Assembly: GCF_015207735.1 (NCBI RefSeq)
Contig: NZ_JADEWG010000022.1
Coordinates: 1-64,000, forward strand
From: [Phormidium] sp. LEGE 05292
Lineage (GTDB): Bacteria; Cyanobacteriota; Cyanobacteriia; Cyanobacteriales; Aerosakkonemataceae
Length of the DNA stretch: 64,000 nucleotides
Direction of reading: 5' to 3'
Shown: one piece after another, positions 1 through 64,000 of the stretch
Layout of the letters: every line of letters begins with the position of its first letter
Position numbering within the stretch: the stretch's first letter is position 1
Program-made: the position numbers and the translations under genes
The notes under the pieces: generated by a model
What the model saw: the letters and a program-made list of their open reading frames with translations, nothing else
What the model was told of the DNA's origin: nothing
Database searches by the model: none

Positions 1-10
1 CCCCCCATCT

Positions 11-52
11 CCCCATCAGCCTAAATCTTAAATTTAAATGCCTAGCAGTTTA
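11..52. repeat. Dispersed 42-bp repeat, copy A
   Basis: This segment matches 26977-27018 at 39 of 42 positions by eye. Both copies contain CCCCATCAGCCTAAAT, then AATTTAAATGC, then TAGCAGTTTA, and both follow a run of CCCCATC-like units. It lies upstream of the radical SAM gene. It is non-coding and of unknown function. Confidence 0.7.
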
Positions 53-125
53 GAACACCTGCGGGTATTTTTTTTTCAGCAACTCCATGTAATTATGTAT
101 AGATCGAGATTTAGGATCGACAGGG

Positions 126-1286
126 ATGACGAAGAGAAACTCTTTACAATTTGCGGTTCAAAGTGGATGTCTAGATGGAGTGTTCCAAAATCAAGTCGTA
201 GGTTGGGCTTGGAATTCTCTTACGCCTGATGAACCTGTGGATGTTGATATATACATAAATGGTGAATTAGATAAAACAATTAAAGCCGATCGCTACCGTG
301 AAGACCTCCTAGAAGCTGGCATCGGTAATGGCGCTCATTGTTTCATGTATCCTCTACCACCCGAAAATAATGGTTCAACCTATCTGCTCTCAGTTCGATT
401 AGCAGGTACTACATCGGAGATCTCAAAAAGTCCGATATGGATTAATGGCAATGAAAAGCTGAAAACAAAAAGTCATTTAACTACATTAAAGCTCGATCCA
501 GACAATATAGCTTTCAGTCTGGAAAACTTGGAAGCTGCAACGATCGATCATCTTCTGATTGATATTAATGACACTTGTAATGCTGAGTGCGTATATTGCC
601 CCAATCCTCGCACTAAAAAACGAATAGAATTAGAGCAGTTCCAAACATTGCTCGATCGATGTGTAGAAAAAGTAGATACGCTGCAAATTGGTTGTGGGCA
701 GGAACCAACTCTTGATGTCCGCCTTCCAGATTTTTATCGAGCGTTACATAGTTCCAAACTTAAGCCAAGAAGACTAACTATGATTACCAACGCCACAATG
801 CTCCATCGACACGATGTTGGTTTCTTTCGTGATTGTGGTTTAACCGATTTGCAAATTTCATTAGACACCGTAGATCCTGAGATTAATGCTATCACCAGGC
901 GCGGAACTGAGTTGGAACAAATTGTTAAGAATTTGCGGTATTTTCGGGAAAAATGTCCCGATTTAGGAGTAATATTTTCTGTAGTTGTTAATTCAATGAC
1001 CATTGGCGGTATTGAAGATTTAATTAAATTTGGTGACTCATTGGGAGTAAGTCACTATTATTTGCGTGAAGTATTCGATCATGCCCCTGCGTCGTTGATA
1101 CCTCGAAATGATGACTATAAAGATTGGATTAAAAAGATCAGTCTCAAGCCGGGAGAATTTCAGCAGATGCAGCAGCGATTGTCTCGCCATCGATCGATCA
1201 AAAAAATCAGCTTTATCGCCGCTGAAGGTCTTGGTTCTGTTCTGCAAGATATGCGGCAGGCTGATGGCAGCGTTCGATTTTCTTGA
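126..1286 (+). CDS. Radical SAM protein with an N-terminal beta-type domain
   Basis: The 386-residue protein has a radical SAM iron-sulfur motif, CNAECVYC, with cysteines at about 151, 155 and 158. It is followed by the QIGCGQEPTLD and ISLDTVDPEINAITRRG segments expected of the partial TIM barrel. Residues 1-130 form a separate domain with the GWAWNSLTPDEPVDVDIYIN pattern, which I have seen fused to glycan and methyltransferase enzymes and is probably a binding module. There is no cysteine-rich SPASM tail: the protein stops soon after the barrel. It may therefore be a short family member or a product truncated at its 3' end. The substrate is unknown. The ATG at 126 follows only a weak AGGG. 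Terminator-like stems follow at 1355-1403. Confidence 0.75.
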   Translation: MTKRNSLQFAVQSGCLDGVFQNQVVGWAWNSLTPDEPVDVDIYINGELDKTIKADRYREDLLEAGIGNGAHCFMYPLPPENNGSTYLLSVRLAGTTSEISKSPIWINGNEKLKTKSHLTTLKLDPDNIAFSLENLEAATIDHLLIDINDTCNAECVYCPNPRTKKRIELEQFQTLLDRCVEKVDTLQIGCGQEPTLDVRLPDFYRALHSSKLKPRRLTMITNATMLHRHDVGFFRDCGLTDLQISLDTVDPEINAITRRGTELEQIVKNLRYFREKCPDLGVIFSVVVNSMTIGGIEDLIKFGDSLGVSHYYLREVFDHAPASLIPRNDDYKDWIKKISLKPGEFQQMQQRLSRHRSIKKISFIAAEGLGSVLQDMRQADGSVRFS

Positions 1287-1354
1287 AATACTCCCTTTTT
1301 TGACTTTGCCTAATATTATGTTCGGTTAATTAGATAGGACTACGCTTGTAGCAG

Positions 1355-1403
1355 AGGAGGTAGAACCTCCTTTTTTCGTTCCCAAGTAGAACCTGGGAAC
1401 GAA
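1355..1403 (+). terminator. Two consecutive stem-loops after the radical SAM gene
   Basis: AGGAGGT (1355-1361) and ACCTCCT (1365-1371) form a 7-bp stem followed by a T run. Immediately after, TTCGTTCCCA (1375-1384) pairs perfectly with TGGGAACGAA (1394-1403). The first stem looks like an intrinsic terminator. The second may be part of a repeat family. Confidence 0.65.
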
Positions 1404-1802
1404 AAAAGCTTATAGGGTTTGCTATTGCTGAGAAAGGTTGGTTGGGGAAAGAACGATATACTCGTCCGATCTTCTAGCCTCTTTGGCTGAAAGCTAAGTG
1501 TATTTATTAGAGAAGATGGTTTTACTCAGGGAAAGTTGCCGTAAATACGGAAAAAAATTAAGTTTTATCCGGGAAAATACTGACAGCGAATCCATGTTTC
1601 CACTGCCTCCTCAAATTCAATTTCTACCTGATAAAAAACGCTGTAATTGTCATAGATAAAATCACTGAAATAGACCACAGAATCTGCGGCTAAATTTCAT
1701 TGTCAATTTACAAAAAATACCCTCTTTCCTGCTTTTATCTTCATAGCTAATTGATTACGTTTATTAATAACAGGAGTTCAAAACCAATCAGGAGAGAAGC
1801 AA
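1404..1802. other. Intergenic region upstream of the PEP-CTERM gene
   Basis: Gene-poor stretch. The minus strand from 1678 (GTG) to 1565 can encode 37 residues ending EFEEAVETWIRCQYFPG. The composition is protein-like but there is no clear start signal, so it may be the tail of a decayed gene. A ribosome-binding site, AGGAGAG, lies at about 1790-1796 just before the next start codon. I see no other feature. Confidence 0.4.
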
Positions 1803-2687
1803 ATGAAACTTACAGGTACAAAAATTCGCACTTTATTAGGAGTTGCTGCTGCTAGTGTTTGTCTTTTTTCTGCTACTGGTCAGCAAGCTAGTGCCGGACA
1901 GCTATATAATGGCTGGAACTATGGCATAGATGCTTCCAATGATGGCTCTGGTGGATCGAGCTTTGAAATTAAGGGTATGGCTATCAAGGAAGTTGGTGAT
2001 AGCATTTTCGTTGCCCTTACTGGTGGTATGCCTTTGACAGGAGCAGCAGATGGCGGCGCGGCTGACGGAAACATTGGTTGGGGAGACTTGTTCTTTAACT
2101 TATCAGGTAAAGATTTTCAAACTGCCAGCAGTACAAACAGTTTGTTTGGAATTCGCTTTGCTGGTACTAACGATTCTAATGCTGCCACTACTGGCGTTTA
2201 CAAGAATGTTAGTGCTATGAGCGTTACTGGAGTGAATAACGGCTACGGCAGCTTAAACCAATACTATAATTCTGGTTTCGATAAAGCCAACACTCAAGGT
2301 ACAGATCTGGCAACTAAAGAAGCTGCTTACAACTACTTCGGGCAAAATACACCGATTCTGAATGAAATCGGTTCAGGTACAAAGGTGGGTGATATTACAA
2401 TGCTCACCGCTACTCAACTGCTTACTGCGGGTCTTAATTTTGGTCACTTTGGTGCAGCTGGTAGTCAAACCATCGGATTCCAGCTTAGCCGTTCTTTGTT
2501 GGGCAGCGGTAGCTATATGGCGAATGTGTTTGTTGAGTGCGGTAATGACGGCGTGGCGCTGGCAGGAAACTTGGCAAAAGCACCCGAACCTTCTTCTATA
2601 GTTGGTTTAGCTTTGGTGGGCTTGACTGCTGCTGGTTCGATGTTACGCAAGCGTCGCTTGGCAAGTGTGAATATTGTCGAATCATAG
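1803..2687 (+). CDS. PEP-CTERM exosortase-dependent surface protein
   Basis: The 294-residue protein is predicted to be exported and anchored. It begins with a signal peptide (positive MKLTGTKIR, hydrophobic LLGVAAASVCLFSA, cleavage near ASAG). It ends with a PEP-CTERM sorting signal: PEPSSIVGLALVGLTAAG followed by the basic RKRR. The middle is rich in Gly, Asn, Ser and Thr, as in extracellular beta proteins. The ECGNDGVALAGN motif just before the sorting signal resembles the cyanobacterial XDD-type exosortase substrates; that family name is from memory. Exosortase itself is not in the window. The start is supported by AGGAGAG 7 bases upstream. A strong stem-loop terminator follows at 2861-2895. 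Confidence 0.85.
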   Translation: MKLTGTKIRTLLGVAAASVCLFSATGQQASAGQLYNGWNYGIDASNDGSGGSSFEIKGMAIKEVGDSIFVALTGGMPLTGAADGGAADGNIGWGDLFFNLSGKDFQTASSTNSLFGIRFAGTNDSNAATTGVYKNVSAMSVTGVNNGYGSLNQYYNSGFDKANTQGTDLATKEAAYNYFGQNTPILNEIGSGTKVGDITMLTATQLLTAGLNFGHFGAAGSQTIGFQLSRSLLGSGSYMANVFVECGNDGVALAGNLAKAPEPSSIVGLALVGLTAAGSMLRKRRLASVNIVES

Positions 2688-2860
2688 ATTTCTTCTGTCG
2701 ATGAACTAAGTTTTGAGATACTGTTATAAAGCAGAAATAGCAATTCATATTATGTCCGGTGACATCGGTTGTGTCTATTGTCTAATTGTAGGTGCAGGTG
2801 AGAGCAGACAACCTTTTCAATCAGACAGAATATCAATTCCCGACAAAAGTGAGCAATAAA

Positions 2861-2895
2861 AAAAGCGGTAGATAGGAATCTTTTCTACCGCTTTT
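2861..2895. terminator. Bidirectional terminator between convergent genes
   Basis: AAAAGCGGTAGA (2861-2872) pairs perfectly over 12 bp with TCTACCGCTTTT (2884-2895). There are A-rich and T-rich tracts on both sides. It lies between the convergent PEP-CTERM and sensor kinase genes and could serve both. The rest of 2688-2995 shows nothing recognisable. Confidence 0.8.
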
Positions 2896-2995
2896 CAATT
2901 ATGAAACTTTTTCAAATGTACCCATTTTTGTCTTTTGCGTACTCTGATATATATAATTCTGGCAACCTAATTTTGTTAGGCGGTCGCAATTTTCC

Positions 2996-5900
2996 TCACA
3001 AATCTTTTCTCGATCGCACAATTGTAAAGTAAAAAGTACTGCCTTTTCCCAATACGCTATCTACCCAAATCTCGCCTTTGTGTTTTTGCACAATACTTTT
3101 ACAAATAGCTAAACCTAAACCTGTACCACCTTTCTGACGAGAATCAGAAGCATCAACTTGTTGAAAACGCTCGAAAATGCTTTCTAACTTGTCCGCTGGT
3201 ATGCCTCTTCCTTCATCTTGCACTGAGAAGCGGAGGTAAACATTAGATGATAAATTTGGCTCATCATTTACTAACTCTGCTTTCAGCCAAATAGTACTAC
3301 CAGGAGGAGAAAATTTGAGCGCGTTGCTGAGTAAATTAGTGATTACTTGAACGATCGCACCAGAACTGGCCCATAAATTAACTGAAATTGGTACAACTTG
3401 AATCGTAATCGATGCTTGACTGGCAAGAGTCTGGACTGCTTCAACTGCCTGTTTCATCAACTCACTTGCTTCACATTCTTCTATTAGTAATTCGACTGAA
3501 TCTGATTCCAAACGTTCCAAATCTAAAATATCATTGATCAACCGCACTAGGCGAATGCTGTTATTCACCGCTATCTGTAAAAAATGCTGGAACTTCTCCG
3601 AGTGATTGTCAAATTTTCCTGATTGCAGTATCCCTAAAGCGCCACAAATGGAAGTTAGTGGCGTGCGGAGTTCATGACTAACTACGGAAATAAATTCATC
3701 TTTCACCCGTTCAGCTACTTGGCGATCGCTAATATCTTGAATTTGGGAAACACAATACAAGGGAACACCATTTTGATCTCGGATCGCAGATGTACTTTGC
3801 ATTGTCCAAATCACCTTTCCCTGCTTATGGATGCAGCGTTTTTTCATTTGAAAAGAACGCTGTTCCCCTGATAGCAATTGCTGCACATTTTCCTCGATCG
3901 CTGGGAAATCTTCTGGGTGAGTAATAGCCCAACAAGTTTTTTGCAATAATTCCGTTTCACTGTAACCGACTAGATCGCAAAGTGCCTGATTAACTTCCAT
4001 AAATTGTCCATCCAAGGCAAGCAGCGCCATTCCAATTGCGGCATCATCAAATGCCAGCCGGAATCGTGCTTCACTTTCACGCAAAGCTGCTTCTGCACGT
4101 TTGCGATCGCTAATATCTTTCACAATCCCATACCCAACGATGTCTCCATTGTCTCGCCGTTCCAGCGCAGAACGTTTAGCAATTAACCATTTCAACTTAC
4201 CGGATGGCGTAATTACTCGCCATTCATAAGAAAACGGCTCAAAGGTGGTAAGATTTTGGCGAATCGCTAAACTATAGGCTTCCACATCTTCTGGATGCCA
4301 TTGTTTAGCAATCAAAGAAAAATCTGCCAACGCTTGTTCAGGCTTAATTTCTAATATTTCTTCAACGGCAGCACTAATATATTCCAACCTAGTAGATCCA
4401 TCTGGGGAATGAACAATTGTGTAAATAATTCCGGGTACATTAGCAGCCAACTGTTGAAATCGAGCTTCACTTTCGCGCAAAGCTGCTTCTGTACGTTTGC
4501 GTTCGCGCAGCGCAGCTTGCTGTTCGCTAATATCTGTAATCAGCGCATAATACCCGTGAACAATTTGATGTTCATCCATATCTGGAACCAAAACCGCAGA
4601 AATATCGCGAGTATGATTACCTTGATAAGGAACTTGCGTTTCGTAGGTGACAGTTTTTCCTACCAAAACTTGGGTAATGTATGGAAGTACTTGTTGGTAT
4701 GCTTCTAAACCAATTACTTGCTGAATGGTTTTGCCTAAAATGTCTTCTTTTTGACAATTAAACCAAGCTTCGTAGGTTTTATTCACAAAACGGTAGCGTT
4801 GCGAAGCGTCAATATAAGAAATGCAACCGGGAACAGAATCGGTAATTAATTGCAACTGAGCTTTACTTTCTCTTAATGCCGTTGTTTGTTCCGCCACCTG
4901 ACTTTCTAATTCTCGCTGATAGTTGGTTCGCAATTGTTCACTTTGTCGTCTTTCAGTGATGTCTTGAAAAGCATCGATCGCATAGAGTACATTACCATTT
5001 TTATCAAAAACGGGAATGGTGTTAACTTCGATCGGCACTCGTCGTCCGTTCACCTCAATTTCCATATCGTCAATATAAACCGATTCCCCTTGCAATCCGC
5101 GAATTGCTGGAAGTTTTTCCGTTGGGTAAAATTCATTAGTACCTGCTAGATAAAGCTGATAAACTTGGGAAAGTTGTTCTGCGGGAGTTGATGTTACTCC
5201 TGGCGTTAAGATTTCTTTGCCTTTGTTATTGACAAAGATGACTTGTCCAGAAGGCGCATGAACACTCATCCCAACGGGAACGCTATCCAAAAAGGTTTTC
5301 AGGGTTTGCTGATTTTCTTGAAGTGCTTGGAAAGAAGCGTTAAGCTGAGTCATCATCTGGTTAAACCCATCTCTGAGGGCATCGACTTCTTGAATACCAG
5401 TGGGAGTGAGTAGGGAAACGGGTTTTCCGGCAGAAAATGCTTGAGTGCAAAGGTTCAGCTTTTGAATCGGTTTAGTAATTTTCCGCGCCGTCCACAACCC
5501 CAGTAAAATGGAACCCATCAAAGCTAAACCGCACAGTAGTGCAGTGCGATAATTATTTGCTTGGATTTCGGCTGTGAAATCAGATTCTGGGACTACGATT
5601 ACGATTAACCAGTCGAGCCCAAATCGATCGCGAAATGGTATAACTTGAACAAATTGTGTTGCATTGTTTTGTTCAATATCAAACTGTTCAGTATTATTAA
5701 TTTGGCTTAAACTTCGGAAGCGTTTGATTAATTGTAAAGTTGTTTCCCGGATGATGGGATTTTTGCTTTCTGCGGCTTTAGTGCGTTGCAATTTTCCGCC
5801 TTGCAATGTAAATAGGGGATAGTCGGTGGAACTAGCAATTAATAATCCCGATCGTTCGATCATAAAAACTTGTCCTGATGGACTGATACGCAGAGTTGAT

Positions 5901-6619
5901 AGAAATTGATTCAAATGATAGAGACTAATATCGGTTGCTAGTATTCCTTGAAATTTGCCAGAACGGTTATAAATTGGTAGTCCCGCAGAAATTCCTAAAA
6001 TTGTTAGGTTTTTCGGGGTGACAAATTTGTAGATGGGACTCCATGTTGCCTTACCTGCTTGCTTGGGAGTCTGATACCAAGGTCTGATTCTAGCATCATA
6101 ATTTTCGGCAATCACTTGGTTTGTGATTTTATTACCTTGGGTATCAACATCAGAAAAAGAAAATTTGCCTTTACTAAAGCGTTCTGTGCGATAAACAGTA
6201 AATGAGGGTAAAGGTTTTTTTTGCGCCGAACCAATCATCCCGCCGCGTTCGTTGGCGATCGCTATTGTACTAACAGAAGGAAACCGCGAGATTTGTTTGC
6301 CGAAAAATTTTTCTAAAGTTTCTGTATTTTCGGTTTGGAAATTGGGTATCATCCCTAAACTAATGGCATCAGCGTTGAGTTGGTTCACCAGATGGGGAAT
6401 TTCCAAGGTTTTGTCTAAGTAAAGTGTGGTGCGATTCCCCACTTCTGTCATCAACTGATGTGCTAAGTCTTCTACTACACGCTGTCCGCTGCGAAAGGAT
6501 AAATAGCCCACTAGCGTTACTGCGCCTACAGTTTGCACTACAAAAGGAACAACTAACACCCATCGCAACGGGATGTTTAACTTTGTGAGAGAAAGGCGTT
6601 GCGGGTGAGCGATCGGCAT
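2996..6619 (-). CDS. Membrane sensor histidine kinase (Cache-HAMP-4xPAS-HisKA-HATPase)
   Basis: A 1207-residue sensor kinase. The order is: transmembrane helix near residues 15-45; extracytoplasmic double-Cache region to about 370; second transmembrane helix (LLCGLALMGSILLGLW); HAMP (ITKPIQKLN, about 383); four PAS domains at about 440-560, 590-700, 720-830 and 850-965; HisKA with the phospho-acceptor in SVVSHELRTPLTS; and an HATPase domain with NLLSNALKF, DEGRGIPADK and GGTGLGLAI. It should autophosphorylate on His and pass phosphate to an unlinked regulator, since it has no receiver and no regulator gene is adjacent. The ATG at 6619 is preferred over an in-frame TTG at 6661 because it directly precedes the membrane-proximal basic segment. 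The ligand is unknown. Confidence 0.9.
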   Translation of the reverse strand: MPIAHPQRLSLTKLNIPLRWVLVVPFVVQTVGAVTLVGYLSFRSGQRVVEDLAHQLMTEVGNRTTLYLDKTLEIPHLVNQLNADAISLGMIPNFQTENTETLEKFFGKQISRFPSVSTIAIANERGGMIGSAQKKPLPSFTVYRTERFSKGKFSFSDVDTQGNKITNQVIAENYDARIRPWYQTPKQAGKATWSPIYKFVTPKNLTILGISAGLPIYNRSGKFQGILATDISLYHLNQFLSTLRISPSGQVFMIERSGLLIASSTDYPLFTLQGGKLQRTKAAESKNPIIRETTLQLIKRFRSLSQINNTEQFDIEQNNATQFVQVIPFRDRFGLDWLIVIVVPESDFTAEIQANNYRTALLCGLALMGSILLGLWTARKITKPIQKLNLCTQAFSAGKPVSLLTPTGIQEVDALRDGFNQMMTQLNASFQALQENQQTLKTFLDSVPVGMSVHAPSGQVIFVNNKGKEILTPGVTSTPAEQLSQVYQLYLAGTNEFYPTEKLPAIRGLQGESVYIDDMEIEVNGRRVPIEVNTIPVFDKNGNVLYAIDAFQDITERRQSEQLRTNYQRELESQVAEQTTALRESKAQLQLITDSVPGCISYIDASQRYRFVNKTYEAWFNCQKEDILGKTIQQVIGLEAYQQVLPYITQVLVGKTVTYETQVPYQGNHTRDISAVLVPDMDEHQIVHGYYALITDISEQQAALRERKRTEAALRESEARFQQLAANVPGIIYTIVHSPDGSTRLEYISAAVEEILEIKPEQALADFSLIAKQWHPEDVEAYSLAIRQNLTTFEPFSYEWRVITPSGKLKWLIAKRSALERRDNGDIVGYGIVKDISDRKRAEAALRESEARFRLAFDDAAIGMALLALDGQFMEVNQALCDLVGYSETELLQKTCWAITHPEDFPAIEENVQQLLSGEQRSFQMKKRCIHKQGKVIWTMQSTSAIRDQNGVPLYCVSQIQDISDRQVAERVKDEFISVVSHELRTPLTSICGALGILQSGKFDNHSEKFQHFLQIAVNNSIRLVRLINDILDLERLESDSVELLIEECEASELMKQAVEAVQTLASQASITIQVVPISVNLWASSGAIVQVITNLLSNALKFSPPGSTIWLKAELVNDEPNLSSNVYLRFSVQDEGRGIPADKLESIFERFQQVDASDSRQKGGTGLGLAICKSIVQKHKGEIWVDSVLGKGSTFYFTIVRSRKDL

Positions 6620-7069
6620 AAAAGTTACGTGAACAAAGGGAAATAATTTCAACCCTGACAATTCCGATTATTCACCACAATTTTCGTGACTTCAAGTTTT
6701 GCCTATTAACGCAAGAGTTGCTGGTTACAAATATTATCACTTCGATCCCCCCCCCGCCCCTACAAAGTTTTGAGTTTTGAGATAAAGAGAAAGATTGACC
6801 AGGATTGAAGGATGAAAGGATTAACAAGATTAATTCCGGGTCTTTCAATAAATCAAATCATCAATCCAGTTCATCATGTAAATCCATAAATCCTGGTTGA
6901 GTTTTAGGTTAATGAACTTCGCCTTGTCCCCTTGTCTCCTTGTCTCCTTGTCATCTTGTCCCCTTGTCCCGGTGAATGGTTGCTAGTTCAAGTTTGAGAA
7001 GAAAATTTGTCTTTCTTGATTATGTGTAACAATTAGGTTCACATTCGTCTAGCATTCTCACTAACTGTC
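6620..7069. other. Divergent spacer with short tandem repeats
   Basis: This is the promoter region between the sensor kinase and mtnA. From about 6921 to 6970 it holds degenerate tandem units of the type CCTTGTC/CCTTGTCTC, the same repeat class seen at 16250 and 19105. A C-tract lies at about 6750. I see no open frame or RNA. Confidence 0.6.
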
Positions 7070-8131
7070 ATGACATCTACAGAGTCTCAAGTTTATCCGG
7101 TAATGTGGCAAAAAGACCATGTTTTACTAATAGATCAAAATCGCTTGCCTGCTGAGTATACTTTAGTAGAAATTAGTAACTCTGATGATATGGCATTAGC
7201 AATTAAAACGATGATTGTCAGGGGTGCGCCTGCGATCGGAGTTGCTGCTGCTTATGGAATGTATTTAGGGGCGCGGGAAATTAACACTGAAAGCCGCGAA
7301 TTGTTTTTAACCCAGTTGGAAAAAGTAGCCGAAAAGTTACGCGCGACCCGACCAACAGCGGTAAATTTATTCTGGGCAATTCAAAGAATGTTAAATACTG
7401 CCCGTCGCACTTTGGGGCCAGTAGAATATCTGAAAGAGGTATTACTAGAAACAGCAAAAACGATCAATTTAGAAGACATCCAAACTTGTCGATCGATCGG
7501 CGATTATGGTTTGGAAGTTTTACCAAAAACCCCCGAAAAATTAACGATTTTAACTCATTGTAATGCTGGCGCTTTAGCCACTGCTGGTTATGGTACGGCT
7601 TTGGGGGTAGTGCGATCGGCGTGGCGAGAAGGACGTTTAGCCAGGGTTTTTGCTGATGAAACTCGTCCCCGTTTACAAGGCGCAAAATTAACCGCTTGGG
7701 AATGTGTGCAAGATCAAATTCCGATTACTTTAATTACTGATAATATGGCAGCCCATTGTATGAAACAAGGTTTAATTCATGCTGTGGTTGTCGGTGCGGA
7801 TAGAATTGCTGCTAATGGGGATACTGCGAATAAGATTGGGACTTATAGTGTAGCAATTTGTGCCAAAGCTCATAATATTCCGTTCTTTGTCGCTGCACCA
7901 CTTTCTACAATTGATTTTAACTTAATTGATGGTAGTCTAATTCCCATTGAAGAACGCGATCCTTCAGAGGTTTACCAAATTGGAAAAACATTCATTACGC
8001 CAGAAGGTGTCAATTTTTATAATCCAGCTTTTGATGTGACTCCAGCCAATTTAATTACCGCCATTATTACTGAATTTGGTGCTGTTTCTCCGAGTGAATT
8101 GAAACAGTTTGAGGAAAAGCAAGCGGTTTAA
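7070..8131 (+). CDS. mtnA: Methylthioribose-1-phosphate isomerase
   Basis: The 353-residue enzyme isomerises 5-methylthioribose 1-phosphate to the ribulose form in methionine salvage, which recycles the methylthioadenosine released by polyamine synthesis. Family hallmarks are present: [17 protein letters not shown] near the N terminus, [21 protein letters not shown] with the catalytic Cys, [19 protein letters not shown], and [20 protein letters not shown] with the catalytic Asp. It shares the eIF2B-alpha/delta fold, but these motifs are those of MtnA. Length is normal. No other methionine salvage gene is adjacent, so it appears monocistronic. The ATG at 7070 fits the family N terminus. Confidence 0.95.
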
Positions 8132-8316
8132 TTTAGTTGCGGTTTTTTTGGTGGTAGCGATCGCGTAGCGTGCTGTAGGCGATCGATCCTTTCGGTTTTA
8201 GTAATAGCACAGCATCGTTAAAATTTCCTGTGATTTTTAGCATTTTTTCTGGTGCTGTGCTTATACTGTTTAGTTAATATAGAACCAAGATTTTTTAGTG
8301 TTATTTGGTGCTGAAT

Positions 8317-8862
8317 ATGAACATTGAATTGCGGTTAAAGTATTTGTTATATCTTTGCCAAAAAGAACGCGATCGCGGTTTTACCATTATAGATGTTGTG
8401 GTAGCGATCGCTATTCTCGGACTTTTAACCTTAGCAACTTTACCAAGTCAAATTTCCCAAGCACAGAATAGCAGAGAAGCAGAGGGGAGACAATACGTTA
8501 GTGCTATCAACAAAGCACAACAAGCTTATTACGCACAACATAGCATTTTCGTAATTAATACCGACCCTATCGCTTGGGGTAGCTTGGGAGTTGGTATTAA
8601 AACCCAAACTTCTAGTTACAAATACTTAATTTCAGCAATTGGTAACAACGGAGTTAATGCCTTTGCCGCTCCTATGCTACCTAACGTATTACGAAGTTAC
8701 ACAGGAGTTGTCGGTTTAATTGCACCAGATCCCCAAGGTGAAAAAGTTACCCAAGCCATAGTTTGTGAAACTAAAAATCCTGGGAATTATCCAAAAAGCG
8801 GGATAGTAACTCGAACTAAAGTGCAATGTCCAGATAATGCTAATCAAATTTCTCCTAAGTAA
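8317..8862 (+). CDS. Type IV pilin-like protein (G/H type prepilin)
   Basis: About 181 residues. A basic leader (KERDRG) is followed by the prepilin signature GFTIIDVVVAIAILGLLTLA: cleavage after Gly, N-methylated Phe, then a hydrophobic helix. The usual Glu at mature position 5 is Asp here. The following AEGRQYVSAINKAQQAYY and a C-terminal Cys pair (VCETK and VQCPDN) match cyanobacterial pilin-like G/H proteins. It is probably a minor pilin processed by PilD. I chose ATG 8317; in-frame TTG and GTG codons at 8305 and 8308 also exist. The stop lies 9 bases from the convergent Uma2 gene. The pilT at 16324 is unlinked. Confidence 0.8.
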   Translation: MNIELRLKYLLYLCQKERDRGFTIIDVVVAIAILGLLTLATLPSQISQAQNSREAEGRQYVSAINKAQQAYYAQHSIFVINTDPIAWGSLGVGIKTQTSSYKYLISAIGNNGVNAFAAPMLPNVLRSYTGVVGLIAPDPQGEKVTQAIVCETKNPGNYPKSGIVTRTKVQCPDNANQISPK

Positions 8863-8871
8863 TATAAATAT

Positions 8872-9429
8872 TTAGGGAAATAGTCTAGAAATTTGCACTT
8901 CAATTTCAGGAAAAGCTAATAGAAAAAGAGTTGCTTCTTCGTTGAGAATAGTTTCTTGTTGATAGGTTTGATTGACAATTTCTCGAAACACTCGAACTTG
9001 GCGCGTGTTAACATCAAGAATCCAATAATCTGCAATTCCGGCTTTAGCATAAGCAGCGGCTTTTTGTTTGCGGTCTTGTTCTAAAGTGGTATCAGAGATT
9101 TCTATCAACAAAAAAGTATCTGCTGGGGTGGGGTGATTTTCTGCGTAAAATCGAGGATTAATCCTCACCACAGCAATATCTGGTTCTGGTTCTGAGTAAG
9201 AACTGAGGTTAATTGGATCTTGAATCCGAATTAAAGCTAATCCTGCAAGTAAGGTTCGCAAATATTCAGCAGCACACAAATTGGTAGCTGAATGGGGGGG
9301 ATTTTTCGCAGCCATTGAGATAATTTGTCCTTCTAGCAGTTCCAGTCGTTCCTCTGGATCGAGAATTCCTGTTGTTATCATGCGGTGGTATTCATCTTGC
9401 GAAAACAAGCGTAAACCTGTGGCAATCAT
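8872..9429 (-). CDS. Uma2 family (DUF820) putative endonuclease
   Basis: The 185-residue protein belongs to a restriction-endonuclease-like PD-(D/E)xK family that is greatly expanded in cyanobacteria and whose role is uncertain. Signature elements are ERLELLEGQIISM, SEPEPDIAVVR (active-site Asp), FLLIEISDTTLEQDRKQKA (E and K) and AYAKAGIADYWILDV. It appears intact, unlike the fragments of the same family at 15944-16120 and 61137-61250. It starts 9 bases beyond the end of the ABC ATPase gene on the same strand... in transcription order the ABC gene comes first, so co-transcription is possible. No partner gene is evident. Confidence 0.9.
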   Translation of the reverse strand: MIATGLRLFSQDEYHRMITTGILDPEERLELLEGQIISMAAKNPPHSATNLCAAEYLRTLLAGLALIRIQDPINLSSYSEPEPDIAVVRINPRFYAENHPTPADTFLLIEISDTTLEQDRKQKAAAYAKAGIADYWILDVNTRQVRVFREIVNQTYQQETILNEEATLFLLAFPEIEVQISRLFP

Positions 9430-9438
9430 GGCAGTATT

Positions 9439-10554
9439 TTACCTCAAAGGATAAAGAGTATTACCAGTAGCGGGGTCAAAAATAAACAACTGATTTAAAT
9501 CAAATTGTACAGAAATGCGATCGCCAACTCTCCCCCGCCAATTACCGGAAGCTAACACATCCATCTGCAAATCTAACCCAGATAAATTAACCCGAACTAA
9601 AGTCTCTCTTCCCAAAGGTTCAATAACTTTCACCTCAACAAACAACTCTCCTCTTCCTTCTTCTCTGTGTTCTCTGCGCCTCTGCGGTTCAATAACTTCT
9701 ATATGTTCGGGACGAATCCCCAAATCTAAACTTTGTCCTTCTCTTAATTGAAACTTATCCCGCACAAAACCCGGACAACCTATCATTTCTTCTCCCAGTT
9801 TGAAGCCATTACCTACATAAATAGCAGGTAAAATATTCATGGGTGGATTACCCAAAAAAGTCGCTACCATTCGATTAGCAGGATGGGCATAAATTGCCTG
9901 TGGTTCCCCAATTTGTTGAATTTTACCCCGATTTAAAACTATAATCTTATCAGCTAAAGTCATTGCTTCAACTTGATCGTGAGTTACATAAATAGTAGTA
10001 ATTCCAACTCTTTGATGCAATTGCTTTAATTCTGCTCTCGTATCATCGCGCAATTGAGCATCTAAATTAGACAAAGGTTCATCTAACAAAAATAATTTTG
10101 GTTCCCGTGCGATCGCCCTTCCCAAAGCAACTCTTTGTTGTTGTCCTCCTGATAATTGTTTTGGTTTCCGATCTAAAAGATGGAAAATATCGAGCGATCG
10201 CGCCACATTTTCCACTCGTTCTTTAATTATTTTCGGCGCAACCTGACGCATTTGTAAACCAAAAGCCAAATTTTCAGCTACCGTCTTATGAGGATAAAGG
10301 GCATAATTTTGAAATACCATCGCCACATCTCGTTGACGTGCTGGGACATGATTTACTAAAGTCTCGTCAATATAAACACCACCACTAGTAATAGATTCTA
10401 AACCTGCGATCGTTCTTAATATTGTAGACTTACCACAACCAGAAGGGCCGACTAATACCCAAAATTCCCCATCAGGAACTTCAAAGGTAATATCCTCAAT
10501 AGCAGTGACATTATTAAATTTGCGGGTAACTTCTGTTAGTTTGACTTTTGCCAT
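9439..10554 (-). CDS. ABC transporter ATPase, MalK/UgpC type
   Basis: The 371-residue ATPase of a carbohydrate-type importer has Walker A GPSGCGKST, Q-loop MVFQNYALYP, signature LSGGQQQRVALGRAI, Walker B LFLLDEPLSNLD and H-loop VTHDQ. These are followed by a MalK-like regulatory (OB/TOBE) domain containing LGIRPEHIEV. No permease or binding protein is nearby, so it may energise several unlinked transporters, as MsmK-type ATPases do (inference). Within the regulatory domain, about 13 residues (EPQRRREHREEGR) are encoded by a genomic repeat at 9651-9690 (see findings). The insertion keeps the frame and lies between recognisable beta segments, so the protein may still fold. Confidence 0.9.
   Translation of the reverse strand: MAKVKLTEVTRKFNNVTAIEDITFEVPDGEFWVLVGPSGCGKSTILRTIAGLESITSGGVYIDETLVNHVPARQRDVAMVFQNYALYPHKTVAENLAFGLQMRQVAPKIIKERVENVARSLDIFHLLDRKPKQLSGGQQQRVALGRAIAREPKLFLLDEPLSNLDAQLRDDTRAELKQLHQRVGITTIYVTHDQVEAMTLADKIIVLNRGKIQQIGEPQAIYAHPANRMVATFLGNPPMNILPAIYVGNGFKLGEEMIGCPGFVRDKFQLREGQSLDLGIRPEHIEVIEPQRRREHREEGRGELFVEVKVIEPLGRETLVRVNLSGLDLQMDVLASGNWRGRVGDRISVQFDLNQLFIFDPATGNTLYPLR
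9651..9690. repeat. CTCTGCG-type repeat inside the ABC ATPase gene
   Basis: The plus strand reads TTCTCTGTGTTCTCTGCG then CCTCTGCGGTTC. An almost identical motif lies in non-coding DNA at 50758-50793 (TTCTCTCTGCGCTCTCTGCG, then a GCGGTTC end). The gene copy is in frame and encodes an Arg/Glu-rich insert. Confidence 0.7.
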
Positions 10555-10563
10555 AATCTTTTA

Positions 10564-10617
10564 GGTAGTTGGTAGTTGGTAGTTGGTAGTTGATAATAGT
10601 CGATCGCCTAATACCCA
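10564..10617. repeat. Heptamer tandem repeat (GGTAGTT)
   Basis: About four tandem GGTAGTT units, followed by an inverted relative (CCCATTACCGACTACC) that continues into the end of the HD-domain gene. It fills the whole spacer between the ABC ATPase start and the HD gene stop. Confidence 0.8.
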
Positions 10618-11193
10618 TTACCGACTACCATTCGCCAAATAATCTAATTCTGTGACAACTCGTTCCAATTCGTCAATCAATGGCGAAAAATAAACTTGGC
10701 GATATGCTTCCACTAAACTTTTATAATACCAAAGACTCCCTTCTCTGCCTCCTTTAAAACGTTGCCAAACAGGTTCTCCTAACTCTCGGTAATCTTTTAA
10801 TATCGATCGGGAATTATGCAATTTATCTGCCGCCGAAACTAACAAAACTGAAGGCAAAGCAGTAGCAAGACTAGCAATAAAAATCTCTTTTCTTTCTCGC
10901 CAAGGCGGTTTAGGAACTATTTCTGAATCTGTACAACCATCAACAATTGCTGTTACATTATCACCAAAACGTCGGCGAATTTCTTCCCTAGTTTTAGCAC
11001 CTCCTTGATCTTCGATCGCATCATGCAAAAGTGCTGCAATAGCCTCATCTTCATTTGCCCCATATTCCAAAGCTATACTAGTAACACCAAGTAAATGTGT
11101 GATGTAGGGAACACCACTTCCCTTTCTGACTTGGGTAGCGTGTAATTGTGTGGCAAAAACCAATGCTTCTGCAAAACGTTCTGAAAGAACCAT
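10618..11193 (-). CDS. HD-domain phosphohydrolase (SpoT-hydrolase/MESH1-like)
   Basis: The 191-residue single-domain protein has HD-superfamily metal residues: H in YITHLLGV, HD in ALLHDAIEDQGG, and the distal D in SAADKLHN. This arrangement matches the (p)ppGpp hydrolase half of RelA/SpoT proteins and MESH1. No synthetase domain is present. A small alarmone or nucleotide hydrolase is likely, but the substrate is unproven. The last residues, GSR, and the stop codon fall in a short-repeat sequence (GGTAGTCGGTAATGGGTA), so the original C terminus may have been replaced. It is transcribed toward the ABC ATPase gene, with 63 bases between them. Confidence 0.85.
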   Translation of the reverse strand: MVLSERFAEALVFATQLHATQVRKGSGVPYITHLLGVTSIALEYGANEDEAIAALLHDAIEDQGGAKTREEIRRRFGDNVTAIVDGCTDSEIVPKPPWRERKEIFIASLATALPSVLLVSAADKLHNSRSILKDYRELGEPVWQRFKGGREGSLWYYKSLVEAYRQVYFSPLIDELERVVTELDYLANGSR

Positions 11194-11272
11194 TGAAACT
11201 TTTGAACTAATTTTATTAATACCAGTTTACTATTAAAATCTACTGCTAGCTATAGACGCTAAATATATAAAG

Positions 11273-11300
11273 ATTTCAGTCCACTAAAGTAGACTGAAAT
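11273..11300. repeat. Imperfect palindrome, terminator-like
   Basis: ATTTCAGTC pairs with GACTGAAAT around ACT-AA-AGT, giving a near-perfect hairpin downstream of the minus-strand gene at 11367. It may terminate that gene or belong to a palindromic repeat class. Confidence 0.6.
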
Positions 11301-11366
11301 AAAAAGCAAGGATTTCACTACTTAATCAAGCAGGAAAAAATCTTTCCTCCGTTGTTTAAGGTTCGT

Positions 11367-11738
11367 TTATGGAAGGATTTGTTTACCTGCTTCTTTAGCT
11401 TGATTAGCGGTTTGTTTAGCGCCTTCTACGTAACCTGAACCAAATTCTTCAAAAGCTTTTGCCGATTCTTTACCAATTCTTCCCAGTCTTTCCCCTGGAG
11501 AATTTTCGGTTTCGCGTCCTTCTTTTTCCCACTCTCTTGTGGTTTTTGGTCTGACGGAATCGCGATCGTGTGCTATTTCATCAAGCTGCTTACCTAAAGC
11601 TTTGTTATTACTCCCAGAATCTATGTTGGTTGTTAGGAGTAAAAAACCTACTAAGACAACAGCTAAAAACTGCTTAACTTGGATTTTTTTAACTAAAGAA
11701 CTGATGTAAGCAGTGGTGTTAGCAATCAAATTGATCAT
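11367..11738 (-). CDS. Small single-membrane-helix protein
   Basis: The 123-residue protein has an N-terminal hydrophobic helix (FLAVVLVGFLLLTTNI, about residues 24-39), followed by a hydrophilic, charged, Lys/Glu/Ala-rich tail with RPKTTREWEKEGRE and GYVEGAKQTANQAKEAGKQI. The tail is probably helical and outside the membrane or in the periplasm. The N-terminal layout resembles small cyanobacterial exported or stress-related proteins, but I do not recognise a named family. It is preceded by a 711-base spacer and followed by a hairpin at 11273-11300, so it is probably monocistronic. Confidence 0.65.
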   Translation of the reverse strand: MINLIANTTAYISSLVKKIQVKQFLAVVLVGFLLLTTNIDSGSNNKALGKQLDEIAHDRDSVRPKTTREWEKEGRETENSPGERLGRIGKESAKAFEEFGSGYVEGAKQTANQAKEAGKQILP

Positions 11739-12449
11739 GCAATACTCCTAAATTAAGTTTTGCTACTGTGTACGCTATACAATTTATATTCGTTGCTTCT
11801 GGATATAGCGTAATCTCCCATAGGAAGTAAATCAAAGTGAAGCGTGAATTTCCTTACGCAACGAACATTTTATCAATAATCACAGTTCATACAATCTCAT
11901 AAATTTGCGACTAATGATTGATGAAATTAGTTAAAAATATAATTACGCCGTATCGATTATATTGGACGATTAATTATGTATACCTGATGAGCTTGTACTA
12001 CTAAGTCTAATAATTTGAAAAACTCATTTTTCGCATCTGTTGGAGATGTGATTTTATAAGACAACATCAGCTAATGTACAGAAAAAAGTACATCTACTAA
12101 CTCAAGTTGCTACTTACTAACGTGGTGATAGGTAGTTGGTAGTGGGTAGTAGGTAGTAGGAATCCCATTACCCATTACCTACTACCTACTACCAACCTCA
12201 ATTTAATAACTAACAACTTGCGTTACTATATAACATCATTAAATTCGCAGATGTGAAAGTAATTGTCAGTACTGCCTACGACAGGCTACACCAACGCCAA
12301 CACAATACCAACTTTCTCACACAAAAGGCCGCGTCATAAGCTAGAATTATTAAGGATTCTTTACAGAAATGTGACTTAGCAAACAAATCTGTTAGAGAAC
12401 CGCAAAAACCACTAATCAAACCTCACAAAAGTCCTGTACGCTCATCAAT
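11739..12449. other. Long divergent spacer upstream of typA
   Basis: A 711-base spacer with no convincing open frame. It contains a repeat hairpin at 12131-12197: GGTAGT-type heptamers in one orientation, then the same units inverted (CCTACTACC). The rest is AT-rich and presumably holds promoters for the small membrane protein and for typA. Confidence 0.6.
12131..12197. repeat. Inverted heptamer repeats forming a long hairpin
   Basis: TAGTAGGTAGTAGG on one side is mirrored by CCTACTACCTACTACC on the other, separated by AATCCCATTACCCATTA. It belongs to the same repeat class as 10564-10617 and would fold into a long, mostly paired stem. Confidence 0.75.
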
Positions 12450-14240
12450 ATGACTCTTCCCATTCGCAATGTAGCTATTATTGCCCACGTAGATCACGGC
12501 AAAACTACCCTAGTAGATGCTTTACTCCGACAATCAGGCATTTTCCGCGAGGGGGAAGACGTACCTGACTGCGTGATGGACTCCAACGCCATTGAACGGG
12601 AACGCGGAATTACCATTCTCTCCAAAAATACCGCTGTTCATTACAAAGAAACTCTGGTAAATATTGTTGACACACCCGGACACGCTGACTTTGGTGGCGA
12701 AGTTGAACGGGTACTGGGAATGGTGGATGGTTGCCTTTTGATTGTCGATGCTAATGAAGGGCCAATGCCGCAGACCAGATTTGTGTTAAAAAAAGCTTTA
12801 GAAAAGGGATTGCGTCCGATCGTGATTGTGAACAAGATCGATCGCCCACAAGCCGATCCTCACGGTGCAATTGATAAAGTATTAGACCTATTCTTAGAAT
12901 TAGGTGCAGACGACGATCAATGTGATTTTCCCTATCTCTTTGCCTCTGGTTTATCAGGTTACGCCAAAAATACTTTAGAGGAAGAAGGCGTAGATATGCA
13001 GCCTTTATTTGAGGCAGTTTTACGCCACGTACCACCACCAGTAGGCGATATCAACAAACCATTACAACTGCAAGTTACCACTTTAGATTATTCCGAGTAT
13101 GTCGGTCGGATTGTAATTGGTCGGATTCACAACGGCGTAATTAAAGCAGGTCAACAAGCAGCTTTGGTAAAAGAAAACGGCGAAATTGTCAAAGCCAAAA
13201 TTAGTAAATTGATGGGTTTTGAAGGTTTAAAACGCATCGAATTAGAAGAAGCTTCTGCGGGAAATATTGTCGCTGTCGCTGGTTTTGCCGATGCCAATAT
13301 TGGGGAAACAATTACTAATCCCGACGATCCGCAAGCATTACCATTAATTAAAGTAGATGAACCTACTTTACAAATGACATTCTCGGTTAATGATTCACCT
13401 TTTGCTGGACAAGAAGGAACTTTTGTAACTTCACGGCAATTGCGCGATCGCTTATTCCGAGAATTAGAAACCAACGTCGCCTTGCGGGTTGAAGAAACCG
13501 ACTCTCCTGATAAACTCTTAGTTTCCGGTCGTGGCGAACTGCACTTGGGCATTTTAATTGAAAATATGCGCCGCGAAGGTTACGAATTCCAAGTATCCCA
13601 ACCGCAAGTTATTTACCGCGAAGTCAACGGACAACCCTGCGAACCTTTCGAGTATTTAGTATTAGACGTTCCCGAAGAAAGCGTCGGTGGTTGCATCGAA
13701 CGCTTAGGACAACGCAAAGGCGAAATGCAAGATATGCAAGTTGGCGGAAATGGACGCACTCAACTTGACTTTGTGATTCCCGCTCGTGGTTTAATTGGTT
13801 TCCGAGGCGAATTCATGCGCCTAACTCGCGGCGAAGGCATCATGAACCACAGTTTCTTGGAATACCGCAATTACAGTGGAGATGTGGAACTGCGCCGCAA
13901 CGGTGTGTTAATTGCCTTTGAAGAAGGTACCGCCACATTTTACGCCATGAAAAACGCCGAAGATCGTGGTGTTTTCTTTATCACTCCCGGTGTTAAAGTT
14001 TACAGAGGAATGATTGTTGGCGAACACAATCGCCCCCAAGATTTAGACCTCAACATCTGCAAAACCAAGCAATTAACCAACCACCGCGCCGCTAGCGGTG
14101 ACGAATTGGTACAGTTGCAAGCACCAGTAGAGATGAGTTTGGAACGTGCTTTGGAATACATCGGCCCCGATGAATTGGTAGAAGTCACACCAAAATCAAT
14201 TCGCTTGCGGAAGTTGAGTAAGAAATTGGTGAAACGTTAA
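12450..14240 (+). CDS. typA: Ribosome-associated translational GTPase TypA/BipA
   Basis: A 596-residue translational GTPase related to EF-G that aids ribosome assembly and stress adaptation. G1 is [12 protein letters not shown] (residues 11-22), the switch region is ERERGITI, G3 is [14 protein letters not shown] and G4 is NKIDRP. The EF-G-like beta barrel, domain III and V motifs, and the BipA-specific C-terminal part (SRGEMQ-type [32 protein letters not shown]) are all present. Length is normal for the family. It stands alone, with a perfect 14-bp stem-loop at 14338-14377 downstream. Confidence 0.96.
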
Positions 14241-14337
14241 GGAAAGGCAGGAAAGTAGGGGTCCAGAAGGCAGCAGAAAAATTGATGTAGGGGCGAGTTT
14301 AGCAGATAACCTTTGTTACCTACACACAATCTGAGGA

Positions 14338-14377
14338 CAAAACCCGCCCTGGAGAGAGTTTGTCAGGGCGGGTTTTG
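14338..14377 (+). terminator. Perfect 14-bp stem-loop after typA
   Basis: CAAAACCCGCCCTG (14338-14351) pairs perfectly with CAGGGCGGGTTTTG (14364-14377) around a 12-base loop. The GGGCGGGTTT element recurs at 51556-51615, so this is probably a dispersed repeat acting as a terminator. Confidence 0.75.
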
Positions 14378-14406
14378 TTGTTAATTCTTCTTTTGTGAAC
14401 ACAAAT

Positions 14407-14517
14407 TTATTTGCTCTCACCCGCCCCTACAAAGTCAAAAGGCACAAGTAGATCAGTGGTTTCTCCAGCAGCGTTGCTAATATACCGGACGCGATTTTTA
14501 TCAGGTAAATTCACCAT
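14407..14517 (-). pseudogene. 36-residue fragment resembling a Phd/YefM-type antitoxin N terminus
   Basis: The frame starts at ATG 14517 with AGGAG about 10 bases upstream. It reads RVRYISNAAGETTDLLVPFD, the beta-strand pattern seen at the start of many cyanobacterial antitoxins (YVTD..G..TAVILPL). It then runs into repeat DNA (FVGAGESK, encoded by TAGGGGCGGGT) and stops. No toxin is adjacent. I read it as an antitoxin gene cut by repeat insertion. It could also be a short expressed peptide. The family assignment rests on about 20 residues. Confidence 0.4.
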
Positions 14518-14642
14518 CGGGTTAGCTCTCCTAGAGGTAAAATTTTGGTAAGTTACCGATGCGTAGCATTATCGCTTTTTTTGGAAATACGTTCCCACTG
14601 GCAGTCGTTTAGGTTGGTTAATTAACCACAAAAACCGCCAAT

Positions 14643-15386
14643 ATGTCTGTACCCCCAACTTCTAAATTAACATCTTCGATTCCTTTAGATCTCTATCCTC
14701 CCGAACCCCTATTGGCAGAGGATGACTCGTCCTTAGTTGTGCTAATTTTACAGGGAGTTGAAATCGACAAATCAGAATATTCTGCGATCGCAAAGGAGTT
14801 AAATCGCCATCAATTTTGGGTAATTGTTCCCAACTGCTACCCTGTTGGCAGAGATTATATTTGTCCAGAAAACTATTCGGCAAAACAAGTTATTAACGCA
14901 TTGCAATATTCCCCATCTCAACCGTTGTATCAAGCCCTGCAAAGAGGAGTTATCTTGCTAGGACATTCTGCGGGAGGAATGGCTGCTTTGGCTGCTTTAA
15001 ATGATAATTTGTCTGACTTATTTAGTCCGCTAGTGGCGATCGCAACCTACGGATCAAACACTCCATTTAATATTAGCCATATCAGTTCACTACCTCCGGT
15101 TCTGATGCTATCAGGAGAAAAGGATTCAGTTGTTTCTCCAGTTATTTCTAGAGCAGCATTTCAACGGATACCAACAGCAAAAACTTTCATTGAGTTAAAA
15201 GGTCTAAATCACTATAGTATTAACAATACTCCTCAGCCTATAGGTGCACCGTTAGAGGAAAATAAAGCTGACCTTTCTAATCGAGATTCTGTTCATTTTG
15301 TTGCTTCTCTCTTAACATCTTTTGTTCAAAGAGTTAAATCCCAAGATGAGAACTGGTTTGGAAAACAATTACAAATTTCATTTTAA
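14643..15386 (+). CDS. Alpha/beta-hydrolase fold protein
   Basis: A 247-residue alpha/beta hydrolase. The nucleophile elbow is GHSAGG (Ser at about 103), the acid is probably in MLSGEKDSVVSP, and the histidine is in KGLNHYSINN. The layout resembles the chlorophyllase/dienelactone-hydrolase-like group (opening with VVLILQGVEIDKSEYSAIAKEL). The substrate is unknown. The stop codon overlaps the next start (TAATG), so this gene and the Nudix-fold gene are very probably translated as a coupled pair. Confidence 0.85.
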   Translation: MSVPPTSKLTSSIPLDLYPPEPLLAEDDSSLVVLILQGVEIDKSEYSAIAKELNRHQFWVIVPNCYPVGRDYICPENYSAKQVINALQYSPSQPLYQALQRGVILLGHSAGGMAALAALNDNLSDLFSPLVAIATYGSNTPFNISHISSLPPVLMLSGEKDSVVSPVISRAAFQRIPTAKTFIELKGLNHYSINNTPQPIGAPLEENKADLSNRDSVHFVASLLTSFVQRVKSQDENWFGKQLQISF

Positions 15387-15955
15387 TGCTAAAGCTTATG
15401 ACTGATAGTACATCAGAACAGGAATGGAAGTTGTGCGATCGCTTTTTAGAAATCCATTCCCGCTGGTTTACACTATTTGGTGAACATTTAGAAGATACTC
15501 AAGGACAGCAATTAGAATATTGGCGCATTGAAAAAGCAGACTCAGTAATTATTCTCCCCATTCACAATCATCAAATCCTGCTACCACCTCCAAGTTATCG
15601 CCCTGGAGTAAATCAAATGACTTTAGATTTTCCTGGTGGAAGAGTTTTAGAAGGACAAACTCCCCAAGAAGCAGTACCCAAAATCTTGAAACGAGAATTA
15701 TGTATTGAAATAACAGATATTGCTGAATTAACACCCTTAAACTCTCAAGGATGGGCAGTAAATAGTTCCTTTTCTAATCAAAAACTCTACGGTTTTGTAG
15801 CTTATTTGCGAGACGATATAAAATTACTACCAGAATTTGTTACTAACACTTATCCAACAACTTCAGAGGGAATTCAAGATTTACTTAAAGAACTCTTATG
15901 TTTACAGTGTCGTGTCATACTTTTGGAATGGTGGAATAGTGCGTTACGCAGTTAA
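15386..15955 (+). CDS. Nudix-fold protein with a degenerate Nudix box
   Basis: The 189-residue protein has the Nudix-fold pattern: SVIILPIHNHQILL, the pyrophosphohydrolase-like PPPSYRPGVNQMTLDFPGG, then GGRVLEGQTPQEAVPKILKR. The catalytic box is altered. The first Glu is Gln, the RE pair is KI, the following EE is RE and the Gly is Cys. Metal-dependent hydrolysis by the usual mechanism is therefore doubtful. It is coupled to the alpha/beta hydrolase by a TAATG overlap; an alternative start is ATG 15398. Its 3' end overlaps the antisense Uma2 fragment at 15944-16120 by 12 bases, so the C terminus may be recent. Confidence 0.75.
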   Translation: MLKLMTDSTSEQEWKLCDRFLEIHSRWFTLFGEHLEDTQGQQLEYWRIEKADSVIILPIHNHQILLPPPSYRPGVNQMTLDFPGGRVLEGQTPQEAVPKILKRELCIEITDIAELTPLNSQGWAVNSSFSNQKLYGFVAYLRDDIKLLPEFVTNTYPTTSEGIQDLLKELLCLQCRVILLEWWNSALRS

Positions 15956-16120
15956 TCCAGCATTACGGTTTCCCGTTTCTCCTCCCGTCGGCGGCATAAT
16001 AATTAATTCTCCATTAGCATTGCGTTCAAATCTCAAATTGCGGTTATCTTGACATAGCTGGAAAAATTGCTCGTCTGTCAGTTTAATTATGGAATTGAAA
16101 TTAACGGTGAGAGCATTCAT
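15944..16120 (-). pseudogene. Uma2 (DUF820) N-terminal fragment
   Basis: The frame from ATG 16120 encodes 58 residues that match the start of Uma2 proteins: LTVNFNSIIKLTDEQFFQLC, RNLRFERNANGELIIM and PPTGGETGNRNAGL. It then stops at TAA 15944-15946. All catalytic residues (EPD..., the E-x-K segment and the YWIVDL region) are missing. The break coincides with the convergent end of the Nudix gene, so a deletion probably joined the two. Confidence 0.8.
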
Positions 16121-16249
16121 TTTGATATTTTATATTAGGGAATGGTTACGATCGTTATTTTATTTTGATAATTGCTGATTTGTGCGTTCGCGCAGCGATG
16201 CGTAGCATTATCGCAAATATGTAAGTGTCAAGCCAACACTTTCGGAAAA

Positions 16250-16324
16250 AAGGAGACAAAAGGACAAGGGGACAAGGAGAACTCAAAACTCAAAACTTTC
16301 CCAGTCCCCAGTCCCCAGTCCCCC
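16250..16324. repeat. Short tandem repeats (GGGACAAG / CCAGTCC types)
   Basis: GGACAAGGGGACAAGG units are followed by CTCAAAA units and CCCAGTCCCCAGTCCCC. The last unit abuts the stop codon of pilT on the minus strand (TAGGGGGACTGGGG). Confidence 0.8.
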
Positions 16325-17724
16325 TAAATCGGACTATAACCACTATGTTGGTCTTGGAACTCACGAGAAGCGCGTGCTGGATCGACACCTTCGTTACGTA
16401 CTCGGCGGCGCAAGTCGCCCACATCGGGAGAAATTTTCAAGGCTTCATCACCGCTAATTTTGCCCATTAGCAACAAGTCGCACAATGCTTGGTTGAGTAC
16501 TTGCATACCTTCATCGATACCATTTTCTAGCAAGTGATAAGCTTCTTCCTCATTACCCTTGGCTAGGTAATCTTGCATTGCTGGGGTGTTAATCAAAATT
16601 TCGTGTGCTGCGGTGCGTCTACCATCTGTAGTTTGTAGCAAAGCTTGGGCAATTACAGCTATTAAAGAGTCTACTAGTTGAATTCGTACAGGGCCTTGTT
16701 CATCTGGGTTATAAATACCCAACAAACGGTTGATGGTATTTAACGCGCTACGAGTGTGGAGAGTTCCGAATACTAAGTGACCTGTTTGGGCTGCTTTGAT
16801 GGCTGTATCTACGGTTAAGCGATCGCGCATTTCCCCAATTAATATCGCATCTGGGTCTTCCCGTAAAGCCGCCCGTAAAGCATGGTGGAATTCATAAGTA
16901 TGTAACCCCACTTCCCGTTGACTGACTAAGCACTTATTGGAAGTATGAACAAATTCGATCGGATCTTCGATCGTGATAATATGCTTTTGCTGCGTCTCGT
17001 TCATGTAGCGAATCATCGCCGCCAAAGTCGTTGATTTCCCCGAACCTGTAGGCCCAGTCACCAGAATCAGACCTTGAGGACGTTTGACCAAAGTTTTCAG
17101 TATAGGCGGTAATCCCAAACTATCAAGAGAAGGCACTTCCAGAGGAATTAACCGCAACACCATTGCGCCGCCCATTAGTGATTCAAAGCAATTTACCCGA
17201 CAGCGTACCAAACCAGGATAATAAATCGCCGTATCTAATTCCTTTGACTCTTGAAATCTTTTGAGCTGATCTGGCGCTAGGATTTCATTGAGGTACTGAT
17301 GAAATAGTTCAGGAGTAACTCGGTCATGATTTCCCACAGGTAGCATCTGTCCGCGAATGCGATATCTGGGTATTTCTCCTACCCGAAGGTGAATGTCAGA
17401 CGCTTGTTGTGCGTGGGCGTGTTTCACCATGCGTTCAATAGAAGGAAATACCGAAGGATGGCGAGGACGAGGTTCTTGTTCGGCACCTTTTTTTTCGCGA
17501 CGAGGCGGAACAGGCATTTCTTTTAAACCTGTTTTCAGCTTAGTTCCTTCTTCTATTTCTGCTTCCGCTTCATGTTCTTCATGTAGTGGGAGTTCTGGGG
17601 AAATGGTTTCTTGTTGTAACCGAGTTGGTGAATTAATCCCAGCTATTTGATTTTCTGCTATTTCGGCGATAAATTCCCCAGCATTGTCCATTTGAGTAAT
17701 TCCAGACCTGTTTGAACTGTTCAT
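16324..17724 (-). CDS. pilT: Type IV pilus retraction ATPase PilT
   Basis: A 466-residue secretion ATPase of the PilT class. Walker A is TGPTGSGKSTTLAA, the Asp box is TIEDPIEFVH, Walker B is REDPDAILIGEMRD and the His box is TAIKAAQTGHLVFGTLHT. The PAS-like N-terminal domain includes ASDIHLRVGEIPRYRIRG. About 95 extra residues at the N terminus, acidic and low in complexity (EEHEAEAEIEEGTKL), precede the conserved part; such extensions occur in cyanobacterial PilT proteins. It powers pilus retraction for motility and DNA uptake. No pilB or pilC is adjacent. The stop codon lies at the edge of a tandem repeat block. Confidence 0.92.
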   Translation of the reverse strand: MNSSNRSGITQMDNAGEFIAEIAENQIAGINSPTRLQQETISPELPLHEEHEAEAEIEEGTKLKTGLKEMPVPPRREKKGAEQEPRPRHPSVFPSIERMVKHAHAQQASDIHLRVGEIPRYRIRGQMLPVGNHDRVTPELFHQYLNEILAPDQLKRFQESKELDTAIYYPGLVRCRVNCFESLMGGAMVLRLIPLEVPSLDSLGLPPILKTLVKRPQGLILVTGPTGSGKSTTLAAMIRYMNETQQKHIITIEDPIEFVHTSNKCLVSQREVGLHTYEFHHALRAALREDPDAILIGEMRDRLTVDTAIKAAQTGHLVFGTLHTRSALNTINRLLGIYNPDEQGPVRIQLVDSLIAVIAQALLQTTDGRRTAAHEILINTPAMQDYLAKGNEEEAYHLLENGIDEGMQVLNQALCDLLLMGKISGDEALKISPDVGDLRRRVRNEGVDPARASREFQDQHSGYSPI

Positions 17725-17959
17725 TTTATGTTCCTTTTGTGAATAACGTTAGCGAAAAGTTATTAACCTGAATCAAGATAGAAGTATAATTAACAATCTT
17801 GAAGACGATCGGGAAAAATAAGAGAAATAGCTGCTTTTGGTGCAGCAAATATACAAAAATTTTATTAAGTCAATTTAACGGTGGATTTTCGATCGCCATC
17901 ATTGCTAACTCTACTAATCATTCCTTTAACTAAGTTTCCTTGATTAAACGGTAATCTAT

Positions 17960-19114
17960 ATGAGAATAGCGCATCGTCTTACTGATTGGTTGGAACGTCG
18001 TTGGGTTGTACCTGCTTATAGTGGTTGGGTTTTAGGGGCTTTTTCCCTGTGTTTTTTAGCCGCAGCTATTAATACTATGGCTGGATGGCTGTATGTAATT
18101 AGCGGGGTGAGTTTTGCTTTATTGGGAATAGCGGCGACTTTGCCTGTTCGATCGCTCAAAGGGCTTCATCTCCAACGTCTCCCCATTTCACCAATTAGTG
18201 CTGGCGATGAACTGACTGTAGAAATCGAATTACACAATCACAGTTCTCAACCAAAAACTTTACTGCAAATTAAAGATTTAATTCCTTTTGTTCTCGGTCA
18301 ACCTGTCTCTGGTGTAATTGAAACTATTTTGCCGGGGCAAACTCACCGTTGGATTTATTACCAACCAACTGAAAAACGTGGCGTTTACCGCTGGCATACT
18401 ATTCAATTACGCACTGCCACACCTTTGGGTTTATTTTGGTGTCGTCGAGAGCGTCAACTTCCCACTACAGCCATAGTTTATCCTACGGTTTTACCCTTGA
18501 CTACCTGCCCTTTGATAGATGAAATTGGGCAAGAAGATAGTCCGCAATATTTTAGTCGCGATCGCCGTTCCCAAATAGCAAATCAAGACTTAACGCGATC
18601 GCTTCGTCCCTACCGTTGGGGAGATCCCTTCCGCTTAGTTCATTGGCGCACCAGCGCCCGTTACGGTGAGTTGCGCGTTCGAGAATTAGAAGTATTTACA
18701 GGCGGTCAAGAAGTCATTATTTGTTTAGATAGTGCTAGCCCTTGGGATGCCGAAAACTTTGAACAAGCAGTAATCGCCGCTGCTTCTTTATATTTTTATG
18801 CCACTCGCACTCAACTAAACGCTAAACTTTGGACAGCTAACACTGGTTTAGTCCAAGGTCATCGCGTAGTCCTAGAAGCACTAGCATCGGTTAACTTTGG
18901 CGAAACACCAGGCGACACCCCGCCACCAGATCAACCAATTGTTTGGTTAACTCCCAATTTTTTAAGTATTAACTCTTTACCCTCTGGTAGTCGCTGGCTA
19001 TTATGGCCCGATCGCACCACCACTCCAAAATCAATGGTACGCGATCGCCCAGGCATCCTGATTCAACCAGAACAGCAATTGCAAACTCAACTACAATCAA
19101 GGGCGAGGGACTAG
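17960..19114 (+). CDS. DUF58 domain membrane protein
   Basis: The 384-residue protein has two N-terminal membrane helices (about residues 18-60), a beta-rich segment, and the DUF58 core with YRWGDPFRLVHWRTSARYG near residue 220. The core is followed by a VWA-like region (EVIICLDSASPWD). DUF58 proteins often sit with MoxR ATPases and transglutaminases; neither is adjacent here. Function is unknown. The last residues (SRARD) and the TAG stop lie in the GGGACTA repeat starting at 19105, so the native C terminus may have been altered. Confidence 0.85.
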   Translation: MRIAHRLTDWLERRWVVPAYSGWVLGAFSLCFLAAAINTMAGWLYVISGVSFALLGIAATLPVRSLKGLHLQRLPISPISAGDELTVEIELHNHSSQPKTLLQIKDLIPFVLGQPVSGVIETILPGQTHRWIYYQPTEKRGVYRWHTIQLRTATPLGLFWCRRERQLPTTAIVYPTVLPLTTCPLIDEIGQEDSPQYFSRDRRSQIANQDLTRSLRPYRWGDPFRLVHWRTSARYGELRVRELEVFTGGQEVIICLDSASPWDAENFEQAVIAAASLYFYATRTQLNAKLWTANTGLVQGHRVVLEALASVNFGETPGDTPPPDQPIVWLTPNFLSINSLPSGSRWLLWPDRTTTPKSMVRDRPGILIQPEQQLQTQLQSRARD

Positions 19115-19180
19115 GGACTAGGGACTGGGGACTAGGGACTGGGGACTGGGGACAAGGGGACAAGGGGACAAGGGGATAAA
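19105..19180. repeat. Heptamer tandem repeat (GGGACTA/GGGGACT/GGGGACAA)
   Basis: Three related units succeed one another: AGGGACT, GGGGACT, then AAGGGGAC. The block fills most of the 151-base gap between the DUF58 gene and ndbB and supplies the DUF58 stop codon. Confidence 0.85.
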
Positions 19181-19265
19181 GGGAAAGAAGGACTCTTCTC
19201 GTCTTCCTCCCAGTCCCCAATCACCTTGCTATCCTGAAAAGAGTCCCTCTGCTAAGACTTCAACC

Positions 19266-20459
19266 ATGAGCAAACAACCTGCCCGTATTTGTATATTAGG
19301 TGGAGGCTTTGGCGGTCTCTACACGGCTCTACGCTTGGATTCGCTACCTTGGGAACAAGGGGAAAAACCGGAAATTGTGCTGGTCGATCGAAGCGATCGC
19401 TTCGTCTTCACTCCCCTACTCTACGAACTTCTCACTGGAGAATTACAAGCTTGGGAAGTCGCACCAAACTTTAGTGAAATTCTGAAAAACACAAATATTC
19501 GTTTTTGTCAAGGAGTTGTTTCGGGAATTGATTTAGAACAGCAGCAAGTTCAATTGCAGGATAGCCCAGCAATTCCGTATGACAAGCTAGTTTTGGCTTT
19601 GGGTGGCGAGTCTCCTTTGGATATGGTACCTGGTGCTTCGGCTTATGCTTTTCCGTTCCGTTCCCTAGCCGATGCTTATCGTTTAGAAGAAAGATTGCGA
19701 GTTTTAGAAGCTTCGGACAAGGATAAAATTCGAGTGGCGATCGTCGGTGCAGGTTATTGTGGAGTGGAATTAGCTTGTAAATTAGCCGATCGCTTGGGAG
19801 ACAGAGGACGCTTTCGACTCGTTGAACAAGCTAATCAAATTTTGCGAACATCGCCAGAATTTAACCGCGAAACCGCACTCAAAGTATTAGAAGCTAAGGG
19901 TATTTGGATTGATTTAGAAACTGCCGTTGATTCCATTGAACCTGATAGTATTTCCTTACTTTATAAAGGACAAATAGACACAATTGCCGCAGAATTAGTC
20001 ATCTGGACGGCGGGAATGCAGGGGTCTAATTTGGTTAAAGTTTTGCCCTTGAAACAAAATCAACGCAGTCAGTTAATTACTACACCAACTCTGCAAGCGA
20101 TCGATCGTCCTGAAATCTTCGTTTTAGGAGATTTAGCAGACTGTCGGGATGTTGATGGGCAACAAGTTCCGGCTTCGGCGCAAGCAGCCTTTCAACAATC
20201 TGATTTTGTAGCTTGGAATATTTGGGCGGCTTTGAGCGATCGACCCTTACTATCTTTCCGTTATCAAAATACAGGCGAAATGCTAATTTTAGGAACCCAA
20301 GATGCCTCAATCTCTAGCATGGGCGTACAATTAAATGGTCAGTTAGCCTATACTTTGCGTCGTCTGATTTATCTGTACCGAATGCCTAATTTAAATCATC
20401 AATTGCGAGTCGGTGTGAACTGGATCTCAAGCCCAATTTTGGAATTATTGACCAACTAA
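19266..20459 (+). CDS. ndbB: Type II NAD(P)H dehydrogenase, NdbB type
   Basis: A 397-residue FAD enzyme of the NDH-2 family. The FAD-binding GxGxxG is in ICILGGGFGGLYTALRL, the second Rossmann motif is VAIVGAGYCGVELA, and the C-terminal FAD motif is EIFVLGDLADC. The C terminus (LYRMPNLNHQLRVGVNWI) and overall sequence match cyanobacterial NdbB as I recall it. In Synechocystis NdbB reduces demethylphylloquinone in vitamin K1 synthesis, in addition to any respiratory role. No long membrane helix is needed, as NDH-2 enzymes bind membranes peripherally. Its stop overlaps the convergent mgtC-like stop by 4 bases. Confidence 0.88.
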   Translation: MSKQPARICILGGGFGGLYTALRLDSLPWEQGEKPEIVLVDRSDRFVFTPLLYELLTGELQAWEVAPNFSEILKNTNIRFCQGVVSGIDLEQQQVQLQDSPAIPYDKLVLALGGESPLDMVPGASAYAFPFRSLADAYRLEERLRVLEASDKDKIRVAIVGAGYCGVELACKLADRLGDRGRFRLVEQANQILRTSPEFNRETALKVLEAKGIWIDLETAVDSIEPDSISLLYKGQIDTIAAELVIWTAGMQGSNLVKVLPLKQNQRSQLITTPTLQAIDRPEIFVLGDLADCRDVDGQQVPASAQAAFQQSDFVAWNIWAALSDRPLLSFRYQNTGEMLILGTQDASISSMGVQLNGQLAYTLRRLIYLYRMPNLNHQLRVGVNWISSPILELLTN

Positions 20460-20998
20460 CGTTGCTGTATTTCTTGACTAGTCGCGCTATCTTTTGACTC
20501 TGTTTTGGTTTGAGGGTTGCGACTACGAAAACCAATGATGTTAGACTTTTTCAGTTTCTTCACTCCACTGAGAACTACTAACGCCATCACAGTTGCGATC
20601 GCACTCATTTGCCATAGACCACAGCCTGCTGCTGCACCTAACCCAGCGGCTAGCCAGATTGTCGCCGCAGAAGTTAACCCTTTAATTTCTGCTTTCCCTG
20701 ATTTCTCAGAAGACTGTTGCAGAATTATCCCGGCACCTAAAAATCCCACCCCTGAAGCTACACCTTGAATAGTTCGACTCAAAGCGTTAGAAGAGGCAAA
20801 AGTACTATCGTTCTCTATTTGTAAGGGAATCATGACAAATACCGCAGCACCTAAGCTGACGATCATAAAAGTTCTCAATCCAGCAGGTCTACCAGGTTGG
20901 TCACGATTAAGACCTATTACACAGCCTATTAGCAAAGCCACTGTTAGTCTAAAAGCGACAACCTGCCAATTGTTAGAACTAAAAAACATCGAATTCAT
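20456..20998 (-). CDS. MgtC/SapB family membrane protein
   Basis: About 180 residues with four predicted membrane helices. The MgtC signature is FRLTVALLIGCVIGLNRDQPGRPAGLRT, then FMIVSLGAAVFVMI and GVGFLGAGIILQ. MgtC-like proteins are linked to growth at low magnesium and to virulence in pathogens; the cyanobacterial role is undefined. The frame is open upstream to a TTG at 21082. ATG 20998 or ATG 21013 better matches the family N terminus, and a G-rich stretch precedes 20998. The C-terminal tail is short, hydrophilic and Ser/Thr/Gln-rich, without the ACT-like domain of longer members. Confidence 0.85.
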   Translation of the reverse strand: MNSMFFSSNNWQVVAFRLTVALLIGCVIGLNRDQPGRPAGLRTFMIVSLGAAVFVMIPLQIENDSTFASSNALSRTIQGVASGVGFLGAGIILQQSSEKSGKAEIKGLTSAATIWLAAGLGAAAGCGLWQMSAIATVMALVVLSGVKKLKKSNIIGFRSRNPQTKTESKDSATSQEIQQR

Positions 20999-21229
20999 GA
21001 CCACACCCCCCATTAGGACTTCTGTGCTGAGTAGAGATTCCTGGTTGAAACTCAGCACTTTTAGTGTGCAGATTCCAGCCAAAAGAGTTTTTCCGCTTTG
21101 CCTGCTATGCTAAATCTATCTCTGGTAAATCGAGCGATTTACCGATGTTTATGATTAAGTATAGATTAAGATTTGGTTAATTTTGAGCAAAATGCTAAGT
21201 TGTAACAATTAGAGGCTGGGTAAATAAAG

Positions 21230-21481
21230 ATGACAGATCCAAAAGAATTTCTTTACCCTAGAGGTCGTTACTACGGCAAATTCACACCAGAGTACTTGAC
21301 GTTTGATGCGAATTTGCAAGAATTCGCTCAACGAATAAGTTATATTTGTGCTCTCCAAACTAATGGTAAATTGTCTGCTGAGGAAGCTTACCAACAAATC
21401 AAAAACCTTTGGAAACAGCTAAAAAGCTCAAAAAAACAACTAGGAATAGATAATTCGGTAGATTCAGACGATCGAGCTTAA
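21230..21481 (+). CDS. Small conserved cyanobacterial protein (DUF7219-like)
   Basis: The 83-residue soluble protein begins KEFLYPRGRYYGKFTPEYL and continues with FAQRISYICALQTNGKLS and a helical LWKQLKSSKKQLGI. I recall this pattern as a widespread small cyanobacterial family, sometimes mis-annotated as an isopropylmalate synthase. It has no membrane segment. Its function is unknown. It is monocistronic: 148 bases upstream are free of genes, and the convergent MBL gene ends 28 bases downstream. Confidence 0.75.
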   Translation: MTDPKEFLYPRGRYYGKFTPEYLTFDANLQEFAQRISYICALQTNGKLSAEEAYQQIKNLWKQLKSSKKQLGIDNSVDSDDRA

Positions 21482-21508
21482 AGGAAAGGTTTTTTGTTGG
21501 CATAGCCT

Positions 21509-22165
21509 TTAGATCAAAGGTTGTGTTTCCAGCATTGCCTCTAAATCCAAAGCTGCTAAGTGTTGGTAAGCTTGTTCGATGACTCGTTTACCCCGGAGAA
21601 AGCCAGTATTAGCACCGGGGCAAAGGTAGTTTAGCGTATTTGGGGAAAAGCGATCGCGCAACAAAGCCACACTCCGAAGTTGTCGCCGCCAATGAAAAGT
21701 CTTAGAAGTTCGCAACGGAACAGGTAAACCTTGCTGATTTGGTAACAGGTGACGACCAGAAAATAATACACCCCCTTGGACGCTCGAATAAACACAGGAA
21801 GAACCAGGAGAATGTCCAGGTGTCCAAATAACTTGAATCTGAGGAGTCAGGTTAAACTCTTGCTCAAAAGTTGTTACCTCTAAATCTGGCAAAAGATAAG
21901 CTTCCTGTTCTTGAATTAAAATTTGACAACCAAAAGCTGCTTGAATCTCCTTTACCTTGCCAATACCGCCTCGGTGAGTGATGATTAACCAAGAAACACC
22001 ACCCTGCTCTTGCAAGAATTGTTGATTTTCTTGATCCCAAGCCGGACAATCGACCAAAATGTGAGTTTGGTTTTCTACAATAAGGTAGGCTGTTGCTCCC
22101 AACGTATCTCGATTGGGTGGAAAGGCAGAAATAGTGTCCAAGACAGCCCTTGCTAGTTTGGACAT
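21509..22165 (-). CDS. MBL-fold protein with an altered metal-binding motif
   Basis: The 218-residue protein has the metallo-beta-lactamase fold: AYLIVENQTHILVDCPAWD, then WLIITHRGGIGKVKEIQ, then IQVIWTPGHSPGSSCVY and VLFSGRHLLPN. The first metal motif HxHxDH is replaced by HRGGIG, so at least two metal ligands are lost. GHSPGS and the distal SGRHL are kept. It may be catalytically altered or non-hydrolytic. Its ATG (22165) lies only 3 bases from the divergent ATG of the site-2 protease. Confidence 0.8.
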   Translation of the reverse strand: MSKLARAVLDTISAFPPNRDTLGATAYLIVENQTHILVDCPAWDQENQQFLQEQGGVSWLIITHRGGIGKVKEIQAAFGCQILIQEQEAYLLPDLEVTTFEQEFNLTPQIQVIWTPGHSPGSSCVYSSVQGGVLFSGRHLLPNQQGLPVPLRTSKTFHWRRQLRSVALLRDRFSPNTLNYLCPGANTGFLRGKRVIEQAYQHLAALDLEAMLETQPLI

Positions 22166-22168
22166 AAT

Positions 22169-23674
22169 ATGATTCTTTTATTGCTCATACTACTAGGAAT
22201 AGCTACTTACTTTATCGTGAAGCGTAGCGTCGCTGGCATCACCACAACGCCAATTTGGTTATTGTGGTTGGTGATGATGGCACCACCGTTTGTTTGGACT
22301 GGGTGGATTTTGGCTTATGGCAGAAATCGACCAATGCCAGCAGCCTTGTTACTTGGTGTGTTCTTTGCTTCCCTAATTTTGTACACTTTCCTGATTCAAA
22401 AGGGAAGAATACAACCTCAAACGAAAGCAAATGAGACAACAAATAACTCCAAAACACCAGAAACAGCTAAGCCAGCTGATGCCGAAGCGCCAAAAGTACG
22501 CCCCATTAATAAAGAAGAGGAAGCTCAACTGCGAGATTGTTTCCCTTGGTCAGTTTACTACCTGCAAGACTTAGAGTACCACCCACAAGCGGTAATTTGT
22601 CGGGGACATTTGCGAACTAAATCGGAAGAAGCGTATCGAACGATTCGTAGTAATATTCAAGCTAAATTTGGCGATCGCTTTTTAGTTATCTTTCAAGATA
22701 GTTTCACCGAACACCCCTTTTTTGCCTTAGTTCCTAACCCTCAAGCCCACCCCGATGTTAAGCGGATCAACGCCAATATTGATCGCCCCGGTTTAGCCTT
22801 AGCATTGTTGTTGATTACCCTTTTTACCACCACAGTTATTGGTACAGAAATTGCAGGCGTTACCCTCAAAGCCCTCCAATCTGACCCCAGTTTATTACTC
22901 AAAGGCTTACCATACTCTTTAGCAATAATGACCATTTTGGGCGTTCACGAAATGGGTCATTACCTAATGGCTAAACGCTACAAAATCCGCGCCACACTGC
23001 CCTATTTTATTCCCATCCCCTTTTTCCTGGGAACTTTTGGCGCATTTATTCAAATGCGAAGCCCCGTACCCAACCGCAAAGCTTTATTCGATGTGGGAAT
23101 TGCAGGCCCATTAGCAGGTTTCATTGTTACAATACCTTTGCTAATTTGGGGTTTGGCTAATTCTAGCGTTGTTCCCCTACCAGAAAGGACAGGAATATTA
23201 CAATTTGATGCCCTGATTCCCAATTTTTCGATTTTGCTAGCAATTTTAAGTAAACTAGCTCTTGGTAGCGAACTTACGGCTAAGACTGCAATTAATCTTC
23301 ACCCAGTAGCCGTAGCTGGTTACATTGGTTTAATCGTCACAGCTTTAAATTTAATGCCAGTTGGACAACTCGACGGCGGGCACATCGTCCATGCAATGTT
23401 TGGACAAAAAAAAGCAATTGCTATTGGTCAACTTGCTCGCTTGTTACTGCTATTCGTCTCTTTAATGCCGATACTTTTCCAGGTGACGCTGATTCCTAGA
23501 GATTTTCTGTTATGGGCATTATTCCTGTTTTTAATGCCTGTGTACGATGAACCAGCACTTAATGATGTGACAGAATTAGACAACAAACGAGACTTGTTCG
23601 GTTTACTTTCCCTAGCCCTACTGTTGTTAATCATTTTGCCTGCACCTCAATTCTTAATCCGATTGTTGAATTGA
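22169..23674 (+). CDS. Site-2 protease family (EGY-like) membrane metalloprotease
   Basis: A 501-residue intramembrane M50 peptidase. Hydrophobic helices occupy residues 1-80. A soluble domain at about 110-205 (DCFPWSVYYLQDLEYHPQAV) is typical of the EGY type found in cyanobacteria and chloroplasts. The catalytic core has HEMGH near residue 259 and the third zinc ligand in NLMPVGQLDGGHI. Related plastid EGY proteins act in thylakoid development, and bacterial S2Ps cleave anti-sigma factors; the target here is unknown. It is divergent from the MBL gene with almost no spacer, so its promoter must lie inside that gene, or the true start is further downstream. Confidence 0.92.
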   Translation: MILLLLILLGIATYFIVKRSVAGITTTPIWLLWLVMMAPPFVWTGWILAYGRNRPMPAALLLGVFFASLILYTFLIQKGRIQPQTKANETTNNSKTPETAKPADAEAPKVRPINKEEEAQLRDCFPWSVYYLQDLEYHPQAVICRGHLRTKSEEAYRTIRSNIQAKFGDRFLVIFQDSFTEHPFFALVPNPQAHPDVKRINANIDRPGLALALLLITLFTTTVIGTEIAGVTLKALQSDPSLLLKGLPYSLAIMTILGVHEMGHYLMAKRYKIRATLPYFIPIPFFLGTFGAFIQMRSPVPNRKALFDVGIAGPLAGFIVTIPLLIWGLANSSVVPLPERTGILQFDALIPNFSILLAILSKLALGSELTAKTAINLHPVAVAGYIGLIVTALNLMPVGQLDGGHIVHAMFGQKKAIAIGQLARLLLLFVSLMPILFQVTLIPRDFLLWALFLFLMPVYDEPALNDVTELDNKRDLFGLLSLALLLLIILPAPQFLIRLLN

Positions 23675-23690
23675 TCGGCAAGCAAAGTGC

Positions 23691-23696
23691 TATAAT
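23691..23696 (+). promoter_or_regulatory. Probable -10 box of tRNA-Arg
   Basis: A perfect TATAAT sits 14 bases before the tRNA 5' end. I see no convincing -35 at standard spacing. Confidence 0.55.
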
Positions 23697-23710
23697 GGAT
23701 AATGTTGTGT

Positions 23711-23783
23711 GGGCACGTAGCTCAGTGGATAGAGCACCAGGTTCCGGTCCTGGGTGTCGGGGGTTCAAATCCCTCCGTGCTCG
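23711..23783 (+). tRNA. tRNA-Arg (anticodon CCG)
   Basis: A 73-base cloverleaf. Acceptor GGGCACG pairs with CGTGCTC (one G-T), and discriminator G follows. The D-arm has TAGCTCAGTGGATAGAGCA. The anticodon stem CCAGG/CCTGG encloses TTCCGGT with anticodon CCG. The T-arm has GGTTCAAATCC. The 3' CCA is not encoded. It reads CGG arginine codons. The gene ends 9 bases before the convergent SIR2 stop. Confidence 0.95.
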
Positions 23784-23792
23784 TTTTGTTTA

Positions 23793-24542
23793 TTAAAACT
23801 CGGACTGGCGCTCTAGCAGTTGTGGCAAAATTTCTTCAGCACGTCCCAGGTATTCTTCTTGGAAATATGGATTGGGTGGATTGATTGGTTCCTTGTTAAT
23901 TATTATCGTTCTTGCACCAACATAAGCTGCCGATCGGACAAAGTTAGCAGCCGGAAATACTACGCCTGACGTGCCAACAGCGAGAAATAAGTCGCATTCA
24001 CGGAGCGATCGCTTTGATTTCCAGTCTGCTAGTGGTGAAAGGCTCTCGCCAAATAGTACAATATCTGGGCGCAGCAGATGACCGCACAAAGGACACGAAG
24101 GTATGGAGTCTGTATACAGATTTTCTTCTAAGTACGGTTCCAAAGTACAGTCTGGGAAAGTACACCTTGTCCGATGTACGTTTCCGTGCAGTTCGATAAC
24201 ATTGTGACTCCCGGCAAGCTGATGTAGTCCGTCTATATTCTGAGTAATTAAAGTGAAGGACCGATCGGGGCGAAGATGATGTTCCAAATGGGCAAGTGCG
24301 ATATGGGCTGCATTCGGGGTTGCTTGGGAAGCAGCTTTACGGAAGTGGCTAAAGTAGTGCCACAAACCAGCCGGATCTTCTTCAACTGCCTGGACGGATG
24401 TATATTTTTTGGTAGAAGGTTCTTCACCTATGCTGCCAGTACCGCGAAAGGTAGGGAGTCCTGATGCTACCGAAATCCCCGCCCCGGTTAGCACAACAAT
24501 GTTTGTATAACTGGAGAAATCGATCTCAATCAGCTCTCTCAT
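23793..24542 (-). CDS. SIR2 family NAD-dependent protein deacylase
   Basis: About 249 residues. The NAD-binding motif is VVLTGAGISVASGLPTFRG, followed by TLITQNIDGLHQLAG and the catalytic His in IELHGNVHRTRC. A zinc site is formed by two pairs, CTFPDC and CPLC. RPDIVLFGESL and AVGTSGVVFPAANF complete the NAD pocket. It removes acyl groups from protein lysines using NAD. It is similar in size to CobB/SIRT5-type enzymes; substrate preference cannot be read with confidence. ATG 24542 is chosen over an in-frame TTG at 24548. It is not obviously operonic. Confidence 0.92.
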   Translation of the reverse strand: MRELIEIDFSSYTNIVVLTGAGISVASGLPTFRGTGSIGEEPSTKKYTSVQAVEEDPAGLWHYFSHFRKAASQATPNAAHIALAHLEHHLRPDRSFTLITQNIDGLHQLAGSHNVIELHGNVHRTRCTFPDCTLEPYLEENLYTDSIPSCPLCGHLLRPDIVLFGESLSPLADWKSKRSLRECDLFLAVGTSGVVFPAANFVRSAAYVGARTIIINKEPINPPNPYFQEEYLGRAEEILPQLLERQSEF

Positions 24543-24626
24543 CTTCAATATCCGTTTAGGCGTTTAGATAATAGGTTAGCGATCGCTCGATCGACCTAAC
24601 CAATTTCTTCAACTACAACCATACAT

Positions 24627-24780
24627 TTGACTTCTCCCCTGGATGGAATCACAGGGGATTCTAAACTGATGTTGCTACGCAGGCTGAAGCCATGCTACGC
24701 AACGTTTACGATATGATTTATTTAACCTCTTAAACAAGTCATATCGTTGTGGCACAGTCAAGGATGCCCTACCCACCTCG
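24627..24780 (-). ncRNA. Putative omegaRNA (reRNA) region of TnpB
   Basis: In IS605-type elements the guide RNA spans the 3' end of tnpB and the right end, with the guide beyond the end. Here, minus-strand DNA past the tnpB stop folds into GTTGC...GCAAC with an inner GGCT-TC-AGCC hairpin, followed by the CCCCTG/CAGGGG hairpin and TCAA at 24627. The guide would be the bases read from 24626 downward. Inferred from structure and family precedent only. Confidence 0.45.
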
Positions 24781-26048
24781 GCTAAAGATAAACTTAGCTG
24801 TGTGGCTACTTTTTTTAAAATGTTTGCTGCTGCCTGAGCATCAGATGAGGTTAAGAATCCTTTGGCAGATTGATACAATCCACGTTTTACCCTTTTACCT
24901 GACGGTTTCCATCCTGCGGGTTTTTCACCATGCCTGTAGAGGTTATCGTCATCCAAGTAAGACGCTTTTGAGGTGTACGCTTCTTCTGTTAGAGTAACCA
25001 TAATTCCGTATTCACTAGCCAATTCTTTTAATCTTTGAATTAGCCTGCCTGTTGGAATTGGGACAAAGCTTTGATTACTTACTTTGCCTAAACTAGCACT
25101 AACTTTTTGCAATTTATTCCAACCAATAACTATATTTCCTATCTGGTCATTTAGGCATCGGTTAACAATGAACCTAGCTGCTTTGTTGATGGCATCTCGC
25201 ATTTGGTTATTTCGCTTACGTTGAATACGGTCAAGGTTGGCATCCCAATAAAAATCAGATTTACCTTGTTTATATTTGGCAAGCAAACGACAATAACCTT
25301 GATTCATTGATTTCAGCTTTCTCCCATCAATAATCAGGCTTTTACCTAGTGTAGAAACTCCAGTTAACCAATTTGTACCACCATGATCAAATCCCCATGC
25401 TTGAGAATAATCAAGGTGTGGATTAATTTTAATTGGTTGCTTACCATCATCAATCACCCAATCAATCCAGAAATCACCATAATAAGGTCTGATGGTTACT
25501 TCCTTAACCCAGTCAGAATCAATAAAATCAGGCAAAAGTAGTTTGATATCTGTGATTAACTCCCTTTTAGTTTCTTTACTAATTGATGGCTGAAAGTAAC
25601 CATTTTTAAAAGTAAGTGCTTGACGGGGAAATGTTACTGCTGCCAAACCTCCTTTTTTACGATACTTAGGCAATGAAGGTCTATCTACATCCCCGTTGTA
25701 GTAAGCTTTAACTAATCCGTTGTAGCTAGCTATTGATTCACCAACTAGCTTTAAGGTTTGTTGTGCTGCTTGCGCTGCCAAACCTTTATAATGTGGGTTG
25801 TCTTTAAGAGCTTTGTCTAATTCAGGATAAGTTGTTTGGCAAGAATAAGTTTTCCATCCACTATACAATTCATCACTACACCAGTAAGTTGTAAAAGCAT
25901 TATCCATGCTTTCTAGTCTTGCGTAATGATTTTGGCGAGTATAATAAATTGCACAATTTATTAAGCTATTTGAGTGCTGGCATTGGTCAACCCAAAAAGC
26001 TTTTTCTTCATCTGTGAATCTACCTCTGATTGGAATTGTTTTGTACAA
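24675..26048 (-). CDS. tnpB: TnpB RNA-guided nuclease, zinc-finger-less type
   Basis: A 457-residue TnpB. RuvC-I is WGFDHGGTNWLTGVS (Asp kept), RuvC-II Glu is in MVTLTEEAYTSKAS, and RuvC-III Asp is in SSDAQAAANILKK. The C4 zinc finger usual between RuvC-II and III is absent; the gap instead has YLDDDNLYRHGEKPAGW and SGKRVKRGLYQS, as in another common cyanobacterial TnpB branch. Arg/Lys-rich helices (DRIQRKRNNQMRDAINKAAR) fit the bridge region. It is expected to cut DNA next to a short motif using an omegaRNA. The start is TTG 26048, supported by AGGAGGTG 9 bases upstream; that site lies in a hairpin. It appears intact. Confidence 0.85.
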   Translation of the reverse strand: MYKTIPIRGRFTDEEKAFWVDQCQHSNSLINCAIYYTRQNHYARLESMDNAFTTYWCSDELYSGWKTYSCQTTYPELDKALKDNPHYKGLAAQAAQQTLKLVGESIASYNGLVKAYYNGDVDRPSLPKYRKKGGLAAVTFPRQALTFKNGYFQPSISKETKRELITDIKLLLPDFIDSDWVKEVTIRPYYGDFWIDWVIDDGKQPIKINPHLDYSQAWGFDHGGTNWLTGVSTLGKSLIIDGRKLKSMNQGYCRLLAKYKQGKSDFYWDANLDRIQRKRNNQMRDAINKAARFIVNRCLNDQIGNIVIGWNKLQKVSASLGKVSNQSFVPIPTGRLIQRLKELASEYGIMVTLTEEAYTSKASYLDDDNLYRHGEKPAGWKPSGKRVKRGLYQSAKGFLTSSDAQAAANILKKVATQLSLSLAEVGRASLTVPQRYDLFKRLNKSYRKRCVAWLQPA

Positions 26049-26056
26049 TCTTTACT

Positions 26057-26073
26057 CACCTCCTTTTTAGGAG
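26057..26073 (-). promoter_or_regulatory. Hairpin covering the tnpB ribosome-binding site
   Basis: On the minus strand CTCCT (26073-26069), AAAA, AGGAG (26064-26060) form a 5-bp hairpin. The second arm is part of the AGGAGGTG Shine-Dalgarno sequence used by the TTG start. It may restrain translation, or be the element's left-end hairpin recognised by a transposase, or both. Confidence 0.5.
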
Positions 26074-26180
26074 TATAGTTCTATTTTTGCAAAATTCCCC
26101 ATCAGAATTTCCCTCAATAGATTTATATCAACTTATTTCTTGCCAGCAATCGAGTTTATGATGATTTTACACATAGCCAT

Positions 26181-26438
26181 TTACTCAGCCAAGCTTTCGT
26201 TCTGAACCGGGTTTTCACTTCCCGCAAATCTTTTAGTAGATTCACTTGGTTGCAATCCTGACTCTCCAATTAGGTAGCAAGCTTCAAGTTTCTTCAATGC
26301 TTCTAATTTATCTTCTGGCTTAAGCCGATAATTTTGAGCCTGTAAGTTGACCATTTCTCGCAAAACAATCACTATTAAAACTCCAACCACAGTTGCTAAA
26401 ACTCCAGCCATTCCCACAAATACAGCGATCGTGTTCAT
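26181..26438 (-). CDS. Small single-pass membrane protein, hypothetical
   Basis: The 85-residue protein has one N-terminal membrane helix (VFVGMAGVLATVVGVLIVIVL, split here as a roughly 20-residue span at residues 6-26), followed by a charged helical cytoplasmic part (RLKPEDKLEALKKLEACYL). I do not recognise the family. ATG 26438 is the only good start; a weak purine-rich stretch precedes it. It is flanked by the tnpB left end and by repeat-rich DNA, so it has no operon partner. Confidence 0.55.
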   Translation of the reverse strand: MNTIAVFVGMAGVLATVVGVLIVIVLREMVNLQAQNYRLKPEDKLEALKKLEACYLIGESGLQPSESTKRFAGSENPVQNESLAE

Positions 26439-26795
26439 AATTTCTATCTCCGAATAATTAATGAGGTTTACTGCCTAACACGAATTGATTAGGTTTTCTA
26501 TTTAGTTCTATAAATATTTCCGGTTAATTATTGACTTTCAGGATATTTTTTTTTGGGATATTTTGAGAAGAGATTGTTTATTTACGATCTCAAACTTAGA
26601 ACTTCAAAGCTTATATCCCACATCCGCAGATTCGGCTCGTATTGTGGGTTCTAGACCGAGTGAAGGATGGGGAAAGCGGTGCGATTTGTTGTTATTAGGG
26701 AATTGTAAAAGATGAAATCCTGTAGAGAATTAGATTGTACTTTTAAAAAATTTTTGCATCTATCTAATGGCATAAAATTTGACAAAAAGCAGCTC

Positions 26796-26899
26796 ATACC
26801 AATTCTCCGTAAAATTGAGCTTAATCATTGCCCCTCCCCGTAGACGGGGAGGGGTTTGGGGTGGGGTGAATTAAGCGCATCTTCATAAAGAATTGGTAT
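26796..26899. mobile_element. MITE-like 104-bp element with terminal inverted repeats
   Basis: The ends are perfect 11-bp inverted repeats: ATACCAATTCT (26796-26806) and AGAATTGGTAT (26889-26899). Subterminal sequence is also mirrored (GCTTAAT and ATTAAGC). The centre is a strong palindrome, CCCCTCCCCG-TAGA-CGGGGAGGGG. No coding capacity. It resembles small non-autonomous elements common in cyanobacteria. No target duplication could be defined with confidence. Confidence 0.65.
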
Positions 26900-26976
26900 T
26901 AAGTTAAAGCGCATCTAAATTGTATATTTTTAGTGTTAAGCAAAAACCGTCTATCCCTCTCCCCATCCCCCCATCA

Positions 26977-27018
26977 CCCCATCAGCCTAAATATTCAATT
27001 TAAATGCGTAGCAGTTTA
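26977..27018. repeat. Dispersed 42-bp repeat, copy B
   Basis: Copy of the sequence at 11-52 with 3 differences in 42 bases. Here too it follows CCCCATC-like units. Confidence 0.7.
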
Positions 27019-27184
27019 GTAGGATTTGTAGCGAGGATAATCCTATATTTTTGTTTAAATTATTGAGATTAAAAGCCGATCGCATTTTATGCGATTCTGT
27101 AACTCTGAAAAAAGCGATTAGTTTGTGTAATTGGGTACATTTTATTTTTCTTATACAGGGGAGAACTCCTTGCCAACAGTGATA

Positions 27185-28747
27185 TTATTCGGTTGTATCG
27201 GGAGTTTTACCTTGCACTCCTTTAAGAATCCGAGAAAGTTCGCTTTTTTCATCAACACTAATTCGAGAAGGTGAACCACTAATAATTCTTTCAAAGTTGC
27301 GGAATGTGTCTTTAATTTCAGGGCCTTTCTCACTAATTGTATATTCTCGAATGCCTTTATCATGCCAGGAACCACGCATTTTAAAGACGTTGATGGCACG
27401 GGACATTTCGCCGCGAATTTCTACATATTGCAGCATTAAAATTGTGTCTGTAATTGTGGAAATATGGGAATCAGTGATAGAATGTGAACCCATAAATTGA
27501 TCGGTAGTGTTGGTGAAAAAGCCTGTTATTTCTTCTTGTTTAGCAAAACCAGTTACACCAATGACAAATTGACGAAAGGCATTGTTACTAACACCTCTGG
27601 CTAAAGCTGATAAGGAGTCGATCGCAATTCTGGAAGGTTTAAATTGAGCAATTTCTAACTTTATTATCTGTAAATGGTCTTCTAATCCTGCTGATTCTGG
27701 GTAAGCACAAATGATTTTTAATAAACCTTTTTGTTCTAAATCTTCAAAGTCTATACCCCAAGAATAAGCGTTGCGGGAAAGTTGGGCGCGAGATTCTTCA
27801 TAAGCAAACAGAATTGCTCTTTCACCACGCATACAAGCGTCTTGTAAAAATTTACTAACTAACAGGGTTTTACCTGTACCTGTAGCTCCTGTTGCTAAAA
27901 TAATTGAATCTTTGAAGAAACCGCCACCACACATTTCATCTAAAGTTTTTACACCAGAAGATACTCTGGTGTTAGATGAACGTTGGGTTAAGCGCATTGC
28001 TCCTAATGGGAAGATGTTAATACCTTCACCAGTAATTGTGAAGGGATATTCGCCTTTCATGTGAGTAGTACCGCGCAATTTTAAGATTTCAATTGTGCGA
28101 CGACGGCGTTCTCCTTCTAACACATTACGGACAATTGCTACGTTATCAGAAACGAATTCTTCAACACCAAAACGCGCTACAGGGCCATATTCTTGTTCGC
28201 GTTCTGTGGTCATAATTGTAGTAACACCAACTTGTTTTAATCTAGCGACTAAGCGAAAGATTTCTCGGCGCACTACAGAGGCGGCATCATATTGTTGAAA
28301 TACGGCAGTTACGGAATCAATAGAAACTCTTCTAGCTTTATATTTACGAATTGCATATTGTAGTCTTTCTATTAAGGCGGAAAGGTCAAAACTGCCGACT
28401 ACATCTTGTCCTTCTGGATCTGGGGAAGCGTCTAATATAAATAGTTTTCCGTCATCTATTAGTTGTTGTAAATCCCAACCAAAACTGGAGGCGTTTTTGA
28501 TAATATCTGTGGGGGATTCTTCAAAGGTGACAAATACGCCTGCTTCATCAAAATTAATGATGCCATTGTAAAGAAATTGAATAGCGAGTAAGGTTTTGCC
28601 AGTACCGGATGTACCGCTGACTAATGTGGTTCTACCAATTGGTAAACCGCCATGACTGATGTCATCAAATCCCTCGATGAGGGTACGAATTTTTTCGACT
28701 CCTATTTTCACTCGATTTGGTTGTTTATTTTGACTACTTTTACTCAT
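27185..28747 (-). CDS. kaiC: Circadian clock ATPase/kinase KaiC
   Basis: A 520-residue double-domain RecA-like ATPase, the core of the circadian oscillator. CI has Walker A GTSGTGKT and CII has GATGTGKT, each with paired catalytic Glu residues (TFEES, AYEES). The phosphorylation pair lies in ITDSHISTITD, at Ser430 and Thr431 here (431/432 in Synechococcus). The C-terminal A-loop and tail (MRGSWHDKGIREY to the end) for KaiA binding are present. It autophosphorylates when bound by KaiA and dephosphorylates when KaiB sequesters KaiA. It lies 94 bases after kaiB on the same strand, so either co-transcription or an own promoter is possible. Confidence 0.98.
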   Translation of the reverse strand: MSKSSQNKQPNRVKIGVEKIRTLIEGFDDISHGGLPIGRTTLVSGTSGTGKTLLAIQFLYNGIINFDEAGVFVTFEESPTDIIKNASSFGWDLQQLIDDGKLFILDASPDPEGQDVVGSFDLSALIERLQYAIRKYKARRVSIDSVTAVFQQYDAASVVRREIFRLVARLKQVGVTTIMTTEREQEYGPVARFGVEEFVSDNVAIVRNVLEGERRRRTIEILKLRGTTHMKGEYPFTITGEGINIFPLGAMRLTQRSSNTRVSSGVKTLDEMCGGGFFKDSIILATGATGTGKTLLVSKFLQDACMRGERAILFAYEESRAQLSRNAYSWGIDFEDLEQKGLLKIICAYPESAGLEDHLQIIKLEIAQFKPSRIAIDSLSALARGVSNNAFRQFVIGVTGFAKQEEITGFFTNTTDQFMGSHSITDSHISTITDTILMLQYVEIRGEMSRAINVFKMRGSWHDKGIREYTISEKGPEIKDTFRNFERIISGSPSRISVDEKSELSRILKGVQGKTPDTTE

Positions 28748-28841
28748 TGTTTGGCTCGTAAGAGATAAAATATATTACTATAAACCAGGGTCGGGATTAT
28801 AGCTTACCATAAAACGGTCTATAGAGATGAAAGAATAGACT

Positions 28842-29159
28842 CTATAGTTCTAATTGTTCTTCTTCTCTCAGTTCTTCATAAAGTAAATCTAACCCAATTA
28901 ATACTTTTTCTCGATCGGAAAGGTCGCCAATTATTTTTCGTACTGGTGGAGGGAGGATTTTAGCGAGGGTAGGAGTAGCTAAAATTTTATCTTCTTCTGC
29001 TAGTTGAGGATTTTTTAATACATCAATAACTTTCAGGGCATAGACACCTTGAAACTCTTCTTCCAGGATGTTCTTTAGTGTTTTTAAAGCCCTGACGGAG
29101 TTAGGGGTATTTCCCGCAACATAAAGTTTGAGAACGTAGGTTTTTTTGAGCGGATTCAT
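28842..29159 (-). CDS. kaiB: Circadian clock protein KaiB
   Basis: The 105-residue fold-switching clock protein binds the KaiC CI ring and captures KaiA in the night phase. The sequence [20 protein letters not shown] and [20 protein letters not shown] is the conserved KaiB core, ending in the typical acidic tail ([11 protein letters not shown]). Length and composition are those of true KaiB rather than the longer KaiB-like domain of SasA. It lies between kaiA (58 bases upstream) and kaiC. Confidence 0.98.
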
Positions 29160-29217
29160 AAATCAAGTTCTGTTTAAAATGATACGAGGTATAGACTAAA
29201 CTTAAACAAGTTGGTTT

Positions 29218-30183
29218 TCAAGAGTCTTTTGGTAACGAACGTCGATACATTTCACAAAGATGAGCGATGACATCGATTAAGGTGAGGCGGTAATCTAGGA
29301 GGATTTCATCGCCGCGCCCTTCAAGTTTTAGTTGTTTAGAAATTTCATCCATCAACTCCATGTGAATCTCTACGATATAAGTAACTGAAATATCTGCAAA
29401 GAAAGCTACATTTACGAATTCATCAATTTTTTGATTGAGATTGCTATTTCCGACAAAGTATTCTAAGACGATTTGCCGATATGCGGATTTGAGATTGGCG
29501 ATGAACTCGTGTCTTTCTGCTGAAGGAAGGTTGCGGAAAAAGTTTTGGGGGTTTCGCTTGTAATACACACCTAAGTATCCTAATCGTTCCTTCAGTTTCT
29601 CAGCTAGTCGGCGCTGTTGCTGAAGCAGAACGTTTTCTTCCTCTGGAATGGTATCAGCATCGGAGTTAGTTTTACACCAAGGGGCTACAGAGGAGAGCTT
29701 GAGGAAGTTGGCGATCGCCTCATCAATATAATGGCTTATATGACTAAGTTGGCTGTAGTAGACTTCAACAGCAGCAGCGTGATAAAAAAAGCTCCCTTCT
29801 CCTGATGTTAGCTCTTTGGCAGGGCTTTTTGGCGCTTCGGCAATCGCAGTTTCTCGATTTTCATTGTTTTTATAATCATCGGGTGATTCTGGTGCTGGCT
29901 GGCTAAGAGAACTATTGTCTGTGGCTGGTGAATCTGGCTTTAAGATGACTAACGGTAGGAGTGTTCCCTGCGCGTATAGTTGATTAACTAATGGCAGTAA
30001 ATCAGGGCCATCCTCTAAAATTAGGCAATCTAAGATTTGCTTTTCCTGTTCAACAAATTGTAAAAACTCCGCTTGTGATTGATGACTAGTCAGCACGTAG
30101 CGTTCGCCGCTTAAATAATGCTGAAGCGATCGCGCCAGAGTCTCAGAATCAAGTAATGTACAGATAGTAAGTGACAATCGCAC
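29218..30183 (-). CDS. kaiA: Circadian clock protein KaiA
   Basis: A 321-residue, full-length KaiA. The N-terminal pseudo-receiver (LTICTLLDSETLARSLQHYL, ILDCLILEDGPDLLPLV) lacks a phospho-acceptor pocket. A variable linker rich in Ser, Pro and Asn follows (about 95-150). The C-terminal four-helix domain contains RLGYLGVYYKRNP and FIANLKSAYRQIVLEYF, the KaiC-tail-binding region. KaiA stimulates KaiC autophosphorylation. Many filamentous species have only the short C-terminal form, so full length is worth noting. The start is GTG 30183. Confidence 0.95.
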   Translation of the reverse strand: MRLSLTICTLLDSETLARSLQHYLSGERYVLTSHQSQAEFLQFVEQEKQILDCLILEDGPDLLPLVNQLYAQGTLLPLVILKPDSPATDNSSLSQPAPESPDDYKNNENRETAIAEAPKSPAKELTSGEGSFFYHAAAVEVYYSQLSHISHYIDEAIANFLKLSSVAPWCKTNSDADTIPEEENVLLQQQRRLAEKLKERLGYLGVYYKRNPQNFFRNLPSAERHEFIANLKSAYRQIVLEYFVGNSNLNQKIDEFVNVAFFADISVTYIVEIHMELMDEISKQLKLEGRGDEILLDYRLTLIDVIAHLCEMYRRSLPKDS

Positions 30184-30545
30184 TCTTGTTTTCGCTATAA
30201 AGGTTAAATCGTTGTATAATGCCGACCTGGGTTCAGGGGGCGTTGCGTGAATAATTCAACACAATCTTTAACATTAAGCTAACATTTGTTGAATTGTCAT
30301 TAATTGTAATTGCCCAGACATAAGTAATTTTAACGCTGGGGTCATAATTGAGATAGGCTCGCTTAAAACGTCCTTAACTATACGGATTTACTTCAACCCT
30401 GCTACAGTTTTGCTTCCACTCTAAACTAGAGACATCGCCTACCCTCGCTGTAGCCATTGAGTAGGGAATAGAGAAACTAACCACAGAAATTGAGTGAGGG
30501 AGGCAATTCCAGCTGTTTTACCCGGTCAGCGAGAAAGCTTACGCT
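30184..30545. promoter_or_regulatory. Divergent control region between kaiA and the CBS-kinase gene
   Basis: 362 bases separate kaiA (minus) from the kinase gene (plus), so promoters for both must lie here. A possible minus-strand -10 (TATAGC) lies about 15 bases from the kaiA GTG. I see no repeats or additional open frame with good support. Confidence 0.45.
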
Positions 30546-33500
30546 ATGCCAAGCCCAGATGTCAAAGAATTTATCGCGTTTGTTCCCAGTTGCACCCAGA
30601 GGACTACTTTGGGAAAGATACTGGATATTTTCCAGCAAAACGAGTGCGATCGGATTGTAGTAGTGAGCGAAGAAGATATTCCTTTAGGAGTATTGCATTT
30701 GTATAGTCTACTACCTTACTTGCGAGAAAGAAAGGGGAAAAAATCCCTAGATACTTTGTCAAAAACTGCTAAAAAACTGGAAACTCAGGAAAAAGCTGTT
30801 TCCTCTCGTTCTCAGGGGATAGCCAGTCAATCCAGTTTACTCCAGCCTTTATCAAAATTAGATTCATCAATCATCACCCCATTGACTACTGTACCTGCGG
30901 AATTTAGTTTGCAGGATTTTTGGCCTTATCTCCGAAATGTAATTTCCCGGTTAGGCAAAACTCAAAATTTGGGTTTAGTTAATTTGGCAGGTAAATTTTT
31001 AGGACTGCTGGATATTCAACGTTTGTTGGAATTTATTGCTACTGATTTATCGACGTTGCAATTAAATCAGGAATCACTGAATTTAGCTAAAGTAGCACTG
31101 ACAAATCAGAAAAATTTGCCGAATGAAGTAGCAGCGTTGAATTCCCTAATTCAACTTTTAGAAAAGCTACCTTTGCCTTTAATGCTGCAAACTGGTAATG
31201 GTCAATCAGTAAAACAAAATTTGGCTTGGCGACAATATTTTGATTCCCTGCAAGATGCTGATTGGCTACGAAAAGAAATTGCGGAATTATTGGAGTTTTT
31301 GCCATCACAAGAACAGGGTAAATTTCAACACGCAGTTCATTATTACACGGAGAAAACAAGTAATTGTAACGATAATCAAGAAGAAAGATTTGCTACACCT
31401 GTTTCTTTACCTAAGTTGTGCCAGTTAGGGAATAATCCTGATAGCTGCACTTGTGTTTGTCCGATGCAAAATGGAACGGAAAGAGTTTGGCAGTTTGTGA
31501 AAATCCCTTTGGGTAATGTTTTTTATAACCCCGATTTATCGCCAAAAGAAACAAATTTATCAATAGATTTTTCTCAACCAAATGAGTTTCGGTTAGCTAA
31601 CTTAATTTCGAGAAATATGTTGGGGGAACCCAGAGATAATACAACCCCAGCATCACCGAAGAATTTATTAGGAAATGATTTGTGGTTAGTGTTGGCGCAG
31701 GATGTCACTGAGTCGCACCAAGTAGCTAAGGAATTGGCGGCTAAAAATGCGGATTTAATGCAATTAAACCGTTTGAAAGATGAGTTTTTAGCTTGTATTA
31801 GTCATGAACTAAAAACACCGTTAACGGCTATTTTAGGGTTGTCGAGTTTGTTGAAAGATCAAGTGTTAGGAGAATTGAACGATCGCCAAGCGCGTTATAC
31901 CAGGTTAATTCATCAAAGTGGTCGTCATTTAATGACCATCGTTAATGATATTTTAGACTTAACTCGAATGGAAACTGGACAGCTAGAGTTAATGTTAGCA
32001 CCAGTGGATATTCAGGCGGTGTGCGATCGAGCCTATCAACAATCCCGCCAAATCCATTTAAGCAGAAAAAGCGGCGATCTAGACGACTTGAATTCTAACG
32101 AACCAGAAACCAAGTTTATCTTATCAATTGAACCAAGATTAGATAGCTTAGTTGCTGATGAAATGCGTCTGCGACAAATGCTAGTTCACCTATTATCTAA
32201 CGCCCTTAAATTTACCGAAGTTACAGGAGAAATTGGCTTAAGAGTAAGTTACTGGGAAGGTTGGATTGCTTTTACAGTTTGGGATACAGGAATTGGCATT
32301 CCTGAAGACAAACAACACCTAATTTTTCAGAAATTTCAACAATTAGAAAATCCCTTAACTCGTCAGTTTGAAGGAACAGGTTTAGGATTAGTTTTAACCC
32401 AACGTTTAGCGCGATTGCATGGGGGAGATGTTAGCTTTACTTCTAAACCTGGAAGCGGTAGTGAATTTACTTTGCTTTTACCTCCTAGTCCTCCCAATAG
32501 TCATTGGGAAATAGAAACAGAAGAAAAAGGAGAAAAATTCTCATTTAATGGAACTGGTATTAATACAACAACTAATTTATCGATTAATAATATTTCTTCT
32601 CGCTTAGTTTTAGTTGTAGAATCTATTCCCAGATTAATTGAAGATTTAAGCCAACAACTTTCTAGTTTAGGTTATCGGATTGTAATTGCTCGTTCGGGAA
32701 CTGAAGCTTTAGAAAAAGCCCGAAGATTACAGCCTTTTGCTATTTTCTTAAATCCTCTATTACCTTTGCTTTCTGGTTGGGATGTCTTAACTTTATTAAA
32801 AGCATCTCCCCAAACTCAACATATCCCCGTAGTTGTGACTGCTAGCAGAGGAGAAAAAGAATATGCTTATGGCAAACGTGCAGATGGCTTTTTGTCTTTA
32901 CCAGTCCAACCAGATAGCCTCAAACAAAGTTTAGAAAAAATAACTCTCCCTGCAAAAATTTCACAACAACAGTCAACAAACACTAGTTTGACAATTCTGC
33001 GTCTCAATGCGGGTGAGAAAAATTTGGAGTTGCGAATTAATAGTATTAATTCATCGCCAAATTCTGATTCTGATTTGAGTAACCTATTACATCAACATAA
33101 TTATCGAGTCCTAGAAGCTGATGATTTAGTTCAAGCAGAATTGCTAGCGAGAATTTGGCAACCTCATGTAGTTTTATTAGAAGGTAAAATTGTCGAACCG
33201 GAAAGCTACTTAGAACAATTCATTGAATACCAAGCTTTAGCTAGTCTCCCGTTAGTAACGATGGATGAAACTACGACTCACGCAGCTTTACAAGTAGGAC
33301 ATAAACAAGAAAATACGACTTTACAAGTATATCCTTGTTTGGGGGTTAATGACGCTTTGCCAGAAGCTAATATTTTGCTACAAGCAATCCAAGTTGCTGC
33401 GGGTATTAGCTGCAAATTAACTATTTTGGTGGTTGATATTTCCACAATGCCAGATTTAGGCAGAAGTTTTACTAATGAACACCAAAATCAATGTCAAGGG

Positions 33501-34019
33501 GTAAATGATAAAAAACGGACAGAATGGTTGCAAGCTTTAATTCAATATTTACAAACGGCTGGTTTGAGAGTTGTTACTGGTCAATGTTGGGCAGAAGTTT
33601 TACGACAAGCACAACATTGTAGTGTAGATTTACTGCTAATTGACTTGGGTAATAGTACACCAAATTCAACTTTAGTAAAAGCCCTTAGTGATTTACGTCA
33701 AGTAGCCCAAAGACCTCCGACAGTAGTGTTAGTTAGACAAGCCGGAAAACCTCAGACTGATGGAACAAATAATAGTCAAAATTCTGCCGATGAATTAAGT
33801 ACTTATCATCGGGAAAAAACACATTACCAAATAGATTTTTGGGCTTCTACTTTGGGTGATGTAGCAACTAGTATTTTGCCTAGTTCAATTGCAATGGAAG
33901 ATTTATTGAATCAAATTAGACATATATTGTTGCAGGCAAATTCTTCTGGTTCTAATCCGCAAATATGTGTAAATAAATTAGTAAAAACTTATCAACAAAC
34001 GCGATCGAGTGATTTGTAA
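30546..34019 (+). CDS. CBS-domain hybrid histidine kinase with degenerate receivers
   Basis: A 1157-residue soluble protein. Residues 1-165 resemble a CBS pair (FIAFVPSCTQRTTLGKILDI; DRIVVVSEEDIPLGVLHL; later LVNLAGKFLGLLDIQRL), then a PAS-like region to about 390. HisKA has its His in FLACISHELKTPLTAI (about 421). The HATPase domain has HLLSNALKF, WDTGIGIPEDK and GTGLGLVLTQRL. Three receiver-like modules follow at about 685-805, 815-935 and 955-1075. In the first the acidic pair reads VES and the acceptor Asp is Asn (FLNPLLPLLSGWD); in the second it is Glu (VLLEGKIVEP). These look like pseudo-receivers. Adenine-nucleotide sensing through CBS is inference. It is divergent from kaiA. Confidence 0.85.
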   Translation: MPSPDVKEFIAFVPSCTQRTTLGKILDIFQQNECDRIVVVSEEDIPLGVLHLYSLLPYLRERKGKKSLDTLSKTAKKLETQEKAVSSRSQGIASQSSLLQPLSKLDSSIITPLTTVPAEFSLQDFWPYLRNVISRLGKTQNLGLVNLAGKFLGLLDIQRLLEFIATDLSTLQLNQESLNLAKVALTNQKNLPNEVAALNSLIQLLEKLPLPLMLQTGNGQSVKQNLAWRQYFDSLQDADWLRKEIAELLEFLPSQEQGKFQHAVHYYTEKTSNCNDNQEERFATPVSLPKLCQLGNNPDSCTCVCPMQNGTERVWQFVKIPLGNVFYNPDLSPKETNLSIDFSQPNEFRLANLISRNMLGEPRDNTTPASPKNLLGNDLWLVLAQDVTESHQVAKELAAKNADLMQLNRLKDEFLACISHELKTPLTAILGLSSLLKDQVLGELNDRQARYTRLIHQSGRHLMTIVNDILDLTRMETGQLELMLAPVDIQAVCDRAYQQSRQIHLSRKSGDLDDLNSNEPETKFILSIEPRLDSLVADEMRLRQMLVHLLSNALKFTEVTGEIGLRVSYWEGWIAFTVWDTGIGIPEDKQHLIFQKFQQLENPLTRQFEGTGLGLVLTQRLARLHGGDVSFTSKPGSGSEFTLLLPPSPPNSHWEIETEEKGEKFSFNGTGINTTTNLSINNISSRLVLVVESIPRLIEDLSQQLSSLGYRIVIARSGTEALEKARRLQPFAIFLNPLLPLLSGWDVLTLLKASPQTQHIPVVVTASRGEKEYAYGKRADGFLSLPVQPDSLKQSLEKITLPAKISQQQSTNTSLTILRLNAGEKNLELRINSINSSPNSDSDLSNLLHQHNYRVLEADDLVQAELLARIWQPHVVLLEGKIVEPESYLEQFIEYQALASLPLVTMDETTTHAALQVGHKQENTTLQVYPCLGVNDALPEANILLQAIQVAAGISCKLTILVVDISTMPDLGRSFTNEHQNQCQGVNDKKRTEWLQALIQYLQTAGLRVVTGQCWAEVLRQAQHCSVDLLLIDLGNSTPNSTLVKALSDLRQVAQRPPTVVLVRQAGKPQTDGTNNSQNSADELSTYHREKTHYQIDFWASTLGDVATSILPSSIAMEDLLNQIRHILLQANSSGSNPQICVNKLVKTYQQTRSSDL

Positions 34020-34050
34020 TGAGAAGGCGAAAGTCAGATATGCAAAAGAA

Positions 34051-34080
34051 TGTAGAGACGTTGTATACAACGTCTCTACA
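34051..34080. repeat. Perfect 30-bp palindrome, copy 1 (terminator-like)
   Basis: TGTAGAGACGTTGTA is followed directly by its exact reverse complement, then TTCTTTTTT. It lies 31 bases after the kinase stop. It is identical to 54959-54988 and related to 50725-50752 and 55998-56025. Confidence 0.85.
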
Positions 34081-34301
34081 TTCTTTTTTGGAGAGGTCTT
34101 TATATTAAGGCAAGTCGAGCCCTAGTTGAAATGTAACGGAAAATCAACTACAACCCCGCTCCTAATTTGCTTAATTCTTCTTTAACTTAACGGGCGAAAT
34201 TGTTTCAGTTCATCACAAACTCACCCAAATTTTATAATTCAATGGCACTATCTAAAACAGAGGAAGTTTCTTAAGCTTCCGAGTATTAAGGAGCAGCAGA
34301 A

Positions 34302-34931
34302 ATGAAAGAACAAAAAGCTAACCAATACATGGAACTTCTGGAAATTCCCCCAGGATATGTAAATATTATGGGCTATGTGGATGAATCAGAAGTTAATGGC
34401 CCTGGCTGTCGTGCGGTAATTTGGGTACAGGGATGTTTGCGGGAATGTCCGGGTTGTTTTAATCCGGCTTCTTGGTCTTTTGAAATTAATGATTTAGTAT
34501 CTATTGATAGTTTAGTTCACCGAATTTTGAGTAATCCGAAAAATACGGGGGTAACTTTTTCTGGGGGAGAACCTTTTTGGCAAGCCTCGGCTTTAGCTAG
34601 TGTAGCAAAACAAGTCCGGGCGGAAGGGTTAAATGTAATGTCCTTTACTGGTTTTACTTTAGAACAATTGCGCTCGGAATATGCCCCCGCTGGTGCTCAT
34701 GAATTGCTGGAACAACTAGATATACTAATTGATGGCCCTTATGTGCAACATTTGGCTCTACATTCTCCTGATTGTCCGGTAGCTTCTAGTAATCAAAAAG
34801 TTCACGTTTTTAATCCTGCTTTAACAGATAAAATTTCTTGGGCGAGTGACCAAATAGAAATTCACATTATGAAAGATGGAAGTCGGATTGTAACTGGTTA
34901 TTATGGTCAGTTGCAGTTGGATGAGTCGTGA
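34302..34931 (+). CDS. NrdG-like radical SAM activase (4Fe-4S single-cluster type)
   Basis: The 209-residue protein has the activase-type iron-sulfur motif CLRECPGC preceded by CRAVIWVQG, then VTFSGGEPFWQ, as in anaerobic ribonucleotide reductase activators and pyruvate formate-lyase activators. The N terminus (VNIMGYVDESEVNGPG) is also typical. No nrdD or pflB is in the window, so the partner glycyl-radical enzyme is unlinked, or the protein belongs to a related cyanobacterial group of other function. GGAGCAGC precedes ATG 34302. It is monocistronic. Confidence 0.85.
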   Translation: MKEQKANQYMELLEIPPGYVNIMGYVDESEVNGPGCRAVIWVQGCLRECPGCFNPASWSFEINDLVSIDSLVHRILSNPKNTGVTFSGGEPFWQASALASVAKQVRAEGLNVMSFTGFTLEQLRSEYAPAGAHELLEQLDILIDGPYVQHLALHSPDCPVASSNQKVHVFNPALTDKISWASDQIEIHIMKDGSRIVTGYYGQLQLDES

Positions 34932-35291
34932 GGGAAAGGGCAAAAAAGGGCGATCGTGAAATCTTGCACCTGCGATTGCGAGTCCGCCCGGAAATCAATT
35001 TCCGGGCTAATAGCTTAAGTCCATTAAAATGGGCTAAAAGCATAAGAATTCTAAGTATTTAGTCCTCTTAACAGACAAATATGTAGGGACACGGCATCCG
35101 AAATATTTTGCACTAGAAAATAAAGTTAATTATGCCGTGTCCCTACACAACCTTATGCTTGCGTACCAAACAATTGTTTCTTTCATCTATAACGAGCATT
35201 CCCGCCCGTGAACCGCTCTAAAGAGGACTTTCGCTATAAGAAAAGCGAATTGATAAGGCAGGCGGATTGCGGAACTGGTGAAGATCTGAAT
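34932..35291. other. Spacer with two palindromic repeats
   Basis: A 360-base gap. GCCCGGAAAT (34986-34995) and ATTTCCGGGC (34998-35007) form a tight hairpin. GTAGGGACACGGCAT (35083-35097) and ATGCCGTGTCCCTAC (35132-35146) form a 15-bp perfect inverted repeat around 34 bases of AT-rich DNA, a small MITE-like structure. I see no gene. Confidence 0.7.
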
Positions 35292-37916
35292 TTAAGCAGT
35301 AGCTTGAGTTAACAGTGCTGCAATTTCCTTTTGTACTTGCTCAAGTTGTTGGCATTTTTGAGTAATCAATGTTTTTTCTAATTCTCTTTCTTGTAAGTTT
35401 TGTTGGTGGGCTTTTTCTTGTTGTTCTAACAAAGTTTCGTAATATGTAATAACCTTGGCAATAGTTTCTGATGATTCTGTGACTCTTTGCTCAAATAAGG
35501 AATTAATCATCTTTTCGATCTTGGCAAAGACATTTTCTTTAGATTTCTTAAATTCCTGATAACCAAAATCAAAAACATTGCCCTTAATGATATTTGTAAC
35601 TCCAAAAAACATCATACCTGCACCAGCACCTCCAGACACTACAGCACCGACACTAGCTATTATGGTCATAAGTGGGCCAGCAAGCACTATAACTGGAATC
35701 AAAGCTACAGCTAATCCAGCTACTCCTAAACTACTAAAAAACCATTCTTCGGCGGTAGCACCTGTTGCGATTTTTTCATTAAAATAAGCCAAATTTCGAG
35801 ATGCAGTATTAATTTGCCGATTTAATGATTGCAGTCCAGATAGAATTGTTGTTAAATGTTGCTCGATATCACTATCCAGCGTTTCTAATGGTTCCTTGAG
35901 AATCCTTGCTTGAAGTTGATGGGTAATCCAAATATCTAATTCTGCTGCTAAATCATCATTAAATTGACTAGCAAAATCTCTAGCTAATGCGTCTCTACTC
36001 CAAATAGGCGAATTTTCCGAAGTCCATTTCTCAGACTTTTTCCTTAACCTATCCTCTAAAGAATTAACCCATTGATTCCAAGATTTATGAACTGGTTCTC
36101 TCACTTCATCTAACAGTTTATTAGCTAACAACTGAATTTTTACATCTTTACCGCTAGCTTCGCCAATTTGTTCTAATATTTTGCGCCTTTCAGCTTCCGA
36201 AAGATTTATTTTTCCATCTAAAGCTGCTTCAGCTTGTTGTAAAGTTGTTAAGCTTTCTTGAATCACCAACTGAATCGCTTCTACAGATTGCTTAATTTTC
36301 AGATTTCCCCTGTCTACTGTGAGGAAATTTTCCACAGATTGAGTAAACTTTTGGAAATTTACTAAGTGTTCATCTTCAGTTTTATGCAAAATTGACTTCA
36401 GAGTAGCCTTAGCCGAAATGTAGTGAATGCGGCTATCATTTGCAGTTAGTAAACTATTATCTTTAACAAAACTTTCGAGTCGATGTTTTACATCTTGACG
36501 ATCTTCTTCCTCTTCCAATAAATCCATAAAATTAACTAACACAAAAAGATTTTCCGCAGGTTGATTTTCCTTACCACCATTTAATTGATTTCTCACATCT
36601 TGAATCAATTCTTTCTCTCTTTCTGGAAGCAGACGACTAGCATTTGTCAGGAAAATAGCTGCGTCGGTATCTTTGAGAAGTTTTTGAGTAATCGCAGTTC
36701 GAGCAGGGTGTTCATTTAATCCCGGAGAATCAAGAATTTCTACACCATTTCGGCATAAATCTAAATCAGGATGTTCAAAAATAATTTCATCAATATCAGA
36801 GCAAAAATGTTCATCATTGCGATGTTCCTGAGCAGCTTTTTTAGGGATAGCTGCTTTTTCTTTATATTGCTCAAATGGAATTTCTTCTTCACGTCCATCT
36901 TTATAACGACAAACAACCCGCTTTTGCGTTCCATATTTTAAAACGGTAATTGTACCGCTACAAGGAATTGCTCTGACAGGTTGAATTTCTTCCCGCAATA
37001 AAGCATTTAATAAGGTTGATTTACCTTGGCTAAATTCTCCGACTACTGCTAATCTAAAACGCTGCGATCGCAGTTTTTGAGAGATTTTTTCTATTTCTGT
37101 GGTTAGAGTTGGGGGTAAGAGATTGCGATCGCAACAATCCCGAATTACATTATATAGTTGACCACAAAGATTATCTAATTTCCGCTTCTGCTGATTAAAC
37201 TTAGCTAACTCTTGATAAGAAGTCGCTTGATTTTGTTGACTTTGTGGCGGTTGAGATGGCGCAGAAACAGCCTTTTCTTCACTATTATTAGTTTTAATAG
37301 CTTCCTGCTGTTGATTTTCAAATTGAGGAAATAGAGATTCTAGAATATCATTAGCTGCCTTAACAAAAATAGTATCTAAATCACGAAAATGAGCCGGATC
37401 GAGTAAAGATTTAATTTCGGAAAACGCTGCTGAATTGACATTTTTTTGACCGTTAAAACCAGCTTCTAATACTGCCAAATGAGTGGATTTTACACCTAAC
37501 CAATCAGCAATTACTTCTAAATAACGCTTTTCCCGTGCATCAATTGTTCCATCTGCTGCTGACATTTCATAGCCAAAACTGAGTAACAAAAGCTTTTGAG
37601 GTTTAGAAAAAGAATTTGTTAACTTTAATAAGTTAGTAGATTTAGTATAATCTAAATTTTCCTTTACTCCCTTAACCATCAATTTAGTTAATTCACGCAC
37701 GCCACCCTGAGCAGGAATAAATTTATTGAGAGTTTTTTGTAACCTTTGTTTTTCCTCTTCTGTCACCTGGCTATCAGCATATATCACACCTAGCAGTAAT
37801 GCTACTAAAGCTGCTAGAAAAATTACCGAAGGTGTCACATCTTCTTGACTAAGCTTCTGTCCAGTAATATTAGATAACAAGTCAACAGCCTGAGAATCAA
37901 CCAGTTTAGTATCCAT
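35292..37916 (-). CDS. TerB-dynamin fusion GTPase
   Basis: The 874-residue protein has a TerB/tellurite-resistance-like helical domain at about residues 20-150 (LLLGVIYADSQVTEEEKQRL; SFGYEMSAADGTIDAREKRY), a Gln-rich linker, then a dynamin-type GTPase: G1 GEFSQGKSTLLNALL (about 290), G2 Thr in CSGTITVLKYG, G3 LDSPGLNEH, G4-like VNFMD. Long coiled-coil segments follow, then a hydrophobic hairpin at about 727-780 (LGVAGLAVALIPVIVLAGPL) and a C-terminal coiled coil. This is the bacterial dynamin-like layout, expected to remodel or guard membranes. The TerB fusion suggests a stress or envelope role (inference). It is divergent from an antitoxin-like gene. Confidence 0.88.
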   Translation of the reverse strand: MDTKLVDSQAVDLLSNITGQKLSQEDVTPSVIFLAALVALLLGVIYADSQVTEEEKQRLQKTLNKFIPAQGGVRELTKLMVKGVKENLDYTKSTNLLKLTNSFSKPQKLLLLSFGYEMSAADGTIDAREKRYLEVIADWLGVKSTHLAVLEAGFNGQKNVNSAAFSEIKSLLDPAHFRDLDTIFVKAANDILESLFPQFENQQQEAIKTNNSEEKAVSAPSQPPQSQQNQATSYQELAKFNQQKRKLDNLCGQLYNVIRDCCDRNLLPPTLTTEIEKISQKLRSQRFRLAVVGEFSQGKSTLLNALLREEIQPVRAIPCSGTITVLKYGTQKRVVCRYKDGREEEIPFEQYKEKAAIPKKAAQEHRNDEHFCSDIDEIIFEHPDLDLCRNGVEILDSPGLNEHPARTAITQKLLKDTDAAIFLTNASRLLPEREKELIQDVRNQLNGGKENQPAENLFVLVNFMDLLEEEEDRQDVKHRLESFVKDNSLLTANDSRIHYISAKATLKSILHKTEDEHLVNFQKFTQSVENFLTVDRGNLKIKQSVEAIQLVIQESLTTLQQAEAALDGKINLSEAERRKILEQIGEASGKDVKIQLLANKLLDEVREPVHKSWNQWVNSLEDRLRKKSEKWTSENSPIWSRDALARDFASQFNDDLAAELDIWITHQLQARILKEPLETLDSDIEQHLTTILSGLQSLNRQINTASRNLAYFNEKIATGATAEEWFFSSLGVAGLAVALIPVIVLAGPLMTIIASVGAVVSGGAGAGMMFFGVTNIIKGNVFDFGYQEFKKSKENVFAKIEKMINSLFEQRVTESSETIAKVITYYETLLEQQEKAHQQNLQERELEKTLITQKCQQLEQVQKEIAALLTQATA

Positions 37917-38054
37917 AAATTTTTCAATCCCATAGATTACTCGTAACTAGTATTCCCAGTCTCAGCCGAAAATAAACATAGAGTAAATACGGTTATTTTT
38001 CTTGACAATGTGAGTTACCCTCAAAAACAGGGGAATAATTAAGGCAGGTAAAAG

Positions 38055-38291
38055 ATGACTACCAAAAAGCTGACCTTAGAAATTGAGGAATCGCTTTATG
38101 AACAATTGGAGCGTGTGGCAGAGATGAGCGAAGAGTCTAAAGAAACGATCGCCATCAGAATCATCGCTGGGCGGCTACCTTCTGTCGCTAGACAAGCTCA
38201 AGAACTTAAAGAAATGCTTGACTCGATAACTCCCGATCAACTGCATGGTGAAATAGGTCTTGAAGAGGCAGTCGATCGTGATTTCATCTAA
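38055..38291 (+). CDS. Small antitoxin-like (ribbon-helix-helix type) protein
   Basis: The 78-residue protein starts KKLTLEIEESLYEQLERVAE, a strand-helix pattern typical of RHH DNA-binding proteins and of VapB/ParD-like antitoxins. The acidic C-terminal half (LKEMLDSITPDQLHGEIGLE) fits a toxin-neutralising tail. No toxin gene follows: the next gene is a long membrane/coiled-coil protein 122 bases away. It may be an orphan antitoxin or a regulator. ATG 38055 follows GGCAGG at good spacing. Confidence 0.6.
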   Translation: MTTKKLTLEIEESLYEQLERVAEMSEESKETIAIRIIAGRLPSVARQAQELKEMLDSITPDQLHGEIGLEEAVDRDFI

Positions 38292-38413
38292 TAGCTCTGA
38301 TTCCTATATTCCCAAAAAGAGAGATGTTACTTGGATAACTCCAGCATCTCTGCAACAAATGTAGTTTGTCTAAATGTTTGGTTAATTACTTTATTCAAAA
38401 AAGGAAAATTTTT

Positions 38414-39748
38414 ATGTTCAATCCTCTAATTCAGTCTCTCCTTATTACTGGTGGTTGTGAGATTGCGCGTAGAGCAGGAGGTTATGTCATTTCAGTTGCA
38501 ATTAAAAATGCTGAGTTAGCACCTTTAGTAATTGGAACTCAGTGGTTTGCAACCAAAGCGCAGATGGCTCACACCGATAAAGTTGGAAGAGAAATCAAGC
38601 ATCATATTGATAAGGGACTTCAAGGAACTAACGCCAAAATTGACGATTTACAAGTAGGAACTTTTAGTAGACTTGACAATATTCAGGCTAGCGTACAGGG
38701 GTTACAGTCTCTTCCAGCTAGTCTAGGAGTTTTACAAGCATCTACAGCTGTGATTGGTGTTGGAGTAGTTGCTGTTGCGGCACTCTCAGCAGTGAATTTA
38801 TACCAAACAATGAAGTTGAGAGAAGATGTTAAACAGTTGCGCCTAGAAGTTAAAGACGGTTTTATTGACTTAAAAGAAGCATTAAAATATCAAGGTAAAG
38901 AAATTCTCGAAAGAATTGATCTGGTTGCCCAAGATGTTGAATTCAGACATCATCGCACAATCGTAGCTCAAGCTTATGGATACTTTGTACAAGCAAATAA
39001 GCTTATGCAAAAGGCCATGTTATGTGAAGATTTAAGTATTAGAAATAATACCCTGGAAACTGCAAAGGGAATATTGACAACCGCTTTAGCAAACTATAAC
39101 AATCCTCAACTATTATCAGATACTTGTGCGGCTGGACTACTTCGTAGATATGAGTGTGCTTGGGCGATCGAACAAACAATGGCTATGGTTTTCCAAATGC
39201 AAGAACAACCAGCTGTTGTAAGTCAAAGCCTTTCCGATCTAAAAAACAGAATTCGTAAAGATACTCTCACAGTAATCAACAAATGCGAAACCGAAGCAGA
39301 ATTAGATTTTATATTCCCAGAAATCACCCGTGTTCACGACCACGACTTAGCCGTATTAGAATCTTGGCAAAATCATATTGATTGGCTACGCACTTTACCA
39401 GAATCAGAACTAAAACTGCTGGAAAGCGCCGAATTTAAATATTCAGAAATTGCTAAAATTGCAGACAGCGACTCAACTACAACCGCATTAGAAATCCCGC
39501 CAGAAATCCAACTCTATGAAAGTCTAAAACAAAAATCTCATCCTCAATCATTATTAGACCAAATGAGATTGATGATGCAGCCTGAATTACGGCGACAATA
39601 TGAATTATATGTGAGTGAGCGAAGTGCGATCGCGCAACACAAAACCCTCACCCAACCTAACTTACAACAAGCTTCAAATTTAGCGATCGCCAACCTCTAT
39701 TGGTACTTCAAACACAGAGAACAAACACCAGCATTAGAGCAAGTTTGA
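38414..39748 (+). CDS. Membrane-anchored coiled-coil protein, hypothetical
   Basis: The 444-residue protein has an N-terminal hydrophobic start (FNPLIQSLLITGGCEIARRA), a segment with repeated Lys/Asp helices, a transmembrane helix at about residues 104-128 (STAVIGVGVVAVAALSAV), and a coiled coil (REDVKQLRLEVKDGFIDLKE). About 280 mostly helical residues follow, with a conserved-looking HHRTIVAQAYGYF. I do not recognise a family. ATG 38414 has AAAGGA before it and is preferred over an in-frame TTG at 38366. The helix-coiled coil-helical layout could be an envelope scaffold or an effector. The neighbouring dynamin gene makes a membrane role attractive, but they are on opposite strands. Confidence 0.6.
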   Translation: MFNPLIQSLLITGGCEIARRAGGYVISVAIKNAELAPLVIGTQWFATKAQMAHTDKVGREIKHHIDKGLQGTNAKIDDLQVGTFSRLDNIQASVQGLQSLPASLGVLQASTAVIGVGVVAVAALSAVNLYQTMKLREDVKQLRLEVKDGFIDLKEALKYQGKEILERIDLVAQDVEFRHHRTIVAQAYGYFVQANKLMQKAMLCEDLSIRNNTLETAKGILTTALANYNNPQLLSDTCAAGLLRRYECAWAIEQTMAMVFQMQEQPAVVSQSLSDLKNRIRKDTLTVINKCETEAELDFIFPEITRVHDHDLAVLESWQNHIDWLRTLPESELKLLESAEFKYSEIAKIADSDSTTTALEIPPEIQLYESLKQKSHPQSLLDQMRLMMQPELRRQYELYVSERSAIAQHKTLTQPNLQQASNLAIANLYWYFKHREQTPALEQV

Positions 39749-39778
39749 AAAATCACCCCAGGGACTAAAGTCGCGGCT

Positions 39779-39865
39779 ATACAAACAAAACCTGCCTTCG
39801 CAGGTTAAAAGTCCGCATAGGCGGACTTCGTTTGTGTAGACGCGGTTTCAACCGCCAAAATGCTG
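39779..39865. repeat. Palindromic repeat cluster
   Basis: Contains CCTGC-CTTC-GCAGG and GTCCGC-AT-AGGCGGAC hairpins, then GGTTTCAACC. The cluster occupies the convergent gap before prk and may end transcription from both sides. Confidence 0.6.
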
Positions 39866-39921
39866 CAAAAAAAAATGGGGACACTTCTGCCCCCCCCAAA
39901 ACCTGTAACTAGTTCTACATC

Positions 39922-40932
39922 CTACCGATTAGCAGTCGCAGCAATTTTTGCTTCTTGAGCAGTTAACCGTTCGTATGTAGCACGCATTTTCAAACCTGTC
40001 AAGACTTGGAACAAACCAGTTCCATTATTAGAACCAGGATATTCCTTGTGTTGTAACAACAGGTGGGTTAACTCACCGTGATACTTGGTGGAAGTCTTAC
40101 TCAGATGGTCTTCGATATAGATTACCTGTTCCAAATTCTCGAATTGTCCATCAACTTCCAGAATTTCAGCCGGATGACCATAATAAGCATCAGGCCCATA
40201 GTGCATTCTAATTCCGGGGTACGAACAAGTCAGCTTATTGCCACAGGGAATCCAATCAATAGTCGAACCTTCATCAAATAGGTAAGCAGGCTCAAAACCT
40301 TCTACACCAACTTTCTGAATCAAACGCACCCGCAGGATTTTGCCTTCCTTATCGTCCTTGAGCAACTGAGTAGGCAATACTTGAATTACCACATCAGCAA
40401 ACTCTCTTTGAGGTTCGATGTAAGCAGAAAAATCAGGGCGACGAGAATTGATAGCAGCTAGCACATCCTCATAAGTGTGACCCCGTTCGGACATATCGCG
40501 CTGAATTTTCCAAGCAATCTTGACTTCTTCGCTAATGTCGAGGTATACACTGAAGTCGATGAGCGATCGCACCCGCTCATCATACAGAGGATGCAGCCCT
40601 TCAATCACTACAACATGATTTGCCTCAACTAACTCTGGTGGATCAATCATGCCGGTTTCGTGATTGTAAATCGGCTTATTGATTGTTTCGCCACTCTTGA
40701 GCGCCTTGATCTGCTCATACATCAGATCGAAATTATTGGCTCTCGGATCGAGTGCAGTAATCCCCGTTTCCTTGCGCTGCTTTCTATCCAGACAATGATA
40801 ATCATCTAGACAGATTACCGTGACAAACTCCTTGCCAAACAAATCAGTGATACGGCGCAAAAATGTAGACTTTCCACACCCGGAGTCCCCGGCGACACCA
40901 ATTAGCACCACGCGATCCGGCTTTTTGGTCAT
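39922..40932 (-). CDS. prk: Phosphoribulokinase
   Basis: The 336-residue Calvin-cycle kinase makes ribulose 1,5-bisphosphate from ribulose 5-phosphate and ATP. The P-loop is GDSGCGKS with redox Cys19, and Cys41 is in VICLDDYH; this is the thioredoxin-regulated pair of cyanobacterial and plant enzymes. A second pair lies in PCGNKLTCSYP, used in the GAPDH-CP12-PRK complex. ITALDPRANNFDLMYEQ, HPLYDERV and VIQVLPTQL are also family motifs. It is divergent from petH with a 546-base spacer. A paralog lacking Cys19 lies at 52695. Confidence 0.97.
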   Translation of the reverse strand: MTKKPDRVVLIGVAGDSGCGKSTFLRRITDLFGKEFVTVICLDDYHCLDRKQRKETGITALDPRANNFDLMYEQIKALKSGETINKPIYNHETGMIDPPELVEANHVVVIEGLHPLYDERVRSLIDFSVYLDISEEVKIAWKIQRDMSERGHTYEDVLAAINSRRPDFSAYIEPQREFADVVIQVLPTQLLKDDKEGKILRVRLIQKVGVEGFEPAYLFDEGSTIDWIPCGNKLTCSYPGIRMHYGPDAYYGHPAEILEVDGQFENLEQVIYIEDHLSKTSTKYHGELTHLLLQHKEYPGSNNGTGLFQVLTGLKMRATYERLTAQEAKIAATANR

Positions 40933-42690
<1,758 letters not shown>

Positions 42691-42720
42691 TTTTTAGTTT
42701 TTTACTCTCAGCTTTTTCTG

Positions 42721-42749
42721 GGGTGGGCTTTTGCCTGCCCTGTTTTTTT
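42721..42749 (+). terminator. Intrinsic terminator of petH
   Basis: GGGTGGGC pairs with GCCTGCCC (six Watson-Crick and two G-U pairs) around TTTT, followed by TG and seven T residues. Confidence 0.8.
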
Positions 42750-42874
42750 GGGTTGAGGTTGTGAATTTTTGTTTTTGGTATTGCGATCGCCTTAGTAATT
42801 GGCAAGCTGATTGTATTGCTAGAATGAGAAAATTCAATTGGTAAACGATCGCTAGAAAAAAGGAGTTGGAAAAA

Positions 42875-43093
42875 ATGAGAGAAAACCGAGTTGCTGATTT
42901 GACGGTCGAGGAATTTAAGACTTTAGTTTATGATTTAGTAGATGAGCGGTTACAGCACTGGAAAAAACCCGAAAACCCAGTGCCAAAACGCTCCTTGCAG
43001 GAGATTCTCAACTCAATCGATCGCCATCGGTGGACACCTCCACCAGGAGCTAAATCAACTTTGGAAATGTTACGTGAAGATAGAGACAGCTAA
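42875..43093 (+). CDS. VapB-type antitoxin
   Basis: The 72-residue protein begins RENRVADLTVEEFKTLVYDL, a pattern common in cyanobacterial antitoxins paired with PIN toxins. A basic, Pro-rich toxin-binding tail follows (PVPKRSLQEIL, RHRWTPPPG). AGGAG lies at good distance from ATG 42875; an in-frame TTG at 42866 is less likely. Its stop overlaps the next start (TAATG), so antitoxin and toxin are translationally coupled. Such operons are usually autorepressed by the complex. Confidence 0.8.
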   Translation: MRENRVADLTVEEFKTLVYDLVDERLQHWKKPENPVPKRSLQEILNSIDRHRWTPPPGAKSTLEMLREDRDS

Positions 43094-43524
43094 TGGCAAT
43101 TTATGTGGTTGACACTAATGTACTAATTCAGTATTTTATTACCGAGCCTTACACAGCAGAAGTAGGAATTTTGTTGGCTCAGATGGATCGAGGTGATGAT
43201 TTATATGTACCAGAATTTTGCTTGATAGAGTGTGTTAATGTGTTTTGGAAGAAAGTCCGTTTTCAAGGGTTGTCACAGGACGATGCTGAACAATTTATTA
43301 TTGATCTGTTAGATTTACCGTTGCAATTTGTACCTGTTAGAGAGTTGCTACCTCGCGCATTTGAAATTGGTCTAGCTCACCAATTAGCAATATATGATTC
43401 TCTTTATATCGCTTTAACATTAAACTTAAATTGTCCTTTAATTACTGTGGACGATCGCCAATTAAATGCCGCAATAGCTAACGATGTAATTATTAAACCT
43501 ATTACTGACTTTTCGCCAGAGTGA
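43093..43524 (+). CDS. PIN-domain ribonuclease toxin, VapC-like
   Basis: The 143-residue PIN-domain protein has four acidic positions visible: Asp in YVVDTNVLIQYF, Glu in CLIECVNVFW, Asp in AIYDSLYIALTL and Asp in LITVDDRQL. PIN toxins cleave tRNA or other RNAs when freed from the antitoxin. It appears intact and is coupled to the upstream antitoxin by a one-base overlap. Confidence 0.9.
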   Translation: MAIYVVDTNVLIQYFITEPYTAEVGILLAQMDRGDDLYVPEFCLIECVNVFWKKVRFQGLSQDDAEQFIIDLLDLPLQFVPVRELLPRAFEIGLAHQLAIYDSLYIALTLNLNCPLITVDDRQLNAAIANDVIIKPITDFSPE

Positions 43525-43619
43525 TAGTAAGATAGACAATTTTTTGTCTAAGTGTCTCTGTTCACACGACAAATGTCACAATGGTTGTGGCAAGTGTTTA
43601 GTCAGAACAGGTTGAAAGC

Positions 43620-44936
43620 GTGAGTTTTAAAATTGGTTTACTGGGACTAGGAACGGTGGGAACGGGAACGGCGGAAATTTTGCTCTCTCCAGATGGTCGT
43701 CACCCGTTGGTGCAAGAATTGGAAGTTTATCGGGTGGGAGTGCGCGATCTCTCGAAACCCCGTGATGTGCAATTATCTAAGGAGATTCTGACTACTGATT
43801 TGGAAGCGATCGCAACAGACCCAGAAGTTGATATCGTGGTAGAACTGTTGGGTGGGTTGGAACCTGCGCGATCGCTAATTCTCAAAGCTATTGCTCACGG
43901 GAAGCACGTCGTTACCGCTAACAAAGCTGTAATTTCTCGTTTTGCCGAAGAAATCTACGATGCTGCTAACGAAAAAGGCGTTTATGTAATGTTAGAAGCA
44001 GCAGTCGGCGGCGGTATCCCCATAATTCAACCTTTGAAACAGACTTTAGGCGTTAACCGCATTCAAGCAATTACAGGCATTGTCAACGGTACGACTAACT
44101 ACATCCTCACCCGGATGCAAAATGAAGGTGTTGATTTCGCTGATGTTTTAGCTGATGCTCAAAAGTTGGGTTACGCTGAAGCCGATCCAACAGCTGATGT
44201 GGAAGGGTTTGATGCTGCTGATAAAATTGCCATTCTCGCTTCTTTGGCTTTTGGCGGACGCATCAAATTAGAAGAAGTTTATCACGAAGGAATTACTAAA
44301 GTCGGTGCGGCAGATATTGCTTATGCCGAAAAATTGGGTTTTGTGATTAAGTTACTCGCTGTTGCTAAACAGATGAGTGTTAAATCAAATGAACCAGAAC
44401 AGTTACAAGTGAGAGTTCATCCGACTTTAGTCCCGAAACAACATCCTTTAGCCAGTGTCAGCGGCGTTTACAATGCTATTTTCGTGGAAGGCGATCCGAT
44501 CGGTCAAGTCATGTTCTACGGCAGAGGTGCGGGTGCAGGCCCAACCGCTAGCGCCGTAGTTTCCGATATTCTCAACATAGCCTCCATTCTCAAAACCTCA
44601 GTACTTCCCCAACCCCCAACCCCCATCCTCCATCCTCTCTTAGCTTGCACCCATCAGCATTATTGCCAAATTGCTCCGATGGAAGAACTTGTTACCCGTT
44701 TTTACGCTCGCTTCTTGACAAATGACAACCCTGGTGTTATAGGACATCTGGGAACTGCTTTCGGAAATCACGGTGTCAGCTTGGAATCAGTTGTGCAAAC
44801 TGGTTTTCGCGGAGATTTGGCGGAAATTGTCGTAGTAACTCACGATGTCCGAGAAGGTAACTTCCGTCAGGCTTTGGCGGAAATTCGGGCGCTGGAAGCT
44901 GTAGATAGTATTGCCAGTTTGCTAAGGGTTTTGTAA
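43620..44936 (+). CDS. hom: Homoserine dehydrogenase
   Basis: The 438-residue enzyme reduces aspartate semialdehyde to homoserine for threonine and methionine synthesis. NAD(P) motif is IGLLGLGTVGTGTAEIL, then VTANKAVISRF, GIVNGTTNYILTRM and the catalytic region YAEADPTADVEGFDAADK. A C-terminal ACT domain (about 360-435, GVIGHLGTAFGNHGVSLESV) is for feedback control. The start is GTG 43620. Between the core and ACT domain, PQPPTPILHP is encoded by a C-rich stretch (44607-44637) that looks like repeat DNA; the frame is kept. It is not a fused aspartokinase. Confidence 0.95.
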   Translation: MSFKIGLLGLGTVGTGTAEILLSPDGRHPLVQELEVYRVGVRDLSKPRDVQLSKEILTTDLEAIATDPEVDIVVELLGGLEPARSLILKAIAHGKHVVTANKAVISRFAEEIYDAANEKGVYVMLEAAVGGGIPIIQPLKQTLGVNRIQAITGIVNGTTNYILTRMQNEGVDFADVLADAQKLGYAEADPTADVEGFDAADKIAILASLAFGGRIKLEEVYHEGITKVGAADIAYAEKLGFVIKLLAVAKQMSVKSNEPEQLQVRVHPTLVPKQHPLASVSGVYNAIFVEGDPIGQVMFYGRGAGAGPTASAVVSDILNIASILKTSVLPQPPTPILHPLLACTHQHYCQIAPMEELVTRFYARFLTNDNPGVIGHLGTAFGNHGVSLESVVQTGFRGDLAEIVVVTHDVREGNFRQALAEIRALEAVDSIASLLRVL

Positions 44937-45135
44937 AGGCTGTGTGAAGGTTCCCCAGTGTCCAATCCCCAGGCTTCGACGTGAGCGCTCAGCCGAACGT
45001 CCTCAGTCCCTCCTTCCCATTCTTTAAAGATTATTTGAAAACTTCTGTCAATTAGGTGACAAAAATGCAGAAACAGGATATAAATAAATCATGTTTCAAT
45101 ATTGAGAATTTATTTCATTTAGGTGGGAAGCTCGG

Positions 45136-45384
45136 ATGGAGCAATCGATTACAAATCCTACAGATTCACAGGTAGTGGCGGTAGCGCGTAGCGATCGCTG
45201 GCAAGTCTACCGCCGACTACAAGGTTTAGAGATTCCCTGCTGTTGTAACAGCAACGGTGGCTTAGAAGTCGAAATAAATAGCCCATTAGCAGCGATTCAA
45301 TTGTGGTGCGTGTTCAAGCAATTGACAGCACCTCGCAGCGAGTTAGCAGCGCAGTTGAACCGTTGCTGGCAGCTAAAATCATAG
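45136..45384 (+). CDS. Small conserved cyanobacterial protein
   Basis: The 82-residue soluble protein has SDRWQVYRRLQGLEIPCCCN, then LEVEINSPLAAIQLWCVFKQ and a Cys/Trp-containing end (LNRCWQLKS). I recognise the general pattern as a small conserved cyanobacterial family but know no function. AGGTGGGAAG precedes the ATG. A HIP1 octamer lies inside the gene at 45191-45198. Cysteines (three in a row plus two more) could bind metal or be redox active; that is speculation. Confidence 0.7.
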   Translation: MEQSITNPTDSQVVAVARSDRWQVYRRLQGLEIPCCCNSNGGLEVEINSPLAAIQLWCVFKQLTAPRSELAAQLNRCWQLKS

Positions 45385-45446
45385 TTAAAAACTGATATTT
45401 ATTTGCAATTGTGTTGTGGTTTTGATAGAGAGGTTTAACAAAAAAA

Positions 45447-46055
45447 ATGGGTAAGAAAACTTGTCAAGTAACAGAATTTTGCCTCGCTGGAAAATTTGTG
45501 GGCTTTGTACTGGAGGATGGTTACAAGATTAAGTTGTTGCGAGTAGAGACAGCAGAGGGCGAATCTTGGATTAAACTTTCTAAAGAGGCAAGGGCTGGAT
45601 TAGGACAAGTTTTACTACCCGGAGATTGGATCGAAGTCTGGGGAGAGCGAAAACTGGATGCAGAGAAGGGCGCAGCAAAGTTGAAAGCTTATAGAATTAA
45701 GCTGAAGGCAAGCGCACAAACACAGGTAGTTCCCCAGGAGACACAAGCTTTGCAGCCGAAGAAGAAGCCAGCTTGTATTTTAGTTTGTCAGAAGTCTGAT
45801 TGCTGCAAACGGGGGGCGATGGAAGTTAGTCAGGCGTTGGCGGAGGGGTTGCGCGATCGCAATTTGCAACAAGAAGTAATCATTAAAGGCACAGGTTGTA
45901 TGAAACATTGTAAAGCTGGGCCAAATATTGTGATGCCAGATAAAACAGCTTATCGTCGAATTGATGCCAGTGAAGTGCCGGAAATATTAGATAAACATTT
46001 TGTTACCGAAAATCAATCTAAAGATGCGGTTCCAGTTTTCGCAAGTGTGGTTTAA
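45447..46055 (+). CDS. Thioredoxin-like 2Fe-2S ferredoxin domain protein
   Basis: The 202-residue protein has a thioredoxin-like 2Fe-2S ferredoxin domain in residues 105-190. Cys ligands are in ILVCQKSDCCKRGA and IKGTGCMKHCKAGPNIV, the same spacing as the NuoE/Aquifex-type clusters. Residues 1-95 form a separate basic, beta-rich domain (FVGFVLEDGYKIKLLRV; LPGDWIEVWGER), possibly an OB-like nucleic-acid or protein-binding module. It is likely an electron carrier with an unknown partner. An SLH gene follows after 35 bases; co-transcription is possible but functions seem unrelated. Confidence 0.85.
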   Translation: MGKKTCQVTEFCLAGKFVGFVLEDGYKIKLLRVETAEGESWIKLSKEARAGLGQVLLPGDWIEVWGERKLDAEKGAAKLKAYRIKLKASAQTQVVPQETQALQPKKKPACILVCQKSDCCKRGAMEVSQALAEGLRDRNLQQEVIIKGTGCMKHCKAGPNIVMPDKTAYRRIDASEVPEILDKHFVTENQSKDAVPVFASVV

Positions 46056-46090
46056 TCTAAATCAGAGTTGCCGTGTAGAGGGTAATCAAG

Positions 46091-47221
46091 ATGACAGAAT
46101 CACAGCGCCCAGAACCTCAACCATCAAAAAGAGAGCCTTTAGGGTTTGATGAATTTGTTGCAGTCTTGGTTGCCTTGTTGTCGATCGGCAGTATATTCTT
46201 TTGGAGTTTAAGTAGAAAGCCAATTAATTGGAATGTAACCAGTACAACTCCGGTTCAAGTTGCTCCTACTCCCAGAAGTTCTTTGCTGGCACCAAGAATA
46301 ATTTTACCTTGGTTAGCGAATCGGGCAGTCGATCGAGAAAGGAGAACGGTTAGAGAAGGAACTAATGCAAGAACTGAAAACAGAGTTGTAGCTGTCGATC
46401 CACAAAGGAATGGAACTCAGTTAGGCGTAGTTCCTGAAGTTGCTCAACCTATTTTACCTGGGGTAATTGCGATTGCGCCAAGCGCAGCGCCAGAGGCGAT
46501 CGCGCCTGTACCAGTACCTCAAGCAGTGGAAACGCCAGCTGCACCAACAGATCCAATTATTCCATTACAACCAAAAGCTGTCCCTGTAGTTCCCGTACCA
46601 ACAAAACCAACAGCTAAAGCTCCGCAACCGATTAAATTATCAGATGTTCCCGCTAATTATTGGGCGGCTGCTTATATTTTAGGATTGCAAAAACAAGGAG
46701 TAGTTAGTGGTTTTCCTGCTGGATATTTTCGACCAGATCAACCTGTAACTCGTGCAGAATTCGTCGCAGTGATAGAAAAAGGTTTGGGTTCAAAAATTAC
46801 TAGTAAAACTGTAGTATTTAAAGATGTAAGTAATAGTTTTTGGGCGACTCCAGCGATTAAAAAAGCCAGTGGAAGCGAGTTTATCGCGGGTTATCCAGAC
46901 CAAAGTTTCCGACCAAAACAACCTATTCCCAGAGTTCAAGCTATTGTAGCTTTAGCTAGCGGTTTAAATTTACCAGAACCCGCTAATCCAGAACAAATTT
47001 TAAAACAACAATATAAAGATGCAGCGCAAATTCCCAACTATGCGAGGAAGAAAGTTGCAGCAGCTACCCAAGCTGGAATTGTGGTGAATTATCCGAATAC
47101 AAATGTGTTAAACCCAAATAAAAATGCGACTCGTGCAGAAATAGCAGCTTTAGTTTATCAAGCTAGGGTAAAACAAGGTAAGGCACAGAATGTTAATGGT
47201 AAATATGTGGTGAAGCCTTAA
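46091..47221 (+). CDS. SLH-domain envelope protein
   Basis: The 376-residue protein has an N-terminal membrane anchor or uncleaved signal (FVAVLVALLSIGSIFFWSLS, about 17-36), a Pro/Ala/Val-rich low-complexity linker (about 100-185), then three S-layer homology repeats. The first includes DVPANYWAAAYILGLQKQG and FRPDQPVTRAEFVAVIEKG; the second SNSFWATPAIKKA and GYPDQSFRPKQPI; the third NYARKKVAAATQAGI and ATRAEIAALVYQA. SLH domains bind peptidoglycan-linked polymers. Because it lacks a beta-barrel porin domain, it probably tethers membrane to wall. Confidence 0.88.
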   Translation: MTESQRPEPQPSKREPLGFDEFVAVLVALLSIGSIFFWSLSRKPINWNVTSTTPVQVAPTPRSSLLAPRIILPWLANRAVDRERRTVREGTNARTENRVVAVDPQRNGTQLGVVPEVAQPILPGVIAIAPSAAPEAIAPVPVPQAVETPAAPTDPIIPLQPKAVPVVPVPTKPTAKAPQPIKLSDVPANYWAAAYILGLQKQGVVSGFPAGYFRPDQPVTRAEFVAVIEKGLGSKITSKTVVFKDVSNSFWATPAIKKASGSEFIAGYPDQSFRPKQPIPRVQAIVALASGLNLPEPANPEQILKQQYKDAAQIPNYARKKVAAATQAGIVVNYPNTNVLNPNKNATRAEIAALVYQARVKQGKAQNVNGKYVVKP

Positions 47222-47245
47222 AAGTTATTTAAAGCAGAATAAACC

Positions 47246-48901
47246 ATGACGAAATTTACAGTTGGGGACTATTTGTTGCTTCGTCTCAAACAAATTGGCA
47301 TCAAGCATATCTTTGGTGTGCCTGGTGATTACAATATGGAATTTTTGGATAGCATCTTCAATATAGAGGGCATTGAGTGGATTGGAACTTGCAACGAACT
47401 CAACGCCGCTTATGCCGCCGATGGCTATGCTCGGATTAATGGTATTGCCGCATTAGTCACCACTTTTGGTGTGGGCGAATTGAGCGCAATTAATGGAATT
47501 GCTGGTGCTTATGCCGAGTACGTTCCTGTGGTAGCGATTACTGGTTCTCCGGCTACCAAAAAGCAAAAAATGGGCGGACTTCTGCACCATACCCTTGGCA
47601 CTGGCGATTTTACCATGTTTGCCAGAATGTATGAAAAAGTAACGGTGGCACAAGCGTATCTAACAGCAGAGAATGCCACAGCAGAAATTGATAGAGTTCT
47701 GGGTGCTTGTCTTCTCAAAAAGCAACCTGTTTATATCAGCTTACCTATGGATGTTGCTTCTACTGAAGTAGCTGCGCCTTCAGGTGAATTAGTATCTCCT
47801 GTATTCGAGAGCGATCGCCTTACTTTGGAAGAGGCAATTGATGCTAGCGTTACTATGTTGGAAAAAGCTGAAAAACCAATTATTCTCGCTGATGTGGGAG
47901 TCGATCGCTATCGCCTGCATAACCAGTTGCGAGATTTGTTAGCAGCTACTGGATATCCTTATGCCACTTTGAGCATGGGGAAAGCGTTACTAGAAGAAAC
48001 TCATCCCCAATATATTGGCATTTATAACGGTGCTATCAGTGACAACTATGTGCGAAGACGTATTGAAGAAGCAGATTGTGTATTAAGTATCGGTACTTAT
48101 TTGACCGATTTTAACACCGGAAAGTTTTCCGCCCAACTAGATCCTAGTCGAACTATTGAAGTGCATGGGCAGTATTTAAAGATTAAGCGTGCCTTGTACA
48201 ATAATGTAGCGATGCGGGATTTTCTACCTGCCTTAAGCAAAAAATTGCAGCATCGCGATCGCATTTCGCTGGATATAAAACCCGTTAAAGACAATTTGAA
48301 TCCTGGTTTTACAACGAGTTTCCAACCTAACGATAATGCACCTATTAAGCAAGAGCGTTGGTGGCAAAGAATGGCTCATTTTCTCAAAGAAGATGATATC
48401 GTCGTTGCCGAAATTGGAGTTTCTTTTTTTGGCGCATTGCTAGTTCCTTTCCCAAAGGGAACAACTTTTGTCGGACAACTACTTTGGGCTTCTATAGGCT
48501 ACTCGCTTGGCGCAGTTCTAGGTTGTGCGCTGGCTGCTCCCCAGCGACGGTGTATCTTAATAATTGGTGATGGTTCGTTCCAAATGACAGCACAAGAACT
48601 ATCAACAATATTACGCTATAACCTCAAACCAATAATTTTTCTGATGAATAACGATGGATACACCATAGAACGCGACATTCATGGTGAAAAAATGCCATAC
48701 AACGACATCCAAAGGTGGGATTATTACAAACTTCCTGAAGTTTTTGCTAACAATAGTTGGAGTATGAAAGTTAGCACAGAATCAGAGTTAGAAACAGCGG
48801 TCTCTAAAGCTGAAAAAGATAGAGACTCCCTTGCCTTTATTGAAATAGTGATGGACAAAATGGACAATCCAGAAATTCTTCTGAAGCTGTTGCAGCAATA
48901 A
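47246..48901 (+). CDS. Thiamine-diphosphate 2-oxoacid decarboxylase (pyruvate/indolepyruvate type)
   Basis: A 551-residue enzyme of the pyruvate/indolepyruvate/branched-chain oxoacid decarboxylase family. The conserved Glu51 that activates thiamine is in CNELNAAYAADGYAR, and the His pair H114-H115 is in LLHHTLGTGDF, characteristic of decarboxylases rather than acetolactate synthase. The thiamine-diphosphate motif runs from GDGSFQM (about 440) to NNDGYTIE. It could form acetaldehyde from pyruvate or indole-3-acetaldehyde from indolepyruvate; the sequence alone does not decide. It starts 24 bases after the SLH gene. No alcohol dehydrogenase is adjacent. Confidence 0.88.
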   Translation: MTKFTVGDYLLLRLKQIGIKHIFGVPGDYNMEFLDSIFNIEGIEWIGTCNELNAAYAADGYARINGIAALVTTFGVGELSAINGIAGAYAEYVPVVAITGSPATKKQKMGGLLHHTLGTGDFTMFARMYEKVTVAQAYLTAENATAEIDRVLGACLLKKQPVYISLPMDVASTEVAAPSGELVSPVFESDRLTLEEAIDASVTMLEKAEKPIILADVGVDRYRLHNQLRDLLAATGYPYATLSMGKALLEETHPQYIGIYNGAISDNYVRRRIEEADCVLSIGTYLTDFNTGKFSAQLDPSRTIEVHGQYLKIKRALYNNVAMRDFLPALSKKLQHRDRISLDIKPVKDNLNPGFTTSFQPNDNAPIKQERWWQRMAHFLKEDDIVVAEIGVSFFGALLVPFPKGTTFVGQLLWASIGYSLGAVLGCALAAPQRRCILIIGDGSFQMTAQELSTILRYNLKPIIFLMNNDGYTIERDIHGEKMPYNDIQRWDYYKLPEVFANNSWSMKVSTESELETAVSKAEKDRDSLAFIEIVMDKMDNPEILLKLLQQ

Positions 48902-49052
48902 GGAGGAAATGGCGAGTGAGAGAAAATTTTATCTGACAAAAACTAGCGATTACCTCTAGCTTAAGCCTAAAGTCTTTTGCAGAAAATTTACCAGACACAG
49001 ATAAACTTTGTCAGTGTAGGCTAGTGTTTAGAAGCAAATACCCGTTTCTGCC

Positions 49053-50696
49053 ATGCGACTGCCTAAACTTCTCGCTTTAGTAGCTGCCCTCACTGTAGTC
49101 TTGGGGCTGATGATTTGGTTAGTTAACTCCATTTATCAGCTTTATATTAATATTGCTTGGTCTGCACCGCCTTTGTTGGCTAATGTAGTAGTGTTGCTGC
49201 TGATATTGCTGCTGGCGTTGCTGATTACGGCTTTGATTTATTATGGGGTGATGTTTTGGCGATCGCAAAATCAGCCAAAGCGCCGCAAACCAAAAATTAA
49301 ACTTCCCGAAGCAAAAACCGAAGCAGCAGCAGAAAATCTCCGCGCCGTCAAAAAACAAGTCAAACAAATTGAAGACGAAGTTTCCCGACAAGCTTTACTT
49401 AGTCGTTCTCGTGAAATTGAAACTAATTTATCCAGAGGAAACCTCCAAGTTGTAATATTTGGTACAGGTTCATCGGGCAAAACTTCCTTAATAAATGCCT
49501 TAATGGGTAGAATGGTAGGCAAAGTTAGTGCGCCAATGGGAACGACAGAAGTTGGCGAAACTTACGAATTAAAATTAAAAGGTTTAGAACGGGAAATTTT
49601 AATTACTGATACCCCAGGAATTTTAGAAGCGGGAGTTGCGGGAACAGAACGAGAACAACTAGCACGTCAATTAGCAACCGAGGCGGATTTACTATTATTT
49701 GTAGTCGAAAACGACCTGCTGCAATCAGAATTTGTACCCTTAAAAGCCTTGGCAGAAATTGGTAAACGCAATATTTTAGTCCTCAACAAAATCGACCTTT
49801 ACACCGACGAAGATAAAGAAACAATTTTGGCGCGACTCCGAGAAAGAGTTAAGAGTTTTATTTCTACTTCTGATATTGTTACTGTGTCAGCAAATCCCCG
49901 CACAGTCAAGTTAGAAACCGGGGAAATTATTCAACCTGAACCTGATGTTATGCCATTAATTCGCCGTTTAGCAAACATTTTACGGGCAGAAGGTGATGAT
50001 TTAATGGCAGATAATATTTTATTACAATCGCAACGTTTAGGAGAAGAAGCCAGAAAAATAATTGATGCCCAACGTCGCCGTCAAGCTGATAAAGTTGTAG
50101 AACGGTATCAATGGATAAGCGCGGGAGTAATTGCAGTTACACCTTTGCCAGTGGTAGATTTGTTAGCAACTGTGGCAGTAAACGCCCAAATGGTAGTAGA
50201 AATTGGCAAGATTTATGGCTGTGATTTGAATATGGAAAGGGGGAGAGAGTTGGCGCTTTCTTTAGGCAAAACTCTCGCTAGTTTAGGCATAGTTAAAGGA
50301 GCAATTGAATTAGTTTCTAGAGCATTACAATTAAACATTGCTACTTATTTAGTTGGTAAAGCAATTCAAGGCGTAAGTGCTGCTTATTTAACCCGCATTG
50401 CCGGAAAGAGTTTTATTGAATATTTTCGCCATAATCAAGATTGGGGCGATGGCGGAATTTCAGAAGTTGTGCAACGGCAATTTGAGTTGAATAAAAAAGA
50501 TGAATTTGTCAAAGCTTTTGTCCAAGATGCTATTGCAAAAGTTGTCCAACCGTTAACACAAAATCCCCCACAAGAAACGGAATTAGAATATGAAGAAGAA
50601 GAGGCGGAAGAGGAAGAAGTAGAAGAGATCAAAATCCCACCTTACGAATATGTAGATGATTGGACTAAATCATCACCAAAACGAGAAGATTGGTAA
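49053..50696 (+). CDS. Membrane GTPase with DUF697 domain
   Basis: The 547-residue protein has two N-terminal membrane helices (about 5-27 and 40-70), then a coiled coil and an Era-like GTPase: G1 FGTGSSGKTSLIN (about 137), G3 TDTPGILEAG, G4 LNKIDLY. DUF697 follows at about 345-500 (YQWISAGVIAVTPLPVVDLL; QMVVEIGKIYGCDL), and a highly acidic tail (EYEEEEAEEEEVEEI). It resembles YcjF-like proteins and a conserved cyanobacterial group of unknown function. A terminator-like palindrome lies 29 bases past the stop. Confidence 0.85.
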   Translation: MRLPKLLALVAALTVVLGLMIWLVNSIYQLYINIAWSAPPLLANVVVLLLILLLALLITALIYYGVMFWRSQNQPKRRKPKIKLPEAKTEAAAENLRAVKKQVKQIEDEVSRQALLSRSREIETNLSRGNLQVVIFGTGSSGKTSLINALMGRMVGKVSAPMGTTEVGETYELKLKGLEREILITDTPGILEAGVAGTEREQLARQLATEADLLLFVVENDLLQSEFVPLKALAEIGKRNILVLNKIDLYTDEDKETILARLRERVKSFISTSDIVTVSANPRTVKLETGEIIQPEPDVMPLIRRLANILRAEGDDLMADNILLQSQRLGEEARKIIDAQRRRQADKVVERYQWISAGVIAVTPLPVVDLLATVAVNAQMVVEIGKIYGCDLNMERGRELALSLGKTLASLGIVKGAIELVSRALQLNIATYLVGKAIQGVSAAYLTRIAGKSFIEYFRHNQDWGDGGISEVVQRQFELNKKDEFVKAFVQDAIAKVVQPLTQNPPQETELEYEEEEAEEEEVEEIKIPPYEYVDDWTKSSPKREDW

Positions 50697-50724
50697 TTAA
50701 TGCTAGTTACTAGTTATCAAAAAA

Positions 50725-50752
50725 TGTAGAGACGTTGTATAAACGTCTCTAC
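50725..50752. repeat. Palindrome family copy 2, followed by CTCTGCG repeat
   Basis: GTAGAGACGTT and AACGTCTCTAC form 11-bp arms around a short AT centre. A CTCTGCG-type repeat (50758-50793) follows. It lies just past the GTPase stop. Confidence 0.8.
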
Positions 50753-50814
50753 TTACGTTCTTCTCTCTGCGCTCTCTGCGTCTGTAGCGGTTCAAAAAAA
50801 TAGGATTGCTCTAT

Positions 50815-51528
50815 ATGTCTGAAATTCTTGGTAAGTTAAACATTCAAAAACTCACCGCTTTTGATATTAAACTGATAGCGTTTTCCCTAATGATTATCGA
50901 TCATGTGGGGAGGTTATTTTTTCCACAAGTGACTATTTTAGTTATCTTAGGAAGGCTGAGTTTTCCCTTGTTTGCATGGTTAGCAGCACAAGGAGAAAAG
51001 TATACATCTGATATCAAAAAATATGTCTTTAGATTAATAATTTGGGGAATTATAACTCAACCAATTTATAGCAAAGTTTACTATTTAGTTTTCTCTGTAC
51101 CCAGCGAACTTAATATCCTATTTACTCTGGCTTTGGGAGTTATAACTATTCGTTGCACTAAATTAGTTGAATCGAAACTTTTCAAGTTTTTAATTGTTAT
51201 TGCTTTCATGGTAGTTGCCGAATTGTTGCGGGTTGAGGGGAGAATGTTCGCATTAATTCTAATTTATTTGATGTCAATTATCGATTTACAAAGTGCCAAA
51301 TGGTGGTTCTTTTTTGTTGGCTATCGGTTATTGTTTATCTATATTAATCAATGGAGTTATGTCGAGTTGTTTGGTATAGCTTCTGTAGGAATAATAGCTT
51401 TATATAACGGTGAACAAGGGGGAAAGAGTAAACCGTTTTATAAATGGTTTTATCCTTTGTATCCGCTACATTTGGGAGTTTTGCTTTTAATTAAATTGTG
51501 GTTAAATTCCCGGATAAATTTACCGTAA
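50815..51528 (+). CDS. TraX family membrane protein
   Basis: About 237 residues with roughly seven membrane helices. The TraX signature FDIKLIAFSLMIIDHVGRLF is followed by LVILGRLSFPLFAWLAAQG. The family is named after the F-pilin acetylase TraX, but chromosomal members are acyltransferase-like proteins of unknown substrate. ATG 50815 is preferred over a TTG at 50806. No conjugation genes are nearby, so plasmid origin is not implied. It is followed by an inverted repeat of the GGGCGGGTTT family. Confidence 0.85.
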   Translation: MSEILGKLNIQKLTAFDIKLIAFSLMIIDHVGRLFFPQVTILVILGRLSFPLFAWLAAQGEKYTSDIKKYVFRLIIWGIITQPIYSKVYYLVFSVPSELNILFTLALGVITIRCTKLVESKLFKFLIVIAFMVVAELLRVEGRMFALILIYLMSIIDLQSAKWWFFFVGYRLLFIYINQWSYVELFGIASVGIIALYNGEQGGKSKPFYKWFYPLYPLHLGVLLLIKLWLNSRINLP

Positions 51529-51555
51529 TAAATGTTTGCTACAGATGCTTGGAAT

Positions 51556-51615
51556 GGGCGGGTTTTGACTTCTATATTATTCCTGGCTATTACCATCTTT
51601 TGGCTAAACCCGCCC
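51556..51615. repeat. GGGCGGGTTT inverted repeat between convergent genes
   Basis: GGGCGGGTTT (51556-51565) and AAACCCGCCC (51606-51615) are perfect arms separated by 40 bases. The same arm sequence forms the stem after typA (14338-14377). It may act as a bidirectional terminator or be a small mobile repeat. Confidence 0.7.
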
Positions 51616-51668
51616 CTACTCATTTATTGTAACTATTTTAGATTAGCTGCGATGAATTTACCATACCG

Positions 51669-52646
51669 CTAACTACAATTTCGGCTATCCAAAAACTTTA
51701 ATTGTTGGTAAATCATGGTAATTTTTGGTAAATTTACACCCTTTTTTTGGGCAAAATGTAAGGGATTGCCAAACATTGTTTCTACTTCCAAAGGTCGCTT
51801 TTCATCGTAATCAATTTTCATGCTGGTGCGGTAAGGTTTCATTTTATCGGTGTAGTGTAGCATGGTTTCTACAAAGCTTTTATCAATAATGGAATTACAA
51901 CTTTTTGCTCCTGCTACTACTTCCCACATTAACTCTTCAACTAAACTGCGAGTATCAGGATTACTCATTAATTCATCAGTTCTTGCATCCAAAACTACAG
52001 AAAGTCCATTGTAGGGAATATTCCAAACTAATTTTTGCCAACGTGCTAATAGCAAATCCTCTGCTAATTCCATCTTAATTCCTGCACGTTCAAAATCAGC
52101 AGCGATTTGCTGCATTCTATTAGTAATTCCAGCAGGTTGATAATTAGCAGCATATTCTCCAATTTTAATTTGACCATAATCTAAGTGGCAAATATGTCCA
52201 GGTGCTACTTTATTAGAACAAAGAAAACATAGCCCACCCATTACCCTTTTTGCGCCGACAATTTTAGCAACTTCATCTTCTACGCCTAGTCCATTTTGTA
52301 ATACTAAAACCACACCATTATCTTTAACTAGATTGGTTAACATTTGCGGTAATAAATGATTTTGGGTAGTTTTTAATGCCACAATTACTACATCACAAGG
52401 AGGCATTTTGCTAGCTTCCTGGTAAGCTTGAACATCTGGTAAAGTGAAATTACCATATTTTGATTCAACTACTAAACCATGCTGACTGACATATTCGTAA
52501 TCGCTGTGTAACAGAAAGTGAACATCTAAACCAGCTTTTTGCAAACAAGCGCCGTAATATCCACCTAGCGCACCTGTTCCCAAAATGGCATAACTAAGTT
52601 GAAAAGAATTGTAAATAAATTGATTAGGCATTGATTCGATCTCCAT
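51669..52646 (-). CDS. panE: 2-dehydropantoate 2-reductase (ketopantoate reductase) family
   Basis: The 325-residue protein has Rossmann motif AILGTGALGGYYGACLQKAG. Later motifs are DVVIVALKTTQNHLLP, VLVLQNGLGVEDEV and the C-terminal domain with LLARWQKLVWNIPYNGLSVV and KPYRTSMKIDYDEKRPLEVE, as in ketopantoate reductases. It would make pantoate for coenzyme A synthesis, though paralogs with other substrates exist. An alternative start is ATG 52631. It is divergent from the PRK-like gene with 48 bases between. Confidence 0.88.
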   Translation of the reverse strand: MEIESMPNQFIYNSFQLSYAILGTGALGGYYGACLQKAGLDVHFLLHSDYEYVSQHGLVVESKYGNFTLPDVQAYQEASKMPPCDVVIVALKTTQNHLLPQMLTNLVKDNGVVLVLQNGLGVEDEVAKIVGAKRVMGGLCFLCSNKVAPGHICHLDYGQIKIGEYAANYQPAGITNRMQQIAADFERAGIKMELAEDLLLARWQKLVWNIPYNGLSVVLDARTDELMSNPDTRSLVEELMWEVVAGAKSCNSIIDKSFVETMLHYTDKMKPYRTSMKIDYDEKRPLEVETMFGNPLHFAQKKGVNLPKITMIYQQLKFLDSRNCS

Positions 52647-52694
52647 TCCCTCCTAAAATTAAATTAATTCAGAAGCTTTAATATATCAAAAACT

Positions 52695-53639
52695 ATGAGC
52701 AATCGTCCGATTATCCTTGGAATTGTTGGTGATAGTGCGGCGGGAAAAACCACTTTAACTAGAGGAATTGCCCAGGTTTTGGGAGAAGATAATGTTACAG
52801 TTATCTGTACTGACGATTATCACAAATACGATCGCACTCAGCGAGCAGAATTAGGCATTACAGCTTTGCATCCAGATTGCAATTATTTGGATATTATGCA
52901 GCAGCATTTATCGCTGTTGCGAACAGGTCAACCGATCCTAAAACCAGTTTACAGTCACCACACAGGAACTTTTGAACCACCACAATATATTAAACCCCAA
53001 AAATTTGTAATTGTCGAAGGATTGCTAGGTTATTCTACTCGTGGTTGTCGTGATTGTTTTGATGTTAAAGTTTACCTTGCACCACCAGAATCTTTGCGTG
53101 CGAAGTGGAAGATTAAGCGGGATACAATGAAGCGGGGTTACTCGCCAGAACAAGTTTTAGCAGAATTAGAAAAACGCGAACCTGACTCAGAACACTTTAT
53201 TCGTCCTCAGCGCAAATGGGCAGATGTGGTCGTAACTTTTTATCCCCCAAATGATGATATTGATGAGGATAATTCCCGTTTAAATGTGCGTTTGGTACTC
53301 AGACCTACTATCCCCCATCCTGATTTTATTAAAATTATAGATCTCAGTGATAATGGTACTGATTCATCTGTTCGTTTAGGATTAGATCGGGATATGGGTA
53401 AACCAGTTGATGTGCTGGAAATTGATAGTCATGCAACTGCGGAACAGGTGAGTAAATTAGAAAAGGTTTTGTGTCAGGAAATGCCCGATTTATTTCCGCA
53501 TTGTAGTTTGGGAGGAAATTTAGAATTGGGGAAAATTACTGGGACAACTGATGAGATTTTGCAAAGTTATCCTCTGGCTTTGACGCAGTTATTAATTTCT
53601 TTTCATACGCTCAAAGCTACTCATGTACATCATTTTTAA
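52695..53639 (+). CDS. Phosphoribulokinase-like protein lacking the P-loop redox cysteine
   Basis: The 314-residue paralog of prk has P-loop GDSAAGKTT, with Ala at the position of redox Cys19. The Cys41 equivalent is kept (VICTDDYH). ITALHPDCNYLDIMQQ, PVYSHHTGTFEPP and IVEGLLGYSTRGC parallel PRK motifs, and RPQRKWADVVVTFYPP keeps the downstream helix. It lacks the C-terminal Cys pair. It resembles the redox-insensitive PRK type of proteobacteria or a separate uridine-kinase-like branch. Substrate is unproven. Light/dark thioredoxin control through the disulfide is not possible as in the main prk. Confidence 0.85.
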   Translation: MSNRPIILGIVGDSAAGKTTLTRGIAQVLGEDNVTVICTDDYHKYDRTQRAELGITALHPDCNYLDIMQQHLSLLRTGQPILKPVYSHHTGTFEPPQYIKPQKFVIVEGLLGYSTRGCRDCFDVKVYLAPPESLRAKWKIKRDTMKRGYSPEQVLAELEKREPDSEHFIRPQRKWADVVVTFYPPNDDIDEDNSRLNVRLVLRPTIPHPDFIKIIDLSDNGTDSSVRLGLDRDMGKPVDVLEIDSHATAEQVSKLEKVLCQEMPDLFPHCSLGGNLELGKITGTTDEILQSYPLALTQLLISFHTLKATHVHHF

Positions 53640-53705
53640 AATTGTCAAAGTTGTGGGTAATGAATCGATCGCACAAATCATCAACCATCCATTACCCACA
53701 ATTTA

Positions 53706-53852
53706 CTACCAAATTCCCAAATTCAACATTGATACGGGTGCAGGTATCATTTCCCCACGAAAATCTAGCAGTTGTACTAAGAGTAAATAGCCGATCGCTA
53801 GAATTAGAGAAATTACCCCGGTAATAATTGCCACAATTTTCCCTCGATCCAT
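53706..53852 (-). CDS. 48-residue single-helix membrane protein
   Basis: The frame from ATG 53852 to TAG 53706 encodes DRGKIVAIITGVISLILAIG followed by YLLLVQLLDFRGEMIPAP and a short tail. It has one membrane helix (about 6-26) with a conserved-looking DFRGEMIPAP motif after it. I recall near-identical small ORFs in other filamentous cyanobacteria, usually annotated as hypothetical. GGAAACTC precedes the ATG. It is short but well formed, in a 294-base spacer. Confidence 0.65.
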   Translation of the reverse strand: MDRGKIVAIITGVISLILAIGYLLLVQLLDFRGEMIPAPVSMLNLGIW

Positions 53853-53933
53853 GAGTTTCCTTGCTACTAAATGATGTTATTTACTTAATATAGGTAATAA
53901 TCAATCTCAGTTGTCGTCGATAACTAAAATAAT

Positions 53934-54935
53934 ATGGATTCTGCTACAGATTTGTCAGGGGGAGAAATTACAATTGCACGTCAGCCAGTTGTGCAAACCT
54001 ACGAATTAGGAAAAGTTTACCGCACAGGCTTTTGGCTGAATCAGAAAATCGAATCCTTAAAAAGTTGTACCTTGACAGTTTATGAAGGGGAAACTTTTGG
54101 TTTGTTAGGGCAGAATGGTGCGGGAAAAACTACACTGTTAAAAACTTTACTAGGCATTGCCCGTCCTACTTCTGGCAGGGGGTTAATATTAGGAAAAACT
54201 TTGGGCGATCGCACTGTCAAGCAACGCATTGGTTATCTGCCGGAAAATGCCTATTATTATGATTTTTTAACAGGTTGGGAATTTTTGCAAATGATCGCCG
54301 GACTTTTTCAAATTCCTAAAGAAATTCAAAAGCAACGCATTCCCCAACTTTTAGAAATGGTCGGACTCGCCCAGTCAGCAGCGAAGAAAAAGCAACTGCG
54401 ACAATATTCTAAAGGAATGTTGCAACGAATTGGCATGGCGCAAGCTTTAATTAATGACCCAGAATTGGTATTTTTAGATGAACCGATGTCGGGTTTAGAT
54501 CCTCTGGGACGCTACCAAATTAGAGAGATTATTTCATCTTTAAAAGCTGCGGGAAAAACCATATTTTTTAACAGTCATGTATTGTCAGATGTGGAGAAGA
54601 TTTGCGATCGCATCGCCATATTAGCGCAAGGTGAAATAATTTGCATCGGCTCTTTGAATGAACTTTTGGGAACCGCCGACACATATTACATTAAAGGCAA
54701 AGGCGGTAAGCAAGACATCTTAAAAAAATGGCTACCAGATTTAGAATTTGTATCTCAAGGAATAGGTAGCACAGAAGAAGCTTGGCAAGGTCACGTAAAA
54801 GGCGATATACAAGATTTTCTCTCTAGTTTACGCCTCATGCAAGCCCAAATCATCACCTTAAACTTAGCGCGTCCTACTTTAGAAGAGTTTTTTATGGAAC
54901 AACTGCAAAAAAGAGGTATAACTGCCAGCAGTTAA
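53934..54935 (+). CDS. ABC transporter ATPase, export (ABC-2) type
   Basis: The 333-residue ATPase has Walker A GQNGAGKTTLLK, Q-loop GYLPENAYYYDFLTG, signature YSKGMLQRIGMAQAL, Walker B LVFLDEPMSGLDP and H-loop FFNSHVLSDVEK. The C-terminal extension (about 235-333) ends LARPTLEEFFMEQL, typical of CcmA/NatA-type exporters. No ABC-2 permease follows; the downstream genes are fasciclin proteins. The permease is probably unlinked. A perfect 30-bp palindrome lies 23 bases after the stop. Confidence 0.9.
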   Translation: MDSATDLSGGEITIARQPVVQTYELGKVYRTGFWLNQKIESLKSCTLTVYEGETFGLLGQNGAGKTTLLKTLLGIARPTSGRGLILGKTLGDRTVKQRIGYLPENAYYYDFLTGWEFLQMIAGLFQIPKEIQKQRIPQLLEMVGLAQSAAKKKQLRQYSKGMLQRIGMAQALINDPELVFLDEPMSGLDPLGRYQIREIISSLKAAGKTIFFNSHVLSDVEKICDRIAILAQGEIICIGSLNELLGTADTYYIKGKGGKQDILKKWLPDLEFVSQGIGSTEEAWQGHVKGDIQDFLSSLRLMQAQIITLNLARPTLEEFFMEQLQKRGITASS

Positions 54936-54958
54936 ATAGACATCTCCAAAAAAAACAA

Positions 54959-54988
54959 TGTAGAGACGTTGTATACAACGTCTCTACA
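54959..54988. repeat. Perfect 30-bp palindrome, copy 3
   Basis: Identical to 34051-34080: TGTAGAGACGTTGTA followed by its exact complement. It starts 23 bases after the ABC ATPase stop. Confidence 0.85.
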
Positions 54989-55109
54989 AGGCTTTGAGGT
55001 AATTTACCTTTTAGATGTCTAAGAAATATCTGCGACTCTTGAAAGATGCACTTAAGCTTGTCAGTTTGTATTACTTGAAACAGGAAAAGTTAACAACTTA
55101 GGAAAAATT

Positions 55110-55526
55110 ATGGCTGACATTGTAGAAACCGCTACTCAAGCTGAATCTTTCAAAACTTTACTAACTTTAGTGGAAGCAGCAGGATTAGTAGATGTACTTA
55201 AAAATCCTGAAACCAAAACCGTTTTTGCTCCTACTGATGAGGCATTTGCTAAAATTCCCGCTACTACTGTAGCTTCTTTGATGGAGAACACTGCCAAACT
55301 GAAGCGAATTCTCATGTATCACGTTGTTGCTGGAGATGTTAGATCGGATGATCTTATCCAAATCAATGAAGCACCTACTTTTGAAGGGTCAGTATTAGCT
55401 ATTGATTCTTCAGATGGTGTAAAAGTGAATGATGCTAATGTTTTAAAACAAGATATTCTCGCAGACAACGGCGTTATTCATGTCATTGATACAGTATTAA
55501 TGCCTGCATTAGTAGCAGTTGAATAA
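55110..55526 (+). CDS. Fasciclin (FAS1) domain protein, first of tandem pair
   Basis: A 138-residue single FAS1 domain with KTVFAPTDEAFAKIP, then LKRILMYHVVAGDV and ADNGVIHVIDTVLMP, the H1 and H2 motifs. No signal peptide is visible, so it may be cytoplasmic or exported by another route. FAS1 proteins mediate adhesion or bind small molecules. It lies 50 bases from a second copy, from which it differs at many positions, so duplication is not recent. Confidence 0.92.
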   Translation: MADIVETATQAESFKTLLTLVEAAGLVDVLKNPETKTVFAPTDEAFAKIPATTVASLMENTAKLKRILMYHVVAGDVRSDDLIQINEAPTFEGSVLAIDSSDGVKVNDANVLKQDILADNGVIHVIDTVLMPALVAVE

Positions 55527-55576
55527 GTTGCCATAAGTTGTTCAACTAATTATCAAATCAAAAAAAGGTAAAACAA

Positions 55577-55981
55577 ATGGCAAACATTTTAGAAACAGCT
55601 GCTAAATCTGGCTCTTTTAAGACTTTAGTAGAAGCTGTGAAAGTTACTGGTTTAACTGATACTTTGAAAGGTGCTGGCCCATTTACTATTTTTGCTCCAA
55701 CTGATGAAGCTTTTGACAAATTGCCCACAGGAACTATCGATAAATTGTTGAGCGATATTCCCCAGTTAACTAAGATTCTCACATATCACATTATCGAAGG
55801 CAAAGTGATGTCAGAAGATGTGGTAAAACTAGATAAAACTACCACATTTGAAGGTTCGGATTTGAAAATTCATAACAATGGTGCTGTGATGGTGGGTGAT
55901 GCTGCGATCGTTCAGTCCGATTTAGAAGCTGATAACGGTGTCATTCATGCGATCGATACTGTTTTAATCCCGCAATATTAG
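55577..55981 (+). CDS. Fasciclin (FAS1) domain protein, second of tandem pair
   Basis: A 134-residue FAS1 domain with GPFTIFAPTDEAFDKLP, LTKILTYHIIEGKVM and ADNGVIHAIDTVLIP. It begins ANILETAAKSGSFKTLVEAV, parallel to its neighbour's DIVETATQAESFKTLLTLVE. AAAAGGT precedes the ATG. It is followed at 55998 by a palindrome of the GTAGAGACG family with a different centre. Confidence 0.92.
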   Translation: MANILETAAKSGSFKTLVEAVKVTGLTDTLKGAGPFTIFAPTDEAFDKLPTGTIDKLLSDIPQLTKILTYHIIEGKVMSEDVVKLDKTTTFEGSDLKIHNNGAVMVGDAAIVQSDLEADNGVIHAIDTVLIPQY

Positions 55982-55997
55982 GGATTGAAGAGACATT

Positions 55998-56025
55998 GTA
56001 GAGACGTTTCATGAAACGTCTCTAC
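55998..56025. repeat. Palindrome family copy 4, variant centre
   Basis: GTAGAGACGTTTCA is followed by its exact reverse complement TGAAACGTCTCTAC. The arms match copies 1 and 3, but the central bases differ on both sides in a complementary way. It starts 17 bases after the fasciclin stop. Confidence 0.85.
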
Positions 56026-56040
56026 TAACTCTTTCTTAGC

Positions 56041-56190
56041 CCCCTTTTGATCCCCCCTCCGCCCCCCTTACAAAGGGGGGAACCAGCGGAAGTTTCGCTA
56101 TTAACATCACGGGGGGGTTGGGGGGATCAAAACATTGTAATCACAGAGTTAGATTCCCCCTATCCCCCCTTACTCAAGGGGGGAACAAGG
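56041..56190. repeat. C/G-run repeats between fasciclin and amylase genes
   Basis: Alternating C and G runs: CCCCCTTTTGATCCCCCC, CCCCCTTACAAAGGGGGG, then GGGGGGATCAAAAC and CCCCCTTACTCAAGGGGGG. Several arms are complementary, so the block can fold into strong hairpins. Confidence 0.7.
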
Positions 56191-56236
56191 AACAAGAAAG
56201 AATTAATAACTAGCAAATTGAGTTACTAGAAAAACT

Positions 56237-57706
56237 CTATTCAATTGGGCCTAAAATAGAAGCCGATCGAGCAGGTAAATTCAAGCTTAATTGCTGGGAT
56301 TTTCCTGCTTCTTCATTCCAAGAAAATTCAGCTTCACCGTATAGTAATTGACTTGGTTGAGATTGCAAAGTTGTTACTTCAAAGCTGATATTTGCATCTG
56401 AAGTACCGACATTAACAGCAACAATTAATTTTTCATTTACCAAAATTCTGGCAAATACGTAAACTGTTCCTTCTGCGTACAAAATGTGATAGGAACCTGT
56501 ACGAAGTGCGGGATATTTATTCCGTAAAGCGATGAGTTTTTGGTGATATTTGAGAACGTAAACATCCCAGTGGGCTTCCATTGGAAAACCGCGCCGCGAG
56601 TCGGGGTCTAATTTCCCAGGTAAGCCAACTTCATCGCCATAATAAATGCTGGGAGCACCGGGAAATGTTAATAGTAAAACGGTTGCTAGTTCTACGCTGG
56701 CTTTGTCACCTTGGGCGATGGAAATTAATCGTGCTGTGTCATGACTAGCTAATAAATTAAGTTGGGTAAGTTGAATTTCCCAAGGGTAAAGTTGCAGCAA
56801 ATATTCAATTTTTTCGCCGTATTCTTTGGCGAATAAAGGCGGGTAAGGATCGTAAGAACGGTCTTGTACTTGAGAAATGTCTACACGATCGCCAGCCGTA
56901 AAAGCAATAGTTGGCGCAGCAAATAAGTAATTCATTACTCCGTCAAATTGAGTACCATCTAACCATTCGCGGGAGTCTCCCCAAACTTCACCAACTATGT
57001 AAGCTTCGGGGTTGATGGCTTTAACGCGATCGCGAAATTCTTGCCAAAAACCAGGAGTTTTTATTTCAAAAGGTACATCTAATCGCCAGCCATCAATGCC
57101 AAATTTAATCCAATATTCGGCAATTTCCATGATGTATTCGCGCACTTCGGGATTGTCATGATTAAATACTGGCAAAGCGCGATTTCCTGCCCAACCAACA
57201 TAATTTGCTGGATACTCTCCATTGTAAGCAGATACAGGCCAACCTTCAACTTTAAACCAATCCACCCAAGGAGAATGTGGGCCATTTTCTAACACATCAT
57301 GAAAGAAGAAAAAGCCTCGGCTAGAATGATTAAATACCCCGTCCAACACAACTTTAATATCCCGTTTGTGGGCAGCATCTAGTAATTCTTTAAAAGCCGG
57401 ATTTCCCCCCAACATTGGATCTACTTGGTAATAATCATGAGTATGGTATCGGTGGTTACTGGCAGATTGAAAAATGGGGGTAAAATATACAGCATTAATG
57501 CCCAAATCCTGCAAGTAATCCAACTGTTCGATCGCACCCCACAAATCACCACCTTTATAACCTTGGAGTGTTGGCATATCATCCCAAGCTTCCCAAGAGG
57601 CGTTTCTCAAAAGTCGTTTGTGAGGCTGTTTGCTGCGAGCAAACCGATCCGGAAAAATTTGATAAAAAACTGCGTGTTTAACCCAATCTGGAGTGTTTAT
57701 CTGCAT
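56237..57706 (-). CDS. Glycoside hydrolase family 13 (alpha-amylase/neopullulanase-like)
   Basis: A 489-residue GH13 enzyme. Conserved regions are INAVYFTPIF, VVLDGVFNHSS, GWRLDVPFEI (nucleophile Asp, about 210), IVGEVWGD (acid Glu, about 238) and LLASHDTARL (third Asp, about 322). The start WVKHAVFYQIFPDRFARS and YKGGDLWGAIEQLDYLQDLG match neopullulanase/cyclomaltodextrinase enzymes, but the usual N-terminal beta domain of about 120 residues is missing. No signal peptide is seen, so it likely acts on cytoplasmic maltodextrins or glycogen fragments. Confidence 0.92.
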   Translation of the reverse strand: MQINTPDWVKHAVFYQIFPDRFARSKQPHKRLLRNASWEAWDDMPTLQGYKGGDLWGAIEQLDYLQDLGINAVYFTPIFQSASNHRYHTHDYYQVDPMLGGNPAFKELLDAAHKRDIKVVLDGVFNHSSRGFFFFHDVLENGPHSPWVDWFKVEGWPVSAYNGEYPANYVGWAGNRALPVFNHDNPEVREYIMEIAEYWIKFGIDGWRLDVPFEIKTPGFWQEFRDRVKAINPEAYIVGEVWGDSREWLDGTQFDGVMNYLFAAPTIAFTAGDRVDISQVQDRSYDPYPPLFAKEYGEKIEYLLQLYPWEIQLTQLNLLASHDTARLISIAQGDKASVELATVLLLTFPGAPSIYYGDEVGLPGKLDPDSRRGFPMEAHWDVYVLKYHQKLIALRNKYPALRTGSYHILYAEGTVYVFARILVNEKLIVAVNVGTSDANISFEVTTLQSQPSQLLYGEAEFSWNEEAGKSQQLSLNLPARSASILGPIE

Positions 57707-57864
57707 AATTAATCTGCTAGCTCTCTATTTTAAGTTACAGCTATTTGCTGTTATTTGATTCCTACTTTTGATAGAAAACTTTTATATATAATTGGATATC
57801 AAAGTGATTGACTGCGGTCGATCGCTAATGATTTAATAAGAGTAAGTGTAAAAAAATACCATCA

Positions 57865-60849
57865 ATGGTTAACGTTTTAAATCAGGGTGACGATGACTTA
57901 GTTTCGCTAGATTATAGCGATTTATTACAAAAAATTTCTCAAGTATTAAGTAATCAAACCGTATTTAAATTATCAGGAAGCGATCGCTTAATAATTGACA
58001 TTGACGAAGTAGCGAATCAAGTAGCTAATTTACAGGTACAAAGTCCGCTGACATCTGCGATCGGAGTGCGATCGGCAACGATTAAATTTACGCCAAAATT
58101 CCGGGAAACTTTTCCTAATTTAGTCCGCAATATTCGCGATCGTATCCAACAAACATTAACAGCTACTTTAGGAGAAAACAAATCCCTTCCCGAATTTGTC
58201 AGCAGTTTAACCACTCCTCTCGCATCTTTTCAGGGAAAAAACAACAAATTAGATTTTATTTTTGCCTTCGATCAAGCAACTCCCAATTTACAAAAGCAAA
58301 AACTAACTTTAGATCGTCAAACTCCCGGTAGTGCTTCCTTACTAAAATTACATAAACTCACAATTAAAGTCCACAATACTAATCAATTTACCCAACAACT
58401 TCAACAAGGTTTAGCAAATTATATCGAAACAAAAGCGGAAAGTGATAGTGAAGTTGAAGAGTTAAACGACATTCTCCAAGGAATGTTGCGAAATGATTTA
58501 TCTGACTTTTATCGACTGCAAAGAATTGTCGATACTGAAACTTTGGGAAAACTCAAAAAAGAAGCAAAAATCAGATATTTAGAATATCTCAGAGACAATA
58601 ATGAAATCGCCGATTCCCCGGCAAAAATTTATCTCGAAGATTTGATTCGCCGTTTAAGATTAATTGAAACTTACATTAATGAGAATAAAGCTGATGCTGA
58701 GTACGAAGTTAACTATGCTGGTGCAAGGATTAATTACAAAGAGGTATTTTCCACAGCAGACGTTTTAGACGCTTTACCAATCATTCCCATAATTACCGGA
58801 AACTTGGGAGAAAGTACAGATCAAAATCAAGGAGAAAGACAGTTTGTTTTTGGGATTAAAATGAAGTTTAATAACCCAGTGCAAGCACTCAGCGGGGAAG
58901 AAGTTTTTGAGCATAATTTGAATTTAATTGATCCGGAAAGTGAAGAACATCAAAAAGAACTGCAAAACAAACCAAACTTTGGTGCAAAGGTACTCAGACT
59001 ATTTTTATTATACTTTTTTGTCTTTGCTTGCCCTAATCCGAACGAAGCGGGTTATCATCCAAACAATGACCTAAATTACGATCCGATCGCTGCTTTTGCA
59101 AGAATAATGGTTACACTTCGCGGATCGGATGAAGAAGCAAAGAAAAAGCTTTTTAAAGGCATGATTCGCGGATTTAAGGATTATAAAGTAATCGATAAAA
59201 TTAATGCTTTGAAAGCATTACTCAAAGATTTAATTAAAAGACAAACTGTTTTACCTACAAGAAACTATCCGCTACAGATTAGCGTTAGGAAAGGAATTTT
59301 AGAGCAAGATATCGACAGTATTTTCAACAAACTAAGTTTTTTCAATGAAGTTTTAGCGAACAATCCTAAAGAATGCTTGAGATACATTTCTATTGGTGAA
59401 TCTTATATTGATAACAATGCGCTTTGTCAATTACCTGGGAGTATCACGATTGAAGATATCCGCTATTTTTCTAGCGAAGAACGTCAAGAATTTCGCATGA
59501 AATTCGATATCGAAAACATCGATACTTTACCAGTAATTTTGGTTCCGAAACAAGACAAATCTAGGGAAGTATATCGAGAGTCTTTTAGTAAGAATAAATT
59601 AATTATTTTTCCCTTCAACAATCGACGTTTAGACGAAAATAAGCAGGGTTTAAACTCAACTCAAGCTTTTATTTATCGTTTTACATTCTCCTTGCTGGCG
59701 TATCTTTGCTTAAATATTTTATTGGAAGCTACACCAAAGAGTTTATTTGTACCGATGGTGAGATTGCACGAAGGCGATCGCCAAAATCCCGCACCTTCCG
59801 AAAAATTTGTCGCCAATCTTAGCAAAACATTATCTCATTTATTGAGCGAAAAACATCGAGTAACTTCTCAAGGTTTCCGAGTCAAAAACTTGAATAGCTT
59901 CAAAATAAATAATGGGTTATATTCCCTCTATTCCGTATTGCCAAAAAAATTCCGCTTTAGCAATCCTAATGATACTCCCCAGTTAGAAAAACTAGCAATT
60001 ATTGTTGTTTCCAGCTTAGAAAGCGACGCGAGAACAGGTAACAGAAATCGCTTAAATCGCATCTCTAATTTAATAGGAGAAGTAGTCACTGTCAACCGCA
60101 AAAACAACGGTGTGATTGGTTTAGAAATTATCCAAACCTTTTCTGATAATTATTACAACGATCGCTTGTATCGAGACCCACCAATTCTTTTAGACACAGT
60201 AAACAATCTCTATGAAGCTGGATATCGACACTTTGTATATATTGCCAAAGCACCTTACACAAGTAGCTTACATATAACCCAAACAGATGAAGATGAAGGA
60301 TTATATTTTATGTCCCCAAAACTAGTTGAAGAATTGAGGGGAAATCGCCACGACATTAACATTTATCCGGTATTTTTTGATAAATATTATGTGAAAAAAT
60401 CCCAAACTCTAAAGTCAAAATCTTTTTACATTCAAGATACTGGACAATTACTAAATCTTGCAGAAGATCCCTGTCACCAAGCAATTGTTTTCTTCAATCT
60501 TTTTAACGGAATCACAGTGGGTAAAGGGGACGATCGCTTTTACAACGGCGTAATTTCCTACTCTACACTAATCGGTATTTACCCAGGAGTTTTGGACGAT
60601 CGAGAAATCCGACAAGCTTTAATGAATGATGATAGTACCTTGAAAAATGACATTCTCCAATACCTCACACTCTTTCACTTTTCCCGATTTGAAAAAGACA
60701 AAGATATTAGCTTAAAACTCGACCCTTATCAAAACATTATTGGCGACGAAGCATTCAGTAAATTGTCTGTCTTTAACCATAGTAGAGGCGAGGTTGAATT
60801 TAACTCATTGGCATTTTTAACCGAAGTTAAACAATATTTAAACCCTTAG
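57865..60849 (+). CDS. Large protein of unknown family (994 residues)
   Basis: I do not recognise this protein. It has no signal peptide and is largely charged and mixed alpha/beta. Hydrophobic stretches occur at about 372-388 (VLRLFLLYFFVFACPNP) and 602-625 (IYRFTFSLLAYLCLNILLEA), the latter possibly a buried helix. Residues 1-330 are helix-rich (DSEVEELNDILQGMLRNDL). The region from about 700 shows alternating strands and helices: KLAIIVVSSLESD, VIGLEIIQTFSDNY, LYEAGYRHFVYIAKAP, INIYPVFFDKYY and VISYSTLIGIYPGVLDDREI. The gene uses HIP1-type GCGATCGC like its neighbours, so it is not an obvious recent import. No partner gene is adjacent. Confidence 0.8.
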   Translation: MVNVLNQGDDDLVSLDYSDLLQKISQVLSNQTVFKLSGSDRLIIDIDEVANQVANLQVQSPLTSAIGVRSATIKFTPKFRETFPNLVRNIRDRIQQTLTATLGENKSLPEFVSSLTTPLASFQGKNNKLDFIFAFDQATPNLQKQKLTLDRQTPGSASLLKLHKLTIKVHNTNQFTQQLQQGLANYIETKAESDSEVEELNDILQGMLRNDLSDFYRLQRIVDTETLGKLKKEAKIRYLEYLRDNNEIADSPAKIYLEDLIRRLRLIETYINENKADAEYEVNYAGARINYKEVFSTADVLDALPIIPIITGNLGESTDQNQGERQFVFGIKMKFNNPVQALSGEEVFEHNLNLIDPESEEHQKELQNKPNFGAKVLRLFLLYFFVFACPNPNEAGYHPNNDLNYDPIAAFARIMVTLRGSDEEAKKKLFKGMIRGFKDYKVIDKINALKALLKDLIKRQTVLPTRNYPLQISVRKGILEQDIDSIFNKLSFFNEVLANNPKECLRYISIGESYIDNNALCQLPGSITIEDIRYFSSEERQEFRMKFDIENIDTLPVILVPKQDKSREVYRESFSKNKLIIFPFNNRRLDENKQGLNSTQAFIYRFTFSLLAYLCLNILLEATPKSLFVPMVRLHEGDRQNPAPSEKFVANLSKTLSHLLSEKHRVTSQGFRVKNLNSFKINNGLYSLYSVLPKKFRFSNPNDTPQLEKLAIIVVSSLESDARTGNRNRLNRISNLIGEVVTVNRKNNGVIGLEIIQTFSDNYYNDRLYRDPPILLDTVNNLYEAGYRHFVYIAKAPYTSSLHITQTDEDEGLYFMSPKLVEELRGNRHDINIYPVFFDKYYVKKSQTLKSKSFYIQDTGQLLNLAEDPCHQAIVFFNLFNGITVGKGDDRFYNGVISYSTLIGIYPGVLDDREIRQALMNDDSTLKNDILQYLTLFHFSRFEKDKDISLKLDPYQNIIGDEAFSKLSVFNHSRGEVEFNSLAFLTEVKQYLNP

Positions 60850-61136
60850 TTTGTAGGGTGCGTCAAATACAAATGCGAGAAAAAATTTATACAGATAGAT
60901 ATTTGTTAACTTCCAATGAGTTAAATGTGCTAAATTTGATTCTGTCTAAAAAAGACTAATAACGGTGATTTAAAGTGTACCAAGCTTTGGTTTTAATAAT
61001 GTTGAGTCGAGCTACTTGTGCTAATATTTGAGCATATAAATGCACTCGAACCTAAGTGGAGGCAGAAAATAATAGAAAGAAAGATACCCAATAGTTGATT
61101 ATATAAAGAGCGATCGCCATCTCCACAACTACCTCT
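60850..61136. other. Spacer after the unknown large gene
   Basis: AT-rich, with no open frame of note and no clear terminator. A short 61.1-kb HIP-like GAGCGATCGC site is the only recognisable motif. It continues into the Uma2 tail fragment and a tandem 9-bp repeat before glgC. Confidence 0.5.
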
Positions 61137-61250
61137 TTACAATGTATTCGGATCGATTCCCCTCTCCTCCAACTTAGCTAAAAGATCCTGAAGTTGTTGT
61201 TGTCTTTCTCTGGCTATTTCTTCCGGCATTTTATATCTATTTTCTGCCCC
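61137..61250 (-). pseudogene. C-terminal tail fragment of a Uma2-type gene
   Basis: The minus strand encodes [20 protein letters not shown] followed by ERGIDPNTL and a stop. Such Arg/Gln/Glu coiled tails ending in ...RGIDPNTL are typical of the C terminus of Uma2 proteins. Everything before it is missing: upstream lies a 9-bp tandem repeat. An open frame through the repeat adds [11 protein letters not shown], which is an artefact of the repeat. Confidence 0.55.
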
Positions 61251-61278
61251 TGGAGCCCCTGGAGCCCCTGGAGCCCCC
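61248..61278. repeat. 9-bp tandem repeat (CTGGAGCCC)
   Basis: Three consecutive CTGGAGCCC units between the Uma2 remnant and glgC. Read on the minus strand it gives a collagen-like GAP repeat, with no evidence that it is translated. Confidence 0.8.
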
Positions 61279-61386
61279 CTGCGGGTAACTCCAAAAAAAT
61301 GCCCAGTTCCTCCTTTTCCCCCTTGCCAACTGTTCCCCACAGTCCGACACTGGACTTGGGAACGTTTGGCAGTGAGAGGTTTTTTT

Positions 61387-62676
61387 GTGAAAAGAGTTTT
61401 ATCTGTTATTCTCGGTGGCGGCGCAGGGACTCGTCTTTACCCCCTAACCAAACTACGCGCCAAGCCAGCAGTACCCTTAGCAGGGAAATATCGCCTCATC
61501 GATATTCCCGTAAGTAACTGCATCAACTCAGAAATTTACAAAATCTACGTCCTGACTCAATTTAACTCTGCCTCACTCAACCGTCATATTGCCCGCGCAT
61601 ACAACTTTGCTGGCTTCACTGATGGGTTTGTAGAAGTACTAGCTGCCCAGCAAACACCGGAAAACCCTAACTGGTTCCAAGGTACGGCTGACGCAGTTCG
61701 TCAATATATGTGGCTATTCCAAGAGTGGGATGTGGATGAATATTTAATCCTTTCGGGAGATCACCTCTACCGGATGGACTATCGTTTGTTCGTGCAACGT
61801 CACCGCGAAACCAACGCCGATATCACCATCTCCGTTGTGCCGATGGACGAAAAACGTGCCTCGGACTTCGGTTTAATGAAAATTGACGACAACGGTAGAG
61901 TAGTTGACTTTAGCGAAAAGCCCAAAGGTGAAGCCCTCAAACAAATGCAGGTGGACACCAAGGTTTTGGGGCTGACGGCAGAAGAAGCTGTAAAAATGCC
62001 CTACATCGCTTCTATGGGGATCTATGTCTTTAAAAAAGATGTGTTGTTGGAACTGCTAAAAGCATACCCAGACAGTACAGACTTCGGTAAGGAAATTATT
62101 CCCGCATCATCGAAAGATCACAACGTTCAAGCTTACCTATTTAACGGGTATTGGGAAGATATCGGAACCATTGAAGCGTTCTACGATGCCAACTTAGCCT
62201 TAACCAGACAACCCCGCCCGCCCTTTAGCTTCTACGACGAAACTGCCCCCATATACACTCGTGCTCGTTACCTACCACCAACAAAATTGTTAGATTGTAA
62301 TGTAACGGAATCGATGATTGGAGAAGGCTGTATCTTAAAAAATTGCCGCATCGCTCATTCAGTATTGGGAGTGCGAAGTCGTGTAGAAGCTGGTTGTTTA
62401 ATCGAAGATGCCCTAATTATGGGGGCAGACTTTTACCAACCTTTTAGCGAACGGGAATCTGATTGCCATCATACTCAAGTCCCATTAGGCATCGGCGCAA
62501 ACACCACAATTCGGCGTGCGATCGTTGACAAAAATGCCCACATCGGTTGTGATGTCCAAATTATCAACAAAGACAATGTACAAGAAGCCGATCGCGAAAA
62601 CCTCGGATTCTATATCCGTAGCGGCATCGTCGTTGTCTTGAAAAATGCCGTTATTCCCGATGGCACAATCATTTAG
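61387..62676 (+). CDS. glgC: Glucose-1-phosphate adenylyltransferase (ADP-glucose pyrophosphorylase)
   Basis: The 429-residue enzyme makes ADP-glucose, the committed step of glycogen synthesis, under 3-phosphoglycerate/phosphate control. The N-terminal pyrophosphorylase motif is [19 protein letters not shown], followed by [45 protein letters not shown] (catalytic Asp) and [10 protein letters not shown]-terminal beta-helix repeats end in [19 protein letters not shown], with activator lysines. The start is GTG 61387, preceded by GAGAGG; it gives the family N terminus ([10 protein letters not shown]). In-frame TTG 61366 would add seven extra residues. The TAG stop begins a heptamer repeat. Confidence 0.96.
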
Positions 62677-62778
62677 TCATTAGTCATTGGTCATTGGTCA
62701 TTGGTCATTGGTTATTGGTTATTGGTCATTGGTGAAGAGGTTAGCAAATAACAAATGACAAATGGCAATTGACCAATG
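62674..62778. repeat. Heptamer repeat TCATTGG with inverted copies
   Basis: TAGTCATTAGTCATTGGTCA units continue with TCATTGG and TTATTGG; an inverted set (AAATGAC, CAATGAC) follows at about 62750-62778. Together they form a long hairpin between glgC and the kinase gene. The block contains the glgC stop and the next start codon. Confidence 0.85.
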
Positions 62779-63273
62779 ACAAAACTAATTCTTTTGATTG
62801 GGCTTCCTGGTAGCGGTAAATCTACCCTAGCCCAAAAGCTAATCGCAGAACCGCCCCAAAGTTTGTTAATTTCTACAGACAGGATTCGGGGTCAACTGTT
62901 TGGAGATGAAGCTATCCAGGGCCCTTGGTTGCTAGTTTGGCGTGAGTTACAGCGACAACTACAACAAGCTGCCCTAGCAATTAACCAAGCACAAGCCACC
63001 GTCGCCATTTACGATGCTACCAATGCCGCACGTCGCCAACGCAAAGATGCGATCGCCCTTTGCCGCGAAACAGGCTTTACCCACATCACCGGAATATGGT
63101 TCGATACTCCCATCTGGCTTTGCCTCTGGCGCAACCGTCGTCGCCAGCGTCAAGTCCCCGAAGAAGTCATTTTCCGAATGTCTCGTCAATTACGCGATGC
63201 GCCCCCAGCTTTGCTAGATGGATTCGATCAGTTAATTCGCTACCATCTTGACGAATTCACAATTGTGGAATAA
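62776..63273 (+). CDS. P-loop kinase / AAA_33-type ATPase
   Basis: The 165-residue protein has Walker A LIGLPGSGKSTLAQKL, then LLISTDRIRGQLFGDE and YDATNAARRQRKDAI, as in polynucleotide-kinase-like and zeta-toxin-like small kinases. A lid Arg cluster follows (WRNRRRQRQVPEEVI). The substrate is unknown. The ATG lies inside an inverted heptamer repeat (CCAATGAC) and has no Shine-Dalgarno, so the N-terminal Met may be recruited from repeat DNA; the catalytic core starts only two residues later. Confidence 0.85.
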   Translation: MTKLILLIGLPGSGKSTLAQKLIAEPPQSLLISTDRIRGQLFGDEAIQGPWLLVWRELQRQLQQAALAINQAQATVAIYDATNAARRQRKDAIALCRETGFTHITGIWFDTPIWLCLWRNRRRQRQVPEEVIFRMSRQLRDAPPALLDGFDQLIRYHLDEFTIVE

Positions 63274-63497
63274 CCGTACCAAACCGAACTTGCAGTCATA
63301 ATCTATTTAAATGCACAATAAAAATGAGACCATGTATACACCTATTCCTGACCATATTTTTATTCTCACTAAATGCTCGAACCATACTTAACTGGAAAGT
63401 CTAAAATTAAAAAACTCTCCCGCAAAAAATCATCTTCAGCCCATAATAAATCAAGACAAAATTACCACTAATATTTACTTTATAGGAGACAAACTAA

Positions 63498-64000
63498 ATG
63501 GCTACCACTGACTTTAAAGACTATTATGCCGTCCTGGGAGTAAGTAAAACCGCTAGCGCCGACGAAATCAAAAAAGTTTACCGTCGCCTAGCACGTAAAT
63601 ATCACCCAGACATGAACCCTGGCAACAAACAAGCCGAAGCCAGTTTCAAAGAAGTTACCGAAGCCTACGAAGTCCTTTCCGACCCCGATAAACGCAAAAA
63701 ATACGACCAATTCGGTCAATACTGGAAACAAGCTGACCAAGCATGGTCAGGTGCTGGTGGTGCAGGCGCACCAGGAGTCGATTTTAACGGCTTTGACTTC
63801 AGTCAGTACGGTAGTTTTGACGAATTCATCAACGAATTATTAGGTCGCTACAGCACAGGAACTACTGGAACTGGAACTGGAACTGGTGCTAGACGTTCCA
63901 CTAATCGAGGTTACGGCTATCGCACCAGCCCAGGTGGGTCTACTGGTTTTGGTGGTGGCGGTTTTAGCGGCTTTGATGGCTTTGATAATCAAACAACAAA
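63498..64000 (+). CDS. DnaJ/CbpA-type J-domain protein, cut by the window edge
   Basis: The gene starts at ATG 63498 after AGGAGA and is open to the end of the window (167 codons seen). Residues 8-72 form a J domain with the HPD motif at 36-38 (KYHPDMNPG), which stimulates DnaK ATPase. A Gly/Phe-rich stretch follows ([15 protein letters not shown]), then a short Thr/Gly repeat (GTTGTGTGTGA). There is no sign yet of the zinc-finger domain, so a CbpA-like type is more likely than full DnaJ. The C-terminal substrate domain lies beyond the window. Confidence 0.9.

What the first reader, a model, noticed from the sequence alone, without database searches (positions are those of the whole stretch)
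57865..60849. A 994-residue protein of no recognised family
Seen: intact long frame, no signal peptide, helix-rich first third, and a C-terminal 300 residues with regularly alternating strands and helices (KLAIIVVSSLESD, LYEAGYRHFVYIAKAP, INIYPVFFDKYY, YSTLIGIYPGVLDDREI). Inference: the C-terminal pattern is compatible with a Rossmann- or RNase H/PIWI-like core with acidic residues, which would make this a candidate for a new nucleic-acid or defence enzyme. I have no motif proof. It stands alone between an amylase and glgC.
Basis: partly seen in the sequence, partly recalled or inferred. Interest (0 to 1): 0.7.

Follow-up and report, generated by a model that had tools for sequence, protein, structure and literature searches.

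The report
Orphaned Argonaute-like protein missing helicase partner
The unidentified cyanobacterial protein is predicted to fold like Argonaute, the protein at the heart of RNA interference, and its relatives usually travel with a helicase gene, of which only a stub remains here; the pair looks like an undescribed guided system against foreign DNA, which is still to be tested.

Summary
The 994-codon gene at 57865-60849 is real: it aligns with 82 relatives at 42-65% identity, and no sequence library names it. AlphaFold2 gives a confident model (pLDDT 87.6). The family is not solitary: 67 of 83 genes are followed by all or part of a ~1215-residue SF2 helicase gene, 54 of the 67 overlapping or within 300 bp. 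In the window that partner is deleted; about its last 28 codons survive just after the focal stop. A same-genus relative keeps the whole pair at the same site. A complete second pair lies elsewhere in this genome, beside a Fic gene and a relaxase. Conserved positions suggest a guide-binding, non-cutting Argonaute (inference). Best reading: a guided sensor that recruits a helicase against foreign DNA, working like DdmDE or ApsAB, but not filed in any family tested. Function is unproven.

The parts
57865..60849 (+). Focal gene F: 994-residue Argonaute-like protein, stop included
   Evidence: homologs; model; fold
57865..59454 (+). N-terminal lobe, residues 1-530: partly helical; alignments to Argonautes begin near residue 145, the first 144 residues are hardly covered
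   Evidence: presence or absence of PAZ not settled
59587..59964 (+). MID-like Rossmann-type domain, residues 575-700, with conserved Q669-G670, N683, K694
   Evidence: secondary structure; short pAgo rows start at model residue 529-532; conservation
59977..60846 (+). PIWI/RNase H-like domain, residues 705-994; VSS at 715-717 and A794 stand where catalytic Asp would be expected (hand mapping)
60870..60959 (+). Remnant of the deleted helicase partner P: about its last 28 codons and its stop
   Evidence: tblastn 60870-60953, 82% identity, E 2e-8; whole-genome search; reading; 86% DNA identity over 92 nt to the 3' end of G001's intact P
56237..57706 (-). Flank: alpha-amylase-type gene; also directly upstream of F in same-genus G001
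61366..62676 (+). Flank: glgC-type gene; in the G001 stretch examined the sequence after P is different

Best explanation
F is a very divergent Argonaute-like protein (MID plus PIWI lobes), probably unable to cut. It is the first gene of a two-gene system whose second gene, P, is a large SF2 helicase. Proposed mechanism: F binds a short nucleic-acid guide, or a free 5' end, in its MID pocket and recognises matching foreign nucleic acid. It then loads P, which translocates and unwinds the target and so destroys or destabilises invading plasmids or phage DNA, directly or with host nucleases. In this strain the cognate P has been deleted except for about 28 codons. F is therefore an orphan, which may be non-functional, may use the second P elsewhere in the genome, or may have a helicase-free role. 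Shown: intact frame, fold match of a predicted model, linkage with P, deletion of P. Inferred: guide binding, loss of slicing, recruitment of P, defence.
For: Fold: pLDDT 87.6, pTM 0.86; 8 of 8 PDB matches with E<=0.001 come from Argonaute/PIWI structures or complexes; best second-look row human Ago2, Z 9.0; short pAgo chains align over model 529-990 with 340 of 452 and 350 of 469 residues. Linkage: of 83 F genes, 67 have all or part of P downstream: 28 overlap it, 10 lie within 50 bp, 16 within 51-300 bp, 13 further (longest open frames); 9 had too short a flank, the window slice among them; 7 lack it, 3 of these being the second F of an F-P-F array. P is an SF2 helicase: Pfam Helicase_C 2e-9 to 6e-7 in 4 of 4 scanned, Foldseek UvrB 3e-8, Brr2, HrpA, BLM, Brr2 Z 13.5. 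MID: Q669 99%, G670 100%, N683 100%, K694 98% of 83, like the Y-x3-K..QG..K motif reported for ApsB (PMC11096173, passages). Mobility: 6 of 6 plasmid hits are typed conjugative. At the site shared with G001, F has dS 1.21 against 0.27-0.35 for four neighbours; the second pair has dS 0.13-0.14. Patchy: 29 of 60 relatives and 43 of 386 genomes of the phylum, own genome, weak and broken matches included.
Against: Global TM-scores are low (0.17-0.22 of the query for the 8 best), and Z 9.0 is only a little over the 7-8 usual for models without a clear match. Profile-profile comparison with cyanobacterial pAgos and pPIWI-RE found nothing, though its positive control (pPIWI-RE against pAgo) failed too. 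No nuclease domain was recognised in P. The pair often sits at a fixed chromosomal place: 18 of 79 stretches carry a purQ-like gene and 22 a small ~89-residue gene beside it (names by reading), which is less typical of a defence island. F is found without P in the stretch held in L076, L093, L102 and L125. No phage record or viral contig gave F (the latter by two short patterns). Neighbours were scanned for defence families in four loci only, ten proteins. No functional data.
Confidence: 0.5

Rival explanations
1. F-P is a housekeeping repair or R-loop/recombination-intermediate module of filamentous cyanobacteria: F is a nucleic-acid-binding PIWI-like protein that guides the helicase to damaged or transcribed DNA, with no defence role.
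For: Fixed chromosomal places in many Nostocales and Microcoleus loci; helicase fold matches include UvrB, RecQ-type and Brr2.
Against: Patchy presence, 43 of 386 genomes of the phylum; copies on conjugative plasmids and beside a relaxase; F at a syntenic site far more divergent than its neighbours; F-P-F tandems and loss of P.
Confidence: 0.25
2. The window copy is a dying gene: after P was deleted F has no function and is intact only because the loss is recent. (Compatible with the best explanation for the family.)
For: P is reduced to about 28 codons at exactly this place; G008 shows a broken F together with a P 3'-end remnant.
Against: F frame intact; identity to five relatives of the same family is 62.7-65.3% for the window copy and 61.6-65.8% for G001's, so no visible acceleration; intact F genes without P in the stretch held in four other loci; a second P in the genome might serve in trans.
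Confidence: 0.45
3. The family is a far branch of ApsAB or DdmDE that sequence methods cannot see, rather than a separate invention. (A question of ancestry, compatible with the proposed mechanism.)
For: Same two-part logic of Argonaute-like protein plus SF2 helicase, anti-plasmid in both (PMC11096173 and PMC12409362, passages); ApsAB-like systems are reported in some cyanobacteria; shared QG in the MID motif.
Against: ApsB is reported to lack the PIWI RNase H fold, whereas F's matches include it. No DdmD/DdmE-named PADLOC hit. PDB sequence searches with both profiles listed neither DdmD nor DdmE (presence of those entries in the copy not verified). The C-terminal PD-(D/E)XK nuclease of DdmD/ApsA was not recognised in P.
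Confidence: 0.25

Closest known systems
DdmDE (DdmE inactive long pAgo + DdmD SF2 helicase-nuclease)
   Same: Two proteins, an Argonaute-like one without slicing plus an SF2 helicase
   Different: No sequence match found; no C-terminal nuclease recognised in P; function here untested (PMC12409362, passages only)
ApsAB (ApsB Argonaute-like + ApsA helicase-nuclease)
   Same: Argonaute-like and SF2 helicase proteins together, MID motif with QG and a following K
   Different: ApsB (last residue reported 743) is reported to lack the PIWI fold; reported ApsA motifs GFGKS/DELH/QAVGRVER against GNPGIGKTT/DEITG/QVIYRGRG in P
pPIWI-RE three-gene system
   Same: Divergent PIWI module with an SF2 helicase, predicted anti-plasmid/phage role
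   Different: No PF13032 match in F; the unit is F then P, not REase-DinG-PIWI (PMC3702460: abstract, section 5 and first part of section 6). This genome carries a separate PF13032 match
Long and short prokaryotic Argonautes, including inactive ones (long-B, SPARTA, SPARSA, SPARDA)
   Same: MID-PIWI with partner effectors; folds align over model 529-990. Helicases, some with nuclease motifs, are already reported in pAgo operons (PMC6299218, passages)
   Different: No PF02171 match; the partner is one dedicated helicase family without a recognised nuclease, SIR2 or TIR part

Membership tests
Argonaute/PIWI superfamily (by fold) | MID-PIWI fold | tested here: met
   8 of 8 matches with E<=0.001 from Argonaute/PIWI structures or complexes, prob 0.99-1.00; Z up to 9.0. 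Predicted model, low global TM
Argonaute/PIWI superfamily (by fold) | Sequence match to Pfam Piwi PF02171 | tested here: not met
   window protein 0 Pfam families at E<=5; own genome 0 PF02171 matches; not among the 25 of 44 families shown for 47 members
Argonaute/PIWI superfamily (by fold) | DEDX catalytic tetrad (active members only) | tested here: inconclusive
   hand mapping: VSS and A794 at the expected places in 9 of 9 divergent members; in 83, S716 99%, S717 93%, A794 81% with S 17%; no coordinates for superposition; the second and fourth positions were not settled
Argonaute/PIWI superfamily (by fold) | MID 5'-guide motif Y-x3-K..Q..K | tested here: inconclusive
   Q669 99%, G670 100%, K694 98% of 83; QG in 9 of 9 and K694 in 7 of 9 divergent members; the Y is F648 and the first K is unclear
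Argonaute/PIWI superfamily (by fold) | PAZ domain | not tested
   region 172-530 not folded or searched separately
pPIWI-RE | RNaseH_pPIWI_RE profile match (PF13032) | tested here: not met
   in the own genome the PF13032 search rang once, at C11, not at the window or at F2
pPIWI-RE | REase - DinG helicase - PIWI three-gene order | tested here: not met
   the conserved unit is F-P; definition from PMC3702460
DdmDE | Sequence relation of F/P to DdmE/DdmD | tested here: inconclusive
   no such PADLOC hit, no such PDB sequence hit; presence of these models or entries in the copies not verified
DdmDE / ApsAB | Helicase with C-terminal PD-(D/E)XK nuclease | tested here: inconclusive
   no nuclease family over the C-terminal part in 4 P proteins and no such motif seen by eye among invariant columns after 950; domain not folded alone
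ApsAB | ApsB lacks the PIWI RNase H fold | tested here: not met
   F has it by fold search; statement on ApsB from PMC11096173, passage
SF2 helicase (partner P) | Walker A/B and helicase motifs, RecA-like tandem | tested here: met

The most novel reading that the evidence does not exclude
A separate class of guide-directed immunity, restricted to one cyanobacterial order in what was searched: a non-cutting Argonaute visible only by structure that directs a dedicated Ski2/UvrB-like helicase rather than a nuclease, so that invading DNA is defeated by unwinding or stripping, with orphan F genes acting as alternative specificities for a shared helicase (as F-P-F arrays suggest).
Probability: 0.3. 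Interest if true: 0.82.

Novelty: new variant of a known kind. Interest (0 to 1): 0.66.

Why it matters
It adds an Argonaute-like family that no sequence library scanned here names, with a helicase partner of its own, in filamentous cyanobacteria such as Microcoleus, Oscillatoria, Anabaena and Trichodesmium. If it limits plasmids, it could bear on how easily such strains take up DNA, and it would give another Argonaute-helicase pair for testing how guided helicases defeat DNA.

Tried and rejected
Sequence routes gave nothing for F: Pfam, NCBIfam, PADLOC, PHROGs, PDB sequences by single protein and by profile. Weak hits such as Rpb4 at 0.44 and MICAL1 at 0.7 were taken as chance. hhalign of F against 17 proteins found with PF02171 and 7 with PF13032 (longest open frames, one of the 7 broken) found nothing, but pPIWI-RE against pAgo also gave nothing, so the test has no power.

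A single-protein scan of genome contigs found nothing; the profile scan worked (140 encoding stretches, best 80 kept, 78 loci). Viral contigs and phages: none. Weak matches in G101 and G113 (E 6e-5 to 9e-4) were not followed.

No DdmD, DdmE or ApsAB structure appeared among the 50 rows shown in each; such absence excludes nothing. No paper describing this family was seen in search listings 45, 62, 66, 85, 86, 96, 97; these cover open-licence PMC papers only, and listings were cut at 12-25 rows.

Full report
Observation. The frame at 57865-60849 is open over 994 codons. It is a conserved protein: it aligns with 82 relatives from named genomes at 42-65% identity. In some searches the matching rows are the own genome or 'same order'. 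The named loci are Microcoleus, Oscillatoria, Anabaena, Trichodesmium, Okeania and similar cyanobacteria. The window protein has no Pfam, NCBIfam or PADLOC family and no PDB sequence match at E<=5.

Fold. A model built from 83 sequences has mean pLDDT 87.6 and pTM 0.86. Residues 579-698 alternate strands and helices; 709-764 are three long strands followed by helix 773-784 and strand 789-795, the order of an RNase H fold. In Foldseek against PDB, the 8 matches with E<=0.001 come from Argonaute/PIWI structures or complexes (Hili 9.8e-6, T. thermophilus Ago 3.4e-5, SPARDA 7.3e-4, its chain not identified by me); NurA follows at 0.011. The second aligner ranks human Ago2 first (Z 9.0, 4.9 A, 367 residues, model 145-986), and short Argonautes cover model 529-990. 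Of the 50 rows shown 49 are from Argonaute/PIWI entries; the other is chain D of the CDK8 kinase module, Med13 by recall, itself reported as a PIWI-type protein (PMC3702460). Global TM-scores of the 8 best are low (0.17-0.22 of the query), so this is a distant relation of fold, not of sequence.

Partner. Clustering of neighbours in 79 stretches (78 loci and the window), which hold 83 F genes, found one dominant partner, P, in 67 stretches. Counted per F gene: 67 of 83 have all or part of P downstream, 28 overlapping (20 by 4 bases, 7 by 1, 1 by 35), 10 within 50 bp, 16 within 51-300 bp, 13 further away, up to 5.7 kb; 9 had too short a flank to tell (the window slice among them); 7 have none, 3 of these being the second F in F-P-F arrays. 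P is an SF2 helicase by Pfam in 4 of 4 scanned, by motifs GNPGIGKTT, DEITG, SRGLSFP and QVIYRGRG (the first and last identical and the other two identical or close in 7 of 7 divergent members) and by fold (model pLDDT 82.9; UvrB, Brr2, HrpA, BLM).

The window copy. Directly after the focal stop, 60870-60959 encodes about the last 28 residues of P and its stop, 86% identical in DNA over 92 nt to the end of the intact P of same-genus G001. Searching the whole genome with a P protein gave one complete P elsewhere (C31), this remnant, and one chance-level match. G001 has the same four upstream genes, then F and an intact 1210-residue P. So 'stands alone' is the result of a deletion.

Mobility. Between the window and G001, four upstream genes have dS 0.27-0.35 and 91-96% protein identity, but F has dS 1.21 (near saturation) and 71% identity, while the second pair has dS 0.13-0.14: F at this site was probably exchanged for a foreign allele in one lineage, and the second pair moved recently (inference). 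All 6 plasmid records with F are typed conjugative. In the two of these that were read, a P gene follows F; it is annotated 'helicase-related protein' in NC_007412 and 'ATP-binding protein' in NZ_CP026684; in the first a Sacsin-type gene matching PADLOC TmtA comes next. The second pair of the own genome lies next to a Fic gene (PADLOC SoFic, 1e-34) and a MobA/VirD2-type relaxase. In G001, after a small frame, a gene with caspase-like, nSTAND and WD40 parts follows the pair. These are selected loci, ten proteins in all, not a census of islands. Against mobility, 18 of 79 stretches carry a purQ-like gene and 22 a small ~89-residue gene beside the pair, that is, fixed chromosomal places.

Mechanism. 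The MID-like region keeps Q669-G670, N683 and K694 in 98-100% of 83; in 9 divergent members QG is kept in 9, N683 in 7 and K694 in 7 (Q in the other two). This recalls the guide-end motif of ApsB, of which one lysine was shown to be needed (PMC11096173, passages). At the end of the first PIWI strand all 9 divergent members have VSS, and at the fourth strand Y-I-A (Y-L-A in one), where active Argonautes have aspartates (my mapping, expected places recalled). I therefore propose a non-cutting, guide-binding sensor that loads a helicase on foreign DNA, as DdmE does with DdmD (PMC12409362, passages). The fold of a predicted model, the partnership and the deletion are shown; guide binding, loss of cutting, recruitment and defence are inferred.

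Naming. It works like DdmDE, ApsAB and pPIWI-RE in having an Argonaute-like protein with an SF2 helicase, but it is not filed in any: PF13032 and PF02171 do not match, the three-gene order is absent, ApsB is reported to lack the PIWI fold that F has, and the nuclease of DdmD/ApsA was not recognised in P. Helicases in operons of ordinary pAgos have been reported before (PMC6299218, passages). ApsAB-like systems have been reported in some cyanobacteria, and I could not compare with those sequences; a remote kinship stays open.

Noticed in passing
G000:C11:14726-15586 (L189): The window's own genome carries a PF13032 (pPIWI-RE) gene with two large genes before it on the same strand (453, 1175 and 944 residues), the layout expected of the pPIWI-RE system; the other two were not scanned.
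   Followed up: partly
L190 (G001:C40): A third F-P pair, F about 31% identical, in the same-genus genome, near a weak viperin-like radical SAM hit, an ASCH protein, an HTH-peptidase gene and a DUF4186 gene.
   Followed up: partly
L054, L081, L083, L090: Tandem F-P-F arrays (F-P-F-P in L054, the last P cut by the contig end), as if one helicase served two Argonaute-like proteins.
   Followed up: no
L062, L064, L068, L074, L075, L098: Other open frames lie between F and P, the gap reaching 5.7 kb; the site seems to attract insertions.
   Followed up: no
G008:C566 (L030): A broken F with a remnant of the P 3' end: another decayed pair in the same family.
   Followed up: no
P proteins, residues 150-220 (A3): Conserved hairpin GEFLKADTL...VDLS resembling a PD-(D/E)XK core with its lysine replaced; perhaps a degenerate nuclease.
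   Followed up: no
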